From Microbispora corallina (GTDB taxonomy: Bacteria; Actinomycetota; Actinomycetes; Streptosporangiales; Streptosporangiaceae), in assembly GCF_016863035.1 (NCBI RefSeq), contig NZ_BOOC01000003.1:558001-622000 (forward strand): a stretch of DNA of 64,000 bases. The letters run 5' to 3'. A program made the position numbers and the translations under genes. The notes below the pieces were generated by a model. The model had not been told where the DNA came from. It made no database searches and saw nothing but the letters and a program-made list of their open reading frames with translations. Of this stretch, positions 1-64,000 are shown piece by piece. The stretch's first letter is position 1; each line of letters opens with the position of its first letter.

Positions 1-362
1 GCGTCGTGGAGGAGCGCTTCCACCGGGAGCACGAGCGGCTCTACGGGTACGGCTACCGCGGCGACCCCCGGCACGCCGTCGAGTGGGTCAACCTCCGGGT
101 GTCGGGCGTCGGGCCCATCAGCCGGCCGAAGATCGCGCGGAGGACGCCGCAGGCGGACGAGCCCAGCCCCGTCGCCACCCGCGACGTGTACTACGAGCAG
201 TGGGGCCGCACCGTCGTCTACCGCCGGGGCGACCTCGGCGCGGGCGCCGTCGTCCGCGGCCCGGCGGTCGTCGAGGAGTACGGCTCCACCCTCCCCGTCC
301 ATCCCGGCTTCACCGCGACCATGGACGACTACGGCAACCTCGTGGTGGTGAGCGACCGATGA
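1..362 (+). CDS. hyuA: Hydantoinase/5-oxoprolinase subunit A, C-terminal fragment
   Basis: Only the last 120 or so codons are in the window; the 5' part lies upstream. The tail (GPAVVEEYGSTLPVHPG followed by DDYGNLVV) is the conserved end of the HyuA/HydA ATP-dependent N-methylhydantoinase and 5-oxoprolinase A family. That subunit binds ATP and works with the B subunit to open a cyclic amide. The stop codon overlaps the start of the next gene by 4 nt (ATGA), so the two are translationally coupled. The substrate (hydantoin, 5-oxoproline, acetophenone-like or other) cannot be told from this fragment. Confidence 0.85.
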   Translation, partial: VVEERFHREHERLYGYGYRGDPRHAVEWVNLRVSGVGPISRPKIARRTPQADEPSPVATRDVYYEQWGRTVVYRRGDLGAGAVVRGPAVVEEYGSTLPVHPGFTATMDDYGNLVVVSDR

Positions 363-2185
363 GCACCGTCGACCCGATCCTGGTGGAGATCGTCGAGGGC
401 ACCCTCGCCTCCGTCGAGATGGAGGTGGAGACCGCCATCGCCCGCACCGCCCGATCGCCCATGATCCGGGACGCGCACGACTTCCGCGCGGGCATCCACG
501 ACGTCCGGCTGCGCAAGCTGACCGGCCGGTCGTACTCGGCCCTGGTGCAGCCCGTCGTCCGCGACTTCCCGATCGGCACGATGCGGCCCGGCGACGTCTT
601 CTTCCACAACGACGTCTACCTGTCGGAGGGCGGCATCGGGCACCTGCCCGACCTGTGCGTCACCGTGCCCGTGTTCCACGACGGGCAGGTCGTGGCGTTC
701 GTGCAGGCGTTCGGCCACCACGACGACATCGGCGGCGCCGTCCCCGGGTCGATGCCGTCCCACGCGCGCAGCGCGTTCGAGGAGGGCCTCATGGTCCCCC
801 CGATCAGGCTGTGGGACCAGGGCGTGCCCAACCGGGCCGCCTTGACGATCATGACGCGCAACTCCCGGATGCCCGACTCGCTCGCCGGCGACCTCGACGC
901 CGAGTGCTCGGCCTGCCTGATGGGGGCCCGCAGGCTGGGCGAGCTCTTCGACCGGTACGGCCGCGAGGCCGTCGAGTCCTGCTTCGACGCGATCATCGCC
1001 AAGACCACCGAGACGTTCCGCCGGGAGCTGCTGTCGAAGATCCCCGAGGGGGTGCACGTCTGGGAGGACTACGCCGAGCACGACGGCGTCGACGATCCCC
1101 GCCTGCACGCCCAGCGGATCACCCTCACGGTCGACCACGCGGCCGACCCGCCGCTGACCATCGACTTCACCGGCACCTCGCCGCAGGCCAAGGGGCCCAT
1201 CAACCACGCGGGCGACTACGCCGACGGGGTCTTCCTGAAGAAGTGGCTCGCCCCGATCCTGCGCAACCTGGCCGACACTCCGGCTCGGATGGCGGAGCTC
1301 GACGTCAACGAGGGCGTCGTGCCGCTGATCACGACGGTGTTCCCGGAGAAGGGCACGCTGCTCACCCCGATCTTCCCGGCCCCCACCAACGCCCGGACGT
1401 TCGTGATCCTCCGCCTCCTCGGCGTCCTGGCCGGGGTACTGGCCAAGGCCACCGGCGGCCGCATGCCCGCCGACCAGGAGACGATCCGCTACACCGGCGT
1501 GTACGGCGAGTCGGACGACGGCCCGTACCTCATGCGGGAGGTCCTCGGCGGCGGCTCCGGCGGCCGCTGGTACGCCGACGGCGAGGACACCATCCACATC
1601 GTCCCCGACTCCCGCAACATCCCGGTCGAGTTCGCCGAGGCCCGCTGGCCGTTCCGGGTCGAGCGGCTCGGACTCGCCGTCGACAGCGGCGGGCCGGGGG
1701 AGTTCCGCGGCGGGCTCGGGTACGACAAGCACATCCGCATGCTGCGGGACGCGTCCTTCATGTCCATCGCCGACCGGTCGATCCTGTCGTGCTGGGGCGT
1801 TAACGGTGGCCGAGCCGGGCGCCCCTTCCAGGTGACCGTGAACGGCGAGGAGATGGAGGGCCTGGTCGACGACTTCCCGGTGCGGGCAGGCGAGATCATC
1901 CGGGTCCGGACGACCGGGGGCGGCGGCTGGGGCTCCCCGTACGACCGGCCGGCCGAGAAGGTCGCCGCCGACGTCCGGGACGGCAAGGTCTCACCCGAGG
2001 GGGCGCGTGAGGACTACGGCGTCGTCCTGACGGGCCCGGCGGGCGACCCCCAGGTGGACGCCGAGGCGACCGGGAAGCTGCGGGCGGAGCTGCGCGCGGC
2101 CCGTCCGGCCGCCTTCTTCGACCGCGGCGCCGGTTATCCCACCCTCTCCGGCGGCGCCCCCCACGCGGATGTCGACCTGCTGTAG
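359..2185 (+). CDS. hyuB: Hydantoinase B / 5-oxoprolinase family protein
   Basis: The 608-residue protein is full length for HyuB. It has the family's N-terminal DPILVEIVEGTLASVEMEVETA block, a DVFFHNDVYLSEGGIGHLPD block, a histidine-rich FGHHDDIGG segment and the Gly-rich C-terminal TTGGGGWG motif. HyuB partners HyuA in ATP-driven hydrolysis of hydantoins or 5-oxoproline in the cytoplasm. The ATG overlaps the hyuA stop. The last codons run straight into the remnant of an IS5-type transposase, but the protein end looks intact. Substrate is unassigned. Confidence 0.9.
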   Translation: MSTVDPILVEIVEGTLASVEMEVETAIARTARSPMIRDAHDFRAGIHDVRLRKLTGRSYSALVQPVVRDFPIGTMRPGDVFFHNDVYLSEGGIGHLPDLCVTVPVFHDGQVVAFVQAFGHHDDIGGAVPGSMPSHARSAFEEGLMVPPIRLWDQGVPNRAALTIMTRNSRMPDSLAGDLDAECSACLMGARRLGELFDRYGREAVESCFDAIIAKTTETFRRELLSKIPEGVHVWEDYAEHDGVDDPRLHAQRITLTVDHAADPPLTIDFTGTSPQAKGPINHAGDYADGVFLKKWLAPILRNLADTPARMAELDVNEGVVPLITTVFPEKGTLLTPIFPAPTNARTFVILRLLGVLAGVLAKATGGRMPADQETIRYTGVYGESDDGPYLMREVLGGGSGGRWYADGEDTIHIVPDSRNIPVEFAEARWPFRVERLGLAVDSGGPGEFRGGLGYDKHIRMLRDASFMSIADRSILSCWGVNGGRAGRPFQVTVNGEEMEGLVDDFPVRAGEIIRVRTTGGGGWGSPYDRPAEKVAADVRDGKVSPEGAREDYGVVLTGPAGDPQVDAEATGKLRAELRAARPAAFFDRGAGYPTLSGGAPHADVDLL

Positions 2186-2189
2186 GGCC

Positions 2190-2640
2190 TGACTCAAAGC
2201 CTGATCGCGGTTATGAAAAGGGCGGGCTTGATAGCGGACGGGGAGTTTGTCGTACCTGGTCGCGCCCAGACGCGCGGCGAAGCGATCGGCGAGGTTCGGG
2301 ATGGTGCCTGATCCCACGGCTACGCAATGCTCACTCCGCCCGGCGTCGGCCGGCGGGTACCCCCGCGGCGCGCGCCTGCCGCGTGCTGGTGGGCACCACA
2401 CGATGGTGGACTCAACTCCGACCTGCCTGCTGATCAGCTTGGTGGCGTCGGCCGGGCCTGCCAGCAGCCGTAGTACTCCGGAACGTCCTACCCTGGGAGC
2501 CCCGACCCGTACCCGCCACCGGATTCGTCGATGAGCTGCCGCTTGGTCCACTTCGACGGCCGCCCTGGTCTGCTCGGCGCAGGCAGCAGCGGCTCCAGCC
2601 GCGCCCACTGCGCATAGGTAAGGTCGACCGCCTCGTCACC
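2190..2640 (-). pseudogene. IS5-family transposase remnant
   Basis: Read on the minus strand, three pieces match the IS5-type (DUF4096 plus DDE) transposase order. The N-terminus has LTYAQWARLEPLLPAPSRPG, then comes a middle piece VGVESTIVWCPPARG (compare the usual VDSTIVRAHQHAAG), then the C-terminal ATRYDKLPVRYQA (usual RYDKLAVRYEA). The pieces lie in two frames and together cover about 450 nt, roughly half of an intact gene. Internal deletion and frameshift are therefore clear. No terminal inverted repeats were recognised. The remnant abuts the 3' end of hyuB. Confidence 0.75.
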
Positions 2641-2871
2641 GATGAGGTGGCCACGAAGTCTCCGGTATTCAGGTTCTTCGCGATCGATGAACCCTTCACT
2701 GGAGACCTCACAGCACGTCCGGGTGCGACACATCGTCAGATAGTGGACTTCGAAACCGATCCTAAGAGGCCGCCGCCCTCGTGGGGCCGGAAGATTGCGA
2801 TAACGGCCTCCGGACCAGGAGCTCCTACGTCATGCTTGAGCCGCTGCCCGACTCGAGAAGGGGCCGATGGG

Positions 2872-3198
2872 ATGGCGGCGGCGAAGTACTGTGCCCGGAC
2901 TCAGGACGGGTACCGGGTCGCAGACCCCTCGCGAGTGGCCCTCGCGGTGCTGGTCGAGGAGCTGCACCCGGCGGACAACACCTACATGATCGTCCGGCCT
3001 CGCGGCGAGCAGGCGCAGTGGCACGCCTCCGTGTCGCTGTGGGGCGAGAACCGGTACGCGGTGGTCTTCCGCGACCCCCCTGAACTGGAGTTCCGGCGCG
3101 AGATCCACACCGACCCGCGCAGAGCGGCCCGATCGCTCTTCCGGTGGCTGCGCGCACGCCCTCAGCCCGCCGACCCTCCCCGCCCCGCCGGCTGGTGA
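2872..3198 (+). CDS. Hypothetical protein, 108 residues
   Basis: I do not recognise the family. The predicted protein is a small alpha/beta protein with alternating strands (YMIVRPRG, WHASVSLWG, RYAVVFRDPP) and ends in an Arg/Pro-rich tail. The ATG was chosen because a GAGAAGGGG stretch lies about 10 nt upstream and the longer in-frame extension reads into the transposase remnant. It faces a WXG100-like gene convergently. A role as a small cytoplasmic or immunity-type protein would be speculation. Confidence 0.55.
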   Translation: MAAAKYCARTQDGYRVADPSRVALAVLVEELHPADNTYMIVRPRGEQAQWHASVSLWGENRYAVVFRDPPELEFRREIHTDPRRAARSLFRWLRARPQPADPPRPAGW

Positions 3199-3328
3199 GG
3201 CGCCCCCAGCCGCCTCCCTGGCCTACGCGGCGAGGAGAGCGGCAGGGGCCTCGGCGTGCCCAGCCTGCGTGGGGCGTGGCATGCAGAGCGGCTTGGGGCT
3301 TGGTATGCGGGCCCTCGTCGGGAGGTGG

Positions 3329-3631
3329 TCAGGCCCAGCCGGTTGTGGCGGCGGCCGCCGTTCTGGGCACGTGGCTGGGAGCGGCGCGAAGCTCGGCCTC
3401 CAGCTCGGCGAGCACCTGTCGTGCGGCGGCCCTGAGCCGGGCGCGCCTGCCCTGCAGCTCGTCGCCGAACGCCCGGGCGGCAGGCCCCACCCACACCGCC
3501 TCGCCGCCGAACTGCGCGCAGGCGGCGTCGAGGGCTGTCTCCAGGACGTGGAGGTGCTCGCGTACCGCCGCCAGCGCCGCCTCCAGCTCCCGACGCCGTG
3601 GATTCGGCACCAGGTCGTCGTGAGTGGCCAA
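3329..3631 (-). CDS. WXG100-like small helical protein
   Basis: The 100-residue protein is almost all helix: a long N-terminal helix, a turn with WVGPAARAF, and a second long helix (GDELQGRRARLRAAARQVLAELE). This is the helix-turn-helix layout of the ESAT-6/WXG100 superfamily, with the W-x-G variant in the turn. Such proteins are substrates or chaperones of type VII secretion. The start is TTG, with a GGAG about 7 nt upstream. It is divergent from the lipoprotein gene next door. No EccC-type ATPase is present in the window, so secretion is inference. Confidence 0.6.
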   Translation of the reverse strand: MATHDDLVPNPRRRELEAALAAVREHLHVLETALDAACAQFGGEAVWVGPAARAFGDELQGRRARLRAAARQVLAELEAELRAAPSHVPRTAAAATTGWA

Positions 3632-3734
3632 GCCGGTACTCCTCCATTGCGGCGGCGAATAATGGTGGCGCGCGGGTTCTCCTTGAGATTATGTGTGCTC
3701 AAGATGATGCCGGCCAGACATGGAGGCGAAGACG

Positions 3735-4202
3735 ATGCCCGGCCTGTCCGTTTCCGTGCGCCTTCGCCGTATCGCCGTCGTACTGGCATTGGTGTCTTTC
3801 GCACCGGTCGCCTGTACCGAAGATGACACCCCCACCGCCGCCCAAGCCGGCCAAACACTGAAAAATCACATTCTCCAACTATTGAAGGAACGGGACGCAG
3901 TAGATGTCCGAGTTACCGATGCGGGCGGAAAGGACGTCGCCTGCGGCGAGGGCAGGGCTAGGCGGACGTTCGCGGCGACCGGGCTGGACACCGCTGGGAG
4001 CACGAGCTCCTACATTCTCCGCACCGCCATGGTGGGCGCGCTGAACAAGGTGGGCCATTACCAGCTTGTTGGCGAACCACGGCCGGGTGAACCTATTCGG
4101 GCCGCCGACGCTGAAAGCCGGACGCACCTTATTCTGGATTCGCCCCAAAGGGGCATCTACTCTGTTACTGGCGAGACTGATTGCCTCCGGTTGAGCCGGT
4201 GA
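3735..4202 (+). CDS. Putative secreted lipoprotein
   Basis: The 155-residue protein starts with a basic n-region, a hydrophobic stretch (IAVVLALVSF) and a cysteine (APVAC) followed by acidic residues. This is a probable lipoprotein signal, although the residue at -3 is Pro, so the lipobox is non-canonical. An ATG 15 nt upstream is possible, but the chosen ATG has a GGAGG 8 nt before it. The mature part is unrecognised. It ends only 3 nt from the convergent end of the large unknown gene, and it diverges from the WXG100-like gene. Its GC content is lower than that of its neighbours. Confidence 0.6.
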   Translation: MPGLSVSVRLRRIAVVLALVSFAPVACTEDDTPTAAQAGQTLKNHILQLLKERDAVDVRVTDAGGKDVACGEGRARRTFAATGLDTAGSTSSYILRTAMVGALNKVGHYQLVGEPRPGEPIRAADAESRTHLILDSPQRGIYSVTGETDCLRLSR

Positions 4203-4205
4203 TGC

Positions 4206-6209
4206 CTAGCTGAGGTAGCGCGCCCGAACCTCGCTGGTGTCCTTTCCTCCATTGAAGACGTCTGCGAGGCGCTTGGCCGATTTCCCCAGCGAATTGTTGT
4301 CCTGGCTGCCCATGCCGTTGGTGATGAACCATTGGTCGAGGGCGCGGAGGGAGCGGGGGCCGGACTGGAGGATGTCCACGAAGGGGCGCAGGCGGCCGTC
4401 CGAGTCGGCAACGGATACGCCGGGCGGAAGGGAGGCCTGGAACTCCGTGGGCGGCACCTTCGCCGGGAAGCCGGCGTCCATGAGCATCTGAGCGACGGAA
4501 TGCCGGCGGCCGAGGGTCTCCCGGTCGTCCATGTCCCGGAGCTTGCCGACCTCGCCTGGCGGGTCGTCCTGGTAGGTGTCGAGGAGCGACCATCCCATGC
4601 TGAGGGCGGTCCACGCTATGGCGCCGTACATGCCTCCCGGCACGGCCAGCCCTGCCATGCCCAGCGTGCTGCCGTAGCCGAAGCTCCAGTCGCTCCGGGC
4701 GGCCTGGGCGCGGTCGTCGATCGGCCGGCCGAGCTTCTCCGCGGCGCCGAGCTCGAAGCCGCGGACGTTGCCCAGCGCCGCGAAGAGGTCGTCCAGCCGG
4801 GTGGGGTCCCCGGCCGCGCGCATCGCCGGGACGCCCTCCTTCACGAGGCGCAGCGTCAGGTCGCCCATGCCGGCGTCGAACGGCGCCCTGGCCGCGGCGT
4901 CGCCGGCGAAGGTCAGCAGGAAGCGGAACGTGTCCTCAGGGCTGAGCCGGAACGCGGGACGCAGGCCGGGGATGCGCGAGCGCACGGGCCCGAACGCGCT
5001 CGGCAGCAACTGGTTGTCGTCGCCCAGGTCGGCGCCCTCGGTCATCTCGGTGGCGTACGACCCGGCGATCTCGGCCAGGTGGACGCGAGCCGGCGGCGCG
5101 AACGGGAAGCGGGCCGCGCCGGTGATGACCGCGAACGCGAACCGGGCGGCGACGTCGCTGTGCGCGCCGTCCCTCTCGTCGTACGCGCCGGACGCCGCGG
5201 CGAGCAGCCGCCCGAACGCGGCGGCGGAGGCGTCGTCCCGCCCGGCCCGGGCGTCGAGCTCACGGAGGAACGTCACCAGGTCGGGCCGGCGGTCGACGCG
5301 GGCGAGCGCGGGGACTGGGGACAGCAGCCGTCCCAGGGCGTCGGGCGGCCGCGGGGCGTCGCGGGTGACGCTCCACATCGCGAGCCGCGCGGCCGCGGGG
5401 TGGCGGGCCAGCGCGTCGAGGTACGGGGCGAGGGCCGCGCCGGAGGGGCCTCCGTGCGGGAGGAACGCCTGGGCCGCCACGACCTGGGCGACCCACTCGG
5501 TGGGGAAGCGGCCGCCGGACAGCAGGTCGCCCACGCCCCGGCGGTCGTCGTCTCCCTCGGCGGTGACCTGGAGGGCCCGCGCGACTGCCGCGAAGCCGGG
5601 GACCGCCGCCCCGCCGCTCACCGCCGAGCCCAGGGCGCGGCTCACGGTGGCGACCGCCTCCTCGACGCCCTCCTCCAGCCCCCGGCGCAGCCGCCCCGGC
5701 AGCTCGACGGTCCGGCGGGCGCCGATGGCGGCGAAGAAGGCCGCGGTGAACTCGGGGTCGTCGACGTGCTCGGCCAGGGTCCGCACGATCTTCGCGTACT
5801 TCTCGTCGAGCCCGGGGTCGAACAGCGCGCCCGAGTCGACGGCCCGGTACGCCACGGCGAGCTCGCCGCCGAGGCGCCGCGCCTCCACGGGGGAGGGCAG
5901 GTCCCCCTCCTCGTACGGCAGGAGGGCGCCGGGGGACCAGGACGGCAGGCGGGCCATGCCGGCGGCGATCTCCCGCCGCCTGCGCAGGTCGGGCAGCCGC
6001 TCGTCGAGCCACCGCTCGGCCTCGCCGATGGGGCCGAGCGAGGCGGCCGGGAGTCCCCGGGCGGCGAGGACCCGGCGGACGGCCTCGGCGCGCTCCCCGA
6101 TGACGCCCCGGGCGTGCTCCACCTCGGCGACGAAGCGGCTCATCGGCTCGGGGGAGATGCCGGAGAAGCCGGGCGAGAGCGGTCCCGTGCCTGGTGCCAC
6201 TGCTCCCAC
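4206..6209 (-). CDS. Large unknown protein (DUF6571-like)
   Basis: The 667-residue protein resembles the DUF6571 family of actinomycete proteins, recalled from the pattern KYAKIVRTLAEHVDDPEFTA. The family's function is unknown. The N-terminal 100 residues look like a coiled WXG100-type helical hairpin (SRFVAEVEHARGVIGERAEAV); the middle is all-helical; a hydrophobic Gly/Ala stretch (LGMAGLAVPGGMYGAIAWTAL) sits near residues 540-570. The GTG start was chosen because GGAGGGG lies 8 nt upstream; an ATG 66 nt further in has no good ribosome site. Proximity to a WXG100-like gene suggests a type VII-exported protein, which is inference. Confidence 0.65.
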   Translation of the reverse strand: MGAVAPGTGPLSPGFSGISPEPMSRFVAEVEHARGVIGERAEAVRRVLAARGLPAASLGPIGEAERWLDERLPDLRRRREIAAGMARLPSWSPGALLPYEEGDLPSPVEARRLGGELAVAYRAVDSGALFDPGLDEKYAKIVRTLAEHVDDPEFTAAFFAAIGARRTVELPGRLRRGLEEGVEEAVATVSRALGSAVSGGAAVPGFAAVARALQVTAEGDDDRRGVGDLLSGGRFPTEWVAQVVAAQAFLPHGGPSGAALAPYLDALARHPAAARLAMWSVTRDAPRPPDALGRLLSPVPALARVDRRPDLVTFLRELDARAGRDDASAAAFGRLLAAASGAYDERDGAHSDVAARFAFAVITGAARFPFAPPARVHLAEIAGSYATEMTEGADLGDDNQLLPSAFGPVRSRIPGLRPAFRLSPEDTFRFLLTFAGDAAARAPFDAGMGDLTLRLVKEGVPAMRAAGDPTRLDDLFAALGNVRGFELGAAEKLGRPIDDRAQAARSDWSFGYGSTLGMAGLAVPGGMYGAIAWTALSMGWSLLDTYQDDPPGEVGKLRDMDDRETLGRRHSVAQMLMDAGFPAKVPPTEFQASLPPGVSVADSDGRLRPFVDILQSGPRSLRALDQWFITNGMGSQDNNSLGKSAKRLADVFNGGKDTSEVRARYLS

Positions 6210-6349
6210 GCCCGTGTCCCCTCCGATCGCCGCCGCGACACCCACGGTAACCGCCACGCACCGCACACGCCCGGATACGCCGATGATTGGCCGTCCCTCA
6301 GGCGGGTAGCCGGATTACATAACCGGCGAAAAGGGACGGTGAAGGACAG

Positions 6350-6520
6350 ATGGCGTCGATAGTCCAGCGCATCAAGGAGTATTTCCAGAGCCAGAAGGGC
6401 CGTGAAGGCGTCGAACGCGTCAAGACGATGGCGCGGGACCCTCGCAACCGGGAGCGGGTCCACCGGCTGATGGACCAGTGGCGCGGGCGGCGCGCGGGGA
6501 CCCGTCACCGTGACGTGTGA
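6350..6520 (+). CDS. Small basic protein, 56 residues
   Basis: A short reading frame begins at an ATG preceded by GAAGGA 4 nt upstream. It starts MASIVQRIKEYFQSQKG and is Arg/Lys-rich, with two probable amphipathic helices and a C-terminal RGRRAG segment. Codon use fits the rest of the window. It is divergent from the large DUF6571-like gene and is followed 8 nt later by a strong hairpin terminator, so it is a monocistronic unit. The function is unknown; the charge suggests nucleic-acid or membrane-surface binding. Confidence 0.6.
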   Translation: MASIVQRIKEYFQSQKGREGVERVKTMARDPRNRERVHRLMDQWRGRRAGTRHRDV

Positions 6521-6528
6521 CGGAGGGC

Positions 6529-6562
6529 GTACGGGGTTCCGATGGTGATCGGAACCCCGTAC
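6529..6562 (+). terminator. Perfect 15-bp stem-loop terminator
   Basis: The arms GTACGGGGTTCCGAT and ATCGGAACCCCGTAC are perfectly complementary around a GGTG loop. There is no U-tract, as is usual for actinomycete terminators. It follows the 56-residue gene by 8 nt. Confidence 0.8.
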
Positions 6563-6646
6563 CGAGGGTGCCGTCCGGCGGCCTGACCTGGCAGGCTTGC
6601 CGTGAAGAGCGAAGGGCGCTCGTTCACGGACTCCAGGAGGCCGGCA

Positions 6647-7816
6647 GTGCAGGGACCCCTCAGCGGAATCGTCGTCCTCGACCTGTCCCGGGCGCTGGCC
6701 GGGCCGCACTGCGCGCAGATGCTCGGCGACCTCGGCGCTCACGTGATCAAGGTGGAGCATCCGGAGGGGGACGAGTCCCGGGGGTGGGGGCCGCCGTTCG
6801 TCGGCCCCGGCCACGACATCTCCACCTACTTCCTGGCGGCCAACCGCAACAAGCGGTCGATCACGGTGGACATGAAGTCCGATGAGGGCCGTCACCTGGT
6901 CGAGCGGCTCGTCCGGCAGAGCGACGTGCTCGTCGAGAACTTCCGCACCGGCGTCCTCGACCGGCTGGGCTTCCCCGTCGAGCGCCTCCACGAGCTGAAC
7001 CCCCGGCTGGTGATCCTCTCGATCACCGGCTTCGGCCACGACGGCCCCGAGGGCGGCCGGCCGGGGTACGACCAGATCGCCCAGGGCGAGGCGGGCCTGA
7101 TGTCGCTGACCGGGCCCTCGCCCGAGGAGCCGTACCGGGTGGGCGCCTCGATCGCGGACCTCCTCGCGGGCATCCACGGCGCGTACGGCGTGGCGGCGGC
7201 CCTGTACGAGCGCGAGCGCACCGGCCGGGGGACGGTGGTGCGGACGTCGCTGCTCGCCTCGGTCGTCGGCGTGCACTCCTACCACGGGACGGCCTGGACG
7301 GTCGGCGGCAAGGTGCCCGAGGCCGGCGGCAACCACCACGCATCGATCGCGCCGTACGGGGCCTTCCACTGCGCGGACGGGATGATCCAGCTCGCGGTGG
7401 CCAACGAGGGGCAGTGGCGCAAGGTGGCCGGGCTGCTCGGCATCGACGCGGAGCAGCCCCGGTTCGCGACGAACCGGGACAGGTTCGCCCACCGGGACGA
7501 GCTGATCGCGGACATCGAGAAGGCGCTGGCCGTCCACGACCGGGGCCACTGGCTGGCCGCGCTGGCCGAGCTCGGCGTGCCTGCGGGGGCCATCCGGTCG
7601 ATCGACGAGGTCTACGCCTGGGACCAGGTGAGGTCGCAGGGCCTGGTCGTGAGCGTCGACCACCCCGTCCTCGGGCCCATCGAGCTTCCCGGCCCCCCGC
7701 TGCGGTTCGAGGGAGGCGACAGCGGCGGCGGTGAGGGCCACACGCCGCCTCCGGGCCTCGGCCAGGACACCGCCGCCGTCCTCGCCTGGCTGGCCGAGCG
7801 GGAGCGGCCGGCGTGA
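6647..7816 (+). CDS. CaiB/BaiF family CoA-transferase (class III)
   Basis: The 389-residue protein has the family III CoA-transferase pattern throughout. GIVVLDLSRALAGPHCAQMLGDLGAHVIKVE is at the N-terminus, NRNKRSITVDMKS at about 75, and a DVLVENFRTGVLDRLG segment carries the usual catalytic-region context. The enzyme moves CoA between acyl-CoA and a free acid. The GTG start was chosen because AGGAGG lies 8 nt upstream. The next gene, 31 nt away on the same strand, is an acyl-CoA carboxylase carboxyltransferase, so the pair probably activates and carboxylates one acyl-CoA. The substrate is unknown. Confidence 0.88.
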   Translation: MQGPLSGIVVLDLSRALAGPHCAQMLGDLGAHVIKVEHPEGDESRGWGPPFVGPGHDISTYFLAANRNKRSITVDMKSDEGRHLVERLVRQSDVLVENFRTGVLDRLGFPVERLHELNPRLVILSITGFGHDGPEGGRPGYDQIAQGEAGLMSLTGPSPEEPYRVGASIADLLAGIHGAYGVAAALYERERTGRGTVVRTSLLASVVGVHSYHGTAWTVGGKVPEAGGNHHASIAPYGAFHCADGMIQLAVANEGQWRKVAGLLGIDAEQPRFATNRDRFAHRDELIADIEKALAVHDRGHWLAALAELGVPAGAIRSIDEVYAWDQVRSQGLVVSVDHPVLGPIELPGPPLRFEGGDSGGGEGHTPPPGLGQDTAAVLAWLAERERPA

Positions 7817-7847
7817 GGACGGCCGCCGGCGCGCCGGAGCACCCGGG

Positions 7848-9335
7848 ATGAGCAGGCCGGGCGCCCGCGACCTGATCGCGACGGTGCTCGACCCCGGCTC
7901 CTGGCTGTCGTGGGACGAGCCGCCGGCGGACCGGGCGGAACCCGGCTCCGCGTACGCCGCCGACCTGGCGGCCGCCCGCGCCCGGACCGGCTACGACGAG
8001 TCCGTCGTCACCGGGGAGGGACTGCTGGACGGCCGCCGGGTGGCCGTGGTGGCCTGCGAGTTCTCGTTCCTCGCGGGGTCGATCGGGGTCGCCGCGGCGG
8101 AGCGGCTCGTGCGGGCCGTGGAGCGGGCGACGGCGGAACACCTCCCGCTGCTCGCGGCCCCCGCGAGCGGAGGCACCCGGATGCAGGAGGGCGCGCTCGC
8201 CTTCACCCAGATGGTGAAGATCACCGCCGCCGTCGGGGCGCACCGGGCCGCCGGCCTGCCGTACGTCGTCTACCTGCGCCACCCGACGACGGGCGGGGTG
8301 TTCGCGTCCTGGGGGTCGCTCGGCCACGTCACCGCGGCCGAGCCGGGCGCGCTCATCGGCTTCCTCGGCCCGCGGGTGTTCGAGGCCCTGTACGGCCATT
8401 CGTTCCCGCGCGGCGTCCAGGTGTCGGAGAACCTGTTCGCCCACGGCCTGGTGGACGCCGTGGTGTCGGCCGAGGACGCCCGCGAGATCGCCATCCGGGC
8501 GCTGTCGGTGCTCTGCGCCCCGCGGAGGGGCCTGGAGCGCGGGCCGGAGCCCGAGGAGTCCGCCGACGACGTCCCGGCCTGGGAGGCCGTCTCCCGCTCG
8601 CGCCGCGACGACCGGCCCGGCGTGCGGAGCCTGCTCAAGCTCGGCGCGACCGGCGTCACCCCGCTGCACGGCACGGGGACCGGGGAGGACGACCCCGGGC
8701 TCCTGCTGGCCCTGGCGCGGTTCGGCGCGGCGCCCGCCGTGGTCCTCGGTCAGGACCGGCGGCGGCAGCGGGCCGGGAACGCGCTCGGCCCGGCGGGGCT
8801 GCGGGTGGCCCGCCGCGGCATGCGGCTGGCGTCCGAGCTCGGCCTGCCCCTCGTCACGGTGATCGACACGGCGGGCGCCGCGCTGTCGAGGGCCGCCGAG
8901 GAGGGCGGCCTCGCCGCCGAGATCGCCCGGTGCCTGGCCGACCTCGTGATGCTCGACGCGCCGACGGTGTGCCTGCTGCTCGGCGAGGGCGCCGGGGGCG
9001 CCGCCCTCGCGCTGCTGCCGGCCGACCGGGTGGTCTGCGCGCAGCACGCCTGGCTGTCGCCGCTGCCGCCGGAGGGCGCCTCGGCCATCCTCTACCGGAC
9101 CGTCGACTTCGCCTCGGAGATCGCTGCGGCCCAGGGGGTCAGGGCCGCGGACCTGCGGCGCGACGGCATCGTGGACCGGGTCGTCCCCGAGCGCCCCGAC
9201 GCTGCGTACGAGCCGGAGGAGTTCTGCGCCCGGGTGGCCAGGACGCTCGAGTACGAGATCATCGGCCTGCTCGACCGGGACCCGGCGGAGCGGCTGGCCG
9301 CCCGGTTCGCCCGTTACAGGTCGCTCGGGTCCTGA
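7848..9335 (+). CDS. Fused AccD/AccA-type acyl-CoA carboxyltransferase
   Basis: The 495-residue protein joins a beta-like N-terminal half (SGGTRMQEGALAFTQM, then HPTTGGVFASWGSLGHV and GALIGFLGPRV) to an alpha-like C-terminal half (GNALGPAGLRVARRGMRLA, TVIDTAGAALSRAAEEGG, LLGEGAGGAALALLPADRV). It should transfer CO2 from carboxybiotin to an acyl-CoA. The AccD zinc ribbon is absent, and no biotin carboxylase or biotin carrier gene is nearby, so those must come from elsewhere. GGAG lies 8 nt before the ATG. The 3' end overlaps the convergent downstream gene by 22 nt. The CoA-transferase upstream suggests a dedicated pathway. Confidence 0.82.
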   Translation: MSRPGARDLIATVLDPGSWLSWDEPPADRAEPGSAYAADLAAARARTGYDESVVTGEGLLDGRRVAVVACEFSFLAGSIGVAAAERLVRAVERATAEHLPLLAAPASGGTRMQEGALAFTQMVKITAAVGAHRAAGLPYVVYLRHPTTGGVFASWGSLGHVTAAEPGALIGFLGPRVFEALYGHSFPRGVQVSENLFAHGLVDAVVSAEDAREIAIRALSVLCAPRRGLERGPEPEESADDVPAWEAVSRSRRDDRPGVRSLLKLGATGVTPLHGTGTGEDDPGLLLALARFGAAPAVVLGQDRRRQRAGNALGPAGLRVARRGMRLASELGLPLVTVIDTAGAALSRAAEEGGLAAEIARCLADLVMLDAPTVCLLLGEGAGGAALALLPADRVVCAQHAWLSPLPPEGASAILYRTVDFASEIAAAQGVRAADLRRDGIVDRVVPERPDAAYEPEEFCARVARTLEYEIIGLLDRDPAERLAARFARYRSLGS

Positions 9336-9739
9336 TCCCGCGACGTGGGCACCGGGATCCGCTCCACCCGTATGGAGTGGACCTCCTCGCGGGGGACGAC
9401 GACCTCGTACGCCCCGTGGTCGACCAGCCAGTAGCCGAGGGCCTCGGCCTTCATGCCGCTGTGGCCGGTGTAGGCGATGTGCAGGCCGTCGGCGTCGTCC
9501 TCGTCGAGCACGAGGCACGGCTCGCCGCCGAACGCCCCGACGGTGCGCAGCAGCGTCAGCCCCTCCAGGTCGGTCCGCCGCACCCGGAGCCGCCAGTAGC
9601 CGCCGGCCTTGGCGAAGCCCGCCTCCGGCGACTCGCTGAACAGCACCACGTCGTCGCTGTCCGGGCCGACGGCCGCGGCGTACGTCTGGTCGCGGTAGCG
9701 GGCGATGAACCCCAGCCCCACGGGCTCGGCCTCGTTCAT
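9314..9739 (-). CDS. Hypothetical protein, 141 residues
   Basis: I do not recognise the family. It is acidic and beta-rich (RYRDQTYAAAVGP, GYWRLRVRRTDLEG, HIAYTGHSGMKAEALGYWL), which suggests a small cytoplasmic beta-sheet protein. Its ATG overlaps the stop of the gene before it by 4 nt, so the two are co-translated and probably interact. The 3' end overlaps that of the carboxyltransferase gene on the other strand. Confidence 0.6.
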   Translation of the reverse strand: MNEAEPVGLGFIARYRDQTYAAAVGPDSDDVVLFSESPEAGFAKAGGYWRLRVRRTDLEGLTLLRTVGAFGGEPCLVLDEDDADGLHIAYTGHSGMKAEALGYWLVDHGAYEVVVPREEVHSIRVERIPVPTSRDQDPSDL

Positions 9740-10194
9740 GACGCGCGCCGCCAGGTCAGGCCGTCGTACCCGGCGAAGGGCCGCTCACCCGCGGCGGTGA
9801 GGTGCACGATCCGCGCGCCCGCCGGGATCGGCATCGGCATCGTGTGGAACTGCGGGACCACCTGCTCGCGCGACGCCGTGAACCCGTTCCCGGTGAACGG
9901 CGGTGAATCGCTCCAATCCCCGCCCATGTGCGGGCCGTAGGGGACGACGTACGTGTCGATGTCCCGGGCGAACCACCGCAGGACGTACAGTTCGGGCACT
10001 TCGGGGGTCAGCTCCGATCCTTCGAAGCACAGGTCGAGGGCCTCGACGAGCGCGGCCGGCGAGGCGAGGCCCCCGCAGTCCTGCACGCGGTACACGTACC
10101 CGGAGATGATCGTCCGCTTGCCCGACAGGTACGGCACGAGCAGCCGCGGCGGGATCACCTTCTGCATCTCGGTCCTGTGCCCCGGCTCGCTCAT
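9736..10194 (-). CDS. Hypothetical protein, 152 residues
   Basis: The family is not recognised. The sequence is rich in aromatic and proline residues (VPPRLLVPYLSG-like start, VPYGPHMGGDWSD, FTGNGFTASREQVVPQFH) and has no signal peptide or membrane segment. The ATG was chosen because GGGAGG lies just upstream, inside a longer reading frame. It heads a two-gene unit with the 141-residue gene (ATGA overlap). Confidence 0.6.
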   Translation of the reverse strand: MSEPGHRTEMQKVIPPRLLVPYLSGKRTIISGYVYRVQDCGGLASPAALVEALDLCFEGSELTPEVPELYVLRWFARDIDTYVVPYGPHMGGDWSDSPPFTGNGFTASREQVVPQFHTMPMPIPAGARIVHLTAAGERPFAGYDGLTWRRAS

Positions 10195-10302
10195 GCCGCC
10201 TCCCGGCCCGGCGGCCCGAAGCGGGGCCGCGCCGACGGGGCGGGGGCGGACGCGGCGCGGCACCCGCCGCCTCGCTCGCCTCGCTCGTTCATGGGGGCAA
10301 GT

Positions 10303-11094
10303 TTACGATCTGCGGACTCCGAGCCGGCGGTGTTCGAGAGACGGGAGGGTCCGCCGCACGCTCTCGGTCACCGCCGGGTCGATCTCGCCCACGTGCACGG
10401 CCGGGCCGGGGCCCAGGTCGTGGCGCACGACGCCCATCGGGTCGACGAGCATGCTGCGCCCGATGCCGAACCCGTCCGGCGCCTCGGGGTTGGGGGCCTG
10501 GCCGACGGCGACCGTCCACGTCGTGTTCTCGACGGCCCTGGCGCGCACGAGCGTCGTCCAGTGCTCCTCCTTCATCGGGCCGGAGCCCCAGGCCGCGATG
10601 ACGGCGAACGCGTCGGCCCCCTGGTCGACCAGCGCGCGGGCGAGCTCGGGGAACCGCACGTCGTAGCAGGTGATGAGCCCGAGCCGCAGGCCCGCGAGCG
10701 GGACGACGACCGGGGTGTCCCCGGCGGTGACCAGCGCCGACTCCGCGGCGCCGAAGGAGTCGAACAGGTGGATCTTCCGGTAGGCCGCGGCGAGGGACCC
10801 GTCCGCCTCCAGGGCGACCGCCGTGTTGGCCACCCTTCCGTCCCCGGCGGGCTCGAACACGCCCGCGACGACCGCGATCCGGTGCTCGCGCGCCGCCTCG
10901 GCCAGCCCGGTCACGAACGGCCCGTCGAGCGGCTCGGCCACCTCCGCGACCCCCCGGCCGAACCTCGTGAGCGTCGCCTCGGGGAAGACGGCGAGGTCGG
11001 CGCCGCGGGCCCGGGCGAGCGCCTCACGCGCCGCCTCGAGGTTCGCCTTCGGGTCGTGGGCCACTGGGATCTGGCAGAGCGCTACGCGTGTCAC
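10303..11094 (-). CDS. Carbon-nitrogen hydrolase (nitrilase superfamily)
   Basis: The 263-residue protein has the complete Glu-Lys-Cys triad of the nitrilase superfamily: Glu in VFPEATLTRF, Lys in YRKIHLFD and the nucleophile Cys in ITCYDVRFPE. Length and order fit the Nit/omega-amidase-like branch. It should hydrolyse a small amide such as an omega-amide or deaminated glutathione; the exact substrate is not evident. Start GTG; its first 71 nt overlap the end of the upstream DUF418 gene on the same strand, so the two are probably co-transcribed. Confidence 0.85.
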   Translation of the reverse strand: MTRVALCQIPVAHDPKANLEAAREALARARGADLAVFPEATLTRFGRGVAEVAEPLDGPFVTGLAEAAREHRIAVVAGVFEPAGDGRVANTAVALEADGSLAAAYRKIHLFDSFGAAESALVTAGDTPVVVPLAGLRLGLITCYDVRFPELARALVDQGADAFAVIAAWGSGPMKEEHWTTLVRARAVENTTWTVAVGQAPNPEAPDGFGIGRSMLVDPMGVVRHDLGPGPAVHVGEIDPAVTESVRRTLPSLEHRRLGVRRS

Positions 11095-12010
11095 GGCTCC
11101 CAGTGTGCCGGTTGGGGACCGGACCCCACCAGGTGAGGCGGCGCCACACCCACTCCACGGGCCCGTAGCGGTAGCGGGCCAGCCACCAGCGGCTGAAGAC
11201 GGCCTGCGCCGCGAGCGTCGCCGCGGTCACGGTCAGGACGGCCGCCCCCGACGAGTCGGCCAGCAGCAGCGGCATGGCCGCCAGGATCACGAACGTGCTG
11301 GTCAGGTAGTGGGTCAGCGCCATCCGGCCGAGCGCCTCCAGCACCGCGGCCCGGCGGGCGAGCAGCAGGAGGCCGGTCGCGTAGGCGGCCGCCCCGCACA
11401 GCGCCGCCGCCTGGTAGACGCCCCCGCCGGGCGGGTCGTGGTTCCACCACCAGGTGAAGGCGACGGCGCCCGCCGCGGCGGCCGCGAACACCCCGCCACC
11501 GGCCGGCCGCTCGGCCCTGCCGTATCCGACGACGGCCAGGCCGAGCAGGAACAGGGCCGCGATCAGCACGTACGGCTCCCCGCCGAGCAGGGCGGCGACG
11601 GTGGCCCCCGCCGCGAGCAGCAGGACGACCGGCGCGGGCAGCAGGCTCGCCGGGAGCAGGAGCACCGCCCCGAGGACCGCGTACGGCAGCAGCACCTCGC
11701 CGGGGTCGAGCATCCGGTGGGCGAGGCCGATGACGGCCAGCACCGCGAGCCGCCGCAGCAGCACCAGCCGGGGCCGGTCGGAGCGCCGCCCGGCGGACTG
11801 GAGGAACAGCGCGAAGCCCACCCCGAACAGGAACGAGAAGATGGGGTAGAAGCGGCTCTGGGCGAGGTTGTCCATCGCCCAGTCGATGGACGTGCGTCCC
11901 CCGGCCTGGACGGTGTGCTGCCAGGTGTTCACCAGCATGATCCCGCACACCGCGAAGCCGCGCAGCGCGTCGAGCGAGCGGATGCGGCCGGGCGGCGGGG
12001 GTCCGTCCAT
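11024..12010 (-). CDS. DUF418-type multipass membrane protein
   Basis: The 328-residue protein has the YeiB/DUF418 signature: an N-terminal RSLDALRGFAVCGIMLVN helix, SFLFGVGFALFL, a GRMALTHYLTS segment and a C-terminal YGPVEWVWRRLTWW. About nine hydrophobic segments place it in the cytoplasmic membrane. The family is related to acyltransferase 3 folds, but its reaction is unknown. After the conserved WRRLT end there are about 35 extra hydrophilic residues that read through the nitrilase start; either the proteins really overlap or the true stop has been lost. It is divergent from the aminotransferase gene. Confidence 0.8.
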   Translation of the reverse strand: MDGPPPPGRIRSLDALRGFAVCGIMLVNTWQHTVQAGGRTSIDWAMDNLAQSRFYPIFSFLFGVGFALFLQSAGRRSDRPRLVLLRRLAVLAVIGLAHRMLDPGEVLLPYAVLGAVLLLPASLLPAPVVLLLAAGATVAALLGGEPYVLIAALFLLGLAVVGYGRAERPAGGGVFAAAAAGAVAFTWWWNHDPPGGGVYQAAALCGAAAYATGLLLLARRAAVLEALGRMALTHYLTSTFVILAAMPLLLADSSGAAVLTVTAATLAAQAVFSRWWLARYRYGPVEWVWRRLTWWGPVPNRHTGSRDTRSALPDPSGPRPEGEPRGGA

Positions 12011-12074
12011 GCGGGCAAGTCCACCACGATCACGGGCGGCCGGTCCATTGACGGGAGCCCGCCGGGGCGCCGGA

Positions 12075-12080
12075 TAAGGT
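12075..12080 (+). promoter_or_regulatory. -10 box TAAGGT, leaderless start
   Basis: TAAGGT ends 7 nt before the GTG of the aminotransferase gene. That spacing would place transcription start at or next to the start codon. Confidence 0.6.
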
Positions 12081-12087
12081 GACGGAC

Positions 12088-13290
12088 GTGAGCGAGCTGA
12101 GCGAGGCGACCGGGGCGGACGCGGGCGGCGGGCCGCTGGTGCGGCGGATGCGGGAGTTCGGCACGACCGTGTTCGCCACCATGACCAAGCTGGCCGTGGA
12201 CACCGGGTCCATCAACCTCGGCCAGGGCTTCCCCGACACCGACGGGCCCGAGCGCATGCTGGAGCGCGCCGCAGAGGCCGTCAGGGGCGGCCTGAACCAG
12301 TACCCGCCCGGCCCCGGCCTGCCCGAGCTGCGGCAGGCCGTCTCCGACCACCGCAAGCAGTGGTACGGCCTGGCCTACGACCCGGACGGGGAGGTGCTGG
12401 TCACCGTCGGCGCCACCGAGGCGATCTCGGCGGCGGTCCTCGCCCTGTGCGAGCCGGGCGACGAGGTGGTCCTGTTCGAGCCGTACTACGACTCGTACGC
12501 GGCGGCGGTCTCGCTCGCCGGGGCCGTGCGGCGGCCCGTCACGCTGCGGGTGGACGCCGGCCGCTTCACGTTCGACCCGGCCGAGCTGGAGGCCGCGATC
12601 GGGCCCCGCACCAGGGCGATCCTCGTCAACTCCCCGCACAACCCCACCGGGACGGTCTTCACCCGCGAGGAGCTGGAGGCCGTGGCCCGGGTCTGCCGGG
12701 AGCGCGATCTGATCGCCATCACCGACGAGGTCTACGAGCACCTCACGTTCGACGGGGTGGAGCACATCCCGCTGGCCACGCTGCCCGGCATGCGTGAGCG
12801 GACCGTGATGATCTCCTCGGCGGGCAAGACGTTCAGCGTCACCGGGTGGAAGACCGGCTGGGTCTGCGGGCCGGCGCCGCTGGTCGCCGCCGTGCAGGCG
12901 GTGAAGCAGTTCCTCACGTTCACCTCGAGCGCGCCCTGGCAGACCGCCGTGGCGTACGCGCTGCGCGAGGAGATGGAGTGGGTCGCACGGCAGCGGGCGG
13001 CGCTGGAGGCCAAGCGCGACCGGCTCGTCGCGGGGCTGGAGGAGGCCGGGTTCGGCGTGCTGCGCCCGTCCGGCACCTACTTCGTGCAGACCGACATCCG
13101 GCCGCTCGGCTTCGAGGACGGGCTCGACCTGGCCGGGAGGCTGCCCGGGCTGGCCGGGGTGGTCGCCATCCCGACGCAGGTCTTCTACGACCGCCCTTCT
13201 CGCGGCCGCGCGTACGTGCGGTTCGCCTTCTGCAAGCGGGACGAGGTCATCGACGAGGCGGCCGCCCGCCTGCGCGCTCTCCGCGGCTGA
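12088..13290 (+). CDS. PLP-dependent aminotransferase, class I/II
   Basis: The 400-residue fold-type I aminotransferase has INLGQGFPDTDGPE near the N-terminus, NSPHNPTGTVF (substrate and PLP contacts), TDEVYEHL (the PLP Asp) and SSAGKTFSVTGWKTGW with the Schiff-base lysine. It is closest in pattern to the DapC/YbdL and kynurenine-oxoglutarate-type group, which use aromatic, methionine or succinyl-diaminopimelate substrates. A GTG 9 nt upstream is possible, but the chosen GTG sits 7 nt after a TAAGGT box, consistent with a leaderless mRNA. It is divergent from the DUF418 gene. Confidence 0.88.
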   Translation: MSELSEATGADAGGGPLVRRMREFGTTVFATMTKLAVDTGSINLGQGFPDTDGPERMLERAAEAVRGGLNQYPPGPGLPELRQAVSDHRKQWYGLAYDPDGEVLVTVGATEAISAAVLALCEPGDEVVLFEPYYDSYAAAVSLAGAVRRPVTLRVDAGRFTFDPAELEAAIGPRTRAILVNSPHNPTGTVFTREELEAVARVCRERDLIAITDEVYEHLTFDGVEHIPLATLPGMRERTVMISSAGKTFSVTGWKTGWVCGPAPLVAAVQAVKQFLTFTSSAPWQTAVAYALREEMEWVARQRAALEAKRDRLVAGLEEAGFGVLRPSGTYFVQTDIRPLGFEDGLDLAGRLPGLAGVVAIPTQVFYDRPSRGRAYVRFAFCKRDEVIDEAAARLRALRG

Positions 13291-13302
13291 GGCCTGCGGC
13301 CG

Positions 13303-13983
13303 TCAGCGGCGCCGGCGCAGGACGACGACGACGCGGGCGACGCCGAAGGCGATCAGCGGGGTCGCCAGCCACAGGAACGGCACGTACTCGGCCGCCCGCC
13401 CGCTCACGGCGGCCGTCAGCAACCAGTACACGCCGCCGACCCAGTCGACCCAGCCTTCGGTCCGCAGCCGGCTGAGGTTCGCGTCCGGCCGCTGGAGGCC
13501 CTGCCGCAGCACGACGGCGATCATCGCGCCCTGGCACAGCATGAGGATCGCCTCGTTGGCGGCGAACAGCGCGATGGCGAGGGCGCGGCCCCCCGCCGCC
13601 TCGTCCGGCAGCCCCGTCGCCTCCCCGAACACCGACGTCGTGTACGGCAGGAACGCCACGAAGAACAGCAGCGGCACGTGGAGCGCGAGCACCCGCTGCG
13701 ACACCCGGGTGATCTGGTCGAACAGGCTGTGGTGGGCCCTCCAGGTGAACCACAGCATCAGGAACGCGATGGCGAACGCCACGAACGAGTTGGCGTGGTC
13801 GCCGAGGAACGCCCCCAGCCGGGCGTAGTCCTCGCGTTCCGGCCGGGGCAGCTCCAGCGCGAGCAGCGTGATGGCGATGGCGAAGATGGCGTCGGCGAAC
13901 ACGCCGACGCGTTCGTGGGTGAGCCCGGGGCGCACGCGTGGCTCGGGCGCGCCGACGTCCTGGCCGACGGGAGGGTCGATCAC
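13303..13983 (-). CDS. TMEM175-family potassium channel-like protein
   Basis: The 226-residue protein begins with the family signature RVGVFADAIFAIAITLLALEL (residues 25-45), the Phe-Ser/Ala-Asp motif of TMEM175/DUF1211 channels. Six hydrophobic segments follow, including FVAFAIAFLMLWFTWRAHH. Bacterial members conduct K+ without a classical selectivity filter. The start codon is GTG. It is convergent with the aminotransferase, with a GGCC-arm hairpin between the two stops, and lies 45 nt from the small membrane-protein gene on the same strand. Confidence 0.82.
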   Translation of the reverse strand: MIDPPVGQDVGAPEPRVRPGLTHERVGVFADAIFAIAITLLALELPRPEREDYARLGAFLGDHANSFVAFAIAFLMLWFTWRAHHSLFDQITRVSQRVLALHVPLLFFVAFLPYTTSVFGEATGLPDEAAGGRALAIALFAANEAILMLCQGAMIAVVLRQGLQRPDANLSRLRTEGWVDWVGGVYWLLTAAVSGRAAEYVPFLWLATPLIAFGVARVVVVLRRRR

Positions 13984-14028
13984 GCGGCGGGCCCGCCGTT
14001 CCTGGAGCGGCGAATCATGGCGGCGCGG

Positions 14029-14364
14029 TCAGTCCCGCCGGTGCAGCGCGCGGGTCAGGACGTAGGCGAGGTTGACGAAGGCGACCACGCCGAAGACCAT
14101 CATGAACCCGATCGTGCCGCCGCCCTGGGTGGCCAGGATCGCGACCAGGGGCACCGACAGGGCCAGCGAGCCCAGGCCGAGGGTCATCTGGGCCCAGTCG
14201 AGCGGCGGGCGGCGCGTCCTCCGCTCGGCCAGCCGCGCGTCGATCACCGCGTTGACGCGCTCGACCAGCGACTCGGCGAGCTCGAGCTCGTACTGCGGGC
14301 CGAGCTCACGCCTGGCGGCGAAGGCGGCGCCCATCTCGTCGGGTTCCAGCTTCTCGGGGGGCAC
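14029..14364 (-). CDS. Small membrane protein, two helices
   Basis: The 111-residue protein has a charged helical N-terminal half (YELELAESLVERVNAVIDARLAER) and two membrane helices (MTLGLGSLALSVPLVAILA and FMMVFGVVAFVNLAYVLT). The family is unrecognised but common in layout among actinomycetes. A GTG was chosen as start; an ATG 30 nt further in is also possible. It lies upstream of, and on the same strand as, the TMEM175-like gene. Confidence 0.6.
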   Translation of the reverse strand: MPPEKLEPDEMGAAFAARRELGPQYELELAESLVERVNAVIDARLAERRTRRPPLDWAQMTLGLGSLALSVPLVAILATQGGGTIGFMMVFGVVAFVNLAYVLTRALHRRD

Positions 14365-14523
14365 GCGGAGATTGTGCCGCCTCCGGGGGGCCGGGCGATA
14401 TACCCGGGCGGGAAAAGGTCCACATCGGTGATCTCGCCCGGTCGCGGGCGCCTTGGTGATTGTTGCCGACGAAACGGGACGGGGTGGGCGACAGTCGCCA
14501 ATGTACGCGCCGTGGCGGCTGGA

Positions 14524-14529
14524 TAGCTT
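14524..14529 (+). promoter_or_regulatory. -10 box TAGCTT, leaderless start
   Basis: TAGCTT ends 6 nt before the GTG of the carbamate kinase gene, with no ribosome site between, so the mRNA probably starts at the codon. Confidence 0.6.
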
Positions 14530-14535
14530 CGCGGT

Positions 14536-15477
14536 GTGGGCGGACGCGTACTGATCGCACTGGGCGGCAACGCCATGACGGCTCCCGACGGGAGCGCGTC
14601 CCCCGACGACCAGCATCGGGCGATCGGCCGGGCGATGGAGCACGTCGCGAGCCTGATCAGGGCCGGCCACGAGGTGGTGCTGACGCACGGCAACGGGCCC
14701 CAGGTCGGCAACATCCTGCTGAAGAACCAGCTCGCGGCCCACGTCGTGCCGCCGGTGCCGTTGGACTGGTGCGTCGCGCAGACGCAGGGGACGCTCGGCA
14801 CGCTCATGATGAACGCGCTGGAGCGCGCGCTCGCGCCCGAGCCCGTGCGGGTCGCGGCCGTCGTCACCCGCACCCTGGTGGACGCCGGCGACCCCGCCTT
14901 CCAGGACCCCGTGAAGCCGATCGGGCAGTACTTCGGCGAGGACGAGGCGCGCCGGTCCGAACGGCAGGGGCAGACCTGGCGGCGGTTCGAGCGCGGCTGG
15001 CGCCGCGTGGTGCCGTCCCCGGCCCCGGTCGAGATCCTGGACGCCTCCGCCGCGATCGCCCTCATGGAGGCCGGGTACACCGTCGTCGCGGCGGGCGGCG
15101 GGGGAGTGCCGGTCGTCCGCGGGGCGGACGGCGCCCTGGAGGGGGTGGAGGCGGTCGTCGACAAGGACCTGGCGGCCGCCGCGCTGGCGAGAGCCGTACA
15201 GGCGACCGACCTCGTGATCGCGACCGACGTGCCGAACGCGGTCGCCGGCTTCGGGACGCCCGGTGCGCGGCCGATCGAGGCGGTCACGGTCGCGGAGCTG
15301 CGGGCCCTGCAGGCGGCCGGGCACTTCGCGAGCGGGAGCATGGGCCCGAAGGTGGAGGCCGCGCTGCGCTTCGCCGAGGACGGCGGGGAGCGGGCCGTGA
15401 TCACCTCGCTGGAGCACATCGGCGAGGCGCTATCAGGAAATATCGGGACAAGGGTATTCAGAGGGGTGGAGAACTAG
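14536..15477 (+). CDS. arcC: Carbamate kinase family protein
   Basis: The 313-residue protein has the amino-acid-kinase fold of carbamate kinase: LIALGGNAM, THGNGPQVGNILLKNQ, VKPIGQYF, AAGGGGVPV, DKDLAAAALA and a C-terminal GSMGPKVEAALRF. It interconverts carbamoyl phosphate plus ADP with ATP plus carbamate (ATP-yielding when degrading ureido compounds). It has no arcA or arcB neighbours; instead its stop codon touches the start of a ring-opening amidohydrolase. That context argues against arginine deiminase metabolism and for recovery of carbamoyl groups from a ring-cleavage product, which is inference. Confidence 0.88.
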   Translation: MGGRVLIALGGNAMTAPDGSASPDDQHRAIGRAMEHVASLIRAGHEVVLTHGNGPQVGNILLKNQLAAHVVPPVPLDWCVAQTQGTLGTLMMNALERALAPEPVRVAAVVTRTLVDAGDPAFQDPVKPIGQYFGEDEARRSERQGQTWRRFERGWRRVVPSPAPVEILDASAAIALMEAGYTVVAAGGGGVPVVRGADGALEGVEAVVDKDLAAAALARAVQATDLVIATDVPNAVAGFGTPGARPIEAVTVAELRALQAAGHFASGSMGPKVEAALRFAEDGGERAVITSLEHIGEALSGNIGTRVFRGVEN

Positions 15478-16584
15478 ATGCCGGATCCGATCGAGGTGCG
15501 GAAGGTCGCCATCGAGAGCGTGACCGACGCCTCCGGGCTCGCGAAGCTCATCGACGACGGCGTGATCGAGGCCGACCGCGTTCTCGCGGTGATCGGCAAG
15601 ACCGAGGGCAACGGCGGCGTGAACGACTACACGCGGATCCTGGCCGACCGGGCCTTCCGCGAGGTGCTCCTGGCCAAGGGCACGCGCACGCCCGAGGAGG
15701 TCAAGCAGGTGCCCCTGGTCTGGTCGGGCGGCACCGACGGCGTCCTCAGCCCGCACGCCACGATCTTCGCGACCGTCGACCCGGCCCAGGCCGTCCGTAC
15801 CGACGAGCCGCGGCTGAGCGTCGGCGTGGCGATGAGCGAGGTCATCCTCCCCGAGGACATCGGCCGTCCCGCGATGGTGGAGAAGGTGGCCGCCGGGGTG
15901 CGGGAGGCCATGAAGATCGCCGGGATCGACGACCCCGCCGACGTCCACTACGTGCAGACGAAGACCCCGCTGCTCACGCTCTCGACCATCACGGACGCCA
16001 AGGAGCGCGGCCGGACCGTGGTCACCGAGGACACGCTGAAGTCGATGGACATCTCCAACTCGACCACCGCCCTCGGCATCGCCGTCGCGCTCGGCGAGAT
16101 CGAGATGCCGGCGGCCGAGCAGATCCACAAGGACCTGTCCCTCTACTCGTCGGTCGCCTCGTGCTCCAGCGGCGTCGAGCTCGACCGCGCCCAGATCGTG
16201 GTCGTGGGCAACGTCCGCGGCATCGGCGGCCGCTACCGCGCCGGGCACTCCGTCATGAAGGACGCCCTGGACGCCGACGGCATCTGGGAGGCCGTCCGGG
16301 ACTCCGGGATCGAGCTGCCCGAGCGCCCGCACCCGAGCGACCTCGGCGGCCGGCTGGTCAACCTGTTCATGAAGTGCGAGGCCGACCCCTCGGGCCGGGT
16401 GCGCGGCCGCCGCAACATCATGCTCGACGACTCCGACGTCCACTGGCACCGCCAGATCAAGGCGACGGTCGGCGGCGTCGCGGCGTCCGTGACGGGCGAC
16501 CCGGCCGTGTTCGTCTCGGTGGCCGCCGTGCACCAGGGGCCGTCCGGCGGCGGCCCCGTCATCGCCATCGCCGACCTGGGCTGA
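15478..16584 (+). CDS. Ring-opening amidohydrolase (barbiturase / cyanuric acid hydrolase family)
   Basis: The 368-residue protein has the three-fold repeat of the AtzD/barbiturase family. Each repeat supplies a Lys and a Ser: K41 ([12 protein letters not shown]) with S83 (VWSGGTDGV); K162 (VQTKTPLLT) with S230/S231 (ASCSSGVEL); and the third lysine near residue 303 with a Ser in HQGPSGGGP. The enzyme opens six-membered cyclic ureides: barbiturate to ureidomalonate, or cyanurate to carboxybiuret. Sequence alone does not say which. It begins immediately after the carbamate kinase stop codon, so the two form an operon. Confidence 0.88.
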
Positions 16585-16615
16585 CGCCGCGGGCGGGCCC
16601 GCCGTCCTCAGAGGG

Positions 16616-16621
16616 TAGGCT
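16616..16621 (+). promoter_or_regulatory. -10 box TAGGCT, leaderless start
   Basis: TAGGCT ends 8 nt before the GTG start of the SseB-like gene. Confidence 0.5.
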
Positions 16622-16629
16622 CGCGGAAC

Positions 16630-17235
16630 GTGCCGGCCATACCGCAGCCCCTGCGACCCGACGACGACGGCGCCGCCGACGCGGCGGTCGCGGCGGCCCT
16701 GTCCGCCTTCCAGGCCGGTACGGCGGGGGCCGCCGACGTCCTGGCCGCCCTCGCGGGGACCCGGCTGCTCGTGCCGGTGGTCGCGCTCCTCACCGAGTCC
16801 GAGGTGGGGGAGCACGGCCTGCGGCAGGAGAAGGAGAGCGAGATGGCCCTCCCCAAACTCGTCGGCAGGGACGGGCGGGAGGCGGTGATCGCCTTCACGG
16901 GGGCCGGCGCCATGGCGCGGTGGCGTCCCGACGCCCGTCCTGTGCAGGTCACCACGCCACAGGTGTGCCAGGCCGCCCGGCACGAGAACGCCGCGGCGGT
17001 CGTGATCGACGTCGCCGGGCCCGTGCCGTTCGTCGTCGAGGGCGGCATGCTGGAGGCCCTCGCGGCCGTCGAGGAGGCCAGGCGCGACCCGGCGGCCCTC
17101 GACCGGCTCGTCGCCTCGGCCCCCGGTGTGACCGTGGCCCGCATCGGCGAGGTCCCGGCGGAGCCGGGCGAGGCGGAGGCGGGCGAGGCGGCGGGAGGGC
17201 GCCGGCGCGCCTGGTGGCCGCGCCGCCGCGCCTGA
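16630..17235 (+). CDS. SseB family protein
   Basis: The 201-residue protein has the SseB N-terminal domain pattern: TRLLVPVVALLTE, an EMALPKLVGRDGREAVIAFTG block and AAVVIDVAGPVPFVVEGGMLEAL. SseB-domain proteins in actinomycetes are of unknown function (the name comes from an E. coli serine-sensitivity enhancer). The C-terminus becomes Glu/Gly/Arg-rich (GEAEAGEAAGGRRRAWWPRRRA). The stop codon lies in the first unit of a 45-nt tandem repeat, suggesting that the repeat has eroded or extended this end. Confidence 0.8.
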   Translation: MPAIPQPLRPDDDGAADAAVAAALSAFQAGTAGAADVLAALAGTRLLVPVVALLTESEVGEHGLRQEKESEMALPKLVGRDGREAVIAFTGAGAMARWRPDARPVQVTTPQVCQAARHENAAAVVIDVAGPVPFVVEGGMLEALAAVEEARRDPAALDRLVASAPGVTVARIGEVPAEPGEAEAGEAAGGRRRAWWPRRRA

Positions 17236-17409
17236 CGGTCCTCCGCCCCGATGCGCGCAGGTCCGCGTCGCCAGGCCTGACGGCCCTCTACCCCGAGGCC
17301 GCAGGTCTGCGTCGCCGCGCCTGACGGTCCGCCCCGAGCGGCGATGGACGGTCCGCGCCGTGCGCCTGACGATCTTCCGCCCCGAGCAGCGAAGGACCGG
17401 CCCGGGGAA
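17231..17409. repeat. Degenerate tandem repeat, about 4 units of 44-45 nt
   Basis: The motif CCTGACGGTCC-TCCGCCCCGA recurs at 17231, 17276, 17320 and 17365, giving periods of 45, 44 and 45 nt. Each unit also holds a GCAGGTCCGCGTCGC-like half in the first two copies. The array starts at the SseB stop codon and ends before the prepilin peptidase promoter. No gene was seen in it. Confidence 0.7.
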
Positions 17410-17458
17410 GTTGTCCACAGGCGGAAGCGGGGCCCGGCTCCGCTCGCCGGGAGGGGGC

Positions 17459-17464
17459 TAGGGT
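17459..17464 (+). promoter_or_regulatory. -10 box TAGGGT, leaderless start
   Basis: TAGGGT ends 7 nt before the GTG start of the prepilin peptidase gene. Confidence 0.55.
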
Positions 17465-17471
17465 CGGGCGC

Positions 17472-18137
17472 GTGGCCTTCCTCATCGTCGCCGCCGTCGT
17501 CCTCGGGCTCGTGGCCGGGTCGTACGCCCGGGCGTTCGCGGCCGGGTTCGGGGCCGACCCCGGCGACCACCGGCGCGAGGCCGCCGACGCCCTGCGCGCG
17601 GCGGCCGCGACCGTGCCGCTGCCCCGCCCGCCCTACCTGGTGGAGGGGGCGACGGCGGCGGCCGCGGGGCTGGTCGCCTGGCGCGTGCCCGGCGGATGGG
17701 TCCTCGCGGCCTGGTTCTGCGCCGTGGCGGCGGGGGCGGCGCTCGCCGTCATCGACGTGCGGACCTGGCGGCTGCCCGACGCGGTCACGCTCCCGGCCTA
17801 CCCCGTCGTGCTGGCCCTGCTGGCGCCGTCGGGCCGGTTCCTCACCGCCCTGGCCTGCGGATGCGTGCTCGGCGCGCTCTACGCGGTGCTGTGGTTCATC
17901 AGGCCGACCGGTCTCGGCCTCGGCGACGTGAAGCTCGCGGGCCTCGTCGGGCTGCTCACCGGGGCGGTCGGGGTCCAGGCCGCCGTCGTCGCCGGGATCG
18001 GAGGCTACGTCCTCGGCGCCGTCTACGCGGTCGGGCTGCTGCTGACCGGGCGGGGCACCCGGACCAGCGAGTTCCCGTTCGGCCCGTTCATGCTCGCGGG
18101 CGCCCTCGCGGGTGTGCTGCTGCCCGTTCAGGGGTGA
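17472..18137 (+). CDS. A24 family prepilin peptidase
   Basis: The 221-residue protein has about six membrane helices and the two catalytic Asp regions of type IV prepilin peptidases: DVRTWRLPD and the GxGD motif in [11 protein letters not shown]. It lacks the N-terminal Cys-rich methyltransferase domain of PilD, so it is the short form that only cleaves leader peptides of Flp/Tad-type prepilins. No pilin genes are in the window. It stands just upstream of the aromatic biosynthesis genes, a placement common in actinomycetes. Confidence 0.85.
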
Positions 18138-18192
18138 TGACGGGAGTGTCAGGGGGACACCGCACTGGGGGACGCATGGAAGACTTGTCACC

Positions 18193-19371
18193 ATGTTGCG
18201 CTGGTTGACGGCCGGGGAGTCGCACGGCCCCGAGCTCCTCGCGATCCTGGAAGGCCTGCCCGCCGGGGTGGAGGTGACGACCGCCCAGCTCGACGAGGCG
18301 CTGCGCCGCCGCCGGCTCGGTTACGGCCGCGGGGCGCGGATGAAGTTCGAGCAGGACGCGGTGACGATCTCCGGGGGCGTCCGGCACGGCCGCACGCTCG
18401 GCTCGCCCGTGGCGATCCGCGTGGGCAACACCGAGTGGCCCAAGTGGGAGACCGTGATGGCGGCCGACCCGGTCGACCCCGCGCTGCTGGAGGGCGTGGC
18501 GCGCAACGCGCCGCGGTCCCGCCCCCGTCCCGGCCACGCCGACCTCGCCGGCATGCAGAAGTACGGCTTCGACGACGCGCGCCCGGTGCTCGACCGGGCC
18601 AGCGCCCGCGAGACGGCCGCCCGGGTCGCGCTGGGGCAGGTCGCGCGGAGCTTCCTCAAGCAGGCGCTCGGGGTCGACGTCGTCAGCCACGTGGTCGCGA
18701 TCGGCGAGGCGACGGCCCCGCGCGACGTGCTGCCCGGCCCCGGAGACATGGCCGCCGTGGACGCCGATCCGGTGCGCTGTGTGGACCCGGAGGCGAGCGC
18801 CGCCATGGTCGCCGAGATCGACAAGGCGCACAAGGACGGCGACACGCTCGGCGGCGTCGTCGAGGTGGTCGTCTACGGCCTCCCGCCCGGCCTCGGCAGC
18901 TACACCCACTGGGACCGGCGGCTCGACGCGCGCCTCGCGGCCGCGCTCATGGGCATCCAGGCCATCAAGGGCGTCGCTGTGGGCGACGGCTTCGAGACCG
19001 CCCGCCGCCCCGGGTCCCGGGCGCACGACGAGATCGAGAACACGCCGGAGGGCGTCCGCCGCATCACCAACCGCGCCGGCGGCATCGAGGGCGGCATGAC
19101 CAACGGCGAGCCGCTGCGCGTCAGCGCCGCGATGAAGCCGATCTCGACCGTGCCCCGCGCGCTGTCCACCGTGGACGTGCTGACGGGGGAGGCGGCCAAG
19201 GCCCACCACGAGCGGTCCGACGTGTGCGCCGTGCCCGCGGCGGCGATCGTCGCCGAGGCCATGGTGGCCCTGGTGCTGGCCGACGCGGCGGTGGAGAAGT
19301 TCGGCGGCGACTCCGTCGAGGAGGTGGCGCGCAACCTGGCGGGCTACCTCTCGTCCCTGGTCATCAAGTAA
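18193..19371 (+). CDS. aroC: Chorismate synthase
   Basis: The 392-residue enzyme converts EPSP to chorismate using reduced FMN, the last step of the shikimate pathway. Conserved blocks are all present: WLTAGESHG at the N-terminus, [46 protein letters not shown] and the [12 protein letters not shown] block. Length is normal. It opens a run of four shikimate genes (aroC, aroK, aroB, aroQ). Confidence 0.97.
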
Positions 19372-19377
19372 TAAGGT
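19372..19377 (+). promoter_or_regulatory. -10 box TAAGGT before aroK
   Basis: TAAGGT directly follows the aroC stop codon and ends 8 nt before the aroK ATG, so aroK may have its own leaderless promoter as well as read-through from aroC. Confidence 0.45.
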
Positions 19378-19385
19378 CTGTGATC

Positions 19386-19898
19386 ATGCAATCGGCGTCT
19401 CAAGGCCCGGCCGCGGTGCTCATCGGCCCGCCCGGCTCGGGCAAGTCCACGGTCGGGCGGCTCCTCGCGGAGCGCCTCGGCGTGCCGTTCCGCGACACGG
19501 ACGGCGACGTCGAGGCCGTCGCCGGCAAGCCGGTGAGCGACGTGTTCGTGGAGGACGGCGAGGCCAGGTTCCGCGAGCTGGAGGCGGAGGCCGTGCGGAC
19601 CGCGCTCGACACCCACGAGGGCGTGCTGTCGCTGGGCGGCGGGGCGATCCTGCACGAGGCCACCCGCGACCTCCTCGCCGGGCGCCGGGTCGTCTACCTC
19701 CAGGTCGGGCTCGACCAGGCCGTCAAGCGCGTCGGCCTCGCCTCGGCCCGGCCGCTGCTCGTGCTCAACCCGCGCAGCCAGTTGCGCAGGCTCATGGAGG
19801 AGCGCCGCCCCATCTACGAGCGCCTGGCGGCGATCACCGTCGCGACCGACGACCGCGACCCCGCGGACGTCGCCTCAGAGATAGCGGCCGCGCTGTGA
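19386..19898 (+). CDS. aroK: Shikimate kinase
   Basis: The 170-residue P-loop kinase phosphorylates shikimate at the 3-OH. It shows Walker [10 protein letters not shown], the shikimate-binding RDTDGDVE and FRELEAEAV motifs, the GGGAIL loop and the lid RPLL. It is adjacent to aroC and overlaps aroB by 4 nt (GTGA), so aroK and aroB are translationally coupled. Confidence 0.96.
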
Positions 19899-20971
19899 CC
19901 GCCACGCGAATCCCCGTGCGGGGCGACAGCCCCTACGACGTGGTCGTCGGCACCGGCGTGCTGTCGGAGCTGCCCGGCCTGCTGGGCCCGGGGGTGCGGA
20001 CCGTCGCCGTCGTCCACCCGGCCGGGCTGCCCGAGATCAGCCGCCCGGTCTGCGGGGCGCTGGAGGCCGCCGGCTACGAGGTCGTCTCCCTGCCCGTGCC
20101 CGACGGCGAGGCCGCCAAGACCGTCCAGGTGGCCGCCGAGCTGTGGTCTGCCTTCGGGCGGTACGGCGTGACCAGGTCGGACGCCGTGGTCGGCGTCGGG
20201 GGAGGGGCGACCACCGACCTGGCCGGCTTCGCCGCCGCCACCTGGCTGCGCGGCGTCAAGGTCGTCCACGTGCCGACGACGCTGCTGGCCATGGTGGACG
20301 CCGCGGTCGGCGGCAAGGCCGGCATCAACACCCCCGAGGGCAAGAACCTCGTCGGGTCCTTCCACCCGCCCGCGGGCGTGCTCTGCGACCTCGCCACGCT
20401 GGTGAGCGTGCCGCGTCCCGACTACGTGGCCGGGCTCGCGGAGATCATCAAGGGCGGCTTCATCGCCGACCCCACCATCCTCATGCTGATCGAGGACGAC
20501 CCGGCCGGGGCCTGCACGCCGGAGGGCGAGCACACCCGGCAGCTCATCGAGCGGAAGATCCAGGTCAAGGCCGACGTCGTCGGCGCCGACCTGCGCGAGA
20601 GCGGGCTGCGCGAGATCCTCAACTACGGCCACACGCTGGCCCACGCGATCGAACGGGTCGAGGACTACCACATCCGGCACGGCGAGGCCGTGGCCATCGG
20701 CCTGGTCTACGCCGCCGAGCTGTCGCGGCTGGACGGCCGGGTGGGCAGGGACGTCGTCGACCGCACCCGCTGGATCCTGGAGGCCGTGGGCCTGCCCACG
20801 GCGTACCGCAAGGAGGCCTGGCCCGAGCTGCGCGAGCACATGCGGGTCGACAAGAAGGCGAGGGGATCGGTGCTGCGGTTCGTGGTGCTGGACGGCGTCG
20901 GGAAGCCGGGCCGCCTGGAGAACCCGTCCGAGGAGCTGCTCGAGACCGCCTTCCGGGAGGTGGCCCGATGA
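19895..20971 (+). CDS. aroB: 3-Dehydroquinate synthase
   Basis: The 358-residue NAD- and metal-dependent enzyme makes 3-dehydroquinate from DAHP. The NAD-binding [19 protein letters not shown], the [20 protein letters not shown] block and the metal-binding region [11 protein letters not shown] plus HGEAVAIG are all present. It starts with GTG overlapping the aroK stop and ends with ATGA overlapping aroQ. Confidence 0.97.
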
Positions 20972-21402
20972 GGCCCGTGCTCGTGCTGAACGGCCCCAAC
21001 CTGGGCCGGCTCGGCAGCCGGGAGCCCGACGTGTACGGCGCGCAGACCTTCGAGGACCTGTCCGCGCTGTGCCGCGAGGCCGGGCGCGAGCTCGGCCTGT
21101 CCGTCGAGGTCCGGCAGACCGACGACGAGGCCGAGCTGGTCGGCTGGATCCACGAGGCGGCCGACACCCGCACGCCGGTCGTCCTCAACCCCGCCGCGTT
21201 CACGCACTACTCGTACGCCCTCAGGGACGCGATCGCGCAGCGCACGGCGCCGCTGGTCGAGGTGCACATCTCCAACCCGAACGCCAGGGAGACCTTCCGC
21301 CACACCTCGGTCGTGGCCGCGGTGGCGACCGGGACGATCGCGGGCTTCGGACTGCGGTCCTATGAGCTGGCTCTCAGGGCCATCGCGGATACTGGGGAGT
21401 AA
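20968..21402 (+). CDS. aroQ: Type II 3-dehydroquinate dehydratase
   Basis: The 144-residue enzyme dehydrates 3-dehydroquinate to 3-dehydroshikimate. Signature blocks are [17 protein letters not shown], with the active-site Tyr; [15 protein letters not shown]; and [15 protein letters not shown], with the catalytic His. It ends the aro run; its start overlaps the aroB stop by 4 nt. Confidence 0.96.
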
Positions 21403-21432
21403 CAGAGCATCGTTCGAGGCAAGGCGGGGTCG

Positions 21433-22239
21433 ATGGGTTACACGTCGTTCGTGGCGGTCGGGGACAGCTTCACCGAGGGTCTCAACGACCCGCCCGTGGA
21501 CGGGCCGGTGGGGGGCCTGGGTGAGGTCCAGCGGTTCAGGGGGTGGGCCGACCGGGTGGCCGAGCGCCTCGCCTTAACGGAGCCCGGCTTCCGCTACGCC
21601 AACCTGGCCGTCCGGGGCAAGCTCATCGACCAGATCGTGCAGGACCAGGTGCCCCTGGCCGTCGAGATGAAGCCCGACCTCATCAGCTTCTGCGCGGGTG
21701 GCAACGACCTCATCCGGCCGGGCAGCGACCCCGACCGGATGGCGAAGAAGGTCGCCGCCGCCGTGCGCGAGCTGCGGGCGAGCGGCGCGGAGGTCGTCCT
21801 GTTCACCGGCACCGACCCCCGCGACACCCCCATCATGCGGCGGGCCCGCGGCAAGTTCGCCGTCTTCTTCATGCACGTCCGGTCCATCGCCGACCTGTAC
21901 GGCTGCCACCTGGTGGACATGTGGTCGATGCAGGGGCTGCGCGACTGGCGGGCGTGGAGCGGCGACCGGCTGCACATGAACGAGGTCGGCCACCGCCTGG
22001 TCGCCGCCAAGGTCCTCCACGTCCTCGGCGTTCCGGGCGACGACGACTGGCGGATGACCTGGCCGCCGCGCGAGCGGGTCGACCCCCGCGCCAAGCTGCG
22101 CGAGGACGCCCAGTGGTTCAGGGAGCACTTCGGTCCCTGGATCGGCCGCCGCATCCGCGGCACCTCCTCCGGCGACGGCCTCGACCCGAAGCGTCCCCAC
22201 CTCACGCCCTGGGAGCGGGCCACCCGCGAGCGCGGCTGA
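21433..22239 (+). CDS. SGNH/GDSL hydrolase
   Basis: The 268-residue protein has the SGNH blocks in order: VAVGDSFTEG (catalytic Ser), the Gly region NLAVRGKL, CAGGNDLIRP (Asn) and DRLHMNEVGHRL (Asp-x-x-His). No signal peptide is visible, so it is probably cytoplasmic. It acts as an esterase or lipase on an unknown ester. AAGGCGGGG lies close before the ATG. It follows aroQ by 30 nt and is followed by a strong terminator, so it may be co-transcribed with the aro genes. Confidence 0.88.
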   Translation: MGYTSFVAVGDSFTEGLNDPPVDGPVGGLGEVQRFRGWADRVAERLALTEPGFRYANLAVRGKLIDQIVQDQVPLAVEMKPDLISFCAGGNDLIRPGSDPDRMAKKVAAAVRELRASGAEVVLFTGTDPRDTPIMRRARGKFAVFFMHVRSIADLYGCHLVDMWSMQGLRDWRAWSGDRLHMNEVGHRLVAAKVLHVLGVPGDDDWRMTWPPRERVDPRAKLREDAQWFREHFGPWIGRRIRGTSSGDGLDPKRPHLTPWERATRERG

Positions 22240-22336
22240 CTCGGGCGGTTGCCCCTCACCTCATGCCTAAGGCCCGGCCGTCCGCGGGCGCGGCCGGCTC
22301 GGGCGGGCGTCCGTGGCGGCTTCCCCCGGAGCCGTG

Positions 22337-22360
22337 GCCCCCGGCCTCCTGGCCGGGGGC
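22337..22360 (+). terminator. Perfect 10-bp hairpin terminator
   Basis: Arms GCCCCCGGCC and GGCCGGGGGC flank a TCCT loop. It lies about 100 nt after the SGNH hydrolase and probably ends the aro transcript. Confidence 0.7.
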
Positions 22361-22401
22361 GTCGCGGACGTGCAGGGGGTTGTGGAGTCGTCCGCCACCT
22401 G

Positions 22402-22417
22402 TGTGAGCGCTCTCACA
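22402..22417 (+). promoter_or_regulatory. LacI-family-type operator TGTGAGCGCTCTCACA
   Basis: The core GAGCGCTC is a perfect palindrome with near-symmetric TGT and TCA flanks. It resembles CebR-type actinomycete operators (TGGGAGCGCTCCCA; 12 of 14 positions). It sits at the -35 position relative to the TATCCT box of the MOSC gene, so a bound repressor would block that promoter. Confidence 0.5.
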
Positions 22418-22433
22418 GAAAGGCCTCGCGCCG

Positions 22434-22439
22434 TATCCT
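22434..22439 (+). promoter_or_regulatory. -10 box TATCCT, leaderless start
   Basis: TATCCT ends 6 nt before the ATG of the MOSC gene; there is no ribosome site between. Confidence 0.6.
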
Positions 22440-22445
22440 TGGATC

Positions 22446-23267
22446 ATGCAGCTCACCGATATCCGGATTTATCCGCTCAAGTCGGCTGCTGGCCTACCGG
22501 CCGACCGGGTCCGTGTCGAACCGTGGGGGCTCGACGGCGACCGTCGATGGGCGGTGATCGGTGAGGACGGCGAGAACCTGTGGCTGGGCGAGTACCCGCG
22601 CATGGTCACCGTGACGGCCCGCAACCTCGACGACGGCGGGCTGTCGCTCACCGCGCCCGGGATGCCCGGCCTGACCGTTCCGCCGGCCGCGGGGGACACG
22701 GTGCCGGTCGGCTTCTCCGGGCTCGACCGGGCCGTGAGCGCGGATCCGGCGGCCGACGACTGGTTCACCCGGCTGCTCGGCGTGCCCGCCCGGCTCGTGT
22801 GGCTGGACGACCCCCGCCGCCGGTCCATCGACCCCGCTCACGGCGGCCTTCCCGGCGAGATCGTCAGCTTCGCCTGGGACGCCCCGCTGCTGCTGACCAC
22901 GCGGGCCTCGCTGCGCCTGCTGAACGACTGGATCGCCGAGGGCGCCGCCGAACGGGGGGAGGAGGCCCCCGAGCCGCTGGCCATGGCCAGGTTCCGCCCC
23001 AACGTCGTGATCGACGGCGACGAGCCGTACCGGGAGGACGAGTGGAAGGAGGTGCGCATCGGCGAGGTGGAGTTCCGCGTGTCGGAGATCTGCGACCGCT
23101 GCGCCGTCACCACCATCGACCCGGACACCGCGGTGAAGGGCAAGGAGCCGATCCGCACCCTGGCCCGGCACCGCCGGTGGGACGGCAAGACCTGGTTCGG
23201 CATCCGGCTCGTCCCACGCGCCCCCGGCGTGGTGTCCGTCGGCGACCCCGTGACCGCCCTGCCCTGA
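22446..23267 (+). CDS. MOSC domain protein with N-terminal beta barrel
   Basis: The 273-residue protein has the MOSC N-terminal beta-barrel domain (TDIRIYPLKSAAG, WGLDGDRRWAVI) followed by a MOSC domain (MARFRPNVVIDG, then CDRCAVTTIDPDT with the conserved Cys). Such proteins include YcbX and mARC-type enzymes, which carry molybdenum cofactor and reduce N-hydroxylated compounds. A ferredoxin domain as in YcbX is missing, so an electron donor must be separate. The -10 box and a LacI-type operator lie just upstream. Confidence 0.88.
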   Translation: MQLTDIRIYPLKSAAGLPADRVRVEPWGLDGDRRWAVIGEDGENLWLGEYPRMVTVTARNLDDGGLSLTAPGMPGLTVPPAAGDTVPVGFSGLDRAVSADPAADDWFTRLLGVPARLVWLDDPRRRSIDPAHGGLPGEIVSFAWDAPLLLTTRASLRLLNDWIAEGAAERGEEAPEPLAMARFRPNVVIDGDEPYREDEWKEVRIGEVEFRVSEICDRCAVTTIDPDTAVKGKEPIRTLARHRRWDGKTWFGIRLVPRAPGVVSVGDPVTALP

Positions 23268-23271
23268 CCGC

Positions 23272-25269
23272 TCAGCCGTCGGCGCCGAGACGGCGGAGGG
23301 CGTCGCGGACCTTGGCCGGGTCGGTGGTCCGCCAGAACGGCGGCAGGGAGCTCAGCAGGAAGCCGCTGTAGCGGGCCGTGGCGAGGCGCGGGTCGAGCAC
23401 GGCGACCACGCCCCGGTCGTCCATCGAGCGCAGGAGCCGGCCGGCGCCCTGGGCCAGCAGCAGGGCCGCGTGCGTCGCGGCCACCGACATGAAGCCGTTG
23501 CCGCCGGTCGCCGCCACGTGGCGCTGCCGGGCCGAGGCCAGCGGGTCGTCGGGCCGCGGGAACGGGATCCTGTCGATGAGGACGAGGGTCAGCGACGGCC
23601 CGGGCACGTCGACGCCCTGCCACAGCGACAGCGTGCCGAACAGGCAGGTCGCCGGGTCGGCGGCGAACTGCTTGACCAGCAGCGACGTCGAGTCGTCGCC
23701 CTGGCACAGCAGCGGCACGTCGAGCCGCTCCCGCAGCGCCTCGGTCGCCGCCTTGGCGGCCCGCATCGACGAGAACAGCCCGAGCGCCCGGCCTCCGGCC
23801 GCCTCGATCAGCTCGGCGATCTCGTTGACGTACGCCTCCGGGAGCCCGTCCCGGCCGGGCTGCGGCAGGTGCGAGGCCACGTAGAGGATGCCCCGCCGGG
23901 GATGGTCGAACGGCGACCCGACGTCGAGGCCGGTCCAGCCGTCCTTGCCGAGACCCCACTGGCGGGCCATGCCGTCGAAGGTGCCGCCGAGCGCGAGCGT
24001 GGCGCTGGTCAGGATCACGGTGCGGTCGCCGAAGAGCCGGTCGCGCAGCATGCCGCCGACCGACAGCGGCGCCACCCGCAGCGTGGGAGGGACGCGGACG
24101 CGGCCCTGCTGGTGAGCCGCCTCCAGCCACACCACCTCGGCCCGGTCCACCTCGGACTCCGCGCCGAAGGCGTCGAGCATCCGCTGCGCGGTGTCGTGGA
24201 CCTCGTCGAGGGCCGTGAAGGCGGCCTTGCGCAGGCCGGCGTTCTCCACGTCGTCGGCGCCCGATCCCCGGTCCTTGTTGCGCGGGCCGAGCGCGGTGAT
24301 GCACGCGAAGGCCGCGTCGCGGACGAGCGCGAGCGTCAGCCCCAGCGACTGGGGGAGCTCGTCGACGCGTCCGGCCGGGGCCACCGCCAGCAACGCCTGG
24401 AGATCCTCGCCCGCCTCCTGGAGGCGGTCGGCGAGGCCCTGCTCGATGAGCCGCCCCGCCCGCCGCACCGCGAGCCCCACGGTGGACTCCGACAGCTCGT
24501 CGGTGACCACGGACGTCACCCGGTCGGTCAGCTCGTGGGCCTCGTCGACCACCACGACGTCGTGCTCCGGCAGGACGAGCAGGTCCTCCATGGCGTCGAT
24601 CGCGAGCAGCGCGTGGTTGGTGACCACGACGTCGGCCTCGCCGGCGCGCTCGCGGGCCAGCTCGGCGAAGCACTCGGCGCCGCTGGGACACCGCTGGGCG
24701 CCCAGGCACTCCTTGGCCGTCACCGAGAACTGCCGCCACGCCTGGTCGCTCACCCCGGGCACCAGCTCGTCGCGGTCGCCGGTCTCGGTGTCGTTGGCCC
24801 ACTCCTGGATCCGCTGCACCATCCGCCCGGTCGCGCTCACCTCGCGGGGGTCGAAGAGCTGGTCGTCCTCGTCCTCCGGCATGCCCGCGCTCATCTTGTG
24901 CCGGCACAGGTAGTTGCGGCGGCCCTTGAGGATGGCGAACTCCGGCCGGTGCGGCAGCAGCCCCTCCAGCGTGTCGGCCAGCCTGGGCAGGTCGCGGTCG
25001 ACGAGCTGGCGCTGCAGCGCGATCGTCGCGGTCGACACCACCACGGCCTTGCCGCGATCCGCGGCGTGCCGGATCGCCGGGACCAGGTAGGCCAGGGACT
25101 TGCCGGTGCCGGTGCCGGCCTGGACGGCCAGATGCTCCTCGGACTCGATCGCGTCGCGCACGGCCTGGGCCATCTTCACCTGCCCGGGGCGCTCGGCCCC
25201 CCCGAGCCCGGTCACCGCGGCGGTGAGCAGTTCTTCGACGGGCGGAAGCTCCGGACGGTCCTTGGGCAC
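23272..25269 (-). CDS. dinG: DinG-family ATP-dependent DNA helicase
   Basis: The 665-residue superfamily 2 helicase has Walker A QAGTGTGKSLAYL, motif II VDEAH and the C-terminal motif QGAGRLLRS. Cysteines that could ligate the XPD/DinG iron-sulfur cluster lie in order (NYLCRHK, KECLGAQRCPSGAEC). It unwinds forked DNA 5'-3' and removes R-loops and D-loops in repair. The GTG start lies 6 nt after a TAGCGT -10 box. Its end is 4 nt from the convergent MOSC gene. Confidence 0.9.
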   Translation of the reverse strand: MPKDRPELPPVEELLTAAVTGLGGAERPGQVKMAQAVRDAIESEEHLAVQAGTGTGKSLAYLVPAIRHAADRGKAVVVSTATIALQRQLVDRDLPRLADTLEGLLPHRPEFAILKGRRNYLCRHKMSAGMPEDEDDQLFDPREVSATGRMVQRIQEWANDTETGDRDELVPGVSDQAWRQFSVTAKECLGAQRCPSGAECFAELARERAGEADVVVTNHALLAIDAMEDLLVLPEHDVVVVDEAHELTDRVTSVVTDELSESTVGLAVRRAGRLIEQGLADRLQEAGEDLQALLAVAPAGRVDELPQSLGLTLALVRDAAFACITALGPRNKDRGSGADDVENAGLRKAAFTALDEVHDTAQRMLDAFGAESEVDRAEVVWLEAAHQQGRVRVPPTLRVAPLSVGGMLRDRLFGDRTVILTSATLALGGTFDGMARQWGLGKDGWTGLDVGSPFDHPRRGILYVASHLPQPGRDGLPEAYVNEIAELIEAAGGRALGLFSSMRAAKAATEALRERLDVPLLCQGDDSTSLLVKQFAADPATCLFGTLSLWQGVDVPGPSLTLVLIDRIPFPRPDDPLASARQRHVAATGGNGFMSVAATHAALLLAQGAGRLLRSMDDRGVVAVLDPRLATARYSGFLLSSLPPFWRTTDPAKVRDALRRLGADG

Positions 25270-25275
25270 GGAAGA

Positions 25276-25281
25276 ACGCTA
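25276..25281 (-). promoter_or_regulatory. -10 box TAGCGT before dinG
   Basis: On the minus strand, TAGCGT ends 6 nt before the dinG GTG, implying a leaderless dinG mRNA. Confidence 0.55.
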
Positions 25282-25485
25282 CCCGCTGGCACCGACAACC
25301 GGTGCGTGACCGTCCCACCACATCCTGGCGTTCCAGGAACCCCCGCCTGCCGCACATGGCACACTGAATGTCACGCGCATTTGGTCAACGGCGATCCGCG
25401 GATAAAACGGCAAAGAGGTACGAAACGGACTTTCGCAAGGGTTTCCCCGAGGTCGAGTGGACGGATAAGGGCAGGTAAAGGCACT

Positions 25486-26460
25486 ATGTCTGCCATGTCG
25501 GAAGTTGTCCCATTGCCATCGTTCGGTGAGGTGTTCTTCGACGCGCGCGGGCAAGACCGCGTGCTCCGCGTCACCTGGCACGACGGCACGCTGGTGCTGA
25601 GCCTGTGGCGGGGCGAGATGTGCACGGCGAGTTTCCGTATGCCCATGAGCGATGTGGGACGCCTGATCGACACCCTGGACGAGGGATTCCACGAGGCCGG
25701 CGGCCACCTCCAGGACGAGGACGCCGGGACCGGCCCGTTCCCCGCTCCCGAGGGCGTCTACCAGGCGCGCGAGGGGCACGACGGGTACGCCGTGCAGGAC
25801 GACTACCCGGCGGCCCAGGCCCCCGAGGAGTACGCGACGCAGGTCCACGACCCGTACGCCCAGGAGCGGGAGGGCTACGCCCGTCCGGCCCACGCCGACT
25901 ATCAGGACTACCCCGACTATCCGGACTATCCGGGGACCGGGCAGTACGCCCGGCCGCCCGTCCCGGCTCCGGCGCCGTCGATGGAGTCCTATCCCCAGGA
26001 GCCGTACGCCGAGCCGTATCAGCCCGCGGCCGCCACGCTCGGCCCGAACGACGTCCTCGTCGCCCGCGGGGCCCCCGTGCAGGACCGTCTCGTCGCGTCC
26101 TCGGCGGCTCAGCAGGTTCCGCAGAACGCCCAGTACGGCCCGATGGACGGCCAGGGCGTCCCCCAGGCCGGGCCGCGGAGCGCGCCGCAGCCGGGCCGGC
26201 CCGTGGCGCCGCCGCAGCAGGTTCCCCAGGGGCAGTGGGCCCCCCAGCACCAGCCGGCGGGCGGGGCCGATGTCGACCCCAGCGACCCCCTCGGCCTGGG
26301 ACAGGTCAGACCGTACGTCCAGGAGCCGATGTACAGCACCGGCGAGCGGCTCCGGCCGGAGCCCCGCAGGGAGCACCGGGTCGAGCCGCCCGTGGACCAG
26401 CCCGTCGAGCAGTGGGCCGACCACCGCGCGGAGACGTGGGAGGACGCGCGCGGCTGGTGA
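25486..26460 (+). CDS. Tyr/Pro/Gln-rich protein with conserved N-terminal domain
   Basis: The 324-residue protein has a compact N-terminal domain (residues 1-75: VPLPSFGEVFFDARGQDRVLRVTWHDGTLVLSLWRGEMCTASF) and a long disordered tail. The tail carries a DYPDYPDYP tyrosine repeat near residue 140, Gln/Pro-rich runs, then PSDPLGLGQVRPYVQEPMYSTGERLR near the end. Tyr and Gln-rich disordered tails are typical of condensate-forming or kinase-substrate proteins; that is inference. The first ATG has AGGTAAAGG upstream; a second ATG lies 9 nt later. Family unknown but it looks like a conserved actinomycete protein. Confidence 0.7.
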   Translation: MSAMSEVVPLPSFGEVFFDARGQDRVLRVTWHDGTLVLSLWRGEMCTASFRMPMSDVGRLIDTLDEGFHEAGGHLQDEDAGTGPFPAPEGVYQAREGHDGYAVQDDYPAAQAPEEYATQVHDPYAQEREGYARPAHADYQDYPDYPDYPGTGQYARPPVPAPAPSMESYPQEPYAEPYQPAAATLGPNDVLVARGAPVQDRLVASSAAQQVPQNAQYGPMDGQGVPQAGPRSAPQPGRPVAPPQQVPQGQWAPQHQPAGGADVDPSDPLGLGQVRPYVQEPMYSTGERLRPEPRREHRVEPPVDQPVEQWADHRAETWEDARGW

Positions 26461-26472
26461 CCCAGCCGGACG

Positions 26473-26498
26473 CCGCCGGCCGGATCCACGGCCGGCGG
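26473..26498 (+). terminator. Perfect 10-bp hairpin terminator
   Basis: Arms CCGCCGGCCG and CGGCCGGCGG flank a GATCCA loop, 12 nt after the Tyr-rich gene. Confidence 0.7.
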
Positions 26499-26612
26499 TT
26501 GCGCGATAAGCCCGCCGGATCCGCGTCGCCTGGCGCGCCGCCGAGCCGGATGGACAGCGTCGCCCGGCGCGCCGGGGACCCGGCCGGGGACATTTGGGGT
26601 CTCAGCTGTAAG

Positions 26613-26618
26613 TAATCT
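26613..26618 (+). promoter_or_regulatory. -10 box TAATCT before the antiporter gene
   Basis: TAATCT ends 9 nt before the ATG (6 nt before an in-frame TTG), so the mRNA is leaderless or nearly so. Confidence 0.5.
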
Positions 26619-26627
26619 CGTCGATTG

Positions 26628-28217
26628 ATGGACACGTCAACGGCGTTACAGCTCCTCCTGCTCCCGGCCGGCGCGCTGGCGGTCGCGGGCGTCGCACGAT
26701 GGCGGGGCTGGTCGGCTCCGCTCCTCCTCGTCCTGGCCGGCCTGGTCGCGTCCTACGTCCCGGGCGTCCCCAGTTACCGGCTGGACCCGCACATCGTCCT
26801 GTCGGTGTTCCTGCCGCCGATGCTCTACTCGGCCGCGCTGGACAGCTCCTACCTGCGGCTGCGCGACGCGCGGCGGCCGGTCGGGCTGCTCGCGGTCGGG
26901 CTCGTCCTGTTCACCACCGTGGCCATGGGCTTCGCGGCCCACGCCCTGATCCCGCAGCTGCCGCTGGCGGCGGCGTTCGCGCTCGGGGCGATCGTGGCCC
27001 CGACCGACGCCGTGTCGGCCGTGGCCGTGGGCCGCAAGCTCGGGCTTCCGCGCCGCGCGTTGACCGTCCTCGTCGGCGAGGGCCTGTTCAACGACGCCAC
27101 CGCGCTCACCGCCTACCGGGTGGCCGTCGGGGCCCTCCTCGGCGGCGCGGTCGACCTGCTCGACGCGAGCAGGCAGTTCGTCGTCGCGGCCGGCGCCGGC
27201 GTCGCGATCGGCCTCGCCGTCGCGTACGTCACGGGGGCCGTGCTGCGCCGCCTGACCGATCCGCTGATCGCGAACGGCGTCTCGCTGCTCGTGCCGTACG
27301 CCGCCTATCTCGGGGCGGAGGCGGCGGGGGCCTCGGGCGTGATCTCGGTCGTGATCGTCGGGATCTACCTCGGCCACGAGCTGAGCCGCACGTCGTACGG
27401 CACGCGGCTGCTGTCGGGGGCGGTCTGGCAGGTGGTCGACCTGGTGCTGGAGTCGATCGTCTTCGCGCTCATCGGCCTCCAGGTGCGCCCGGTCATCGGC
27501 GGGCTCACGGCCGAGCCGCTGGGAACGGTCGTCACCTACGCGGTCGTGCTGTTCCTCCTGGTGGTCCTGCTGCGGATCGTCTGGGTGCCACCCGCGATCT
27601 ACTTCCCCCGGATGCTGTCCAAACGGGTCCGGGCGCGGGAGCCGAAGACGCCGCCCTGGCAGAACGTGGTCCTGACGAGCTGGGCGGGGATGCGCGGCGT
27701 GGTGTCGCTCGCCGCGGCCTTCGGCCTCCCGGAGAACTTCCCCAAGCGCGACCTGCTGCTGTTCCTGACGTTCGCGATAGTCATCGGCACGCTGATCGTC
27801 CAGGGGCTGTCGTTCCCCTGGCTCATCCGCAAGGTCGGGGTGTCGACGGCCCGGGAACGGTACGCCGACGACCTGGCCGAGGCCGGCGCGCAGCAGGCCG
27901 CGGCGGCCGCCGCGCTGGCCCGGCTCGACGAGCTGACCGCCGAGGGCGTCCACGAGGTGCACGAGGAGGTCGTGGACCAGTTGCGCACCCGCGCCGAGCG
28001 CCGGGCGATGCACGCCTGGGAGCGGCTGGGAGGCGGCACCGGCCCTGAGGGGGAGGAGACGCCCGCCAGCCTCTACCGGCGGCTCCGCAGGGAGATGCTG
28101 GCGGCCGAGCGCGAGGTGTTCGTCCGCCTGCGCGACGAGCGGCGCATCGACGACGAGGTGCTCCACCGGGTGATGCAGGAGCTCGACTTCGAGGAGGCCA
28201 CGCTCGAACGCGGCTGA
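26628..28217 (+). CDS. CPA1-family Na+/H+ antiporter
   Basis: The 529-residue protein has about 12 membrane helices. The first 400 residues carry the CPA1 antiporter blocks VFLPPMLYSAALDSSYL, GAIVAPTDAVSAVAVG (ion-binding Asp), VGEGLFNDATALTAYRVAVG and SWAGMRGVVSLAAAFGLP. A cytoplasmic helical tail follows with acidic and arginine residues (LDELTAEGVHEVHEEVVDQLR). It exchanges Na+ or K+ for H+ at the membrane for pH and salt balance. A TTG one codon upstream is an alternative start. Confidence 0.92.
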   Translation: MDTSTALQLLLLPAGALAVAGVARWRGWSAPLLLVLAGLVASYVPGVPSYRLDPHIVLSVFLPPMLYSAALDSSYLRLRDARRPVGLLAVGLVLFTTVAMGFAAHALIPQLPLAAAFALGAIVAPTDAVSAVAVGRKLGLPRRALTVLVGEGLFNDATALTAYRVAVGALLGGAVDLLDASRQFVVAAGAGVAIGLAVAYVTGAVLRRLTDPLIANGVSLLVPYAAYLGAEAAGASGVISVVIVGIYLGHELSRTSYGTRLLSGAVWQVVDLVLESIVFALIGLQVRPVIGGLTAEPLGTVVTYAVVLFLLVVLLRIVWVPPAIYFPRMLSKRVRAREPKTPPWQNVVLTSWAGMRGVVSLAAAFGLPENFPKRDLLLFLTFAIVIGTLIVQGLSFPWLIRKVGVSTARERYADDLAEAGAQQAAAAAALARLDELTAEGVHEVHEEVVDQLRTRAERRAMHAWERLGGGTGPEGEETPASLYRRLRREMLAAEREVFVRLRDERRIDDEVLHRVMQELDFEEATLERG

Positions 28218-28262
28218 CCCCCGCACGGCGAAAACGGGTCGGTGACCGGCCCCCGCGCGGGC

Positions 28263-28378
28263 CGGCGGATCAGGCCCGCGCGGGCCGTTGGATCAAACCT
28301 GTGCATGTCGGTGGATCACGCCCGCGCGGGCTGTTGGATCAAACCTGTGCATGCCGGTGGATCAGCCGAGGCGCTGGT
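28263..28378. repeat. Alternating 23-nt repeat (46-nt period)
   Basis: Two half-units alternate: GGTGGATCACGCCCGCGCGGGC and GTTGGATCAAACCTGTGCATGC. GTTGGATCAAACCTGTGCATG starts at 28287 and again at 28333, and GGYGGATCA appears three times. A perfect palindrome GGCCCGCGCGGGCC (28273-28286) lies inside and could end transcription. The array sits between convergent genes and its last unit includes the stop codon of the ZnF-UBP gene. Confidence 0.7.
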
Positions 28379-28619
28379 CCACGAAGCACCAGCGCCACTC
28401 CTCGCCCGGCTCGTACGAGCGGATCACCGGGTGCCCCGCCTCCTTGAAGTGGGCGGTGGCGTGGCGGCCCGGAGAGGAGTCGCAGCAGCCGACGTGCCCG
28501 CAGTCGAGACACTTGCGCAGGTGGACCCAGCGCGTGCCGGCCCGCAGGCACTCCTCGCAGCCCTCCGGCGTGCGCGGCTCCGGTTCGGCGGTGTTGACCA
28601 TGTGTTCGCAGATCCCCAT
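28362..28619 (-). CDS. ZnF-UBP (UBP-type zinc finger) protein
   Basis: The 85-residue protein contains one UBP-type zinc finger with its usual order: CEECLRAGTRWVHLRKCLDCGHVGCCDSSPGRHATAHF then GHPVIRSYEPGEEWRWCFVD. Cys and His ligands are complete. In eukaryotes the domain binds ubiquitin tails; in actinomycetes, stand-alone versions are common and of unknown role. The ATG lies 7 nt after a TAGCAT -10 box. The convergent antiporter gene is separated by the GGATCA repeats. Confidence 0.85.
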   Translation of the reverse strand: MGICEHMVNTAEPEPRTPEGCEECLRAGTRWVHLRKCLDCGHVGCCDSSPGRHATAHFKEAGHPVIRSYEPGEEWRWCFVDQRLG

Positions 28620-28626
28620 GTCGCCG

Positions 28627-28632
28627 ATGCTA
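28627..28632 (-). promoter_or_regulatory. -10 box TAGCAT before the ZnF-UBP gene
   Basis: On the minus strand, TAGCAT ends 7 nt before the ATG; the transcript should be leaderless. Confidence 0.5.
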
Positions 28633-28670
28633 CGGCCTGCGAGCACCGCTCCGGCCTGCCGTGGGTTGGG

Positions 28671-28676
28671 TAGGGT
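28671..28676 (+). promoter_or_regulatory. -10 box TAGGGT, leaderless start
   Basis: TAGGGT ends 7 nt before the lipoprotein ATG. It is divergent from the ZnF-UBP promoter about 40 nt away. Confidence 0.55.
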
Positions 28677-28683
28677 TTCGGCC

Positions 28684-29049
28684 ATGCGACTCCTCCCGCT
28701 CGCCGCCGTCGCCGCCACCGCCGCGCTGCTCGTCTCCGGCTGCGCCACCGCCGACAAGGCGCAGACCTGCGCCGAGGCGACGAGGGCCGTCACCCAGACG
28801 ATCAAGGACATCGGCGCGACGGTGAACGACCCGGAGGCGATGCGCCAGAAGCTCAAGGACGGCGCGGCCAAGCTGGACGACATCGCCGCCAAGGCCGCCG
28901 ACACCTCGCTGAAGGAGGCCCTCCAGGGCCTGTCCGACCGGCTCGGCAAGCTCGACGTGCGCGACGCGGAGTCGGCCGCCCAGGCCGCCGAGCGGGTGGC
29001 CACGGACGGCGCCCGCTACCTCAAGCAGGTGAGCGACGCCTGCATCTGA
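28684..29049 (+). CDS. Small helical lipoprotein
   Basis: The 121-residue protein has a lipoprotein signal ending in LLVSGC. The mature part is alpha-helical (AVTQTIKDIGATVNDPEAMRQKLKDGAAKLDDIAAKAADTSLKEALQGL), with two cysteines outside the lipobox at its ends (AQTCAEA and DACI), which may pair. It is anchored to the outer face of the membrane. The family is unrecognised, but the pattern is common in actinomycete cell-envelope proteins. Confidence 0.75.
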   Translation: MRLLPLAAVAATAALLVSGCATADKAQTCAEATRAVTQTIKDIGATVNDPEAMRQKLKDGAAKLDDIAAKAADTSLKEALQGLSDRLGKLDVRDAESAAQAAERVATDGARYLKQVSDACI

Positions 29050-29101
29050 TCCGCCCACGGGTTGCGGCAACCCGCCAAATCTAGGGGTAAAGGGGCGAAT
29101 C

Positions 29102-29107
29102 TAACCT
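29102..29107 (+). promoter_or_regulatory. -10 box TAACCT, leaderless start
   Basis: TAACCT ends 6 nt before the ATG of the first DUF202 gene. Confidence 0.55.
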
Positions 29108-29113
29108 TCCGCT

Positions 29114-29449
29114 ATGGAAGGCAACGAGCCGGACCCTCGGTTCACGCTGGCCAACGAGCGCACGTTCCTCACCTGGATCAGCACCTCCCTCGCCCTGAGC
29201 GCGGGCGGCATCGCGATGGCGGTGGTCCCCGCGACCGTCTTCGTCCCCTGGGTGCGCACGCTGCTGGCCGTCGTGCTCGTGCTGCTGGCGGCCGTCGCCG
29301 CGGCCACGGCGTACCCCCGCTGGCGGCACATCCAGCGCGCTCTGCGCCGGGACGAGCCGCTCCCGCCGCCCGCCCTCGCGCCCATGGTCGGGTACGGCGT
29401 GGCGGGGGTGGCCGTCCTCGCCCTCGTCCTGATCCTGCTGTCCAAATGA
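29114..29449 (+). CDS. YidH/DUF202 membrane protein
   Basis: The 111-residue protein has the DUF202 signature RFTLANERTFLTWISTSLALSAGG and three membrane helices. Function is unknown for the family (YidH in E. coli). It overlaps the next DUF202 gene by 4 nt (ATGA), so the two proteins are made together and likely form a complex. Confidence 0.85.
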   Translation: MEGNEPDPRFTLANERTFLTWISTSLALSAGGIAMAVVPATVFVPWVRTLLAVVLVLLAAVAAATAYPRWRHIQRALRRDEPLPPPALAPMVGYGVAGVAVLALVLILLSK

Positions 29450-29796
29450 CCGGTCCGCGGACGCGTCCCGGAACCCCTGGCGGGCCCGGCCTGCACAGTG
29501 AGCGGACCCGCCTGGCCTGGGTGCGCGCGGCCGCCGCGCTGGCCGGGTGCGGGCTGGGGGCGGCCGGGGCGGCGTTTCGCCACGGAGTCGCGGGCGCGGT
29601 GACCGTGCCCTTCGTGCTGGCGGCCCTGTCCGGCGCCGTCCTGCTGGTGCGCACGGGCGTCCGCTACCGCCATGTGGAGCGGGCGCTCGTCGAGGGGAGG
29701 ACGCTCGACCCGGGGCTCGACGTCCGGCTCGCCTGGCTGGGCGCGCTCTGCGTGGCGGCCGGCGCCCTCGTGCTCGTGATCACGCTGGCGTCCTGA
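29446..29796 (+). CDS. DUF202 membrane protein
   Basis: The 116-residue protein is the second of a DUF202 pair. It keeps the signature HSERTRLAWVRAAAALAGCG and three hydrophobic segments. Pairs of DUF202 proteins (YidH and YidG) also occur side by side in E. coli. It ends at a hairpin shared with the convergent ferritin-like gene. Confidence 0.85.
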   Translation: MTGPRTRPGTPGGPGLHSERTRLAWVRAAAALAGCGLGAAGAAFRHGVAGAVTVPFVLAALSGAVLLVRTGVRYRHVERALVEGRTLDPGLDVRLAWLGALCVAAGALVLVITLAS

Positions 29797-29823
29797 GCCG
29801 GCCGGGACGCGGTCGCGGCTCAG
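29793..29823. terminator. Shared hairpin between convergent genes
   Basis: Arms CTGAGCCG and CGGCTCAG flank a 15-nt loop and contain the stop codons of the DUF202 gene and of the ferritin-like gene. This looks like a bidirectional terminator. Confidence 0.55.
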
Positions 29824-30944
29824 GCGGAGGAGGTGTCCTGCGCCGCGGCGATCGTCTCCGCGACCTCCTCGCGGCGCTCCCGCTCCTCCTGGGCGAAGCG
29901 CTCGGCGTCGATCGTCTCGGCGATCTCCTCGTCCTGCCTCATCAGCGCGTCGAGGCTCTGCCCGGCCATGTCGAGCACGCCCATGTCGGCGTACGCCTTC
30001 TGCAGCCGGGGGCTCCACAGCCCGATGTCCTTGACGCACGGCACGATGCGGCTGAACAGCAGCGACCGGAACAGCCGCAGGTACTCCGACCGGTCGACGC
30101 ACTCCATGGCCTCGTCGACCTCGGGGCGGGACAGGCCGAGGTTCTCCCAGGTCTCCCGCCCGCGCAGCCGGTCGCGCATGAGGTAGCAGCCCTCGATGAC
30201 GAAGTCCTCGCGCTCGCGCAGCTCGCCCTCGGACAGGTTCCGGTAGTAGTCGCGCAGCGCCATGCGCCCGAAGGCGACGTGCCGCGCCTCGTCCTGCATC
30301 ACGTACGCGAGGATCTGCTTGGGCAGCGGCTTGGTGGTGATGTCGCGCATCACGCCGAACGCGGCCAGGGCGAGGCCCTCGATGAGCACCTGCATGCCGA
30401 GGTAGGGCATGTCCCAGCGCGAGTCGCCGAGCGTGCTGTCGAGCAGCGCCTTGAGGTGCTCGTTGATCGGGTAGGCCAGCCCGACCTTCTCCTGCAGGAA
30501 CCGGGCGTACGTCTCCGCGTGCCGCGCCTCGTCCATCGTCTGGGTGGCGGCGTAGAACTTCGCGTCGAGGTCGGGCACCGACTCGACGATCCGGGCCGAG
30601 CAGATCATCGCGCCCTGCTCGCCGTGCAGGAACTGGGAGAACTGCCAGGCCGCGCCGTGCCTGCGCACGTCTTTGCGCTGCCGCTCGTCCATCCGGTCCC
30701 ACAGCGGCGTGCCGTAGATCGCGATGGTGGTGTCGGGGATGCCGAGGACGTCGTACGGGTCGACCTCGAGGCCCCAGTCGATCCGCTTGACGGAGTCCCA
30801 CTGCTTGTCCTTGCCCTTCTGGTACAGGGCGAGCATGCGGTCCCGGCCGTCGTCGTACTCCCAGGTGAAGCGGGCCGCGCCGGTCATCGACACGTCCCAC
30901 GTGGACAGCTCGGCCGGGATCGTGTAGAGCTCGTGCGTCGACAC
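29820..30944 (-). CDS. Di-iron ferritin-like oxidase-type protein
   Basis: The 374-residue protein has the two-helix-pair di-iron layout. A Glu in HGEQGAMICSA is followed by EARHAETY (E-x-x-H), and a Glu in QVLIEGLALAAFG by DEARHVAFG (E-x-x-H). The pattern suits ferritin-like oxygenases/oxidases (R2-like, AurF-like); no reductase partner is seen. The C-terminal 70 residues are an acidic coiled coil (EEIAETIDAERFAQEERERREE). The GTG start has AGGAGG 4 nt before it. It is divergent from a TetR regulator, with two palindromic operators between them, so it is probably its target. Confidence 0.78.
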   Translation of the reverse strand: MSTHELYTIPAELSTWDVSMTGAARFTWEYDDGRDRMLALYQKGKDKQWDSVKRIDWGLEVDPYDVLGIPDTTIAIYGTPLWDRMDERQRKDVRRHGAAWQFSQFLHGEQGAMICSARIVESVPDLDAKFYAATQTMDEARHAETYARFLQEKVGLAYPINEHLKALLDSTLGDSRWDMPYLGMQVLIEGLALAAFGVMRDITTKPLPKQILAYVMQDEARHVAFGRMALRDYYRNLSEGELREREDFVIEGCYLMRDRLRGRETWENLGLSRPEVDEAMECVDRSEYLRLFRSLLFSRIVPCVKDIGLWSPRLQKAYADMGVLDMAGQSLDALMRQDEEIAETIDAERFAQEERERREEVAETIAAAQDTSSA

Positions 30945-30956
30945 GGGACCTCCTAG

Positions 30957-31003
30957 ACGTACACCGTACGTTCACCTGCGAGCGTGGCACGTACGCTGTA
31001 CGT
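30957..31003. promoter_or_regulatory. Twin palindromic TetR operator
   Basis: Two boxes read ACGTAC-ACC-GTACGT (30957-30971) and ACGTAC-GCT-GTACGT (30989-31003). Each is a perfect 6-3-6 inverted repeat, and their centres are 32 bp apart, three helical turns, so bound dimers would lie on the same DNA face. They fill the gap between the divergent ferritin-like and TetR genes. Confidence 0.7.
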
Positions 31004-31031
31004 GCGTCAACAGGTGGGGGAGAATCTCGTC

Positions 31032-31676
31032 ATGCTCAGCAGGAAACGGATCGTCGACGCGGCCATCGACCTGATCGAGCGGGAGGGCGCCGACGCGGTC
31101 TCCATGCGCAGGATCGCGGCCGACCTGGGCGTCGGGGTGATGTCGCTCTACAACCACGTCCCGAACAAGTCGGCCCTGCTGGACGCGGTCGCCGAGTCCG
31201 TCCTGTCCCAGGTGGAGTTCACCGACGACCCGGCGGCCCACTGGACCGAACGGGTGCGGATCCAGGCCCGGGCCTTCCGGCAGATCGCCCACCACTACCC
31301 GCGCTCCACGATGGTCGTCGTCAGCCGGCAGTTGCGGTCGACGGCCGGGCTGCTTCCCGTCGAGCGGGCGCTGTCGACGCTGCTCGACGCCGGGTTCGAC
31401 GGCAGGGAGGCGGTCCAGATGCTGCGCATGTTCATCGCGTACGTCGTCGGGTCGCTGCTGCGCGAGGTGGGGGTCACGCCGACGTTCGCCCCGGTGCGGC
31501 CCGACGTCCCGGTGGCGGAGGTGGACCCCGCGCTGTTCCCGGTGGTCGGGGAGCTCTCCCCGTACCTGGTGGAGTGCGACCACGACGAGGAGTTCGAGTT
31601 CGGGCTCGAACTGCTGGTGCAGGCGATGTCCGTGCGGGCGGCGAAGCGCGCCGGCAGGGGAGACGCCCGGGCCTGA
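31032..31676 (+). CDS. TetR-family transcriptional regulator
   Basis: The 214-residue protein has an N-terminal helix-turn-helix (RIVDAAIDLIEREGADAVSMRRIAADLGVGVMSLYNHVPNKSALLDAV) and a C-terminal TetR_C-type ligand domain with long helices. The ATG was chosen because GGGGGAG lies 9 nt upstream. A longer frame would start within the palindromic operators. It likely represses itself and the divergent di-iron gene. The effector is unknown. Confidence 0.88.
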   Translation: MLSRKRIVDAAIDLIEREGADAVSMRRIAADLGVGVMSLYNHVPNKSALLDAVAESVLSQVEFTDDPAAHWTERVRIQARAFRQIAHHYPRSTMVVVSRQLRSTAGLLPVERALSTLLDAGFDGREAVQMLRMFIAYVVGSLLREVGVTPTFAPVRPDVPVAEVDPALFPVVGELSPYLVECDHDEEFEFGLELLVQAMSVRAAKRAGRGDARA

Positions 31677-31695
31677 GCGCCGGGCGCCTCCCGCG

Positions 31696-32172
31696 TCAGT
31701 ACCAGTTGTGGGACCTGAAGTGGCCCCAGGCGCCGCACGGCGAGCCGTAGCGGCCTCTGATGTACCGCAGCCCCCACCTGATCTGGGTCTGCGGGTTGAA
31801 GCGCCAGTCCCGGGCCACGAACCCCATCTTGCTGCCCGGCAGCGCCTGCGGGATCCCGTAGGCGCCGGACCCCTCGTTGAAGGCCCGGTGGTCCCAGTTG
31901 CTCTCCCTGGTCCACAGGCTGTCCAGGCACTGGAACTGGTCGCCCGACCACGCCCGCCTGGTCACCATCCGGAAGGCGTAGGCCTTGTTGCGGACCTTCG
32001 TAGGGGCCCGCCGGATCTTCTGGGTCACCGGCGTGACGCGCATCTTCCACACGCCGAGGTGCGTGGCCGGTCCGGCCGACGCCCCGGCCCACGCCGCGAC
32101 GCTCCCGGCGCCGCCGAGGGCGCAGGCGATGGCGGTCGCGACGGTGCCGCGTAGAACGCTTCTGCTGTCCAA
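31696..32172 (-). CDS. Secreted lytic transglycosylase-like protein
   Basis: The 158-residue protein starts with a basic signal-anchor type stretch (RSVLRGTVATAIACALGGAGSVAAWAGASAG) and ends in a lysozyme-like domain. WTRESNWDHRAFNEGSGAYGIPQALPG contains the catalytic Glu and the GAYGIPQ motif of actinomycete resuscitation/transglycosylase proteins; WGLRYIRGRYGSPCGAW follows. It cleaves peptidoglycan glycan strands. The start is probably TTG, with AAGGA 5 nt upstream; no ATG or GTG fits better. There is no LysM or LytM domain. It is convergent with the TetR gene. Confidence 0.75.
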   Translation of the reverse strand: MDSRSVLRGTVATAIACALGGAGSVAAWAGASAGPATHLGVWKMRVTPVTQKIRRAPTKVRNKAYAFRMVTRRAWSGDQFQCLDSLWTRESNWDHRAFNEGSGAYGIPQALPGSKMGFVARDWRFNPQTQIRWGLRYIRGRYGSPCGAWGHFRSHNWY

Positions 32173-32438
32173 ATCGGTCCTTGTCGTCGGGTCGCGTGCG
32201 GGGGCGGGCGCGCGCACGCGCCCGCCGCGGCGGTGACGCGTCCATGGCGTGGACGCGGCCGCCCGCTCGGCCTGCACCGGATCACATGAACTTCCGGGAG
32301 GCGCCGCGACGGGTCCTCTGGCCGGATTGAAATACGCCGGGACGGCTCCGGCGCCGCAACGGCGACGCCTCCCGGACAGTTCTTTGCCGTCCGCGCCCCG
32401 GGGGCGGCCCTTGTGGCGACCCTCCGTTTACCGATGGG

Positions 32439-32444
32439 TAGAGT
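32439..32444 (+). promoter_or_regulatory. -10 box TAGAGT, leaderless start
   Basis: TAGAGT ends 6 nt before the glutathione peroxidase ATG. Confidence 0.55.
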
Positions 32445-32450
32445 CGCGCC

Positions 32451-32939
32451 ATGAGCGCTCTGGAGATCCCGGTGACCACCCTGGACGGCGAGCGGACCAC
32501 CCTCGGCACGCTTCTCGGCGGCCGGGCGGCCCTGATCGTCAACGTCGCGTCCAAGTGCGGCCTCACCCCTCAGTACGCCGGCCTCGTCCGGCTGCAGCAG
32601 ACGTACGCCGGCCGCGGGTTCACCGTCGTCGGCGTCCCGTGCAACCAGTTCTACGGACAGGAGCCCGGATCCGCGGAGGAGATCCAGCAGTTCTGCTCCA
32701 CGACGTACGGCGTGGACTTCCCGCTGCTGGAGAAGACCGAGGTGAACGGCGAGGGCCGCCATCCCCTCTACGCCGAGCTGACGGCCGTCCCCGACGCCTC
32801 GGGCGAGGCGGGCGACGTGCAGTGGAACTTCGAGAAGTTCCTGCTGTCGGGCGGCGGCGACGTCGTGGCCCGGTTCCGCCCGAGGACCGAGCCGGAGGAC
32901 CCCGAGGTCGTCGAGGCCGTCGAGAAGGTCATCTCCTAG
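32451..32939 (+). CDS. Glutathione peroxidase family protein
   Basis: The 162-residue protein has the GPx motifs NVASKCGLTPQY (peroxidatic Cys), PCNQF (Gln) and WNFEKFLL (Trp), with Cys rather than selenocysteine. As actinomycetes lack glutathione, it is probably a thioredoxin- or mycothiol-linked peroxidase. Cytoplasmic. Its stop overlaps the convergent LacI gene by 11 nt. Confidence 0.9.
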   Translation: MSALEIPVTTLDGERTTLGTLLGGRAALIVNVASKCGLTPQYAGLVRLQQTYAGRGFTVVGVPCNQFYGQEPGSAEEIQQFCSTTYGVDFPLLEKTEVNGEGRHPLYAELTAVPDASGEAGDVQWNFEKFLLSGGGDVVARFRPRTEPEDPEVVEAVEKVIS

Positions 32940-33918
32940 GCCCGCAGCTCGCCCGCACGACGAGCTCGGTGGGCAGCGTGACCGTCGGCGGCCGGCGTCC
33001 CTGCCGGAAGACCAGCTCGGCGGCGCGGTAGCCGATGTCCTGGGCGGGCTGCGCGATCACCGTCAGCGGCGGGGAGCACAGCTCGGCCCAGGGCACGTCG
33101 TCGAACATCACGAGGGACACGTCCCGCGGTATCCGCACGTCCAGCTCGCGGGCCGCGAGCACGGCCGCCTCTCCCAGGACGTTGCCGCCGGCCAGCACCG
33201 CGGTGACGTCCGGCCGGTGCTGCAGCAGGCCCGCCGCCGCCGCGTAGGCCGAGTCGCGGCTGGCCCGCGCGTGCACGACCAGCTCCGGGTCGGCCGGCAG
33301 CCCGAGCGCCGCGAGGGCGCCCGTGAACGCCGCCACCCGCTGCGACTGCCCGTGCCGGGCCAGGAACGCGATCCTCCGGTGTCCCAGGCCCACGAGGTAC
33401 TCCACCGCGGTCAGGACCCCGGAACGGTCGTCGGCGACCACGCTCGGCACGTCGGCCCGCACCCGGCGATCGGCGAAGACCAGGTTGAGCCCCGACCGCA
33501 GGGCGGGCGCCCACGTCTCCCCGTCGCCGGAGGGGACCGCGATCACCCGGTCCATGCTGTGCTCGATGAGCGTGCCGATCAGCTCGGCCTCCCGCTCGGG
33601 GTCGTCCCCGGTCACCCCCACCGTCACCGGCTCGCCGTACGAGCGGGCGCACGACAGCACGCCGTCGACGAGGCGGGCGTAGAACGTGTCGGTGACGTCG
33701 GGGACCAGCAGGCCGATGCCGCCCGTCCGCTGCCGGCGCAGGTTGCGCCCGAGCGCGCTCGGCCGGTAGTCGAGCCGGGCCGCGGCGGCCAGCACCCGTT
33801 CGCGGGTCTCCGCGCTCGCCGAGCCCCCGGACAGCACCCGGGACACGGTCGCCACACCCACGCCCGCCGCCTCCGCCACGTCCTTGATGGTGACCCTGCG
33901 TGAGATCGGACCGCTCAT
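32929..33918 (-). CDS. LacI-family transcriptional regulator
   Basis: The 329-residue regulator has the LacI helix-turn-helix at its start (VTIKDVAEAAGVGVATVSRVLSG), a hinge (RPSALGRNLRRQRTGGIGLLVPD) and a periplasmic-binding-protein sensor domain (SLVMFDDVPWAELCSPPLTV). The ATG is preferred over an upstream in-frame start because the operator TGGAAACGATTCCA overlaps it. It is divergent from the sugar-ABC ATPase gene, which is the natural target. The ligand is unknown. Confidence 0.88.
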   Translation of the reverse strand: MSGPISRRVTIKDVAEAAGVGVATVSRVLSGGSASAETRERVLAAAARLDYRPSALGRNLRRQRTGGIGLLVPDVTDTFYARLVDGVLSCARSYGEPVTVGVTGDDPEREAELIGTLIEHSMDRVIAVPSGDGETWAPALRSGLNLVFADRRVRADVPSVVADDRSGVLTAVEYLVGLGHRRIAFLARHGQSQRVAAFTGALAALGLPADPELVVHARASRDSAYAAAAGLLQHRPDVTAVLAGGNVLGEAAVLAARELDVRIPRDVSLVMFDDVPWAELCSPPLTVIAQPAQDIGYRAAELVFRQGRRPPTVTLPTELVVRASCGPRR

Positions 33919-33931
33919 GGAAACGATTCCA
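33918..33931 (-). promoter_or_regulatory. LacI operator TGGAAACGATTCCA, autoregulatory
   Basis: TGGAA and TTCCA form perfect 5-nt arms around ACGA, a typical LacI-type half-site pair. It overlaps the regulator's own start codon, so binding would block its transcription or initiation. Confidence 0.5.
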
Positions 33932-34042
33932 GCAGAGTTCCATCGCTCGCGCCACCGGAATCTTGACAGTAGATGGCACTTGGGGGGAAAGTTCTGAAAA
34001 CGTATCCACCTTCCCCCTGTTCCGGAAGTGCGAAGGACTGGC

Positions 34043-35263
<1,221 letters not shown>

Positions 35264-35293
35264 TTCACGACGGGACGCGGGCCCGCCCGGAGC

Positions 35294-36211
35294 TCACCCC
35301 CTCCTCACGAGCGTGGGGACGGGGCTCCCGGCGGGCCCGCGCCGTGCTCCCGCCGCCCGCCACACGGCCACCAGGGCCGCCCCGCCGAGCGCGCAGGCCG
35401 CCGCGGCCGCCCCTGCGGGAAGGACGCCCAGCGCGACCGCGAGGCCGGCCGTCCCCGTGACCGCCGACAGCCCGGTCAGCACGGCCGCCACCGTCCGCGG
35501 TCCCAGCCCCGCCCGGCTCAGCCGGCGGGTGCCGTACGCGCCCGCGCCGACGATCGCCACGAACGCGGGGAGCAGCAGCCCGGCGGCGATCGTGCCGGCG
35601 TCGCGGCCCGCGGTCAGCGCCGTCGCCCCCGCGGCCAGGACGAACCCGGAGAACAGCGCCCCCGACGCGCCCATGCGCGCCCCGGCGCCCCGCGGGACGG
35701 CGAACCCGAGACACGCGCCGCACAGGGCCGCGAGCAGCGCGGCCGGGCCCGGGTCGCCCAGCACGAGCGCCGTCCCGGCGAGGAAGGCGGCCGTCACCGC
35801 GGTCACCGGCGTGAGCGCGCCCCTGACCCGGTCGAGCAGGCAGAACGCGTTCGTCGCCCCCACCAGCCACATCACGGTCACAGGTCCGTCCCACCAGTCG
35901 CCGGTGAACGTGACCTGCACGCCGCACAGCACGACGCCGCCCGCCGCCACCGACTCGACGATGACCCGTACGGCGAGCGGCAGCCCGCCCACCTCGCAGA
36001 TGACGCCGAGCGCGGCCACGGCGCCCGCGGCCAGCGCGATCGCGGTCACCCTGCGGTCGGCCTGCCCCGCCGCGGCGAGGACGGCCGTGGGGGCCAGCGC
36101 GGCCGAGGCGGCGGCCGCGGTCCCCGCGAGATAGGGCGCCCGGCGGCGCGCGGCGCCCGCGAACCGGGCGGCCAGCAGAAAGGCGACGGCCGCCGCGGCG
36201 AGGACCGTCAT
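35294..36211 (-). CDS. WecA/MraY-like membrane protein with lost catalytic residues
   Basis: The 305-residue protein has about 9-10 membrane helices and the phospho-sugar transferase layout: WLVGATNAFCLLDRVRGAL (residues 116-132) matches the family's NAxNLxDxxDGLA block. The essential DD pair is replaced by C72-E73 (GVICEV) and the GDSGS motif by GASGA (181-185, Asp to Ala). A canonical enzyme transfers a sugar phosphate to undecaprenyl phosphate; this one probably cannot. It overlaps the glycosyltransferase gene upstream by 4 nt, so it may be an accessory subunit. ATG start. Confidence 0.7.
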   Translation of the reverse strand: MTVLAAAAVAFLLAARFAGAARRRAPYLAGTAAAASAALAPTAVLAAAGQADRRVTAIALAAGAVAALGVICEVGGLPLAVRVIVESVAAGGVVLCGVQVTFTGDWWDGPVTVMWLVGATNAFCLLDRVRGALTPVTAVTAAFLAGTALVLGDPGPAALLAALCGACLGFAVPRGAGARMGASGALFSGFVLAAGATALTAGRDAGTIAAGLLLPAFVAIVGAGAYGTRRLSRAGLGPRTVAAVLTGLSAVTGTAGLAVALGVLPAGAAAAACALGGAALVAVWRAAGARRGPAGSPVPTLVRRG

Positions 36212-37377
36212 CGGCTGCCCACCCCGGCCCGGGCGGCCCCCCGCAGCGAGCGGTAGAGCGCCTCGGTGTCGGCCACCAGCCGGTCCACCCCGAACGCCCG
36301 GGTGGTCCACCGCCGGGCGGCCTCACCCATGCGCCGGGCGAGGCCGGGGTCGAGCAGCACCTGGACGGTGTGCCCGGCCAGCTCTTCCACGTCGGGGCCG
36401 GCGAGCAGCCCGGTGCGCCGGTCCTGGACGATCTCCGCGACGCTCCCGACCCGGGTGGCGACGACCGGCACCCCGGCCATGCCGGCCTCCACCAGCGACA
36501 CGGCGGTCCCCTCGTTGTCACCGGTCAGCAGCACCACGTCGGCCGCCGCGTACACGGTCTCGACGTCCCTGCGCCATCCGAGGAGGCGGAAGGAGTCCCA
36601 CATCGGCATGACGGCGCGCTCCATGTCCTCCTTCAGCGCGCCGCTGCCGCACACGACGAACCGGCAGCCGGGCACGCGCTCCAGCACTTCGGCGGCCACC
36701 TCGGCGAACCGGTCCGGCCGCTTCATCTTCTTCAGCCGCCCGACGTACGCGACGACGGGCGCGTCCAGCGGAAGGCCGAGCGCCTCCCGCGCGGCCGCGC
36801 GGGTGGGAAGGGGGCCGAGCCGCACGCCCGGCGGGATCACCACGTACTGCTCGGGACGGCCGATGCCGGCCGCGAGCAGGTCGTCGCGGACCTGCGCCCC
36901 GACGGTGACGAGCCGGTCGGTCATGGGCGCGAGGAGCCGCTCGGCGCGGACGTAGACCCGCCGCCGCAGCCCCGGGACGTGCGCGTGCAACTGGTGGCCG
37001 TGGAACGCGTGGATGCGGGCCGCGCCGACGCCGGACGCGCGCGCCGCGACACGGCCGAGGGCCCCGGCCTTGGTGGTCCAGGTGTGGATGATGTGGGGCC
37101 GGAACGCCCGCATGGCCCTGACCAGGCGCAGGAGGGCCCGGTAGTCGTCGATCGGCCGGATCGACCGGCCGAGGCCCGGTATGTGGTGGACCGGGATGGC
37201 CGTGTCGCGCAGCCGCAGATGGTCGCCCTCGCCGCCGTCCACGTGCCCGGTGTACAGACGGTGGTCGAACTCGTCCGGGTTGAGTCGCTCACAGAGCCCG
37301 GCGACCTGGGTGGCGGAGCCACCGACGTTCATCCGGGCGATTATCTCCATGACACGAATCCGGTCGTCCGGTTTCAT
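36208..37377 (-). CDS. GT4 family glycosyltransferase
   Basis: The 389-residue GT-B enzyme belongs to family 4 (GlgA/PimA/WcaK-type): an N-terminal VMEIIARMNVGGSATQVAGLCERL domain, HTWTTKAGALGRVAARASG, then VAYVGRLKKMKRPDRFAEVA and the nucleotide-binding GDNEGTAVSLVEAGMAGVPVVATRVGSVAEIV block. It transfers a sugar from a nucleotide donor to an acceptor on a surface glycan. A GGGAAGAG lies before the ATG. It forms a unit with the WecA-like gene and is divergent from the nucleotide-sugar dehydrogenase. Confidence 0.9.
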   Translation of the reverse strand: MKPDDRIRVMEIIARMNVGGSATQVAGLCERLNPDEFDHRLYTGHVDGGEGDHLRLRDTAIPVHHIPGLGRSIRPIDDYRALLRLVRAMRAFRPHIIHTWTTKAGALGRVAARASGVGAARIHAFHGHQLHAHVPGLRRRVYVRAERLLAPMTDRLVTVGAQVRDDLLAAGIGRPEQYVVIPPGVRLGPLPTRAAAREALGLPLDAPVVAYVGRLKKMKRPDRFAEVAAEVLERVPGCRFVVCGSGALKEDMERAVMPMWDSFRLLGWRRDVETVYAAADVVLLTGDNEGTAVSLVEAGMAGVPVVATRVGSVAEIVQDRRTGLLAGPDVEELAGHTVQVLLDPGLARRMGEAARRWTTRAFGVDRLVADTEALYRSLRGAARAGVGSR

Positions 37378-37530
37378 GCAGGCTCTTCCCTGATCATGTG
37401 GCAGAAGCTAGCCCGCCGTACGACCCGCCACCGGGCGTCCGGACCCCGACGGGAAAGACTTTTCCCTATCCGTGCCCAAGCCTTACACCCGGCGAGTCGG
37501 GCAATGAGGGCCGCGCCGCCGCCGCGTCCC

Positions 37531-37536
37531 TACAGT
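37531..37536 (+). promoter_or_regulatory. -10 box TACAGT, leaderless start
   Basis: TACAGT ends 7 nt before the ATG of the nucleotide-sugar dehydrogenase-like gene. Confidence 0.5.
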
Positions 37537-37543
37537 CGTCCCC

Positions 37544-38764
37544 ATGTCGGAGAAGCTGGTGGTCGTCGGCCAGGGCGCGGCCGGGCTGCCCCTGGCGATG
37601 CGTGCGGTCGAGGCCGGGTTCCGGGTCGTGGGCGTCGACGCGGACGAGTGGCTCGTCAAACGGCTGAACGCCGGGGAGCCCTGCGACGGCGCCGACGAGT
37701 CGGCCCTGGCCGCCGCCCACGCCTCGGGCCGCTACACCGCCACCGCCGGCTACGCCGACGCCGCGGACTTCGACGTGTGCGCGGTGACCGTCCCGGTGCG
37801 GATGCGCGGCGGCGCGCCCGACCTGGACGCCCTGACCGATGTGGGGGAGCGGATCGCCCCGCTGCTGCGCCCCGGCGCCACCGTCGTCCTGGAGTCCACC
37901 GCGTACCCCGGCACCACAGAGGAGTGGCTGGGGCCGCTGCTGGAGGACGGGTCGGGCCTGGCGCCGGGGGAGGACTTCCACCTCGGCTACAGCCCCGCGC
38001 GCCGCGAGCCGGGCAACCCGCGCTGGCGTCTGGCCAACATCCCCCGGCTCGTCTCCGGGGTCGGCCCGGCCGCGCTGGAGCGGGTGACCGCCTTCTACGG
38101 ACGGCTGGTGCGGGAGGTCGTCCCGGTCTCCTCGCCCCGGACGGCCGAGCTCGCCGGCCTCCTGGAGACGGTGTTCACCCACGTCAACACGGCTCTCGCG
38201 AACGAGGTGTCGCTGTTCGCGGCCCAGCTCGGGGTCGACGCCTGGGAGGCGGTGGAGGCGGCCTCGACCCGGCCGTTCGGCTACCTGCGGTTCGCGCCCT
38301 CGCCCGGACTCGACGCCCCCTGCCTGCCGCTGGACGCCTCCCTGCTGCCCTGGCGGGTGCGCCGCGGCGGCGACCGGACCTTCCGCCTGGTGGAGCTGGC
38401 CAACGACGTCAACGAGCACATGGCCGACGAGGTCGTGGCCCGGCTCGGCCGGGCGCTCAACCGCCGCTGCCGTTCGATCCGGGGCAGCAGGATCCTCCTG
38501 CTCGGGCTGACGCCGATCGAGGTGCCGAAGGCGCTGTGCCGCCTCGGCGCCCGGGTGCGGGCGGCCGACCCCGGCGCCGCCGACCTCCTGCTGCCGGCGG
38601 GCATCGAGCTGGTCGAGCCCGCCAACGCCGAGCTCGCCCGGGCGGACGCCGTCGTCGTCCTCAGCGGGGACGACTGCTTCGACTACGACCGGGTCCAGCG
38701 GGCGAGCCGCTTCGTCTTCGACACCCGCGACCGCTGCCGCGGCGCCAACGTGGAGAGGCTGTGA
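37544..38764 (+). CDS. UDP-sugar dehydrogenase-like protein with altered active site
   Basis: The 406-residue protein has the UDP-ManNAcA/UDP-Glc dehydrogenase layout: a Rossmann start (VVVGQGAAGLPLAM), LESTAYPGTTEEWL, a YSPARREPG block and FTHVNTALANEVSLFA. The active-site Cys is present (C260) but sits in GLDAPCLPLD instead of GGHCIPVDP. The Lys of the AELVKLLEN block is Gly here (G205), and the C-terminal FKxxxDDxRxSP motif is missing (GLTPIEVPKALCRLG). It likely binds a nucleotide sugar with changed or no dehydrogenase activity. It is divergent from the GT4/WecA-like genes. Confidence 0.72.
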   Translation: MSEKLVVVGQGAAGLPLAMRAVEAGFRVVGVDADEWLVKRLNAGEPCDGADESALAAAHASGRYTATAGYADAADFDVCAVTVPVRMRGGAPDLDALTDVGERIAPLLRPGATVVLESTAYPGTTEEWLGPLLEDGSGLAPGEDFHLGYSPARREPGNPRWRLANIPRLVSGVGPAALERVTAFYGRLVREVVPVSSPRTAELAGLLETVFTHVNTALANEVSLFAAQLGVDAWEAVEAASTRPFGYLRFAPSPGLDAPCLPLDASLLPWRVRRGGDRTFRLVELANDVNEHMADEVVARLGRALNRRCRSIRGSRILLLGLTPIEVPKALCRLGARVRAADPGAADLLLPAGIELVEPANAELARADAVVVLSGDDCFDYDRVQRASRFVFDTRDRCRGANVERL

Positions 38765-38768
38765 GGAC

Positions 38769-38800
38769 GGCCGCCGCGAGCACGACCCTCAGCGGCGGCC
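38769..38800. terminator. 9-bp hairpin between convergent genes
   Basis: Arms GGCCGCCGC and GCGGCGGCC flank a 14-nt loop between the dehydrogenase-like stop and the last codons of the SDR gene. Confidence 0.5.
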
Positions 38801-39541
38801 GATCCGGCGGGACACCGCGCCGGCGAGCCGGCGGGGGACGTACCTGCCGACGCCCGTGATCAGCTTGTAGCGCGCCGACGGCACGCTCACCCACCGGCCG
38901 AGGGCGAGGTCGCGCACCGCCTCGTCCACCACCCGGTCGGCCCGCAGCCACAGGAAGCGCGGGATGCCCGACACGTCCATGCCGGCCCGCTCGTGGAACT
39001 CGGTCCGCACGAACCCCGGGCACAGCGCCATCACCCGTACGCCGGTCCCGGCGAGCTCCGCCGCGGCGGACTCGCTGAAGTTCACCGCCCAGGCCTTCGA
39101 GGCGCTGTAGGTGCCGCGGGTGAAGAACGCGGCGACAGAGGCGACGTTCACGACGTACCCGCGCTCCTTCGCGATCATGGACGGCAGCGCGGCGCGGGTC
39201 AGCCGCAGCACGGCCTCGCAGTGCAGCCGCAGCATCCGCAGCTCGTCGGCCACGGGGACGTCGAGGAAGCCGGCGCGGTGACCGAAGCCCGCGTTGTTCA
39301 CCAGCAGGTCCACGCCGGAGCGCAGCCGCTCCTCGACGGCGGCCAGGCCCTCGTCCAGCGTGAGGTCGGCCGGCAGGGTCTCGACCTCGACGCCGTAGCG
39401 CTTGTGCAGCGCCTCCGCGGAGGAGGCGAGCCGCTCCCGGTCGCGGGCGACGAGGACGAGCGAGACGCCGTCGGCGGCCAGGCGCCGGGCGAAGGCGGCG
39501 CCGATCCCGGCCGTGGCGCCGGTGACGAGTGCGGTGGGCAT
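38789..39541 (-). CDS. Short-chain dehydrogenase/reductase
   Basis: The 250-residue SDR has TGATAGIGAAFARRLA (NAD(P) binding), LLVNNAGFG, a catalytic Ser in NVASVAAFF and Tyr-x-x-x-Lys in YSASKAWAV, then PGFVRTEF. It reduces or oxidises an alcohol/ketone; the hydrophobic C-terminal part (RFLWLRADRVVDEA...VPRRLAGAVSRRIG) resembles DltE/YqjQ-like classical SDRs. A TACGCT box 6 nt before the ATG suggests a leaderless start. Confidence 0.9.
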   Translation of the reverse strand: MPTALVTGATAGIGAAFARRLAADGVSLVLVARDRERLASSAEALHKRYGVEVETLPADLTLDEGLAAVEERLRSGVDLLVNNAGFGHRAGFLDVPVADELRMLRLHCEAVLRLTRAALPSMIAKERGYVVNVASVAAFFTRGTYSASKAWAVNFSESAAAELAGTGVRVMALCPGFVRTEFHERAGMDVSGIPRFLWLRADRVVDEAVRDLALGRWVSVPSARYKLITGVGRYVPRRLAGAVSRRIGRR

Positions 39542-39547
39542 GCCGGG

Positions 39548-39553
39548 AGCGTA
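39548..39553 (-). promoter_or_regulatory. -10 box TACGCT before the SDR gene
   Basis: On the minus strand, TACGCT ends 6 nt before the SDR ATG, implying a leaderless transcript. Confidence 0.5.
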
Positions 39554-39590
39554 CCGATCCGCGTCGCCAGGTGCGGGCGGTGGCGCGCCG

Positions 39591-39917
39591 CTAGGTGCGG
39601 GCGGTGCGCGCGATCAGCTCCTCGACCTGGGCGTTGAGCCTGGCGGCCCGGGGCCAGCCGGTGTAGAGCGTAAGGAAGACCACGGCCTCCCGCAGCTCGT
39701 CCGGGGTGAGCTCCCCGTTCCGCAGCGCGGTGTCGAGGTGCAGTTCGATCACGTCGTCGAGGCCCTCGCCGACCAGCAGGCCGAGCAGCAGCAGCCGGCG
39801 TTCCCGCATCGACAGCACGGTTCGTGACCAGACCTCGGAGAACATGCGCTCCATCGTCATTCCGAAGAAGCCGTCCGGTCGCTCGCCGGTGCCGTCTCCC
39901 CCGAAGACCTGCTTCAT
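39591..39917 (-). CDS. Carboxymuconolactone decarboxylase-like protein
   Basis: The 108-residue helical protein matches the CMD fold: RERRLLLLGLLVGEGLDDVIELHLDTALRNGELTPDELREAVVFLTLYTGWPRAARL. The conserved Glu and His of the fold are present, but there is no CxxC pair, so it is not an AhpD-type peroxidase. It may be a decarboxylase-like or regulatory protein. The ATG has AGGAG 3 nt upstream. An upstream in-frame extension was rejected for lack of a ribosome site and low conservation. Confidence 0.75.
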   Translation of the reverse strand: MKQVFGGDGTGERPDGFFGMTMERMFSEVWSRTVLSMRERRLLLLGLLVGEGLDDVIELHLDTALRNGELTPDELREAVVFLTLYTGWPRAARLNAQVEELIARTART

Positions 39918-40494
39918 GCTCTCCTGCCCTCCGCGTCGGTCGATCGCGATGTTCCTGACGAGTTGCATCAAGATGTCGTGTTCCACGCAGCAACTCGTTA
40001 CAGACGCGACAGCCGGCCCGAGGGGCGACGACCCCGGAACGGGCTCTCGATTCTCTTCGTACGTGCTGGATGCGGCGCGAACGCTTTTCCCCGCCGCAGG
40101 GATGGGTATCGGCATCGGTGACGAGGTCACCACCTCGCGGGGGCGCGTAATTTGTAGGGACGGAACGGCGGACAGGGAGGCCACCTCTGGACTTCTGGCG
40201 GCGCGCCCGCGCCGCCGCCGCCGGGGCGTGCGGACGTCCGGGCCGCGCGGCGCGCCGGACGCGGGTCGCTGCGCTCCGGGCGGGACCCGGTTTATGATCA
40301 ACCTGTCATTTCTTGAGAAGTCAAGCATTCGGTGCCAAACTTGACGGCGATTCCGTGATCGTGTAACAAAACGAGCCAGTATTCGGGCAAGATTTGGTCA
40401 AGTTTTCCAAGATGGCGTCGGGTTGCCGTGAGATGGATACTTGGAAAACGGGCACTACTACCTCGTAGACCCGCAAAGCGGAGGTTGCGCCCTA
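39918..40494. other. 577-nt intergenic region with repeated TCAAG/CTTGA half-sites
   Basis: No gene was recognised here. The right half (40290-40440) is clearly more AT-rich than its surroundings and carries four copies of the half-site CTTGA/TCAAG: CTTGA at 40312, TCAAG at 40321 (a 5-4-5 inverted pair), CTTGA at 40340 and TCAAG at 40398. This probably holds the promoter and regulator sites for the lipoprotein-FtsH operon. The left half is GC-rich and featureless. Confidence 0.45.
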
Positions 40495-41205
40495 GTGGAA
40501 AGACCGCGGGTAAGGTCCGGGGTGGTGGGAGCCGCCATGGGTACGGTCGTGGCCGCCCTCGTGCTCTCCGGCTGTGCCGGCCCTCAATACACATACGTGC
40601 GCGACGACGACGGGGAGACCTACTTCAAGGTGCCCGCGGCGTGGCGCGAGATCGACCGCAAGACGCTCGACTCGAAGCTCTTCGGCGATCCGGACTCGGC
40701 GACGGCGCAGGCGCAGAAGCAGTCGAACTGGATCGTCGCCTTCGACGCGCACGCGGAGCCGTCGGTCGACCACCTTTTGAGCGGGTCGTCGGGCACCGAG
40801 GACCAGCCGTTCGTGTTCGCCAAGGTGCACAAGCTCAGCGAGAGCGAGCAGAACCAGGTCTCGCTGAACGTGCTGCGCAACTCGATCGGGCTTCCGGTGG
40901 CGATGTCCGACACCGACCGCCAGCAACTGGAGGAGAACCCGGAGAACCCGTTCAAGAACTTCGAACTGCTCGCCGACCAGGTTCTCCCGGCACAGGAGGG
41001 GGTTCGCGGCGTCCGGAGCGTCTTCAACTTCCAGCTCCTCGACGGCCCGGTGCAGACGTTCGACGAGACCGCCTACCTGTCCGCGGACGGCACCCAGATC
41101 TCCACGCTCCTGATCCGCTGCTCGGCGACGTGTTACCGCCAGCGGGCCACCGAAATAGACAACATCGCGCAGTCCTTCAAGGTCAAGCGCCTTCTTAACC
41201 AATGA
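40495..41205 (+). CDS. Lipoprotein upstream of FtsH-like protease
   Basis: The 236-residue protein has a signal with lipobox LVLSGC (cysteine near residue 25) and a beta-rich mature domain (TYVRDDDGETYFKVPAAWREID, DQPFVFAKVHKLSESE, GVRGVRSVFNFQLLDG). It resembles PsbP/LpqN-like actinomycete lipoproteins only in general layout. The GTG start is preceded by GGAGG 10 nt upstream. It is 13 nt from the FtsH-like gene and surely co-transcribed, so it may be that protease's partner or regulator on the outer membrane face. Confidence 0.75.
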   Translation: MERPRVRSGVVGAAMGTVVAALVLSGCAGPQYTYVRDDDGETYFKVPAAWREIDRKTLDSKLFGDPDSATAQAQKQSNWIVAFDAHAEPSVDHLLSGSSGTEDQPFVFAKVHKLSESEQNQVSLNVLRNSIGLPVAMSDTDRQQLEENPENPFKNFELLADQVLPAQEGVRGVRSVFNFQLLDGPVQTFDETAYLSADGTQISTLLIRCSATCYRQRATEIDNIAQSFKVKRLLNQ

Positions 41206-41218
41206 AGGAGCCCCTTAT

Positions 41219-44176
41219 ATGAGCACGGCCCTCCCACCGCAGTACCACCCTGAGGGGCTTCGTGAGCCGGGGTCCGGACCTGAGGACCGCGATTCCTTCA
41301 CCAGAAAGCGACTGGCGCTGTGGGACAGGACGAAGTTCCTGATCCTGCTCGCCGTCGCTTTCGGCGTGCTGGTGTGGAACACCACGGCCACCTATCAGGG
41401 GATCATCCCGCTGTCGGACGCCTTCCTGCTGACCGTGCGGGACTCGTCCTGGATCCTCTGCCTCGCCGGCCTCGAGGTCGTCCGCCAGATCCACTTCCTG
41501 ATCAGCGAGCGCTCCGCGGGCTACCACCGCTTCTGGACCCACGGGGTCTTCGGCGGCTGGAACCGCTGGACGCACCGCCGCTTCAACGACTGGAACCGGT
41601 ACCGCATCGCGCGGGCCATCAAGTGGGCCGTCGCGATCGTCGTCATCGCGCTCGTGCTCGGCAAGGTGCAGAGCGTCTCGCCTCTCGAGGCGCTGTTCAA
41701 CGTGCCGGCCACGGTCTGGGGCTTCCTCCCGACCCTCCTGCAGGTCGTGCTGCTCATGCTGCTGGCCGTGGGCCAGTTCGTCGCGATCTTCTGGTTCCTC
41801 TCGCGGGGCGGCGTCGACGTCTACTTCCCCGACGACATCAAGACCCGCTTCTCCGACGTGTGGGGCCAGGACCACGTGGTCGAGCGGGTCAAGGAGAACA
41901 TCGTCTTCCTGGAGAAGCCCGACGAGATCGAGGCCAAGGGCGGCTACGTGCCGAGCGGCATCCTGCTCTGGGGCCCGCCCGGCACCGGCAAGACCCTGAT
42001 GGCCGAGGCCGTCGCCGGGTCCACCGGCAAGCCGTACGTGTTCGTCGACCCGGGCGCGTTCATCAACATGTTCTTCGGCGTCGGCGTGCTCAAGGTCAAG
42101 TCGCTGTTCCGCAAGCTGCGCAAGCTGGCCCTCCGGTACGGCGGCGTGATCGTGTTCTTCGACGAGGCCGACTCGCTCGGCAACCGCGGCGCCCTCGCCC
42201 AGGGCGGTCCCGGCGGCTGGGGGCGCTCCGTCCCCGCGCCGTTCGAGGACGCGGGCTGCAACGGCTTCGCCTACCTCGACCCGCACACCCGGCGGGTCCT
42301 CGGGCAGCGGGCCACGGCGGCCGCCGCCCCGGCGTCGCCCGGGGTCTCCCGCACCGGCGCGTTCGTCAACCGGCTCGTGTACGGCGGGGGGATGGGCGGC
42401 GGCGGTGGCGGCATGGGCACGCTGGAGGCCCTGCTCACCGAGATCTCCGGTCTGAAGAAGCCCCGCGGGTTCATCAACCGGCACGTGCGGCGACTGCTCG
42501 GCATGCGGCCCAAGCCGCCGCCGAAGTACCGCATCTTGATCATGATGGCCACCAACCTGCCGGAGGCCCTCGACGAGGCGCTGCTGCGCCCCGGCCGCAT
42601 CGACCGCATCTACAAGGTCGGCTACCCGTCGAAGGCGGGCCGGATCCGGACGTACAAGGGGTACTTCGACAAGGTTCGGCACGATCTCACCGACGAGCAG
42701 ATCGACAAGCTCGCCACCATCACGCCGTACGCCACCGGTGCGACGATCAAGGACCTCGTCAACGAGTCCCTGATCACCGCGATCCGCGACGGCCGGGACG
42801 TCATCACCTGGTCGGACGTCATGCGGGCGAAGCGGCTCAAGCAGCTCGGGCCGCCGGAGGACGTCGAGTACATCGAGCGTGAGCGGCACGCCGTGGCCGT
42901 GCACGAGGCGTGCCACGCCGTGGTCGCCTACCGGACGCGCCAGCACCTGGAGATCGACCTCGCGACGATCGAGAAGGGCGCCGACTACCTCGGCATGGTC
43001 GCCAGCATCAAGCCGGAGGACCAGTTCACCCGGTGGAAGTCGGAGTACGAGTCGGACATCATGGTGTCCCTCGCCTCACTCGCCGGGGAGCGGATGTTCT
43101 TCGGCGAGGACAACTCCTCGGGCGTCTCCGGCGACCTGCAGTCCGCCACCATGATCACCGGCCTGATGGAGGCCGTCTGGGGCATGGGCATCGGCGTGGC
43201 GTCGCTGCCCGCGCTGCAGGAGCTCGGGCTGCGCGAGGGCAAGGCGTCCCAGCCGCAGCCGGGCGGCGGCGGGACCGGCTTCACCGGCAGCCCCGCGGCC
43301 CGGCGCGACGAGATGGTGCCGGACATGCTGCCCGAGCGCATCGAGTTCAACCTCGCCCAGCTGCTGGAGAAGACGGCCGAGCTGATCAGGGAGAACCGGC
43401 GGTCCGTGCTGACGGTCGCGCACGCCCTCGAACAGCACAAGACGCTGAACGGCGACGACGTGGTGGCCGTGATCGAGGGCCGCGTCGGCCCGCTCATCGA
43501 CGGCACGGTCTACAACTCCGACGATTTCTACGAGGAGATCGAGGCCTACCACACGGCCGCGGTCGAGGCGCACCGCAGCCACAGCACGGTCCCGATCGAG
43601 CTGCCGCTGCCCGCGCAGCGCGCGGTCGAGGCGGCGGTCGTGGTGGCGCCGGTCGGCGGCCCGCCCGTCTTCGCCCCGGCCCAGCCGAACGGCTCGTACA
43701 ACGGCGGCGGCCACGTCATCCAGCCGATGCAGCCGGTCCCGCCGGACTTCATCCCCTGGAGCGGCGCGGGAACCCCGCCGCCTCCGCCGCCGCTGCTCGG
43801 GCCGCCTCCCGCGCGCCCACGCCGCAGGTCGCGCGGCGTCCTGTGGGCCGTGGTCGGGGTCGTCGTGGCGGTCGTGGCGCTGGTGCTTGTCGGGCTGGCG
43901 ATCCTGGGCGGCGCCCACGGCTCGTCCGCCACGGGCGCGGCGCAGGGCGTGCCCACCGGCCCGGCGATCGTCCTGACGCTCGCGCTGGTCGCGGTCGTCG
44001 GCGGCATCGTGGTGGCCGTGCTGCTGGTGCGGGCCCACCAGTCCGGGCGCCGGCAGGCCGAGGAGGCCAGGGACCGGGCTGCCGAGCGGGCACAACTGCT
44101 GGCGGCCGCGATGGACCCGGAGGTCGCGATGCGGCTGCTCGGGTACGACGGCCGGCGAGGGCCCGACCCCTCCTGA
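41219..44176 (+). CDS. Atypical FtsH-like membrane AAA+ metalloprotease
   Basis: The 985-residue protein has four probable N-terminal membrane helices (residues 40-195), an AAA+ domain with Walker A GPPGTGKT (252-259), Walker B with D315/E316, and the SRH RPGRIDR (457-463). A protease domain follows with HEACH (562-566) and a third ligand Asp (D639). Between Walker B and sensor 1 there is a Gly/Ala-rich insert of about 70 residues, absent from normal FtsH. After the protease comes a Pro-rich linker and two more membrane helices (about 877-902 and 918-942). It is larger than standard FtsH (about 650) and probably degrades membrane proteins. It follows a lipoprotein gene by 13 nt. Confidence 0.8.
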   Translation: MSTALPPQYHPEGLREPGSGPEDRDSFTRKRLALWDRTKFLILLAVAFGVLVWNTTATYQGIIPLSDAFLLTVRDSSWILCLAGLEVVRQIHFLISERSAGYHRFWTHGVFGGWNRWTHRRFNDWNRYRIARAIKWAVAIVVIALVLGKVQSVSPLEALFNVPATVWGFLPTLLQVVLLMLLAVGQFVAIFWFLSRGGVDVYFPDDIKTRFSDVWGQDHVVERVKENIVFLEKPDEIEAKGGYVPSGILLWGPPGTGKTLMAEAVAGSTGKPYVFVDPGAFINMFFGVGVLKVKSLFRKLRKLALRYGGVIVFFDEADSLGNRGALAQGGPGGWGRSVPAPFEDAGCNGFAYLDPHTRRVLGQRATAAAAPASPGVSRTGAFVNRLVYGGGMGGGGGGMGTLEALLTEISGLKKPRGFINRHVRRLLGMRPKPPPKYRILIMMATNLPEALDEALLRPGRIDRIYKVGYPSKAGRIRTYKGYFDKVRHDLTDEQIDKLATITPYATGATIKDLVNESLITAIRDGRDVITWSDVMRAKRLKQLGPPEDVEYIERERHAVAVHEACHAVVAYRTRQHLEIDLATIEKGADYLGMVASIKPEDQFTRWKSEYESDIMVSLASLAGERMFFGEDNSSGVSGDLQSATMITGLMEAVWGMGIGVASLPALQELGLREGKASQPQPGGGGTGFTGSPAARRDEMVPDMLPERIEFNLAQLLEKTAELIRENRRSVLTVAHALEQHKTLNGDDVVAVIEGRVGPLIDGTVYNSDDFYEEIEAYHTAAVEAHRSHSTVPIELPLPAQRAVEAAVVVAPVGGPPVFAPAQPNGSYNGGGHVIQPMQPVPPDFIPWSGAGTPPPPPPLLGPPPARPRRRSRGVLWAVVGVVVAVVALVLVGLAILGGAHGSSATGAAQGVPTGPAIVLTLALVAVVGGIVVAVLLVRAHQSGRRQAEEARDRAAERAQLLAAAMDPEVAMRLLGYDGRRGPDPS

Positions 44177-44192
44177 CCCAGATGGTGGCGGC

Positions 44193-44223
44193 GGGCTGCG
44201 CGGCGGATCAGGCCGCGCAGCCC
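44193..44223 (+). terminator. 12-bp hairpin after the FtsH-like gene
   Basis: Arms GGGCTGCGCGGC and GCCGCGCAGCCC flank a 7-nt loop, 16 nt after the stop codon. Confidence 0.7.
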
Positions 44224-44359
44224 CGCACGCACCGACGGGACGCCCCGTGCGCAGGGGCGGCTCAGCACAGGCCCCGGACGCTCCGAGGAACCGCGCCCCT
44301 CACGGGGCCGGGCTTCAGAGCGATCCGGGGCCTTCTTCCATGTCCGCGGCCGTTCCCGT

Positions 44360-44391
44360 GGCCGGGGGCCGCGGGAGGGCGCCCCCCGGCC
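44360..44391 (-). terminator. 9-bp hairpin after the aldehyde dehydrogenase gene
   Basis: Arms GGCCGGGGG and CCCCCGGCC flank a 14-nt loop, just downstream (minus strand) of the aldehyde dehydrogenase stop. Confidence 0.5.
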
Positions 44392-44427
44392 GCCGTCGTC
44401 GCGGGTCGGCTCCGTTCGGGTGGGTCG

Positions 44428-45933
44428 TCAGAGCCGGAAGCCGAGGTCGGGGGTGATGTCGGCCACGTCCATCTGGGCCTTCTGCAGCCGCCCGGAGTAG
44501 TCCCAGTTCATGGCCTGCCAGCGGGTGAACTGGTCGAGCACCCACATCCCGCTCTGCCGGCTCCCGTTGCCCGACTTGCCGTTCCCGCCGAACGGCAGAT
44601 GGGCCTCGGCGCCGGACGTCGAGTTGTTCACGCTGACCATGCCGGCCGACACGCCCTCCCTGAACCGGAACACGGCCTTGGGGTCGGAGGTGTAGATCGA
44701 CGACGACAGGCCGTACCCGGGACGGTTGGCCAGCTCGATGGCCTCGTCGAGGTCGCGGAACGTCGTCACGCCCACGATCGGGCCGAACGTCTCCTCAAGG
44801 AACAGCCGGTCGTCCGGGCGGAGGCCGTCGACGATCACCGGGTGGTAGTAGAGGCCGTCGCCGTCCATCCGGCCGGTGGGCCCCGGCAGGACGGTGTGGT
44901 GCGGCTGGATCCAGCCCAGGTACTCCTCGTAGCGCTCGGCGAACTTGTGGTCGAGCAGCGGGCCGTAGAGCACGTCGCCGTTGGGGTCGCCGATCTTCGC
45001 GTCGCGGACGGCCTCGGCGAACCGGGTGAGGAACGCGTCGTGGACGTCCTCGTGGACGACGACGGTGCCGAGCGACGTGCACCGCTGGCCGGCCGTGCCG
45101 AACCCGGCGAACAGGGCACCCTCGACCGCGAGGTCGAGATCGGCGTCGGGCATGACGACCATGGGGTTCTTGCCGCCGAGCTCCAGGCAGGGCGACTGCA
45201 GGTGCCGCCCGCACAGCTCGCCGACGGCCCTGCCGACCGCGCTGGAACCGGTGAAGCCCACCTTCTGCACGGTGCCCTCGCCGAGCGCGCGGTCCAGCCC
45301 CTCGTACGTGGCGGGGCCGTCGGCGAACACGATGTTCAGCACGCCGTCGGGCAGCCCGGCCGCCGCGAACAGCCGGTAGAGGGCGTGGGCGGAGGCCGCG
45401 GCGTACTCGGCGGGCTTCCACACCACGGCGTTCCCGCACAGCAGGGCCGGCACCAGGTACCACGAGGGGACCGCGACCGGGAAGTTGCCGGCCGTCACGA
45501 TCGCCGCGACGCCCACCGGCACCCGGAACGTGAACAGGCTCTTGTCCGGCATCTCCGACGGCACCGTCTGCCCGTACAGGCGGCGGCCCTCGCCGAGGAA
45601 GAAGTCGCAGGTGTCGACGATCTCCCGCACCTCGCCCAGCGCCTCGGCGTACGGCTTGCCGATCTCCTCGGTGACCAGCCGGGCCAGCGCCTCCGTGTTG
45701 GCCTCGACGAGCCGCCCGATGGACGCGACCACCCGGCCGCGCACCGGCGCCGGCACGCGCGCCCACTCCCGCTGCGCCGCGGCGGCGGTACGGCACGCGG
45801 ACGCGAAGGTGTCGGCGCCGGCGAGCAGGACGGTCGCGACGGTCTCCGCGGGCCGTGCCGGGTTGATCGACGAGTAGGGCGCGCCGGAGGCGGCGTCCGC
45901 GCCCCCGACGACGGAAACGATCTGCCGAGTCAC
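44428..45933 (-). CDS. NAD(P)-dependent aldehyde dehydrogenase (ALDH7-like)
   Basis: The 501-residue enzyme has the full ALDH signature: VTAGNFPVAVPSWYLVPALLCGN, WKPAEYAA, the catalytic Glu in LELGGKNPMVV and Cys in GTAGQRCTSLGTVVVHE, then EETFGPIVGV. The GQRCTSLGT block resembles ALDH7/aminoadipate-semialdehyde and succinate-semialdehyde-type enzymes. It oxidises an aldehyde to its acid; the true substrate is unknown. A GGAGG precedes the GTG by 6 nt. No lysine-catabolism partner is in view. Confidence 0.9.
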   Translation of the reverse strand: MTRQIVSVVGGADAASGAPYSSINPARPAETVATVLLAGADTFASACRTAAAAQREWARVPAPVRGRVVASIGRLVEANTEALARLVTEEIGKPYAEALGEVREIVDTCDFFLGEGRRLYGQTVPSEMPDKSLFTFRVPVGVAAIVTAGNFPVAVPSWYLVPALLCGNAVVWKPAEYAAASAHALYRLFAAAGLPDGVLNIVFADGPATYEGLDRALGEGTVQKVGFTGSSAVGRAVGELCGRHLQSPCLELGGKNPMVVMPDADLDLAVEGALFAGFGTAGQRCTSLGTVVVHEDVHDAFLTRFAEAVRDAKIGDPNGDVLYGPLLDHKFAERYEEYLGWIQPHHTVLPGPTGRMDGDGLYYHPVIVDGLRPDDRLFLEETFGPIVGVTTFRDLDEAIELANRPGYGLSSSIYTSDPKAVFRFREGVSAGMVSVNNSTSGAEAHLPFGGNGKSGNGSRQSGMWVLDQFTRWQAMNWDYSGRLQKAQMDVADITPDLGFRL

Positions 45934-46015
45934 CGTTGACCTCCGCAATGTTTTCTGTCTGGCGTCTCGATTACACAGCATTTTCCCCCGCGGTGCCCGG
46001 CGGCGTGAGCGCCGG

Positions 46016-48952
46016 TCATCGCGACGCGCGGCGGCCGGGCCTCGCGGGGGCCTGGCCGTCCGGGGAAGTGGCGGTGAGGCCCTCCTGGTGGGCGACGGCC
46101 GCCGCCTGGCCCCGGCTGGTGACGCCGAGCTTGGCCAGGATGTTCGAGACGTGCACGCTGACCGTCTTCTGCGAGATGAACAGCCGTTCGCCGATCTCCC
46201 GGTTGGGCAGGCCGGCCGCGACGTGCGCCAGCACCTCCCGTTCCCGGCTGGTCAGGGCGGCCAGCGGCCGGGGGGACGCGTCGTCGCCCGGCTCCGTGAA
46301 GCGGGCCCGGCGCCCCAGCTCGGTGAGCGCCCCGCGCAGCGGCTCGGCGCCGAGCGCGTCGGCCACCGCGAGGGCCCGCCGCCATTCGCTGTGCGCCTCG
46401 TCGCGGTCGCCGGCCTCCAGCAGGGACTGCGCCAGCCGCCACCGCGACCGGGCCTCCTCGTAGACGAAGCCGGATCCGAAGGCCTCGACGCACCTGCGCC
46501 AGACGCCCGGCACGGCCGTGCCGGCGGCGCGATGCCATTCGGCCTCGGCCCTGGCCAGCCACGCCCTGCCCTCCGGGCCCAGCTCCGCGCGGGGGCCGCC
46601 GAGGCCGTTCGCCGCCGCCCAGCGGGCCCGTCGCAGCAGGTCGTCCGCGCGTTCACCGGACCGTCCCGCGTCGGCCAGCGCCCACAGCCCGGTCGCCGCG
46701 ATCCGGATCAGCCCCGGGTCGAACGGCTCCAGCACCGAGATGATCGCGTCGACGTGCTCCAGCGCGGTGTCCGGGTCGCCCCGCCACAGAGCCAGCTCGG
46801 CCGCCATCGCACGGGCCATGTAGGTGACCAGCTCGTCGGACCAGAACCGGGAGAGCCAGCGCAGCCGCTCGTCGGCGCCGGGGCGGCCCCGCCCGACCTC
46901 GACGAACAGGGCGAAGGACGACAAGGTGGCCTCGGCGCGGGTGCCGACGCGCACACCGAAACCGGCGGCCAGCCGCTCGGCCGCGTCCCAGTCGCCGTCG
47001 GCGTAATGAATGAGGTACTGCAGGAACCGCATGTCGGTCCCGAAGGTGCTCCACGTGAGCCCGGTCTCGCGGGCGAGCTCGACCCCCGCCTCCACGATCT
47101 CCGCCGCGGCCCGCAGCTCCCCCCGCTCGTACTGCACGCGGGCGTGGTTGAAGCGGGCCCGCAGGTCGATCGACAGGTCTCCGGACAGACGGACCGTCGC
47201 GCGGGCCAGCAGTTCCTCGGCGCGGGCGGCGCTGCCGGTCTCCTCCTCGATCAGCCCGAGCGACACCAGCGCGCTCGTCTCGGCGTCGGGGGCGCCCGTC
47301 GCCCTGGCGACCTCCAGCGCACGGGCGGCCGTGGCCCGGGCCTCGCCGACCTCGTACAGGTAGTACAGCGTGCGGGCATAGGTCGCGAGAGCCTGGGCAA
47401 GCAGGGGGCTCTCCGACGCGAGCCCGACCGCGTCCCGCGCGGCCCGGGTCATCTCCTCCCGGTCGCCGTCGGCGTCCGCCAGGTAGTAGGCCAGCCGTTC
47501 GTTGGTGCGGGCGAGCAGGGCCGGGTCGTCGAGGTGCTCGCGCAGGCGGCGGAGCTGGGCGACGGCCCGATGGTAGTCGCCGCTGTCGGCCGCGGCGGCG
47601 GCGCTGGCCAGCGCGATCCGCGGCCGGGTTTCGCGTGCGAGGGACTCGGCGTCCGGGACCTTGTCCCACAGCTCCAGGGCGCGTTCGAAGTGCCGGTGGG
47701 CCTCCGCAGGCGCGCCGAGCTCCACGGCCAGCCGGCCCGCCTCCACCGACGCCCGCAGCGCGGCGGGCAGGTCGTGGCTCGCGAGGTAATGGTGGGCCAG
47801 CTCGGCCGGCGAGCCGCCCTCGGCCGCGAGCAGCTCGGCGAACGCGGTGTGCAGGCGGGTGCGCTCTCCGGGCAGCAGGTCGTCGTAGACCGCCTCCTGC
47901 AGCAGCGCGTGGCGGAAGGCGTACCCGTCGCGGCCCGTCGTGAGCAGGCGGCGCGAGACGATCTCGCGCAGCGCCTCCTCCAGAGGGAGGTCGGCCAGAC
48001 CGCTCGCGGCGCGCAGCAGGTCGTGGTCGACCCGGCGGCCCGCCACGGCGGCCACTCTGAGCACCTGGCGGGCCGTGTCGGAGAGCGTCTCGACCCGGGC
48101 GAGCAGCAGGTCGGCGAGCGTGCCGGGCAGCCGCGTGTGGTCTTCGGCGGCGGCCAGGAGCTCCTCGGCGAAGAACGGGTTGCCACCCGCCCGCTCGACC
48201 ACCCCGCCGACCGGGATCCCGTCGTTCCCCTCGCTGCCGAAGGTGTCGCTGAGGAGGGACAGGTACTCCGTCATCTCGTCGTCGCCCAGCGGCCGCAGCT
48301 CGATGCCGGTGACCAGTGGCAGCCGCTGCAGCTCCGCCAGGACCTGGCGCAACGGGTGACGCCGGTGGAGGTCGTCGGTGCGGTAGGTGCCGACCAGGCA
48401 GACCCGCTCCCGCTGCAGCATGCGCGTGAGGAAGACGAGCAGGTCGCGCGTGGAGCGGTCGGCCCAGTGCAGGTCCTCGAACACGAACAGCACCGGACGG
48501 TCGGCGGCGACCTCGGCGAGCATGTCGAGCACCGAGCCGAACAGCCGCTGCTGCGCGAGGGCGCCCGCCGTCGCGTCGGCCGGCCCGGGGTCGCCGCCGG
48601 GCAGCAGGCGCTGCAGCACGGGCCGGGCCTCGACCGCCCGGCCGACCGGGTTGCCCGGATCGGCCGCCGCGCCGCGCAGGGCGTCCGCGAGCGGCAGGTA
48701 CGGCAAAGCGTCGCCCAGCTCCGCGCACTGGCCGATCAGCGTGACGATTCCCCGCCTCTGGGCGAGGTCGCACAGCTCGCCCACGAGGCGGGTCTTGCCG
48801 ATCCCCGCGTCGCCGCCGACCAGCGCCACACCGGCGAGACCGCCGGCCGCGGCGTCGAGCACGCCCAGCAGCCGGTCGAGCTCACCAGACCGCCCGATCA
48901 GCACCTTCTGCGCGCTTCGCGCCATCACGCTGGTGAGTATGTCACGCGGCAC
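46016..48952 (-). CDS. LuxR-family AAA regulator (LAL type)
   Basis: The 978-residue protein has an N-terminal NACHT/AAA-type ATPase (LIGRSGELDRLLGVL with Walker A GGDAGIGKTRLV, then FVFEDLHWADRSTRDLLVFLTR), a long helical TPR-like middle, and a C-terminal LuxR helix-turn-helix (LTSREREVLAHVAAGLPNREIGERLFISQKTVSVHVSNILAKLGV). This is the MalT/LAL-type large ATP-binding LuxR regulator. The GTG start has GGGAGG 8 nt upstream; an ATG 9 codons in is an alternative. Its targets are not apparent; the neighbours are a DinB-like gene and an aldehyde dehydrogenase. Confidence 0.9.
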   Translation of the reverse strand: MPRDILTSVMARSAQKVLIGRSGELDRLLGVLDAAAGGLAGVALVGGDAGIGKTRLVGELCDLAQRRGIVTLIGQCAELGDALPYLPLADALRGAAADPGNPVGRAVEARPVLQRLLPGGDPGPADATAGALAQQRLFGSVLDMLAEVAADRPVLFVFEDLHWADRSTRDLLVFLTRMLQRERVCLVGTYRTDDLHRRHPLRQVLAELQRLPLVTGIELRPLGDDEMTEYLSLLSDTFGSEGNDGIPVGGVVERAGGNPFFAEELLAAAEDHTRLPGTLADLLLARVETLSDTARQVLRVAAVAGRRVDHDLLRAASGLADLPLEEALREIVSRRLLTTGRDGYAFRHALLQEAVYDDLLPGERTRLHTAFAELLAAEGGSPAELAHHYLASHDLPAALRASVEAGRLAVELGAPAEAHRHFERALELWDKVPDAESLARETRPRIALASAAAAADSGDYHRAVAQLRRLREHLDDPALLARTNERLAYYLADADGDREEMTRAARDAVGLASESPLLAQALATYARTLYYLYEVGEARATAARALEVARATGAPDAETSALVSLGLIEEETGSAARAEELLARATVRLSGDLSIDLRARFNHARVQYERGELRAAAEIVEAGVELARETGLTWSTFGTDMRFLQYLIHYADGDWDAAERLAAGFGVRVGTRAEATLSSFALFVEVGRGRPGADERLRWLSRFWSDELVTYMARAMAAELALWRGDPDTALEHVDAIISVLEPFDPGLIRIAATGLWALADAGRSGERADDLLRRARWAAANGLGGPRAELGPEGRAWLARAEAEWHRAAGTAVPGVWRRCVEAFGSGFVYEEARSRWRLAQSLLEAGDRDEAHSEWRRALAVADALGAEPLRGALTELGRRARFTEPGDDASPRPLAALTSREREVLAHVAAGLPNREIGERLFISQKTVSVHVSNILAKLGVTSRGQAAAVAHQEGLTATSPDGQAPARPGRRASR

Positions 48953-48994
48953 CGATACGGCCTCCCGGCCTTCCTGCGCCCCCGCGGCCCTCCG

Positions 48995-49540
48995 TCACTG
49001 GCCCGTCCTCCCGTCGACGCGCTCGCGGAGCAGGTCGGCGTGGCCGTTGTGCCGGGCGTACTCGGCGATCATGGCGACGAGGATGCGCCGCAGGGAGATG
49101 GGCCGTCCGGTCGCCCGCTGGACCCCAGTGGCGTCGAGGGACGGCGTCGCGGCGACGATCTCCCGTGACCGCTCGCACTCGGCCCGCCACACCGCGAAGG
49201 CCTCGTCGACGTCGCCCCCGAGGTCGTCGAAGTCCTGGTCGGGATCGTCGTCGGAGTAATAGAGGAGGGGCAGGTCCTCTCCCGCGAACTGGATGCGGAA
49301 CCACCACCGCTCCACGCCCGCCAGATGGCGGACGAGACCGTGCAGGCTCAGGCCCGACGGCGGCACGCTCTTGTCGGACAGCCGCTCCGGCGGCACTCCC
49401 GCGCACTTGCCCGCGAACGTCTCTCTGTGCCAGTCGAGGAAGGCGGTGAGGATCTCGCGCTCGTCGCCCACGAGCGGAAGCTCCAGACGGGAGCCGCCCT
49501 GCCATTGCGGGGAGTAGTTGTCGGAGGGGATCTCAGTCAT
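48995..49540 (-). CDS. DinB-like metal-binding protein (DUF664/mycothiol-dependent type)
   Basis: The 181-residue helical bundle has the DinB/DUF664 pattern: DWHRETFAGKC, SLHGLVRHLAGVERWWFRIQFAG and a C-terminal EYARHNGHADLLRE. Three histidines (in WHRE, LVRHLAG and EYARHNGHAD) fit the metal triad of this family. Actinomycete members include mycothiol- and bacillithiol-dependent S-transferases. It lies 42 nt upstream (same strand) of the LuxR gene and may be in its operon. Confidence 0.85.
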   Translation of the reverse strand: MTEIPSDNYSPQWQGGSRLELPLVGDEREILTAFLDWHRETFAGKCAGVPPERLSDKSVPPSGLSLHGLVRHLAGVERWWFRIQFAGEDLPLLYYSDDDPDQDFDDLGGDVDEAFAVWRAECERSREIVAATPSLDATGVQRATGRPISLRRILVAMIAEYARHNGHADLLRERVDGRTGQ

Positions 49541-49623
49541 GGGACAAGCATGTCAGCAGGCACCGACAAGACCGCTCGTCATGGCGTTGACCTGGGGGAA
49601 AGGGTTTTGTCGGAGCGGCTGGC

Positions 49624-49629
49624 TAGTGT
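49624..49629 (+). promoter_or_regulatory. -10 box TAGTGT before the SWIM-MoxR operon
   Basis: TAGTGT ends 7 nt before the GTG that starts the conserved SWIM protein, so the whole five-gene operon probably has a leaderless first gene. Confidence 0.6.
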
Positions 49630-49636
49630 GCGGAGC

Positions 49637-51004
49637 GTGATCGAACGGTGGAGCCGGGACCAGGTCCTCGCGCTGGTGCCCGACGCGGCGTCGCAGCGGG
49701 CGGCCGCCGGTGTGAGCGCGCCCGGGAAGTGGTCGGGCGCGGGCGCCCTTCCGGGCGTCGTCTGGGGGGAGTGCAAGGGCAGCGGGGCCACGCCGTACCG
49801 GGCCTGTGTCGACCTGGGCGAGCCCGCCTACCGGTGCAGCTGCCCCAGCCGCAAGTTCCCGTGCAAGCACGCGCTCGGGCTGCTGCTCCTGTGGTCGGCG
49901 GACGGCGTCCCCCAGGCGGACGAGCCCACCGCGTGGGTCGCCGAATGGCTGGACCAGCGCCGCGCCCGGGCGGAGAAGAAGCCCGCGCCCCCGGATGCCG
50001 GGGCGTCCGCGGACACCGCGGACGACGCGGAGGCCGTCGTGCCGTCCGGGCCGGGTGCGGGCGAGGCCCGGGGCGGGGGCGCGGCGGCCGCGGCGAGACG
50101 GAGCACGGCCGAGCAGCGTGAGAGCAGGGTCGCGGCCGGGCTGTCGGAGCTGGAGCGGTGGCTGCGCGACCAGATCGCCCAGGGCGTCGCGCAGACCCCG
50201 CAGACGGGGCTCGCGGAGTGGGACGGCCTGGCCCGGCGGCTCGTCGACGCACAGGCGCCCGGCGCCGCCGGCGTCGTCGCCCGCCTGTCACGGGTGCTCG
50301 CGCGCGAGGAGTGGCCGGGGCTGCTCCTGCAGGAGTACGCGCTGCTCCACCTGCTCGCGGTGGCGCACCGCCGCGCGGAGGCGCTACCCGGGGGGTTGCG
50401 GGATACGGTCCGCTCCCGCGTCGGGTTCCCGGTGTCCCGGGAGAGCGTGCTGGCGTCGCCGCCCGTCCGTGACCACTGGGACGTCGTCGGAAGCCGTGAC
50501 GAGGAGCAGGACCGCCTCGTCGCCCGCAGGGTCTGGCTCGCCGGTCGGGGGACCGGCCGGATGGCGCTGGTCCTGTCGTTCGCGCCGGTGGGGCAGGCGC
50601 TCGACGCCTCGCTCGTCCCCGGCACGACGATCGACGCCGACCTCACGTTCTACCCCGGGTCGTCCCCGCTGCGGGCTCTCGTGGCGGAGCGGTACGGGCG
50701 GGTGGCGGCCGGGCCGCCGCCGGGGACCAAGGTCGCCGGGATACCGGCGCTGATCGCCGAGGTGCTCGCGGGCGACCCGTGGGCCGACTCCTGGCCGGTG
50801 GTGCTGGCCGACGTCGTCCCGTCCGCCGAGGGACTCGTGGGCGACGAGGGCGACCTGCTGCCGCTGCACCCCTCTGCCGGGGCCCCCTGGCGGCTGATGG
50901 CCGTCTCCGGCGGCCACCCGCTGACGGTGGCGGCCGAATGGACGCCGCGAGGGCTGCGGCCGCTCGCGACATGGGACGACGAGGGCCAGGTGGTGCGGTT
51001 ATGA
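49637..51004 (+). CDS. SWIM zinc-finger family protein (YehQ-like)
   Basis: The 455-residue protein begins with MIERWSRDQVLALVPDA, the standard start of this family, and has the SWIM motif C67-x-C69-n-C76-x-H78 in CSCPSRKFPCKHALGLLLLW. An Ala/Pro/Gly-rich linker follows (about residues 115-160), then a helical/beta C-terminal part (RMALVLSFAPVGQALDASLVPGTTIDADLTFYPG). The GTG sits 7 nt from a TAGTGT box; an ATG 29 codons upstream is an alternative but has no -10 box. SWIM fingers usually bind DNA or protein. It opens a five-gene overlapping operon. Confidence 0.85.
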   Translation: MIERWSRDQVLALVPDAASQRAAAGVSAPGKWSGAGALPGVVWGECKGSGATPYRACVDLGEPAYRCSCPSRKFPCKHALGLLLLWSADGVPQADEPTAWVAEWLDQRRARAEKKPAPPDAGASADTADDAEAVVPSGPGAGEARGGGAAAAARRSTAEQRESRVAAGLSELERWLRDQIAQGVAQTPQTGLAEWDGLARRLVDAQAPGAAGVVARLSRVLAREEWPGLLLQEYALLHLLAVAHRRAEALPGGLRDTVRSRVGFPVSRESVLASPPVRDHWDVVGSRDEEQDRLVARRVWLAGRGTGRMALVLSFAPVGQALDASLVPGTTIDADLTFYPGSSPLRALVAERYGRVAAGPPPGTKVAGIPALIAEVLAGDPWADSWPVVLADVVPSAEGLVGDEGDLLPLHPSAGAPWRLMAVSGGHPLTVAAEWTPRGLRPLATWDDEGQVVRL

Positions 51005-52578
51005 CGACCTCACAGCAGGAATCGGCGCCCCCGCCCGCCGCCGGCGCGCTCGGGGCAGGCCGCGAGCCGGAAGGACCCGCGGAGGGCGCGGCGCGGGTAG
51101 CGGCGGGGCCGGTCGGTGCGCTCGGGGCAGGCCGCGAGCGGGAGAGACCCGCGGGGGATGCGGCGCCGGTCGCGGCGGTAGCGGCGGGGCCGGGCGGTCC
51201 GGCAGGGGCGGCGGGGTCCGGCGGCGCACGGATGCCGTGGGAGGAGCTGGTGTCCACCGCGCTGGTGGGCGCCGACAGGCGCGGGGTCGCGCCGGAGGAC
51301 CTGCTGGAGCAGGCCGCCGTGCAGACCGTGCGCATGCGGGCAGGCCGGCGGCCGCGTGGGGGCCGGCCGCCGGCGCCCGCGCCGGAGGAGACGCTGCCCG
51401 CGGTGTCGGCCCAGGCGGGCGACCGGCTGGCCCGCATGCTGGCGGGCGAGCAGGCCCGGCTGCTGCCGGAATGGCTGGAGGTCGCGGCCTCGCGTCGCGT
51501 CCGGGTCCCGGCACGGCTCATCCCCGGGCTGCTCGACCTCGGTGCCCGCGACCGGTCCGTCAGGTCCCATCTCGCGGCCGTGACCGGCGCCCGTGGCCGC
51601 TGGCTGGCCGGGCTCAACGATGCGTGGGCCTACCTGCTGGAGGAGGCGGCCCACGTGCCGCCCGCGGAGGTGTGGGAGTTCGGCACGAGCGGCGACCGCC
51701 GGGCGTTCCTGGCCGCGCTGCGCGAGCGGGACCCGGGCGCCGCCCGGGACCTGCTCGGACGCGGCTGGCCTGCCGAGACGCCGGAGGACCGCGCCGCGTT
51801 CGTGGCCATCCTCGCCTCCGGACTGACGATGGACGACGAGCCGTTCCTGGAGGCGGCGCTCGACGACCGCCGCCGGGAGGTGAGGCAGGCCGCGGCCGAC
51901 CTGCTCACCCGGCTGCCCGGCTCGCGTCTCGGACGGCGCATGTCCGAGCGGGCCGGCCGCCTCGTACGGCCGGAGGGGCGGGGCCTGCGCGCCGAGCCGC
52001 CGAAGGCGTGCGACAGCACGATGGAGCGCGACGGCGTCCGGGCCCGGCCGCCGGCGGGGATGGCGCAGCGCGGGTGGTGGCTCCAGCAGGTGGTGGCGCA
52101 CACCCCGCTGTCCTTCTGGAGGGCTCACGTCGGCCTCGCCCCCGGCGCCGTCGTCCGGCTCCCGCTCGGCGACTGGGCGCGCGAGGTCAGGATGGGCTGG
52201 ACCAGGGCGGCCATCCTCCAGCGCGACGCCGAGTGGGCCCGGGCCCTGTTCGAGGCCGAGCCGCTCACCGACCTGCTGGCCGTCCTGCCGCCCGAGGAGC
52301 AGTCGAACCGCGCGGCGGAGCTGGTGCGCGGGCAGCAGGTCGACGGCCAGATGATCATGATGTTGGGCGGCGTGGCGCGGCCCTGGGGGCCTCAGCTGAC
52401 GAAGGCCGTGCTGAAGAAGATCGTGGAGACGGCCGAGACGCAGCCGTGGAACGCCGGTGAGCTGATCAGGCTGGCCGGGGAGCGGCTCGACCCCGCTGTG
52501 CACGCCCGCGCCCACGAGGTCCCCGAGCTGGCCGCGATCCTGCGGTTCCGCTTCGACATGACGAAGGAGCTTTCGTGA
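51001..52578 (+). CDS. DUF5691 protein
   Basis: The 525-residue protein matches the DUF5691 layout: MPWEELVSTALVGADRRGVAPEDLLEQAAVQTVRMRAGRRP followed by helical repeats (RLIPGLLDLGARDRSVRSHLAAVTGARGRWL, TPEDRAAFVAILASGLTMDDEPFLEAALDDRR) and LLQQVVAHTPLSFWRAHVG. Its first 75 residues are low-complexity with a duplicated 24-residue unit (period 72 nt, starts 51046 and 51118). The function is unknown; the helical repeats suggest a scaffold. It overlaps the SWIM stop by 4 nt (ATGA). Confidence 0.8.
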   Translation: MTTSQQESAPPPAAGALGAGREPEGPAEGAARVAAGPVGALGAGRERERPAGDAAPVAAVAAGPGGPAGAAGSGGARMPWEELVSTALVGADRRGVAPEDLLEQAAVQTVRMRAGRRPRGGRPPAPAPEETLPAVSAQAGDRLARMLAGEQARLLPEWLEVAASRRVRVPARLIPGLLDLGARDRSVRSHLAAVTGARGRWLAGLNDAWAYLLEEAAHVPPAEVWEFGTSGDRRAFLAALRERDPGAARDLLGRGWPAETPEDRAAFVAILASGLTMDDEPFLEAALDDRRREVRQAAADLLTRLPGSRLGRRMSERAGRLVRPEGRGLRAEPPKACDSTMERDGVRARPPAGMAQRGWWLQQVVAHTPLSFWRAHVGLAPGAVVRLPLGDWAREVRMGWTRAAILQRDAEWARALFEAEPLTDLLAVLPPEEQSNRAAELVRGQQVDGQMIMMLGGVARPWGPQLTKAVLKKIVETAETQPWNAGELIRLAGERLDPAVHARAHEVPELAAILRFRFDMTKELS

Positions 52579-53642
52579 CCACCGTTCTGCGCCCGCACGC
52601 GGAAGACCAGTACGCGGACGAGCTGGCGATCCTGGCCAAGACCGACGACCGGCCGCGCCCTCCCGGCTGGCGCCTGTCGCCCTGGGCGGTGACCACGTAC
52701 GTCCTCGGCGACGGCGGCCAGATCACCCCCAAGTACATCGGCCCCCGGCGCATCGTCGAGGTGGCGGTGGCGACGCTCGCCACCGACCGGGCCCTGCTCC
52801 TGCTCGGCGTGCCGGGGACCGCCAAGACGTGGCTGTCGGAGCACCTCGCGGCGGCCGTCAGCGGCGACTCGACCCTCCTCGTCCAGGGCACGGCCGGCAC
52901 GGCGGAGGAGGCCGTCCGCTACGGGTGGAACTACGCCCGCCTCCTCGCGGAGGGCCCTTCCCGCGAGGCGCTGACCCCCAGCCCGGTGATGCGCGCCATG
53001 GCCGAGGGACGGCTGGCCCGGGTGGAGGAGCTGACCCGGATGCCGTCCGACGTGCAGGACGCGCTCATCACCGTGCTGTCGGAGAAGACGCTGCCGATTC
53101 CCGAACTGGGCGAGGAGGTCCAGGCGGCCAAGGGCTTCAATGTCATCGCGACGGCCAACGACCGCGACCGCGGCGTCAACGACCTGTCGAGCGCGCTGCG
53201 CCGGCGCTTCAACACCGTCGTCCTGCCGGTCCCGGCCAGCGCCGAGGAGGAGGTCGAGATCGTCGCCCGCCGGGTGGCCCAGCTCGGCCGGTCGCTCGAG
53301 CTTCCCGACGCCGTCGCGGGGCTGGAGGAGATCCGCCGGGTGGTGACCGTCTTCAGGGAGTTGCGCTCCGGCGTCACCGCCGACGGCCGGACCAAGGTCA
53401 AGTCGCCGAGCGGCACTCTCAGCACCGCCGAGGCGATCTCGGTGGTGACCAGCGGCGTCGTGCTCGCCACGCACTTCGGGGACGGCGTGCTGCGGCCGGC
53501 CGACGTCGCGGGCGGCATCCTGGGCGCCGTCGTGCAGGACCCGGTGTCCGACCGGGTGGTCTGGCAGGAGTACCTGGAGACCGTCGTCCGCGACCGGGAG
53601 GACTGGCGCGACTTCTACCGGGCCTGCCGCGATGCGAGCTGA
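52575..53642 (+). CDS. MoxR-type AAA+ ATPase (YehL-like)
   Basis: The 355-residue AAA+ protein has Walker A G78-V-P-G-T-A-K-T85, a Walker B/sensor region with LARVEELTRMPSDVQDALITVLSEK, sensor 1 ATANDRDRG, and an arginine finger/SRH ALRRRFNTV. MoxR ATPases act as chaperone-like remodellers that work with VWA-domain proteins, here encoded two genes downstream. It overlaps the DUF5691 stop (GTGA) and the DUF5682 start by 11 nt, so co-translation is strong. Confidence 0.9.
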   Translation: MTTVLRPHAEDQYADELAILAKTDDRPRPPGWRLSPWAVTTYVLGDGGQITPKYIGPRRIVEVAVATLATDRALLLLGVPGTAKTWLSEHLAAAVSGDSTLLVQGTAGTAEEAVRYGWNYARLLAEGPSREALTPSPVMRAMAEGRLARVEELTRMPSDVQDALITVLSEKTLPIPELGEEVQAAKGFNVIATANDRDRGVNDLSSALRRRFNTVVLPVPASAEEEVEIVARRVAQLGRSLELPDAVAGLEEIRRVVTVFRELRSGVTADGRTKVKSPSGTLSTAEAISVVTSGVVLATHFGDGVLRPADVAGGILGAVVQDPVSDRVVWQEYLETVVRDREDWRDFYRACRDAS

Positions 53643-56043
53643 CGCCGCCGTCCCCCACGGAACCGGCGCACCAGCTGGGACGGACTCGCCCGTGGAGACG
53701 CGGGCACCTGAGGGGACGGACTCACCCCCGGCGACGCTCGCGCCGGCCAGGACCGGCGTGCCGACCCTGGCCGCCGACGCCGCGGCCACTCCCATAGCCG
53801 CCGCCGTGACCACCCCCGCGGCCGGCGCCACCGCCACCGATGCCGTTGACGCGGAGGGTGGCGGACGGGTGCGGGGCGTCGCGGGGGCGAGGCGGGCGGG
53901 CGGCGAGGAGCCCGCGATCGCGGTCCTGGGCGTGCGCCACCACGGTCCGGGCTCGGCCCGGGCGGTCCGAGCGGAGCTCGAACGGCTGCGGCCGGACGTC
54001 GTGCTCATCGAGGGGCCGCCGGAGGCGGACGCCCTCGTGCCGCTGGCCGCCGACCCCGAGATGCGGCCGCCGGTAGCACTCCTCGCCCACGTGCCGGGAG
54101 ACCCGTCGAAGGCCGCCTTCTGGCCGTTCGCCGTCTTCTCCCCGGAATGGCAGGCGATCGCGTACGCGGTGGAGGCCGGGGTCGAGGTCCGCTTCTGCGA
54201 CCTGCCCGCCGCCCACACTCTGGCGCTCGACGCCGACCCCGTCCTCCGCGACCCCATCGGCGAGCTGGCGGAGGCCGCGGGGTACGACGACCCGGAGCGG
54301 TGGTGGGAGGACCTGGTCGAGCATCGGGGGGAGACCGGCACGCTCGACGTCGTCGCCGAGGCGATGACGGCCGTGCGCGAGGGTCACGTGGCGGACGGCA
54401 CCGAGGCGCTCCGGGAGGCGTACATGCGGTCCGTCCTGAGGAAGGCCGTGCGGGACGGCCACCGGAACATCGCCGTCGTCTGCGGCGCCTGGCACCTGCC
54501 GGCGCTCACCGAACTGCCGCCCGCCGCGCGGGACGAACGGCTGCTGCGCGGCCTGCCCAAGGTGAAGGTCGCGATGACCTGGGTGCCGTGGACGCACGGG
54601 AGGCTGGCCGCCGCCGGCGGCTACGGCGCGGGCGTCGCCTCCCCGGGCTGGTACGACCACCTGTTCGCCAGCCCGCGCCGCCCCATCGAGCGGTGGCTGA
54701 CCCGGGCCGCCCACGTCCTGCGGGAGGAGGGTCTGCCGGTCTCGTCCGCCCACGTCATCGAGGCGGTGCGGCTGGCTGTCAGCCTGGCCGCGCTGCGCGG
54801 CCGGCCGCTCGCCGGTCTCTCGGAGGTCACCGAGGCGGCCAGGGCCGTGCTGTGCGAGGGCGACGACCTGGCCGTGGAGCTGATCGGGCGCCGGATGGTG
54901 GTGGGCGAGCGGCTCGGGCACGTCCCCGACTCGACGCCGATGGTCCCGCTGCAGCGGCATCTCCGGGAGGAGCAGCGGCGGGTGCGGCTCAAGCCCGAGG
55001 CGCTGTCCCGCGAGCACGACCTCGACCTGCGCAAGCCCCTCGACCTCGAACGGAGCCGCCTGCTGCACCGCCTCGGCATGCTCGGCGTCCCGTGGGGGAC
55101 GACCCGGCAGGCGCGGGGCAAGGGCACGTTCCGGGAGTCGTGGACGCTGGAGTGGCGTCCCGAGTTCGACGTGGCGCTGATCGAGGCGGCCGCCTGGGGG
55201 ACCACGGTCGAGGGCGCGGCGTCGGCGCGCGCCCGCGACCTGTCGGCCTCGCCCCACCTGAACGAGCTCACCGCGCTGGTCGAGCGCTGCCTGCTCGCGC
55301 ACCTGCCCGACGCGCTGCCCCGGGTCCTGCGGGCCATCGAGGACAGGGCCGCGCTCGACAGCGAGGTGCGCCACCTGATGGCGGCGCTGCCCGCGCTCGT
55401 GCGGGCCCACCGGTACGGCGACGTTCGCGGCACCGAGGGGCTGGGCCCGATCGCCGAGTCGCTGCTCGCCCGGATCTGCGCGGGCCTGTCCCCGGCCCTG
55501 ACCGGGCTCGACGACGACTCGGCGCGGGAGATGCTCGCGCTGATCGACGGGGTCCACGGCGCCGTGGCGCTCATGGAGACCGACCGCTGGCTGCCGACCC
55601 TGGCGGGGATCGCGGGCCGGGCCGGCCTGCCGGGCCTCGTCGAAGGCCGCGTCGTGCGGATCCTGTTCGACGCCGGCGCGCTCCCGGAGGGCGACGACGT
55701 GGCCACGCGGATGGCGCGGGCGATGTCGCCGGGCAACCCGCCCGCGCGGGCGGCGTCCTGGATGGAGGGCTTCCTGTCGGGCGGGGGCCTGCTGCTCGTG
55801 CACGACGCCCGCCTGCTGGCCACGGTGGACGGGTGGCTCACCGGGCTCTCGCCGGAGGCGTTCGTCGACGTGCTGCCCCTGCTGCGGCGGACGTTCGGGG
55901 CCTTCGCACCGCCCGAAAGGCGCATGATCGGCGACCGCGTCCGGTCCGGCCCGGTCGCGCCCGACCCGGAGACCGCAGCGTACGACGACGACCTGGCTGC
56001 GGGCGCTGTGCGGACGGTCCTCGAGATCCTGGGGAAGGCATGA
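53632..56043 (+). CDS. DUF5682 protein with TIKI/TraB-like GX2H motifs (YehM-like)
   Basis: The 803-residue protein starts with about 85 low-complexity Ala/Thr/Pro residues. The conserved part has IAVLGVRHHGPGSARAV (G100-x-x-H103), PDVVLIEGPPEADAL (E127) and IAVVCGAWHLPAL (G285-x-x-H288). Two GX2H motifs plus this Glu are the hallmark of the TIKI/TraB/EreA metalloprotease-like superfamily; that placement is my inference. The rest is a helical body with YMRSVLRKAVRDG, PSRRPIERWL and a WTLEWRPEFDVALIEAAAWG block. It sits between MoxR ATPase and VWA genes. Confidence 0.82.
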   Translation: MRADAAVPHGTGAPAGTDSPVETRAPEGTDSPPATLAPARTGVPTLAADAAATPIAAAVTTPAAGATATDAVDAEGGGRVRGVAGARRAGGEEPAIAVLGVRHHGPGSARAVRAELERLRPDVVLIEGPPEADALVPLAADPEMRPPVALLAHVPGDPSKAAFWPFAVFSPEWQAIAYAVEAGVEVRFCDLPAAHTLALDADPVLRDPIGELAEAAGYDDPERWWEDLVEHRGETGTLDVVAEAMTAVREGHVADGTEALREAYMRSVLRKAVRDGHRNIAVVCGAWHLPALTELPPAARDERLLRGLPKVKVAMTWVPWTHGRLAAAGGYGAGVASPGWYDHLFASPRRPIERWLTRAAHVLREEGLPVSSAHVIEAVRLAVSLAALRGRPLAGLSEVTEAARAVLCEGDDLAVELIGRRMVVGERLGHVPDSTPMVPLQRHLREEQRRVRLKPEALSREHDLDLRKPLDLERSRLLHRLGMLGVPWGTTRQARGKGTFRESWTLEWRPEFDVALIEAAAWGTTVEGAASARARDLSASPHLNELTALVERCLLAHLPDALPRVLRAIEDRAALDSEVRHLMAALPALVRAHRYGDVRGTEGLGPIAESLLARICAGLSPALTGLDDDSAREMLALIDGVHGAVALMETDRWLPTLAGIAGRAGLPGLVEGRVVRILFDAGALPEGDDVATRMARAMSPGNPPARAASWMEGFLSGGGLLLVHDARLLATVDGWLTGLSPEAFVDVLPLLRRTFGAFAPPERRMIGDRVRSGPVAPDPETAAYDDDLAAGAVRTVLEILGKA

Positions 56044-56094
56044 CGACGGGCACGGGCGGACGCGCGTGGACAACGGCCGACGGAGGAGGGCGTG

Positions 56095-57234
56095 ATGGGC
56101 GAGCCGGAGCGTGACGAGCGGGCCCGGCGGTGGCGGCTGGTGCTCGGCGGCGCCGCCGCGGGCGGCCTGGAGGGGGCCGACGCGCGGATGGACGCGGCGC
56201 TCGCCGCCCTGTACGACGGCGGGGGCGAGCGCGGCGCCGGGCTCGGCGGGTCCGCCCCGAGGGTGGCCCGGTGGCTGGGGGACATCCGGGAGTTCTTCCC
56301 CTCGACCGTCGTCCAGGTCATGCAGCAGGACGCCATCGAACGGCTCGACCTGACCCGGCTGCTCCTCGAACCGGAGATGCTGGAGGCCGTCGAGCCCGAC
56401 GTCCACCTCGTGGGCACGCTCCTGTCGCTGAACCGCCTCATGCCCGAGCGCGCCCGCGAGTCCGCGCGGGCCGTGGTCCGCAGGGTCGTCGCCCAACTGG
56501 AGGCGCGGCTGGCCCGGCGCACCCGGGCGGCCGTGACGGGCGCGCTCGACCGGTCGGCCAGGACGCACCGGCCCCGGCGGGCGGCCGACATCGACTGGCA
56601 CCGCACGATCCGCGCCAACCTGAAGAACTACCTGCCCGATCGCGGCACGCTCGTCCCGTCCCGGCTCGTCGGCTACGGACGGCGCCGGCAGGCCGTGCAG
56701 CGGGAGGTGGTGCTCTGCGTCGACCAGAGCGGCTCGATGGCGGCCTCCGTCGTCTACTCGAGCGTGTTCGGGGCGGTGCTCGCGTCCATGCGCTCGCTGC
56801 GGACCTCGCTCGTCGTCTTCGACACGGCCGTCGTCGACCTCACCGAGCAGCTGACCGACCCGGTGGACGTCCTGTTCGGCACCCAGCTCGGCGGCGGGAC
56901 CGACATCAACCGGGCCATCGCGTACTGCCAGGGCCTGATCACCCGGCCGGCCGACACGATCTTCCTGCTCATCAGCGACCTGTACGAGGGGGGCGTGCGG
57001 GAGGAGATGCTGCGCCGGGTCGCGGCGATGACGGCGGCGGGCGTCCAGGTGATCGTGCTGCTGGCCCTGTCCGATGAAGGGACGCCGCAGTACGACCACG
57101 ACAACGCGGCGGCGCTGGCGGCCATGGGCGTCCCGGCGTTCGCCTGCACGCCGGACGCGTTCCCCGACCTGATGGCGGCGGCGATCGAACGGAGGTCCTA
57201 CGACCAAATTCCGATGGCCTCGCGCGGGTCCTGA
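56095..57234 (+). CDS. VWA-domain protein (YehP-like)
   Basis: The 379-residue protein ends in a von Willebrand factor A domain with an intact MIDAS: D210-x-S212-x-S214 in CVDQSGSM, T269 in GGGTDIN and D295 in LISDLYEGG. The N-terminal half is helical (PRVARWLGDIREFFPSTVVQVMQQDAIERLDLTRLLLEPEMLEAV). The MIDAS should bind metal and a partner's acidic residue, as in MoxR/VWA systems. The ATG has GGAGGAGGG 4-8 nt upstream. It ends the five-gene operon. Confidence 0.9.
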   Translation: MGEPERDERARRWRLVLGGAAAGGLEGADARMDAALAALYDGGGERGAGLGGSAPRVARWLGDIREFFPSTVVQVMQQDAIERLDLTRLLLEPEMLEAVEPDVHLVGTLLSLNRLMPERARESARAVVRRVVAQLEARLARRTRAAVTGALDRSARTHRPRRAADIDWHRTIRANLKNYLPDRGTLVPSRLVGYGRRRQAVQREVVLCVDQSGSMAASVVYSSVFGAVLASMRSLRTSLVVFDTAVVDLTEQLTDPVDVLFGTQLGGGTDINRAIAYCQGLITRPADTIFLLISDLYEGGVREEMLRRVAAMTAAGVQVIVLLALSDEGTPQYDHDNAAALAAMGVPAFACTPDAFPDLMAAAIERRSYDQIPMASRGS

Positions 57235-57238
57235 TCCG

Positions 57239-57244
57239 TAAGGT
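57239..57244 (+). promoter_or_regulatory. -10 box TAAGGT before the MFS gene
   Basis: TAAGGT begins 5 nt after the VWA stop and ends 7 nt before the MFS GTG, implying a separate leaderless transcript. Confidence 0.55.
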
Positions 57245-57251
57245 CCGAAAC

Positions 57252-58616
57252 GTGACTTCGGTAGTGACCGCTCCTCCGGTCTTCGCCAGCCGGTACCGCG
57301 CCATGAGCGTCGGCATCGTCGCCCTCGTCATGCTCGTCGCGTTCGAGTACCTGGCGGTGGCCACGGCCATGCCCCTCGTCGGCCGGGAGCTGCACGGATA
57401 CCACCTGTACGGCCTGGCCTTCAGCGGCGGCCTGGCGGCCAACGTGATCGCCACCGTCGTCGGCGGCCGCTGGAGCGACGCGCGAGGCCCGGCCTCGTCC
57501 CTGTGGACGGGTGTCGGCGGCTTCATCGCCGGGCTGGCCGTGTCCGGGCTCGCGCCGACGATGGAGGTGTTCCTGGCGGGCCGGTTCCTCCAGGGCCTCG
57601 GCGGCGGCCTGTTCAACGTCGCCCTGTACGTCCTGGTCGCCCAGGTGTACCCGGCGGCGATGCACCCGCGGGTGTTCTCGCTGCTGGCGGCCGCGTGGGT
57701 GCTGCCGTCCGTCGTCGGCCCGGCGATCACCGGGATCGTGGCCGAGCGGTGGACCTGGCGGCTGATCTTCCTCGGCGTCGCCGTCCTCGCCGCGCCGGCC
57801 GCCCTGGTCATGTGGCACGGCATGCCCTCGGGCGGGTCGCCGTCCCGGGAGGGCATGGGCAGGGCCTTCCTGCCCCGCCTCGCCTGGGGCGCGCTGGCCG
57901 CCGTCGGCGCCGCCCTGCTCCAGTACGGCAGCGGCACTCCGGCCACCGGGCTTCCCCTCGTGGTCACCGGGCTGGCCGTGCTGGCGCTGGCGCTGCCGAG
58001 GCTGCTGCCGGGCGGCGCGCTCCGGATCGCGCGCGGGCTGCCCGCCGTGGTGGCCCTGCGCGGCCTGGCGGCGGGGGCGTTCTTCGCCGCCGAGGTGTTC
58101 GTGCCGCTGACGCTCACCCAGCAGCGCGGCCTCACCACGGCGCAGTCGGGCCTCGCGCTCACCGGCGGCGCGATCGCCTGGTCGCTCGGCTCCTGGATCC
58201 AGGGGCGCCGCCCCGACGCCCGCGTGCTCACCCTGCGCCTCGGCACCGCCCTGATCGCGGCGGGCATCGCGGTCACCGCGACGACCGTGTTCCACCAGGT
58301 GCCGATCCTCGTGGCGTTCGGGGGATGGATGGTGGCCGGGCTCGGCATCGGGCTGGTCTTCCCCACGCTGTCGGTGCTGGTCCTGGAGCTGTCGGCCCCC
58401 GGCGAGGAGGGCAAGAACAGCGCCTCGCTGAGCATCGGCGAATCGGTGTTCTCCATCGTGGCGGTCGCGCTGACGGGCGCGCTGTTCGCCGCCTTCGGCG
58501 GCACCCCCGTGGTCTATCTGACCTGCTTCGGCCTCCTCGTCCTCATGGCCGTGACCGGCACGGTCGCCGCCGGGCGTTTTGAGCATCGCCGGGCACCGGG
58601 CACCATGGAGGTCTAG
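57252..58616 (+). CDS. MFS transporter
   Basis: The 454-residue protein has 12-14 membrane helices and MFS antiporter features. FEYLAVATAMPLVGREL is at the N-terminus, and motif C-like WVLPSVVGPAITGIVAERWTWRLIFL marks drug:H+ antiporters of the DHA group. It probably exports a small hydrophobic molecule. No regulator is adjacent. It follows the VWA operon but has its own -10 box, so it is likely not part of that system. Confidence 0.88.
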   Translation: MTSVVTAPPVFASRYRAMSVGIVALVMLVAFEYLAVATAMPLVGRELHGYHLYGLAFSGGLAANVIATVVGGRWSDARGPASSLWTGVGGFIAGLAVSGLAPTMEVFLAGRFLQGLGGGLFNVALYVLVAQVYPAAMHPRVFSLLAAAWVLPSVVGPAITGIVAERWTWRLIFLGVAVLAAPAALVMWHGMPSGGSPSREGMGRAFLPRLAWGALAAVGAALLQYGSGTPATGLPLVVTGLAVLALALPRLLPGGALRIARGLPAVVALRGLAAGAFFAAEVFVPLTLTQQRGLTTAQSGLALTGGAIAWSLGSWIQGRRPDARVLTLRLGTALIAAGIAVTATTVFHQVPILVAFGGWMVAGLGIGLVFPTLSVLVLELSAPGEEGKNSASLSIGESVFSIVAVALTGALFAAFGGTPVVYLTCFGLLVLMAVTGTVAAGRFEHRRAPGTMEV

Positions 58617-58632
58617 CCACAAGGGGGATCCA

Positions 58633-59628
58633 TTGCCGCGTGTCCGGGAGCTCGAGGTCTTCAGGATGACCCTGCCGTACGGCAGGCGTCCGGAGACCGT
58701 CCTGGTCAAGATCACTGACTACGGCGGCATGGTGGGCTGGGGCGAGGTCGTCGAGCCGGGACACGGGGAGCGGCTGGAGGGCGAGCTGCCCGCCCTGGTG
58801 GGCGTCGACTGGGAGCACCCGTCCGAGCTGGGGGCGATCCCCGGCGGCGCCGCGGGCGACATGGCCTGCTGGGACCTGTGGGGCCGGATGAACGGCGTCC
58901 CGCTCTCCCACGCCCTCGGCGGGACCCGCACGTCGCTGATCGCCACGGTCCGGCTGAGCGCCGACCGTTCGCTGGAGAGCATGGTCGCCCGGGTGAACCG
59001 GCATGTCTGCGCGGGGTACGGCCACGTCACGCTCGACGTGCACCCCGGGTGGGACGTCGAGCCGCTACGGGCCGTCCGGGCCGCCTATCCCGGCCTCGTC
59101 ATCGCCGTGGACGGGCGCGGCGCCTACACCGACATCGACCAGCTCGAGGCCCTGGACGCGTACGGCGTCGTGGCCATCGAGCGCCCGTTCAAGGACCTGC
59201 TGACCAGCGCCGACCTGCAGGACCGGGTCTCGGCCGCCGTCGCGGTGGAGGTCGGTACGGTCGGCGAGCTCGACGAGGCGGTCGGCCTCAAGGCGGGCCG
59301 CGCGCTGCTGCTGCGCCCGGCCGTGTTCGGCTCGCTGGGCGCGGTGCGCCGGGCCCACGACCGGGCCGTGGACGCGGGCTGGGACATCGTCTGCGCCGGA
59401 GGCCTCGGCGCGGGCCTGGCCAGGGCCGCCACGGTGGCCGTGGCGAGCCTGCCGGGGTGCACGCTGCCGAGCGACGTGGCCGAGCCGCCCCGCAGCGCAC
59501 AGGTCGTCCTCCCGCCCGTGGACGCCTCGGGGGGCGTGGTCGCCGTGCCGCTCACCCAGCCGGGCCTCGGCCACACGGTCGACGAGACGCGGGTGCGCCG
59601 CCTGGCCCGCGAGTCCTTCCGCGTCTGA
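58633..59628 (+). CDS. Enolase-superfamily protein without catalytic lysines
   Basis: The 331-residue protein matches N-acylamino acid racemase/o-succinylbenzoate synthase proteins along its length (HVTLDVHPGWDVEPLRAVRAAYPGLVIAVDGRGAYT; VAIERPFKDLL). However, the K-x-K acid/base pair is T133-x-D135, the second Lys is R228 and the third metal ligand is E206 (in VAVEVG) rather than Asp. Ligands D160 and E183 remain. It therefore looks like a non-catalytic relative; a changed chemistry is also possible. The TTG start has AAGGGGG 5 nt upstream. It is somewhat shorter than usual (about 370). Confidence 0.75.
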   Translation: MPRVRELEVFRMTLPYGRRPETVLVKITDYGGMVGWGEVVEPGHGERLEGELPALVGVDWEHPSELGAIPGGAAGDMACWDLWGRMNGVPLSHALGGTRTSLIATVRLSADRSLESMVARVNRHVCAGYGHVTLDVHPGWDVEPLRAVRAAYPGLVIAVDGRGAYTDIDQLEALDAYGVVAIERPFKDLLTSADLQDRVSAAVAVEVGTVGELDEAVGLKAGRALLLRPAVFGSLGAVRRAHDRAVDAGWDIVCAGGLGAGLARAATVAVASLPGCTLPSDVAEPPRSAQVVLPPVDASGGVVAVPLTQPGLGHTVDETRVRRLARESFRV

Positions 59629-59654
59629 CCCTCGACCGCGTCAAACGCGTCCCC

Positions 59655-59718
59655 CGAACCGTGCCCGACGCCCACGGGTCCCGTTCCGCGTCCGAAGCCC
59701 TCGAACCGTGCCCGACGC
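59655..59718. repeat. Direct repeat CGAACCGTGCCCGACGC, 47 nt apart
   Basis: The 17-mer starts at 59655 and again at 59702, between the enolase-like stop and the LCP gene. It is too short to call a mobile element; no gene is here. Confidence 0.45.
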
Positions 59719-59740
59719 GCGCCGGGCCTTGAGAGGCGTG

Positions 59741-61120
59741 TCAGACCGCGCCGCAGCCCTCGTCCACCGGGGTGGCGGTCGGCTCGGCCTGCTCGGTGCC
59801 CGGGTCGAGACGGTGCCGCCGCTGGCCGGGCCGTTCCGACTGCCGGATGGCCCGGGCGGTCAGCAGGCGGATGCGGTCCCAGTCGGGGTACGCCGTGTTG
59901 ATCACCGGCGGGATGAACTGGAGGCTCGTCACCCCCGCCTGCTTGACCTTGGCCGTGAGCGGCACCAGGGCCTCCAGCATCGGGCGGGGGATGTCGGTGT
60001 GCACGATGGTCCGGGTCGCGGCGGCCAGCTGCGTGAAACGGCTCAGGACGGTCCCGGGGTCGGCCTGCCTGACGAGCGCCCCGAGCACGCAGCGCTGCCG
60101 CCGCATACGGGAGAAGTCGTCGCTGTAGGTGCGGGAGCGGGCGTACCAGAGCGCCTCGGCTCCGGTCAGCCTGCGGGTGCCCGCGGGCACGACGCCCTCG
60201 TCGTACTTGCCGTACACGATGTTCCGGTCGACCGTGAGGACCAGCCCGCCCAGGGCGTCGACGATCTTGGCGAAGCCCCCGATGTTGACCAGCGCGTACC
60301 AGTCGATCCGCATGCCCAGGATGTAGCCGATCGTCTCCTTGAGGGTCTCGGCGCCCATGTGCTCGCGTCCGCCGAACAGCTCGGGGTGCTCCTCGGCGTA
60401 CTGCCAGACGGAGAACAGCAGGTCCTCCCGCCAGCCCGGCTTGTACTCCGGCAGCGTGAACCCGTACGGGAAGCGCAGGGCCATCGGGCTGCCCGGCGGG
60501 AACGGCACGTGCTCCAGGTTGCGGGGCAGGCCGAGCAGCACGGTGCGCCCGGTGTGGACGTCGACGCTGGCGACGTTGATGCTGTCGGTGCGCATCCCGA
60601 CCCGGTCGGCGCCCGAGTCGCCGCCGAGCAGCAGCACGTTGACGCGGTCGCGTCCGTCCCAGGGGTCCCCCGTCCCGCCGGCGGCGCGGTCCCGCCCCGC
60701 GAAGACCGCGTCGAGGGTGCGCTGGGAGACGGCGAGGTACTGCGCCGCGAATGCGAAGGGCGTCGCGACGGCGACGGCCAGGACGCCCGCGACGGCGCCC
60801 GTGAGCACCTGGCCGATCCGCGGCAGCCTCCCCGGACGCAGCACCGCGTACGAGTGGACGACGAGGCAGAACCAGGCCAGGGCACAGGCCAGGGCGGCCA
60901 CGGCGAGCTGGGTCAGCCAGCCGAGCACGCGTCCCGCCAGGCCGGCGTCGGCCCCCGCGGACACCGCGACCAGGCAGACGAGGACGGTCAGGTACGAGCC
61001 CATCAGGACGAGCCCGGTGCGCCGCCATCCGGCCCGCAGGTGCGCGGCGCCCGGCAGCACCACGGACAGCCCCACCCAGCCAAGCAGGGCGGCCGCCCTT
61101 CTCGTCGACACGGTCACCAT
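59741..61120 (-). CDS. LytR-CpsA-Psr (LCP) family glycopolymer ligase
   Basis: The 459-residue protein has four N-terminal membrane helices (residues 10-110) and an LCP domain: RVNVLLLGGDSGADRVGMRTDSINVASVD, LGLPRNLEHVP, IDWYALVNIGGFAKIVDALGG and YARSRTYSDDFSRMRRQR. It attaches phosphate-linked wall glycopolymers (teichoic acid, arabinogalactan or similar) to peptidoglycan. Long membrane region is typical of actinomycete LCPs. The ATG was chosen; a GTG a few codons in is also possible; neither has a strong ribosome site. Confidence 0.88.
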   Translation of the reverse strand: MVTVSTRRAAALLGWVGLSVVLPGAAHLRAGWRRTGLVLMGSYLTVLVCLVAVSAGADAGLAGRVLGWLTQLAVAALACALAWFCLVVHSYAVLRPGRLPRIGQVLTGAVAGVLAVAVATPFAFAAQYLAVSQRTLDAVFAGRDRAAGGTGDPWDGRDRVNVLLLGGDSGADRVGMRTDSINVASVDVHTGRTVLLGLPRNLEHVPFPPGSPMALRFPYGFTLPEYKPGWREDLLFSVWQYAEEHPELFGGREHMGAETLKETIGYILGMRIDWYALVNIGGFAKIVDALGGLVLTVDRNIVYGKYDEGVVPAGTRRLTGAEALWYARSRTYSDDFSRMRRQRCVLGALVRQADPGTVLSRFTQLAAATRTIVHTDIPRPMLEALVPLTAKVKQAGVTSLQFIPPVINTAYPDWDRIRLLTARAIRQSERPGQRRHRLDPGTEQAEPTATPVDEGCGAV

Positions 61121-61293
61121 GTCGCAATTGAAGAGGGCGGCCGCCCGGCGGGGCCGCGCACTGGAGGGACCGGGGCGAGTCCATACCGGCATTTGACCCG
61201 CCGATCGCCGTAGCGGGGGAGCGGCCGCCCGGCGTACGCCGGTTCAGGCCGCCGCGGCGTCCTCCGTCCCCGGGGCGCGCCGCAGGGAAGACG

Positions 61294-62802
61294 TCACCAG
61301 GGGATGCCGAACAGGCCGTAGTAGGCGGCGGTCACCAGCAGCAGCCCGGTCCCGCCGAGGACCCCGGTGAGCACCGTCTTCTCCCAGCGGCTGGGCTGCC
61401 ACCCGTCCCGCAGCCCGGCCAGCACGGCCGCCACGGTCGTGACCTCCTGCACGAGCATCACGACCGCGAGCATCCGCACGACGAGCCACCCGGCCTGGAC
61501 GGCGGGCCACGCGCCGGCCTGGTTGACCGAGAACAGCACGATCAGCGTGATGAACGCCATGACGGCGGCGAACTCGCCGAGGCCCGTCCACGCCATGCGG
61601 CGCAGCCGCCGCCGGATCGCGGGCCACAGGTGGGCGTTCGTCTGCAGCCGCAGGTCGCGCCCGCGCAGCCGGACGACCATCTCGGTCACCGGCGCCGCCA
61701 CGTAGCCGACCGCGGCCAGGCAGAGCGTCAGCCACAGGAACGTGCTCTCGCCCCACCACGGCGCGGCGGGCACGTCGGCCGCCTCGAACCGCTGCACCGG
61801 CGTCTCGCCCGCGAGGTGCAGGGACGGGGCGGCGGTGCCCGGCAGGCCCCCGATCCAGTTGGCCAGCGTCGGCAGGTAGCCGGGCGCGAACGCCCCGCCG
61901 TTCAGGCGCATGGCGTGGTTGGCGCCGGCGAGGTACCGGATCGTGTAGTCGGGGTTGCCGCCCTCGTCGAGTGCGCCGGTCAGGGTCTCGGTGCTCTCGA
62001 CGAACGGGATGCTCGGGTCCATCGTCCCGTACAGCGCGAGCACGGGCTGGGTGATCCCGCGCAGCGCCGGGACCCCGTCGTACCGCAGGAAGTCGAAGCC
62101 CACGCCGCCCATGGCCCGGGTCAGCAGGTCGCGCACGCCGGTCGGGGCGTGGAGCCGCAGCAACTGCTCGTTGAGCGCCCAGGCCACCTGCCGCATGGGG
62201 GAGACGTTCGGCGAGGAGACGAGGACGACGAACCGGACGTCCTTGTCCTCGGCGGCGGCGATGGGGACGACCCAGCCGCCCTCGCTGACCCCCCACAGGC
62301 CCGTTCGGGACGGGTCGACGTCGGGCCGCCGCCGCAGCACGTCCAGCATCCGGAGCGCGTCGTCGGCGAGCAGCGAGAAGTCGCGGTTGCGGAAGTTGTA
62401 GCCCACCGTGCGCTTGTCGTAGGCGATGGTCGCGATGCCCGCCCCGGCCAGCCACTCGGCCTGCTGCGTGAACTCCGCCCCGTCGCCGGAGCCCGACCCC
62501 TGCACGAAGACCATCGCGGGATGCCGGCCCGGCGTGAGCGGCGTGCGCACCGTGGCCTTCAGCGTCTCGTCGCGCGCCGGGACCGTCAGCGTCTCGGTGC
62601 GGAACCTCGCCGAGGCGTCGACGTGCCGCACCTCGGCGGGCGGCTGTGCCGGCAGGGACCGGAACGCCGGCGAGGCCGACAGCGGAGGCGGGTCGAAGGC
62701 CGGAGGCGACAGCAGGTGGCCGAGCGCGGCAAGGGTCACCATCAGCACACCGGCGATCACGCCGAGAGCGCCCCGGCCGACGTTCATGAGGCCGCCCCCC
62801 AT
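61294..62802 (-). CDS. Alpha/beta hydrolase with C-terminal membrane domain
   Basis: The 502-residue protein has an N-terminal signal anchor (GALGVIAGVLMVTLAALGHLL), an alpha/beta-hydrolase domain (FVQGSGSGDGAEF, Ser in GLWGVSEGGWVVP, Asp in ALYGTMDPSIPF, His in GANHAM), then four C-terminal membrane helices (FLWLTLCLAAVGYVAAP to LLLVTAAYYGLFG). It is probably an extracytoplasmic esterase or peptidase held in the membrane. The chosen ATG could be replaced by one 15 nt further in that has GGGGGG upstream. It is divergent from sbcD. Confidence 0.82.
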   Translation of the reverse strand: MGGGLMNVGRGALGVIAGVLMVTLAALGHLLSPPAFDPPPLSASPAFRSLPAQPPAEVRHVDASARFRTETLTVPARDETLKATVRTPLTPGRHPAMVFVQGSGSGDGAEFTQQAEWLAGAGIATIAYDKRTVGYNFRNRDFSLLADDALRMLDVLRRRPDVDPSRTGLWGVSEGGWVVPIAAAEDKDVRFVVLVSSPNVSPMRQVAWALNEQLLRLHAPTGVRDLLTRAMGGVGFDFLRYDGVPALRGITQPVLALYGTMDPSIPFVESTETLTGALDEGGNPDYTIRYLAGANHAMRLNGGAFAPGYLPTLANWIGGLPGTAAPSLHLAGETPVQRFEAADVPAAPWWGESTFLWLTLCLAAVGYVAAPVTEMVVRLRGRDLRLQTNAHLWPAIRRRLRRMAWTGLGEFAAVMAFITLIVLFSVNQAGAWPAVQAGWLVVRMLAVVMLVQEVTTVAAVLAGLRDGWQPSRWEKTVLTGVLGGTGLLLVTAAYYGLFGIPW

Positions 62803-62899
62803 GGCTCATCCGTTTACCGAATCCAGGCTAAGTCATTACTCGATCGGGATCGCGACCGCCAGTGGGATCATTGGGACCACTTTTGTCGGAGGGACCTGT

Positions 62900-62905
62900 T
62901 AGCTT
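62900..62905 (+). promoter_or_regulatory. -10 box TAGCTT before sbcD
   Basis: TAGCTT ends 8 nt before the sbcD ATG, with an extended TGT just before it; the transcript is probably leaderless. Confidence 0.55.
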
Positions 62906-62913
62906 CCTGCGAC

Positions 62914-64000
62914 ATGCGCGTCCTGCACAGCTCCGACTGGCACCTCGGCCGGTCGTTCCACCGGGAGAGCCTCCTGAGCGCCCAGGCCGCGTTCGTCGAC
63001 CACCTCGTGGAGACGGCGCGGGAGGAGCGGGTCGACGTCGTCGTGGTCGCCGGCGACGTCTACGACCGCGCGCTGCCGCCCGTCGACGCGGTCGCACTCT
63101 GCAACGAGGCGCTGGCCCGTCTCAAGGCGCTCGGCGTGCACACCGTGCTCATCAGCGGCAACCACGACTCCGCCGTACGGCTCGGCTTCGGGGCCGACCT
63201 CATGGAGCGGGTGCACCTGCGCACCGACCCCGGCCGCGCATGGGTGCCCGTCGTCGTCGGCGACGTCGCGTTCTTCGGCATCCCCTACCTCGAGCCCGAG
63301 ATCGTCAAGGGGCCGTGGGAGCTCGCCGAGCGCAGCCACACCGCCGCCCTGACGTACGCCATGGACCGCGTCAGAGCCCATCCCGCCCGGCGGAAGGTCG
63401 TGCTGGCCCACGCGTTCGTGACCGGAGGCGAGGCCAGTGACAGCGAGCGGGACATCAGCGTCGGAGGCGTCGCCCACGTGCCGCTCGCCGCGTTCTCCGG
63501 CGTCGACTACGCGGCCCTCGGCCACCTCCACGGGCGGCAGACGATGAGCGAGACCGTGCGCTATTCGGGCTCCCCGATCGCGTACTCCTTCTCCGAGGCC
63601 GGCCAGCGCAAGGGGTCGTGGCTCGTCGACCTCGACGCGAACGGCGTCGAGTTCGTCCCCGCGCCCGTGCCCCGGCCGGTGAGCAGGCTGCGGGGCCGCA
63701 TCGACGACCTGCTGTCCGACCCCCGCCACGCGGGGGTGGAGGACCACTGGCTCCAGGTGACGCTCACCGATCCCGTACGGCCCCGGGAGGCGATGGAGCG
63801 GCTGCGCGGGCGCTTCCCCCATACGCTGGCGCTCGCGTTCGAGCCCGACGGCGCGACGGCGCAGGCGGCGCGTCTTGTCCCGCTCGCCGGGCGCGCCGAG
63901 ATCGACGTGGCCGTCGACTTCGTCCGAGAGGTCCGCGGCGAGGAGGCCGACGAGGCCGAGACGCGCCTGCTCAGAGAGGCCGTCGAGGCCTGCAGGATCA
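62914..64000 (+). CDS. sbcD: Exonuclease SbcCD subunit D (partial)
   Basis: The frame is open through the window edge, so 362 residues are visible and the C-terminus is missing. The calcineurin-like nuclease motifs are SDWHLGRSFH, VVVAGDVYDRALPP, ISGNHDSAVRLG, LAHAFVTGG and ALGHLHGRQ. SbcD with SbcC (an SMC-like ATPase, presumably just downstream) removes DNA hairpins and damaged ends. It is divergent from the alpha/beta hydrolase. Confidence 0.95.
   Translation, partial: MRVLHSSDWHLGRSFHRESLLSAQAAFVDHLVETAREERVDVVVVAGDVYDRALPPVDAVALCNEALARLKALGVHTVLISGNHDSAVRLGFGADLMERVHLRTDPGRAWVPVVVGDVAFFGIPYLEPEIVKGPWELAERSHTAALTYAMDRVRAHPARRKVVLAHAFVTGGEASDSERDISVGGVAHVPLAAFSGVDYAALGHLHGRQTMSETVRYSGSPIAYSFSEAGQRKGSWLVDLDANGVEFVPAPVPRPVSRLRGRIDDLLSDPRHAGVEDHWLQVTLTDPVRPREAMERLRGRFPHTLALAFEPDGATAQAARLVPLAGRAEIDVAVDFVREVRGEEADEAETRLLREAVEACRI

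Follow-up and report, generated by a model that had tools for sequence, protein, structure and literature searches.

Midasin (Rea1) and NorQ/NorD each combine a ring ATPase with a MIDAS partner, and by sequence Midasin (2.7e-20) and NorQ (6.6e-12) are the solved proteins nearest to the MoxR ATPase of the operon described here, whose clients and partners presumably differ from theirs. According to the portions of Kaur et al. 2020 (PMC7159879) drawn on here, known MoxR-VWA systems include CoxDE/NorQD-like maturases, and MoxR-vWA ternary conflict systems resemble our operon in adding further components to a MoxR and vWA core. The third components of the ternary systems (VMAP, iSTAND, FtsH and beta-propeller), however, have no Pfam match in the operon's five proteins, the bpMoxR profile matches these proteins only at 7e-6, under its cut-off, and the main text of that paper makes no mention of SWIM, YehL or DUF5691. 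For a DUF4132-type cousin, a role in molybdopterin metabolism has been suggested (PMC8533742, in the part consulted). A cousin system is encoded by yehL-yehM-yehP-yehQ of Escherichia coli, and no published function was found in the literature searched for these genes, including yehM, or for the five-gene set as a whole.

The operon lies in a window of 64,000 nt from Microbispora corallina (GCF_016863035.1, NZ_BOOC01000003.1, positions 558,001-622,000, forward strand), where it occupies 49637-57234 on the plus strand in the order SWIM, DUF5691, MoxR, DUF5682 and VWA (Table 1). Pfam E-values are 4.3e-6 for SWIM, 8e-136 for DUF5691, 1.1e-38 for AAA_5, 1.1e-267 for DUF5682 and 3.6e-58 for VWA_CoxE. 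The ATPase has what we take to be a Walker A motif (GVPGTAKT), an ATAN motif and an RR finger, the VWA protein a presumed MIDAS (DQSGS...GGGT...ISD) and the SWIM protein a presumed metal-binding motif (CxCx6CxH), all seemingly intact. The ORF coordinates reproduce the overlaps of 4, 4 and 11 nt that an earlier note had given for the first four genes, while its spacing of 51 nt between DUF5682 and VWA holds if VWA begins at the ATG at 56095 and shortens to 48 nt if it begins at the GTG at 56092. Homologues of the SWIM protein in Hymenobacter and Deinococcus begin within a few residues of the assigned start.

Table 1. Features of the five-gene operon and its upstream region (positions within the window)
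Feature	Position	Strand	Basis
Divergent promoter-like site, one mismatch, before mycothiol-S-transferase/DinB_2 gene (48995-49540, minus strand)	49547..49569	-	Motif scan
PafBC / RecA-NDp type promoter, TTGTCGGAG-N8-TAGTGT	49607..49629	+	Motif scan; match to published motif
SWIM zinc-finger protein (P0001)	49637..51004	+	ORF and Pfam match; GTG start
DUF5691 protein (P0002)	51001..52578	+	ORF and Pfam match
MoxR/YehL-type AAA+ ATPase (P0003)	52575..53642	+	ORF, Pfam, similarity to YehL/Midasin/NorQ
DUF5682 protein (P0004)	53632..56043	+	ORF and Pfam match
DUF5682 N-terminal TraB/Tiki-like domain (G100xxH103, E127, G285xxH288)	53908..54651	+	Foldseek, hhalign
VWA_CoxE protein, intact MIDAS residues (P0005)	56092..57234 (56095 with ATG)	+	ORF and Pfam

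With MoxR, DUF5682 and VWA in this order, the operon has the arrangement that defines a YehL-type MoxR system. The likeness to yehQ/L/M/P proposed in the earlier note stands for MoxR (44% identity), VWA (38%) and DUF5682 (27%), which share the same order, but does not extend to YehQ, which comes last in the E. coli locus and gives no significant BLASTP alignment with the operon's SWIM protein, nor to DUF5691, which has no annotated counterpart in MG1655. The E. coli locus also differs in having DUF4132 and PF05406 (WGR) genes upstream (yehF/yehI). DUF4132-type paralogous systems also occur in Actinobacteria.

A profile scan of genome contigs yielded 576 loci, of which the best 80, all actinobacterial, were used; all five genes are together in 68 of these 80, so their association is not due to chance, and the neighbourhood check thus bears out the conserved unit seen in the earlier note. 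Among the 12 incomplete loci of this best 80, 11 are interrupted by a contig end, and the twelfth (L095) has only 521 nt of sequence ahead of MoxR. Because the best 80 of the 576 loci are all actinobacterial, the wider distribution is drawn from plasmid records and E. coli only; Deinococcus, Rhizobium and Methylosinus share the gene order seen here. SWIM and DUF5691 form one fused protein in Hymenobacter, as do DUF5682 and VWA in Streptomyces atratus, and four further loci contain a single stop-free frame matching the latter type of fusion. DUF5682 is near-universal in the window's order (141 of 150 genomes), and its E. coli gene yehM is present in 5284 of 5426 genomes.

The PafBC / RecA-NDp promoter motif has been published as TGTCGG-N10-TA-N3-T (PMC8151990, in the part consulted), and the operon carries it exactly. 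The SWIM gene is preceded by TGTCGG-N10-TAGTGT, in which TAGTGT (49624-49629) ends 7 nt before the GTG and TTGTCGGAG sits precisely 8 nt upstream of it. The earlier note had seen in TAGTGT a shared promoter before SWIM; that assignment is upheld and now extended, since the motif match identifies TAGTGT as the -10 element of a damage promoter of the PafBC (RecA-independent) type. The position of this box suggests that the transcript is probably leaderless. With up to one mismatch allowed, the window contains four sites of the promoter pattern, whereas shuffled sequence gives a mean of 0.05 (none of 100 shuffles reached four); these four sites precede a DinG-type helicase, the mycothiol-S-transferase, the SWIM operon and sbcD. 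Across the genome there are 55 pattern sites versus 9 for the reversed pattern, some of them upstream of recA, uvrA, ligA, dnaN, a GIY-YIG exonuclease and an AlkZ-like glycosylase, and contig C25 encodes PafC (HTH match 2.5e-40) together with two Pup-ligase-family proteins. DNA-damage regulation of the operon is strongly supported by these sequence features, although the operon is not named as a member of the mycobacterial PafBC / RecA-NDp regulon in the portions of the literature searched.

The same promoter recurs among the best 80 of the 576 loci, 78 of which were scored for a strict motif (TGTC[AG]G-N10-TA-N3-T, in operon direction). It precedes SWIM in 59 of the 78, compared with none of 78 for the reversed control, is found in 43 of 45 divergent and 16 of 33 colinear loci, and keeps a near-fixed spacing to SWIM where present; the 80 loci hold 100 strict sites in total, 41 of them not in SWIM promoter regions. 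Among the 19 loci lacking the strict motif, the SWIM start is unreliable in 5, a variant ([TC]GTCGTAC-N8-TAnnnT) occupies the same position in 6, four (L037, L077, L096 and L106) have a near-match with a looser pattern only, and L044, L056, L066 and L098 show no promoter match before SWIM even with that pattern. None of the 45 divergent loci has the strict motif on its MoxR side, and all 45 fit only if the -10 is allowed to begin with C, a relaxation set post hoc. A study of S. venezuelae reports, in the part consulted, that this species does not conserve the PafBC motif of M. smegmatis (PMC9380542).

Outside Actinobacteria, one Deinococcus locus (L115) has an RDRM-like sequence, TTATGTTTCTGGCGTAA, ending 19 nt upstream of the annotated SWIM start. 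It agrees with the published RDRM consensus TATGYYHTTARCRKA at 13 of 15 positions on the minus strand and adjoins a TACAAT box read by eye; when the 16.2 kb is shuffled, 14 of 200 randomised sequences contain a site as good. This one locus has a candidate DdrO-type (RDR regulon) damage operator at the corresponding place. Alphaproteobacterial LexA control was rejected, no convincing site being found for the Rhizobium, Methylosinus, Sinorhizobium and Allorhizobium operons scanned: no LexA box lies directly upstream of the Rhizobium or Methylosinus operon, and Sinorhizobium has one GTTC-N7-GTTC 700 nt upstream of MoxR. The 26-kb yeh region of E. coli contains no match to the LexA box CTGT-N8-ACAG and has a weaker CTG-N10-CAG site directly upstream of yehF.

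DUF5682 consists of an N-terminal domain followed by about 450 mostly helical residues. The residue layout of the N-domain, GX2H...E...GX2H, carries what we take to be the GX2H motif of the TraB/Tiki type. Its top Foldseek match in BFVD is TraB/Tiki-like (E 1.8e-6, probability 1.00), with low TM-scores of 0.39/0.44; a search of the PDB with DUF5682 returned nothing at E <= 0.001, and the sub-threshold matches of the full-length protein are mostly helical-repeat proteins. At the profile level, a first hhalign comparison with TraB (YbaP alone) gave E 0.13, local mode produced a weak match (probability 15%), and global mode no separation from controls. The fold comparison supports a resemblance of the N-domain to the TraB/Tiki putative metalloproteases, in keeping with the putative metallo-domain of the earlier note, whereas DUF5682 differs from that family in its helical extension and in lacking a PF01963 (TraB) match, none being found in the Pfam scan of the five proteins. 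An erythromycin-esterase-like assignment was rejected, as its hhalign E-value of 0.025 with a first alignment rose to 0.17, within the control range, with a wider one, and PDB 2rad_B ranked only ninth in Foldseek (E 0.17). In the part of PMC12329661 consulted, animal Tiki proteins are described as cleaving certain Wnt ligands, while the protease status of TRABD-type TraB proteins is given as open.

We regard it as probable that the operon encodes a core-genome DNA-damage-response machine that extracts, and perhaps cleaves, proteins blocking the repair of damaged DNA. On its best reading, it would be a damage-induced MoxR-VWA segregase, possibly proteolytic, and targeted by SWIM-DUF5691. Damage would activate PafBC, and PafBC would start transcription of the operon at the promoter beside the SWIM start codon. 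By analogy with Midasin and NorQ/NorD, the MoxR ring would act with the VWA protein, which would grip the target through its MIDAS; the long helical DUF5682 protein may cut that target with its TraB/Tiki-type domain; and SWIM and DUF5691 would form a targeting module that directs the machine onto DNA or onto a protein bound there. Repair-blocking proteins on damaged DNA would thereby be pulled out and perhaps cleaved, and the substrate-remodelling role suggested in the earlier note is plausible. A more speculative and rather unlikely version would make the operon a bacterial counterpart of the eukaryotic p97-SPRTN pair, in which the segregase, the putative metalloprotease DUF5682 and DNA-directed SWIM-DUF5691 clear damaged DNA of proteins that are crosslinked to it or stalled on it, having been recruited independently by the damage regulators of different phyla.

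Alternatively, MoxR and VWA could form a CoxDE/NorQD-like maturation chaperone that inserts metal into, or assembles, one enzyme complex, the damage promoter providing extra copies under stress. The VWA_CoxE and NorQ similarities, the maturases already described among MoxR-VWA systems and the molybdopterin role suggested for the DUF4132-type cousin all fit such a chaperone, which we nevertheless hold to be improbable: no conserved client enzyme gene adjoins the operon, where no flanking gene is common to more than 3 of 12 genera, and both Actinobacteria and the one Deinococcus locus have a damage-type promoter. Damage-type control and Wnt cleavage by Tiki proteins would suit a further alternative, in which the operon acts not in repair but as a switch, signalling or proteolytic, with DUF5682 cutting a single regulator once damage has occurred so that, for instance, growth resumes; this seems quite unlikely, as it leaves the co-retention of an AAA+ ring, SWIM and DUF5691 over phyla unexplained.

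The defence role entertained in the earlier note is unsupported, because PADLOC models, distribution, viral scans and promoter type all count against it. The only PADLOC hit is IetA (0.003, ATPase residues 66-95), not a relevant match; two viral-contig scans and one phage-record scan gave almost no matches to the operon family; and a defence or mobile element was rejected on wide chromosomal spread and near-absence from the phage collections scanned. One putative 14-kb faecal "phage" contig with DUF5682 speaks against this rejection, as do two PHROG matches. An anti-phage or conflict system that resembles the ternary systems and senses infection through DNA damage is the most doubtful reading: it can point to the shared MoxR-vWA core, the sub-cut-off bpMoxR match and two PHROG families lacking a named function that match DUF5682 (1.3e-37) and VWA (9.8e-69), and it has against it, besides the same searches and spread, the fact that none of the five proteins has an effector-type Pfam domain scoring above cut-off.

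The damage-induced segregase reading would matter for a family that is widespread in E. coli and in the window's order, yet for which the literature searched yielded no function, and placing the operon in the damage response gives it a directly testable role. The likely PafBC regulon outside mycobacteria would gain a widespread operon, including in Streptomyces, where the consulted part of PMC9380542 doubted conservation of the motif. Such a placement also suggests an ATP-driven, possibly proteolytic clearing of damaged chromosomes beyond that performed by the known cellular proteases.

The unit occupies the plus strand of an 8.36-Mb genome and encodes a SWIM zinc-finger protein, DUF5691, a MoxR-type AAA+ ATPase, DUF5682 and a VWA_CoxE protein. 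The overlaps of 4, 4 and 11 nt are confirmed, the gap before the fifth gene being 48 or 51 nt, and key residues are intact in the MoxR ATPase (Walker A, sensor and finger residues), the VWA protein (MIDAS motif) and the SWIM protein (CxCx6CxH). A MoxR alignment was used to scan one genome per species, and the best 80 of 576 loci, every one actinobacterial, were retained. By BLASTP, these 80 contain MoxR in 80, DUF5682 in 79, SWIM in 78, DUF5691 in 74 and VWA in 73, with the closest MoxR proteins (94%) in Microbispora and other Streptosporangiaceae. All five genes occur in 68 of the 80, which bears out the conserved neighbourhood proposed earlier; 11 of the 12 incomplete loci terminate inside the unit, and the twelfth (L095) has only 521 nt of sequence 5' of MoxR. 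The five genes are regarded as the unit because flanking genes are common to at most 3 of 12 genera.

Two layouts exist among the 78 SWIM-bearing loci of this set: one operon in 33 and two divergent operons in 45, the latter being the Streptomyces arrangement of SWIM-DUF5691 versus MoxR-DUF5682-VWA. Gene order is also kept in Deinococcus, Rhizobium and Methylosinus. On the Methylosinus plasmid the unit's VWA gene is unannotated and looks broken, as its tblastn pieces lie in three frames (L117:9373-10319). Hymenobacter encodes SWIM-like and DUF5691 parts in a single 1009-aa protein, whose first half is 39% identical to the window's SWIM protein, while DUF5682 and VWA form one protein in Streptomyces atratus, a fusion matched by a single stop-free frame in four more actinobacterial loci. 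The fusions and divergent operons delineate two modules, SWIM-DUF5691 and MoxR-DUF5682-VWA. A small additional gene lies between MoxR and DUF5682 in Deinococcus (L115:6747-6983) and Hymenobacter (L116:6374-6985). Streptomyces and relatives also carry a second DUF5682 system (L121, L186-L189), comprising a large protein without a Pfam family (1640 aa in S. atratus), MoxR and a DUF5682-VWA fusion, with a SWIM-like protein in four of the five loci.

The likeness to E. coli yehQ/L/M/P suggested in the earlier note holds for YehL/MoxR (44%), YehM/DUF5682 (27%) and YehP/VWA (38%); it fails for YehQ, which is annotated as a SWIM protein and gives no significant alignment with the window's SWIM protein. 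The MG1655 yeh region differs further: DUF4132 and PF05406 (WGR) genes lie upstream, and its annotation shows no DUF5691. This second type is also found on Sinorhizobium, Allorhizobium and Iodobacter plasmids, the Sinorhizobium system including a WGR-DUF4132 protein.

The shared promoter previously read as TAGTGT is present before the SWIM gene and falls within an exact match to the published PafBC motif, with TTGTCGGAG exactly 8 nt 5' of it and the GTG at 49637 located 7 nt 3'. Since SWIM homologues begin within a few residues of this GTG, the operon message is likely leaderless, judging from sequence. For M. tuberculosis the PafBC motif is given as TGTCGG-N10-TA-N3-T, with TGTCAG or TGTCAC allowed (PMC8151990), and two further reports describe RecA-NDp promoters, the RecA-independent damage type, outside mycobacteria too, Streptomyces included (PMC8223512, PMC5087735). 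A single contig of the genome carries both a PafC gene and two genes of the Pup-ligase family.

Within the best 80 of 576 loci, the strict motif (the published TGTC[AG]G form) lies 5' of SWIM in 59 of 78 (43/45 divergent, 16/33 colinear), versus 0/78 for the reversed motif used as control. Its distances are near-fixed (-38, n=35; -71, n=8; -28 to -30, n=15; -24, n=1), and 41 of the 100 strict sites across these loci lie elsewhere than SWIM promoter regions. Five of the 19 misses have an unreliable SWIM start, with BLAST beginning inside the protein. Six belong to the Actinoplanes group (L050, L052, L058, L086, L094, L110) and share [TC]GTCGTAC-N8-TAnnnT in the corresponding position, a variant that may serve as the PafBC motif of that group. 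The remaining eight comprise four with a near-match by a looser pattern and four with none; one of these near-matches, in Cellulomonas (L096), takes the TGTCAC form already in print. None of the 45 divergent loci has the strict motif on its MoxR side, but all 45 fit if the -10 may start with C, a relaxation chosen post hoc.

The pattern TTGTCRGTG-N8-TAnnnT, with at most one mismatch, occurs four times in the window versus a shuffle mean of 0.05, and 0/100 shuffles reach four. These four sites stand 5' of the DinG-type helicase gene, the mycothiol-S-transferase/DinB_2 gene, the SWIM operon and sbcD. The mycothiol-S-transferase/DinB_2 gene, divergent from the SWIM operon, may form a bidirectional damage-responsive pair with it, and the DinG-type helicase and sbcD sites are useful internal controls.

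Features of the window discussed in the text
Feature	Position	Strand	Associated gene or description
TAGTGT	49624-49629	+	5' of SWIM gene (49637-51004)
PafBC-type site	25276-25298	-	5' of DinG-type helicase gene (23272-25269, -)
PafBC-type site	49547-49569	-	5' of mycothiol-S-transferase/DinB_2 gene (48995-49540, -)
PafBC-type site	62883-62905	+	5' of sbcD (62914 onwards)
FtsH-like protein gene	41219-44176	+	985 aa; AAA and Peptidase_M41; C-terminal part long and proline-rich

Genome-wide, the pattern has 55 sites versus 9 for its reversal. Downstream frames were taken for 25 of the 55, one being the window's DinG-type gene; 13 others, a non-random sample, were chosen for Pfam after their first residues were viewed, and 11 were left unscanned. 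Six of the 13 encode DNA-repair or replication proteins (RecA, UvrA, NAD-dependent DNA ligase, DNA polymerase beta clamp, exonuclease/GIY-YIG and AlkZ-like glycosylase), four an integrase, a WYL regulator, an N-acetyltransferase and an isochorismatase, and one a DEAD/ResIII helicase, with two lacking a family match. Given these repair and replication genes and the 55 versus 9 sites, it is very probable that the pattern denotes genuine damage promoters in Microbispora corallina. At another locus of this genome (L139, site G000:C3:249604), a PafBC-type site is followed after 7 nt by a gene for a WYL/HTH regulator other than the main PafC match; this gene may encode a secondary damage regulator.

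In Deinococcus taeanensis (L115), TTATGTTTCTGGCGTAA (minus strand, 2723-2739) adjoins a TTGACA/TACAAT promoter identified by eye and ends 19 nt upstream of where SWIM is annotated to start. At 13 of 15 positions it matches the operator consensus of the damage regulator DdrO, given as TATGYYHTTARCRKA (PMC8533742). Because an equally good site arose anywhere in the whole 16.2 kb in 14 of 200 Markov shuffles, chance placement at the promoter of this one locus seems unlikely. In the 26-kb E. coli region the strict LexA box is absent, only a weak CTG-N10-CAG lying 5' of yehF, and the Rhizobium and Methylosinus operons have no LexA-type site immediately upstream.

A TraB/Tiki-like sequence pattern was spotted in DUF5682 prior to any fold search. 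AlphaFold models of 711 residues (pLDDT 88) and of the 248-residue N-domain (pLDDT 86.6) gave no PDB match by Foldseek at E <=0.001; in the viral library a TraB family protein alone passed this threshold (E 1.8e-6, probability 1.00, TM 0.39/0.44). Local profile comparison placed R261-E262...G285xxH288 on TraB RN...GALH (E 0.0017, probability 15%; five controls, 0.17 to 0.62); run globally, the comparison did not set TraB (0.52) apart from the controls. G100, H103, E127, R261, E262, G285 and H288 are invariant in 20/20 sequences, three having been left out in which the first motif varies (Deinococcus PVRHH, Fusobacterium GVRHF, a faecal contig GIRHL). The domain is termed TraB-like here, rather than a PF01963 member.

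The defence role entertained in the earlier note is not supported: PADLOC returned no relevant match, and DUF5682 is common in the window's order (141/150 genomes; 17/198 of the phylum). yehM is present in 5284 of 5426 E. coli genomes (coverage >=80% in 5166). Among viral contigs, the DUF5691 bait found no relative and MoxR two distant matches (22-27%); phage records hold a single unverified contig with a DUF5682 gene (L124, MT835988.1, a 14-kb faecal 'bacteriophage'), which may be mislabelled bacterial DNA. Two PHROG families annotated without function match DUF5682 (1.3e-37) and VWA (9.8e-69); phage-associated copies therefore exist somewhere, which counts against a non-mobile view. The system looks like core, patchily inherited equipment rather than a mobile defence island.

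In open-licence PubMed Central literature, DUF5682 and DUF5691 go unmentioned (subscription papers may differ), two papers name two or more of yehL/M/P/Q, no paper joins MoxR, SWIM zinc finger and von Willebrand, and SWIM is absent among the matches listed on DNA damage, mitomycin and actinobacteria. The nearest solved relatives of the MoxR ATPase are Midasin and NorQ, ring ATPases that act with MIDAS partners. MoxR-vWA pairs are thought to seize a peptide and to remodel the protein so bound (PMC7159879). In the simplest model, the system would be a segregase whose induction by damage is predicted from its promoters; a presumed peptidase would perhaps form part of it, and the SWIM-DUF5691 module, in a putative complex, may aim it at its target.
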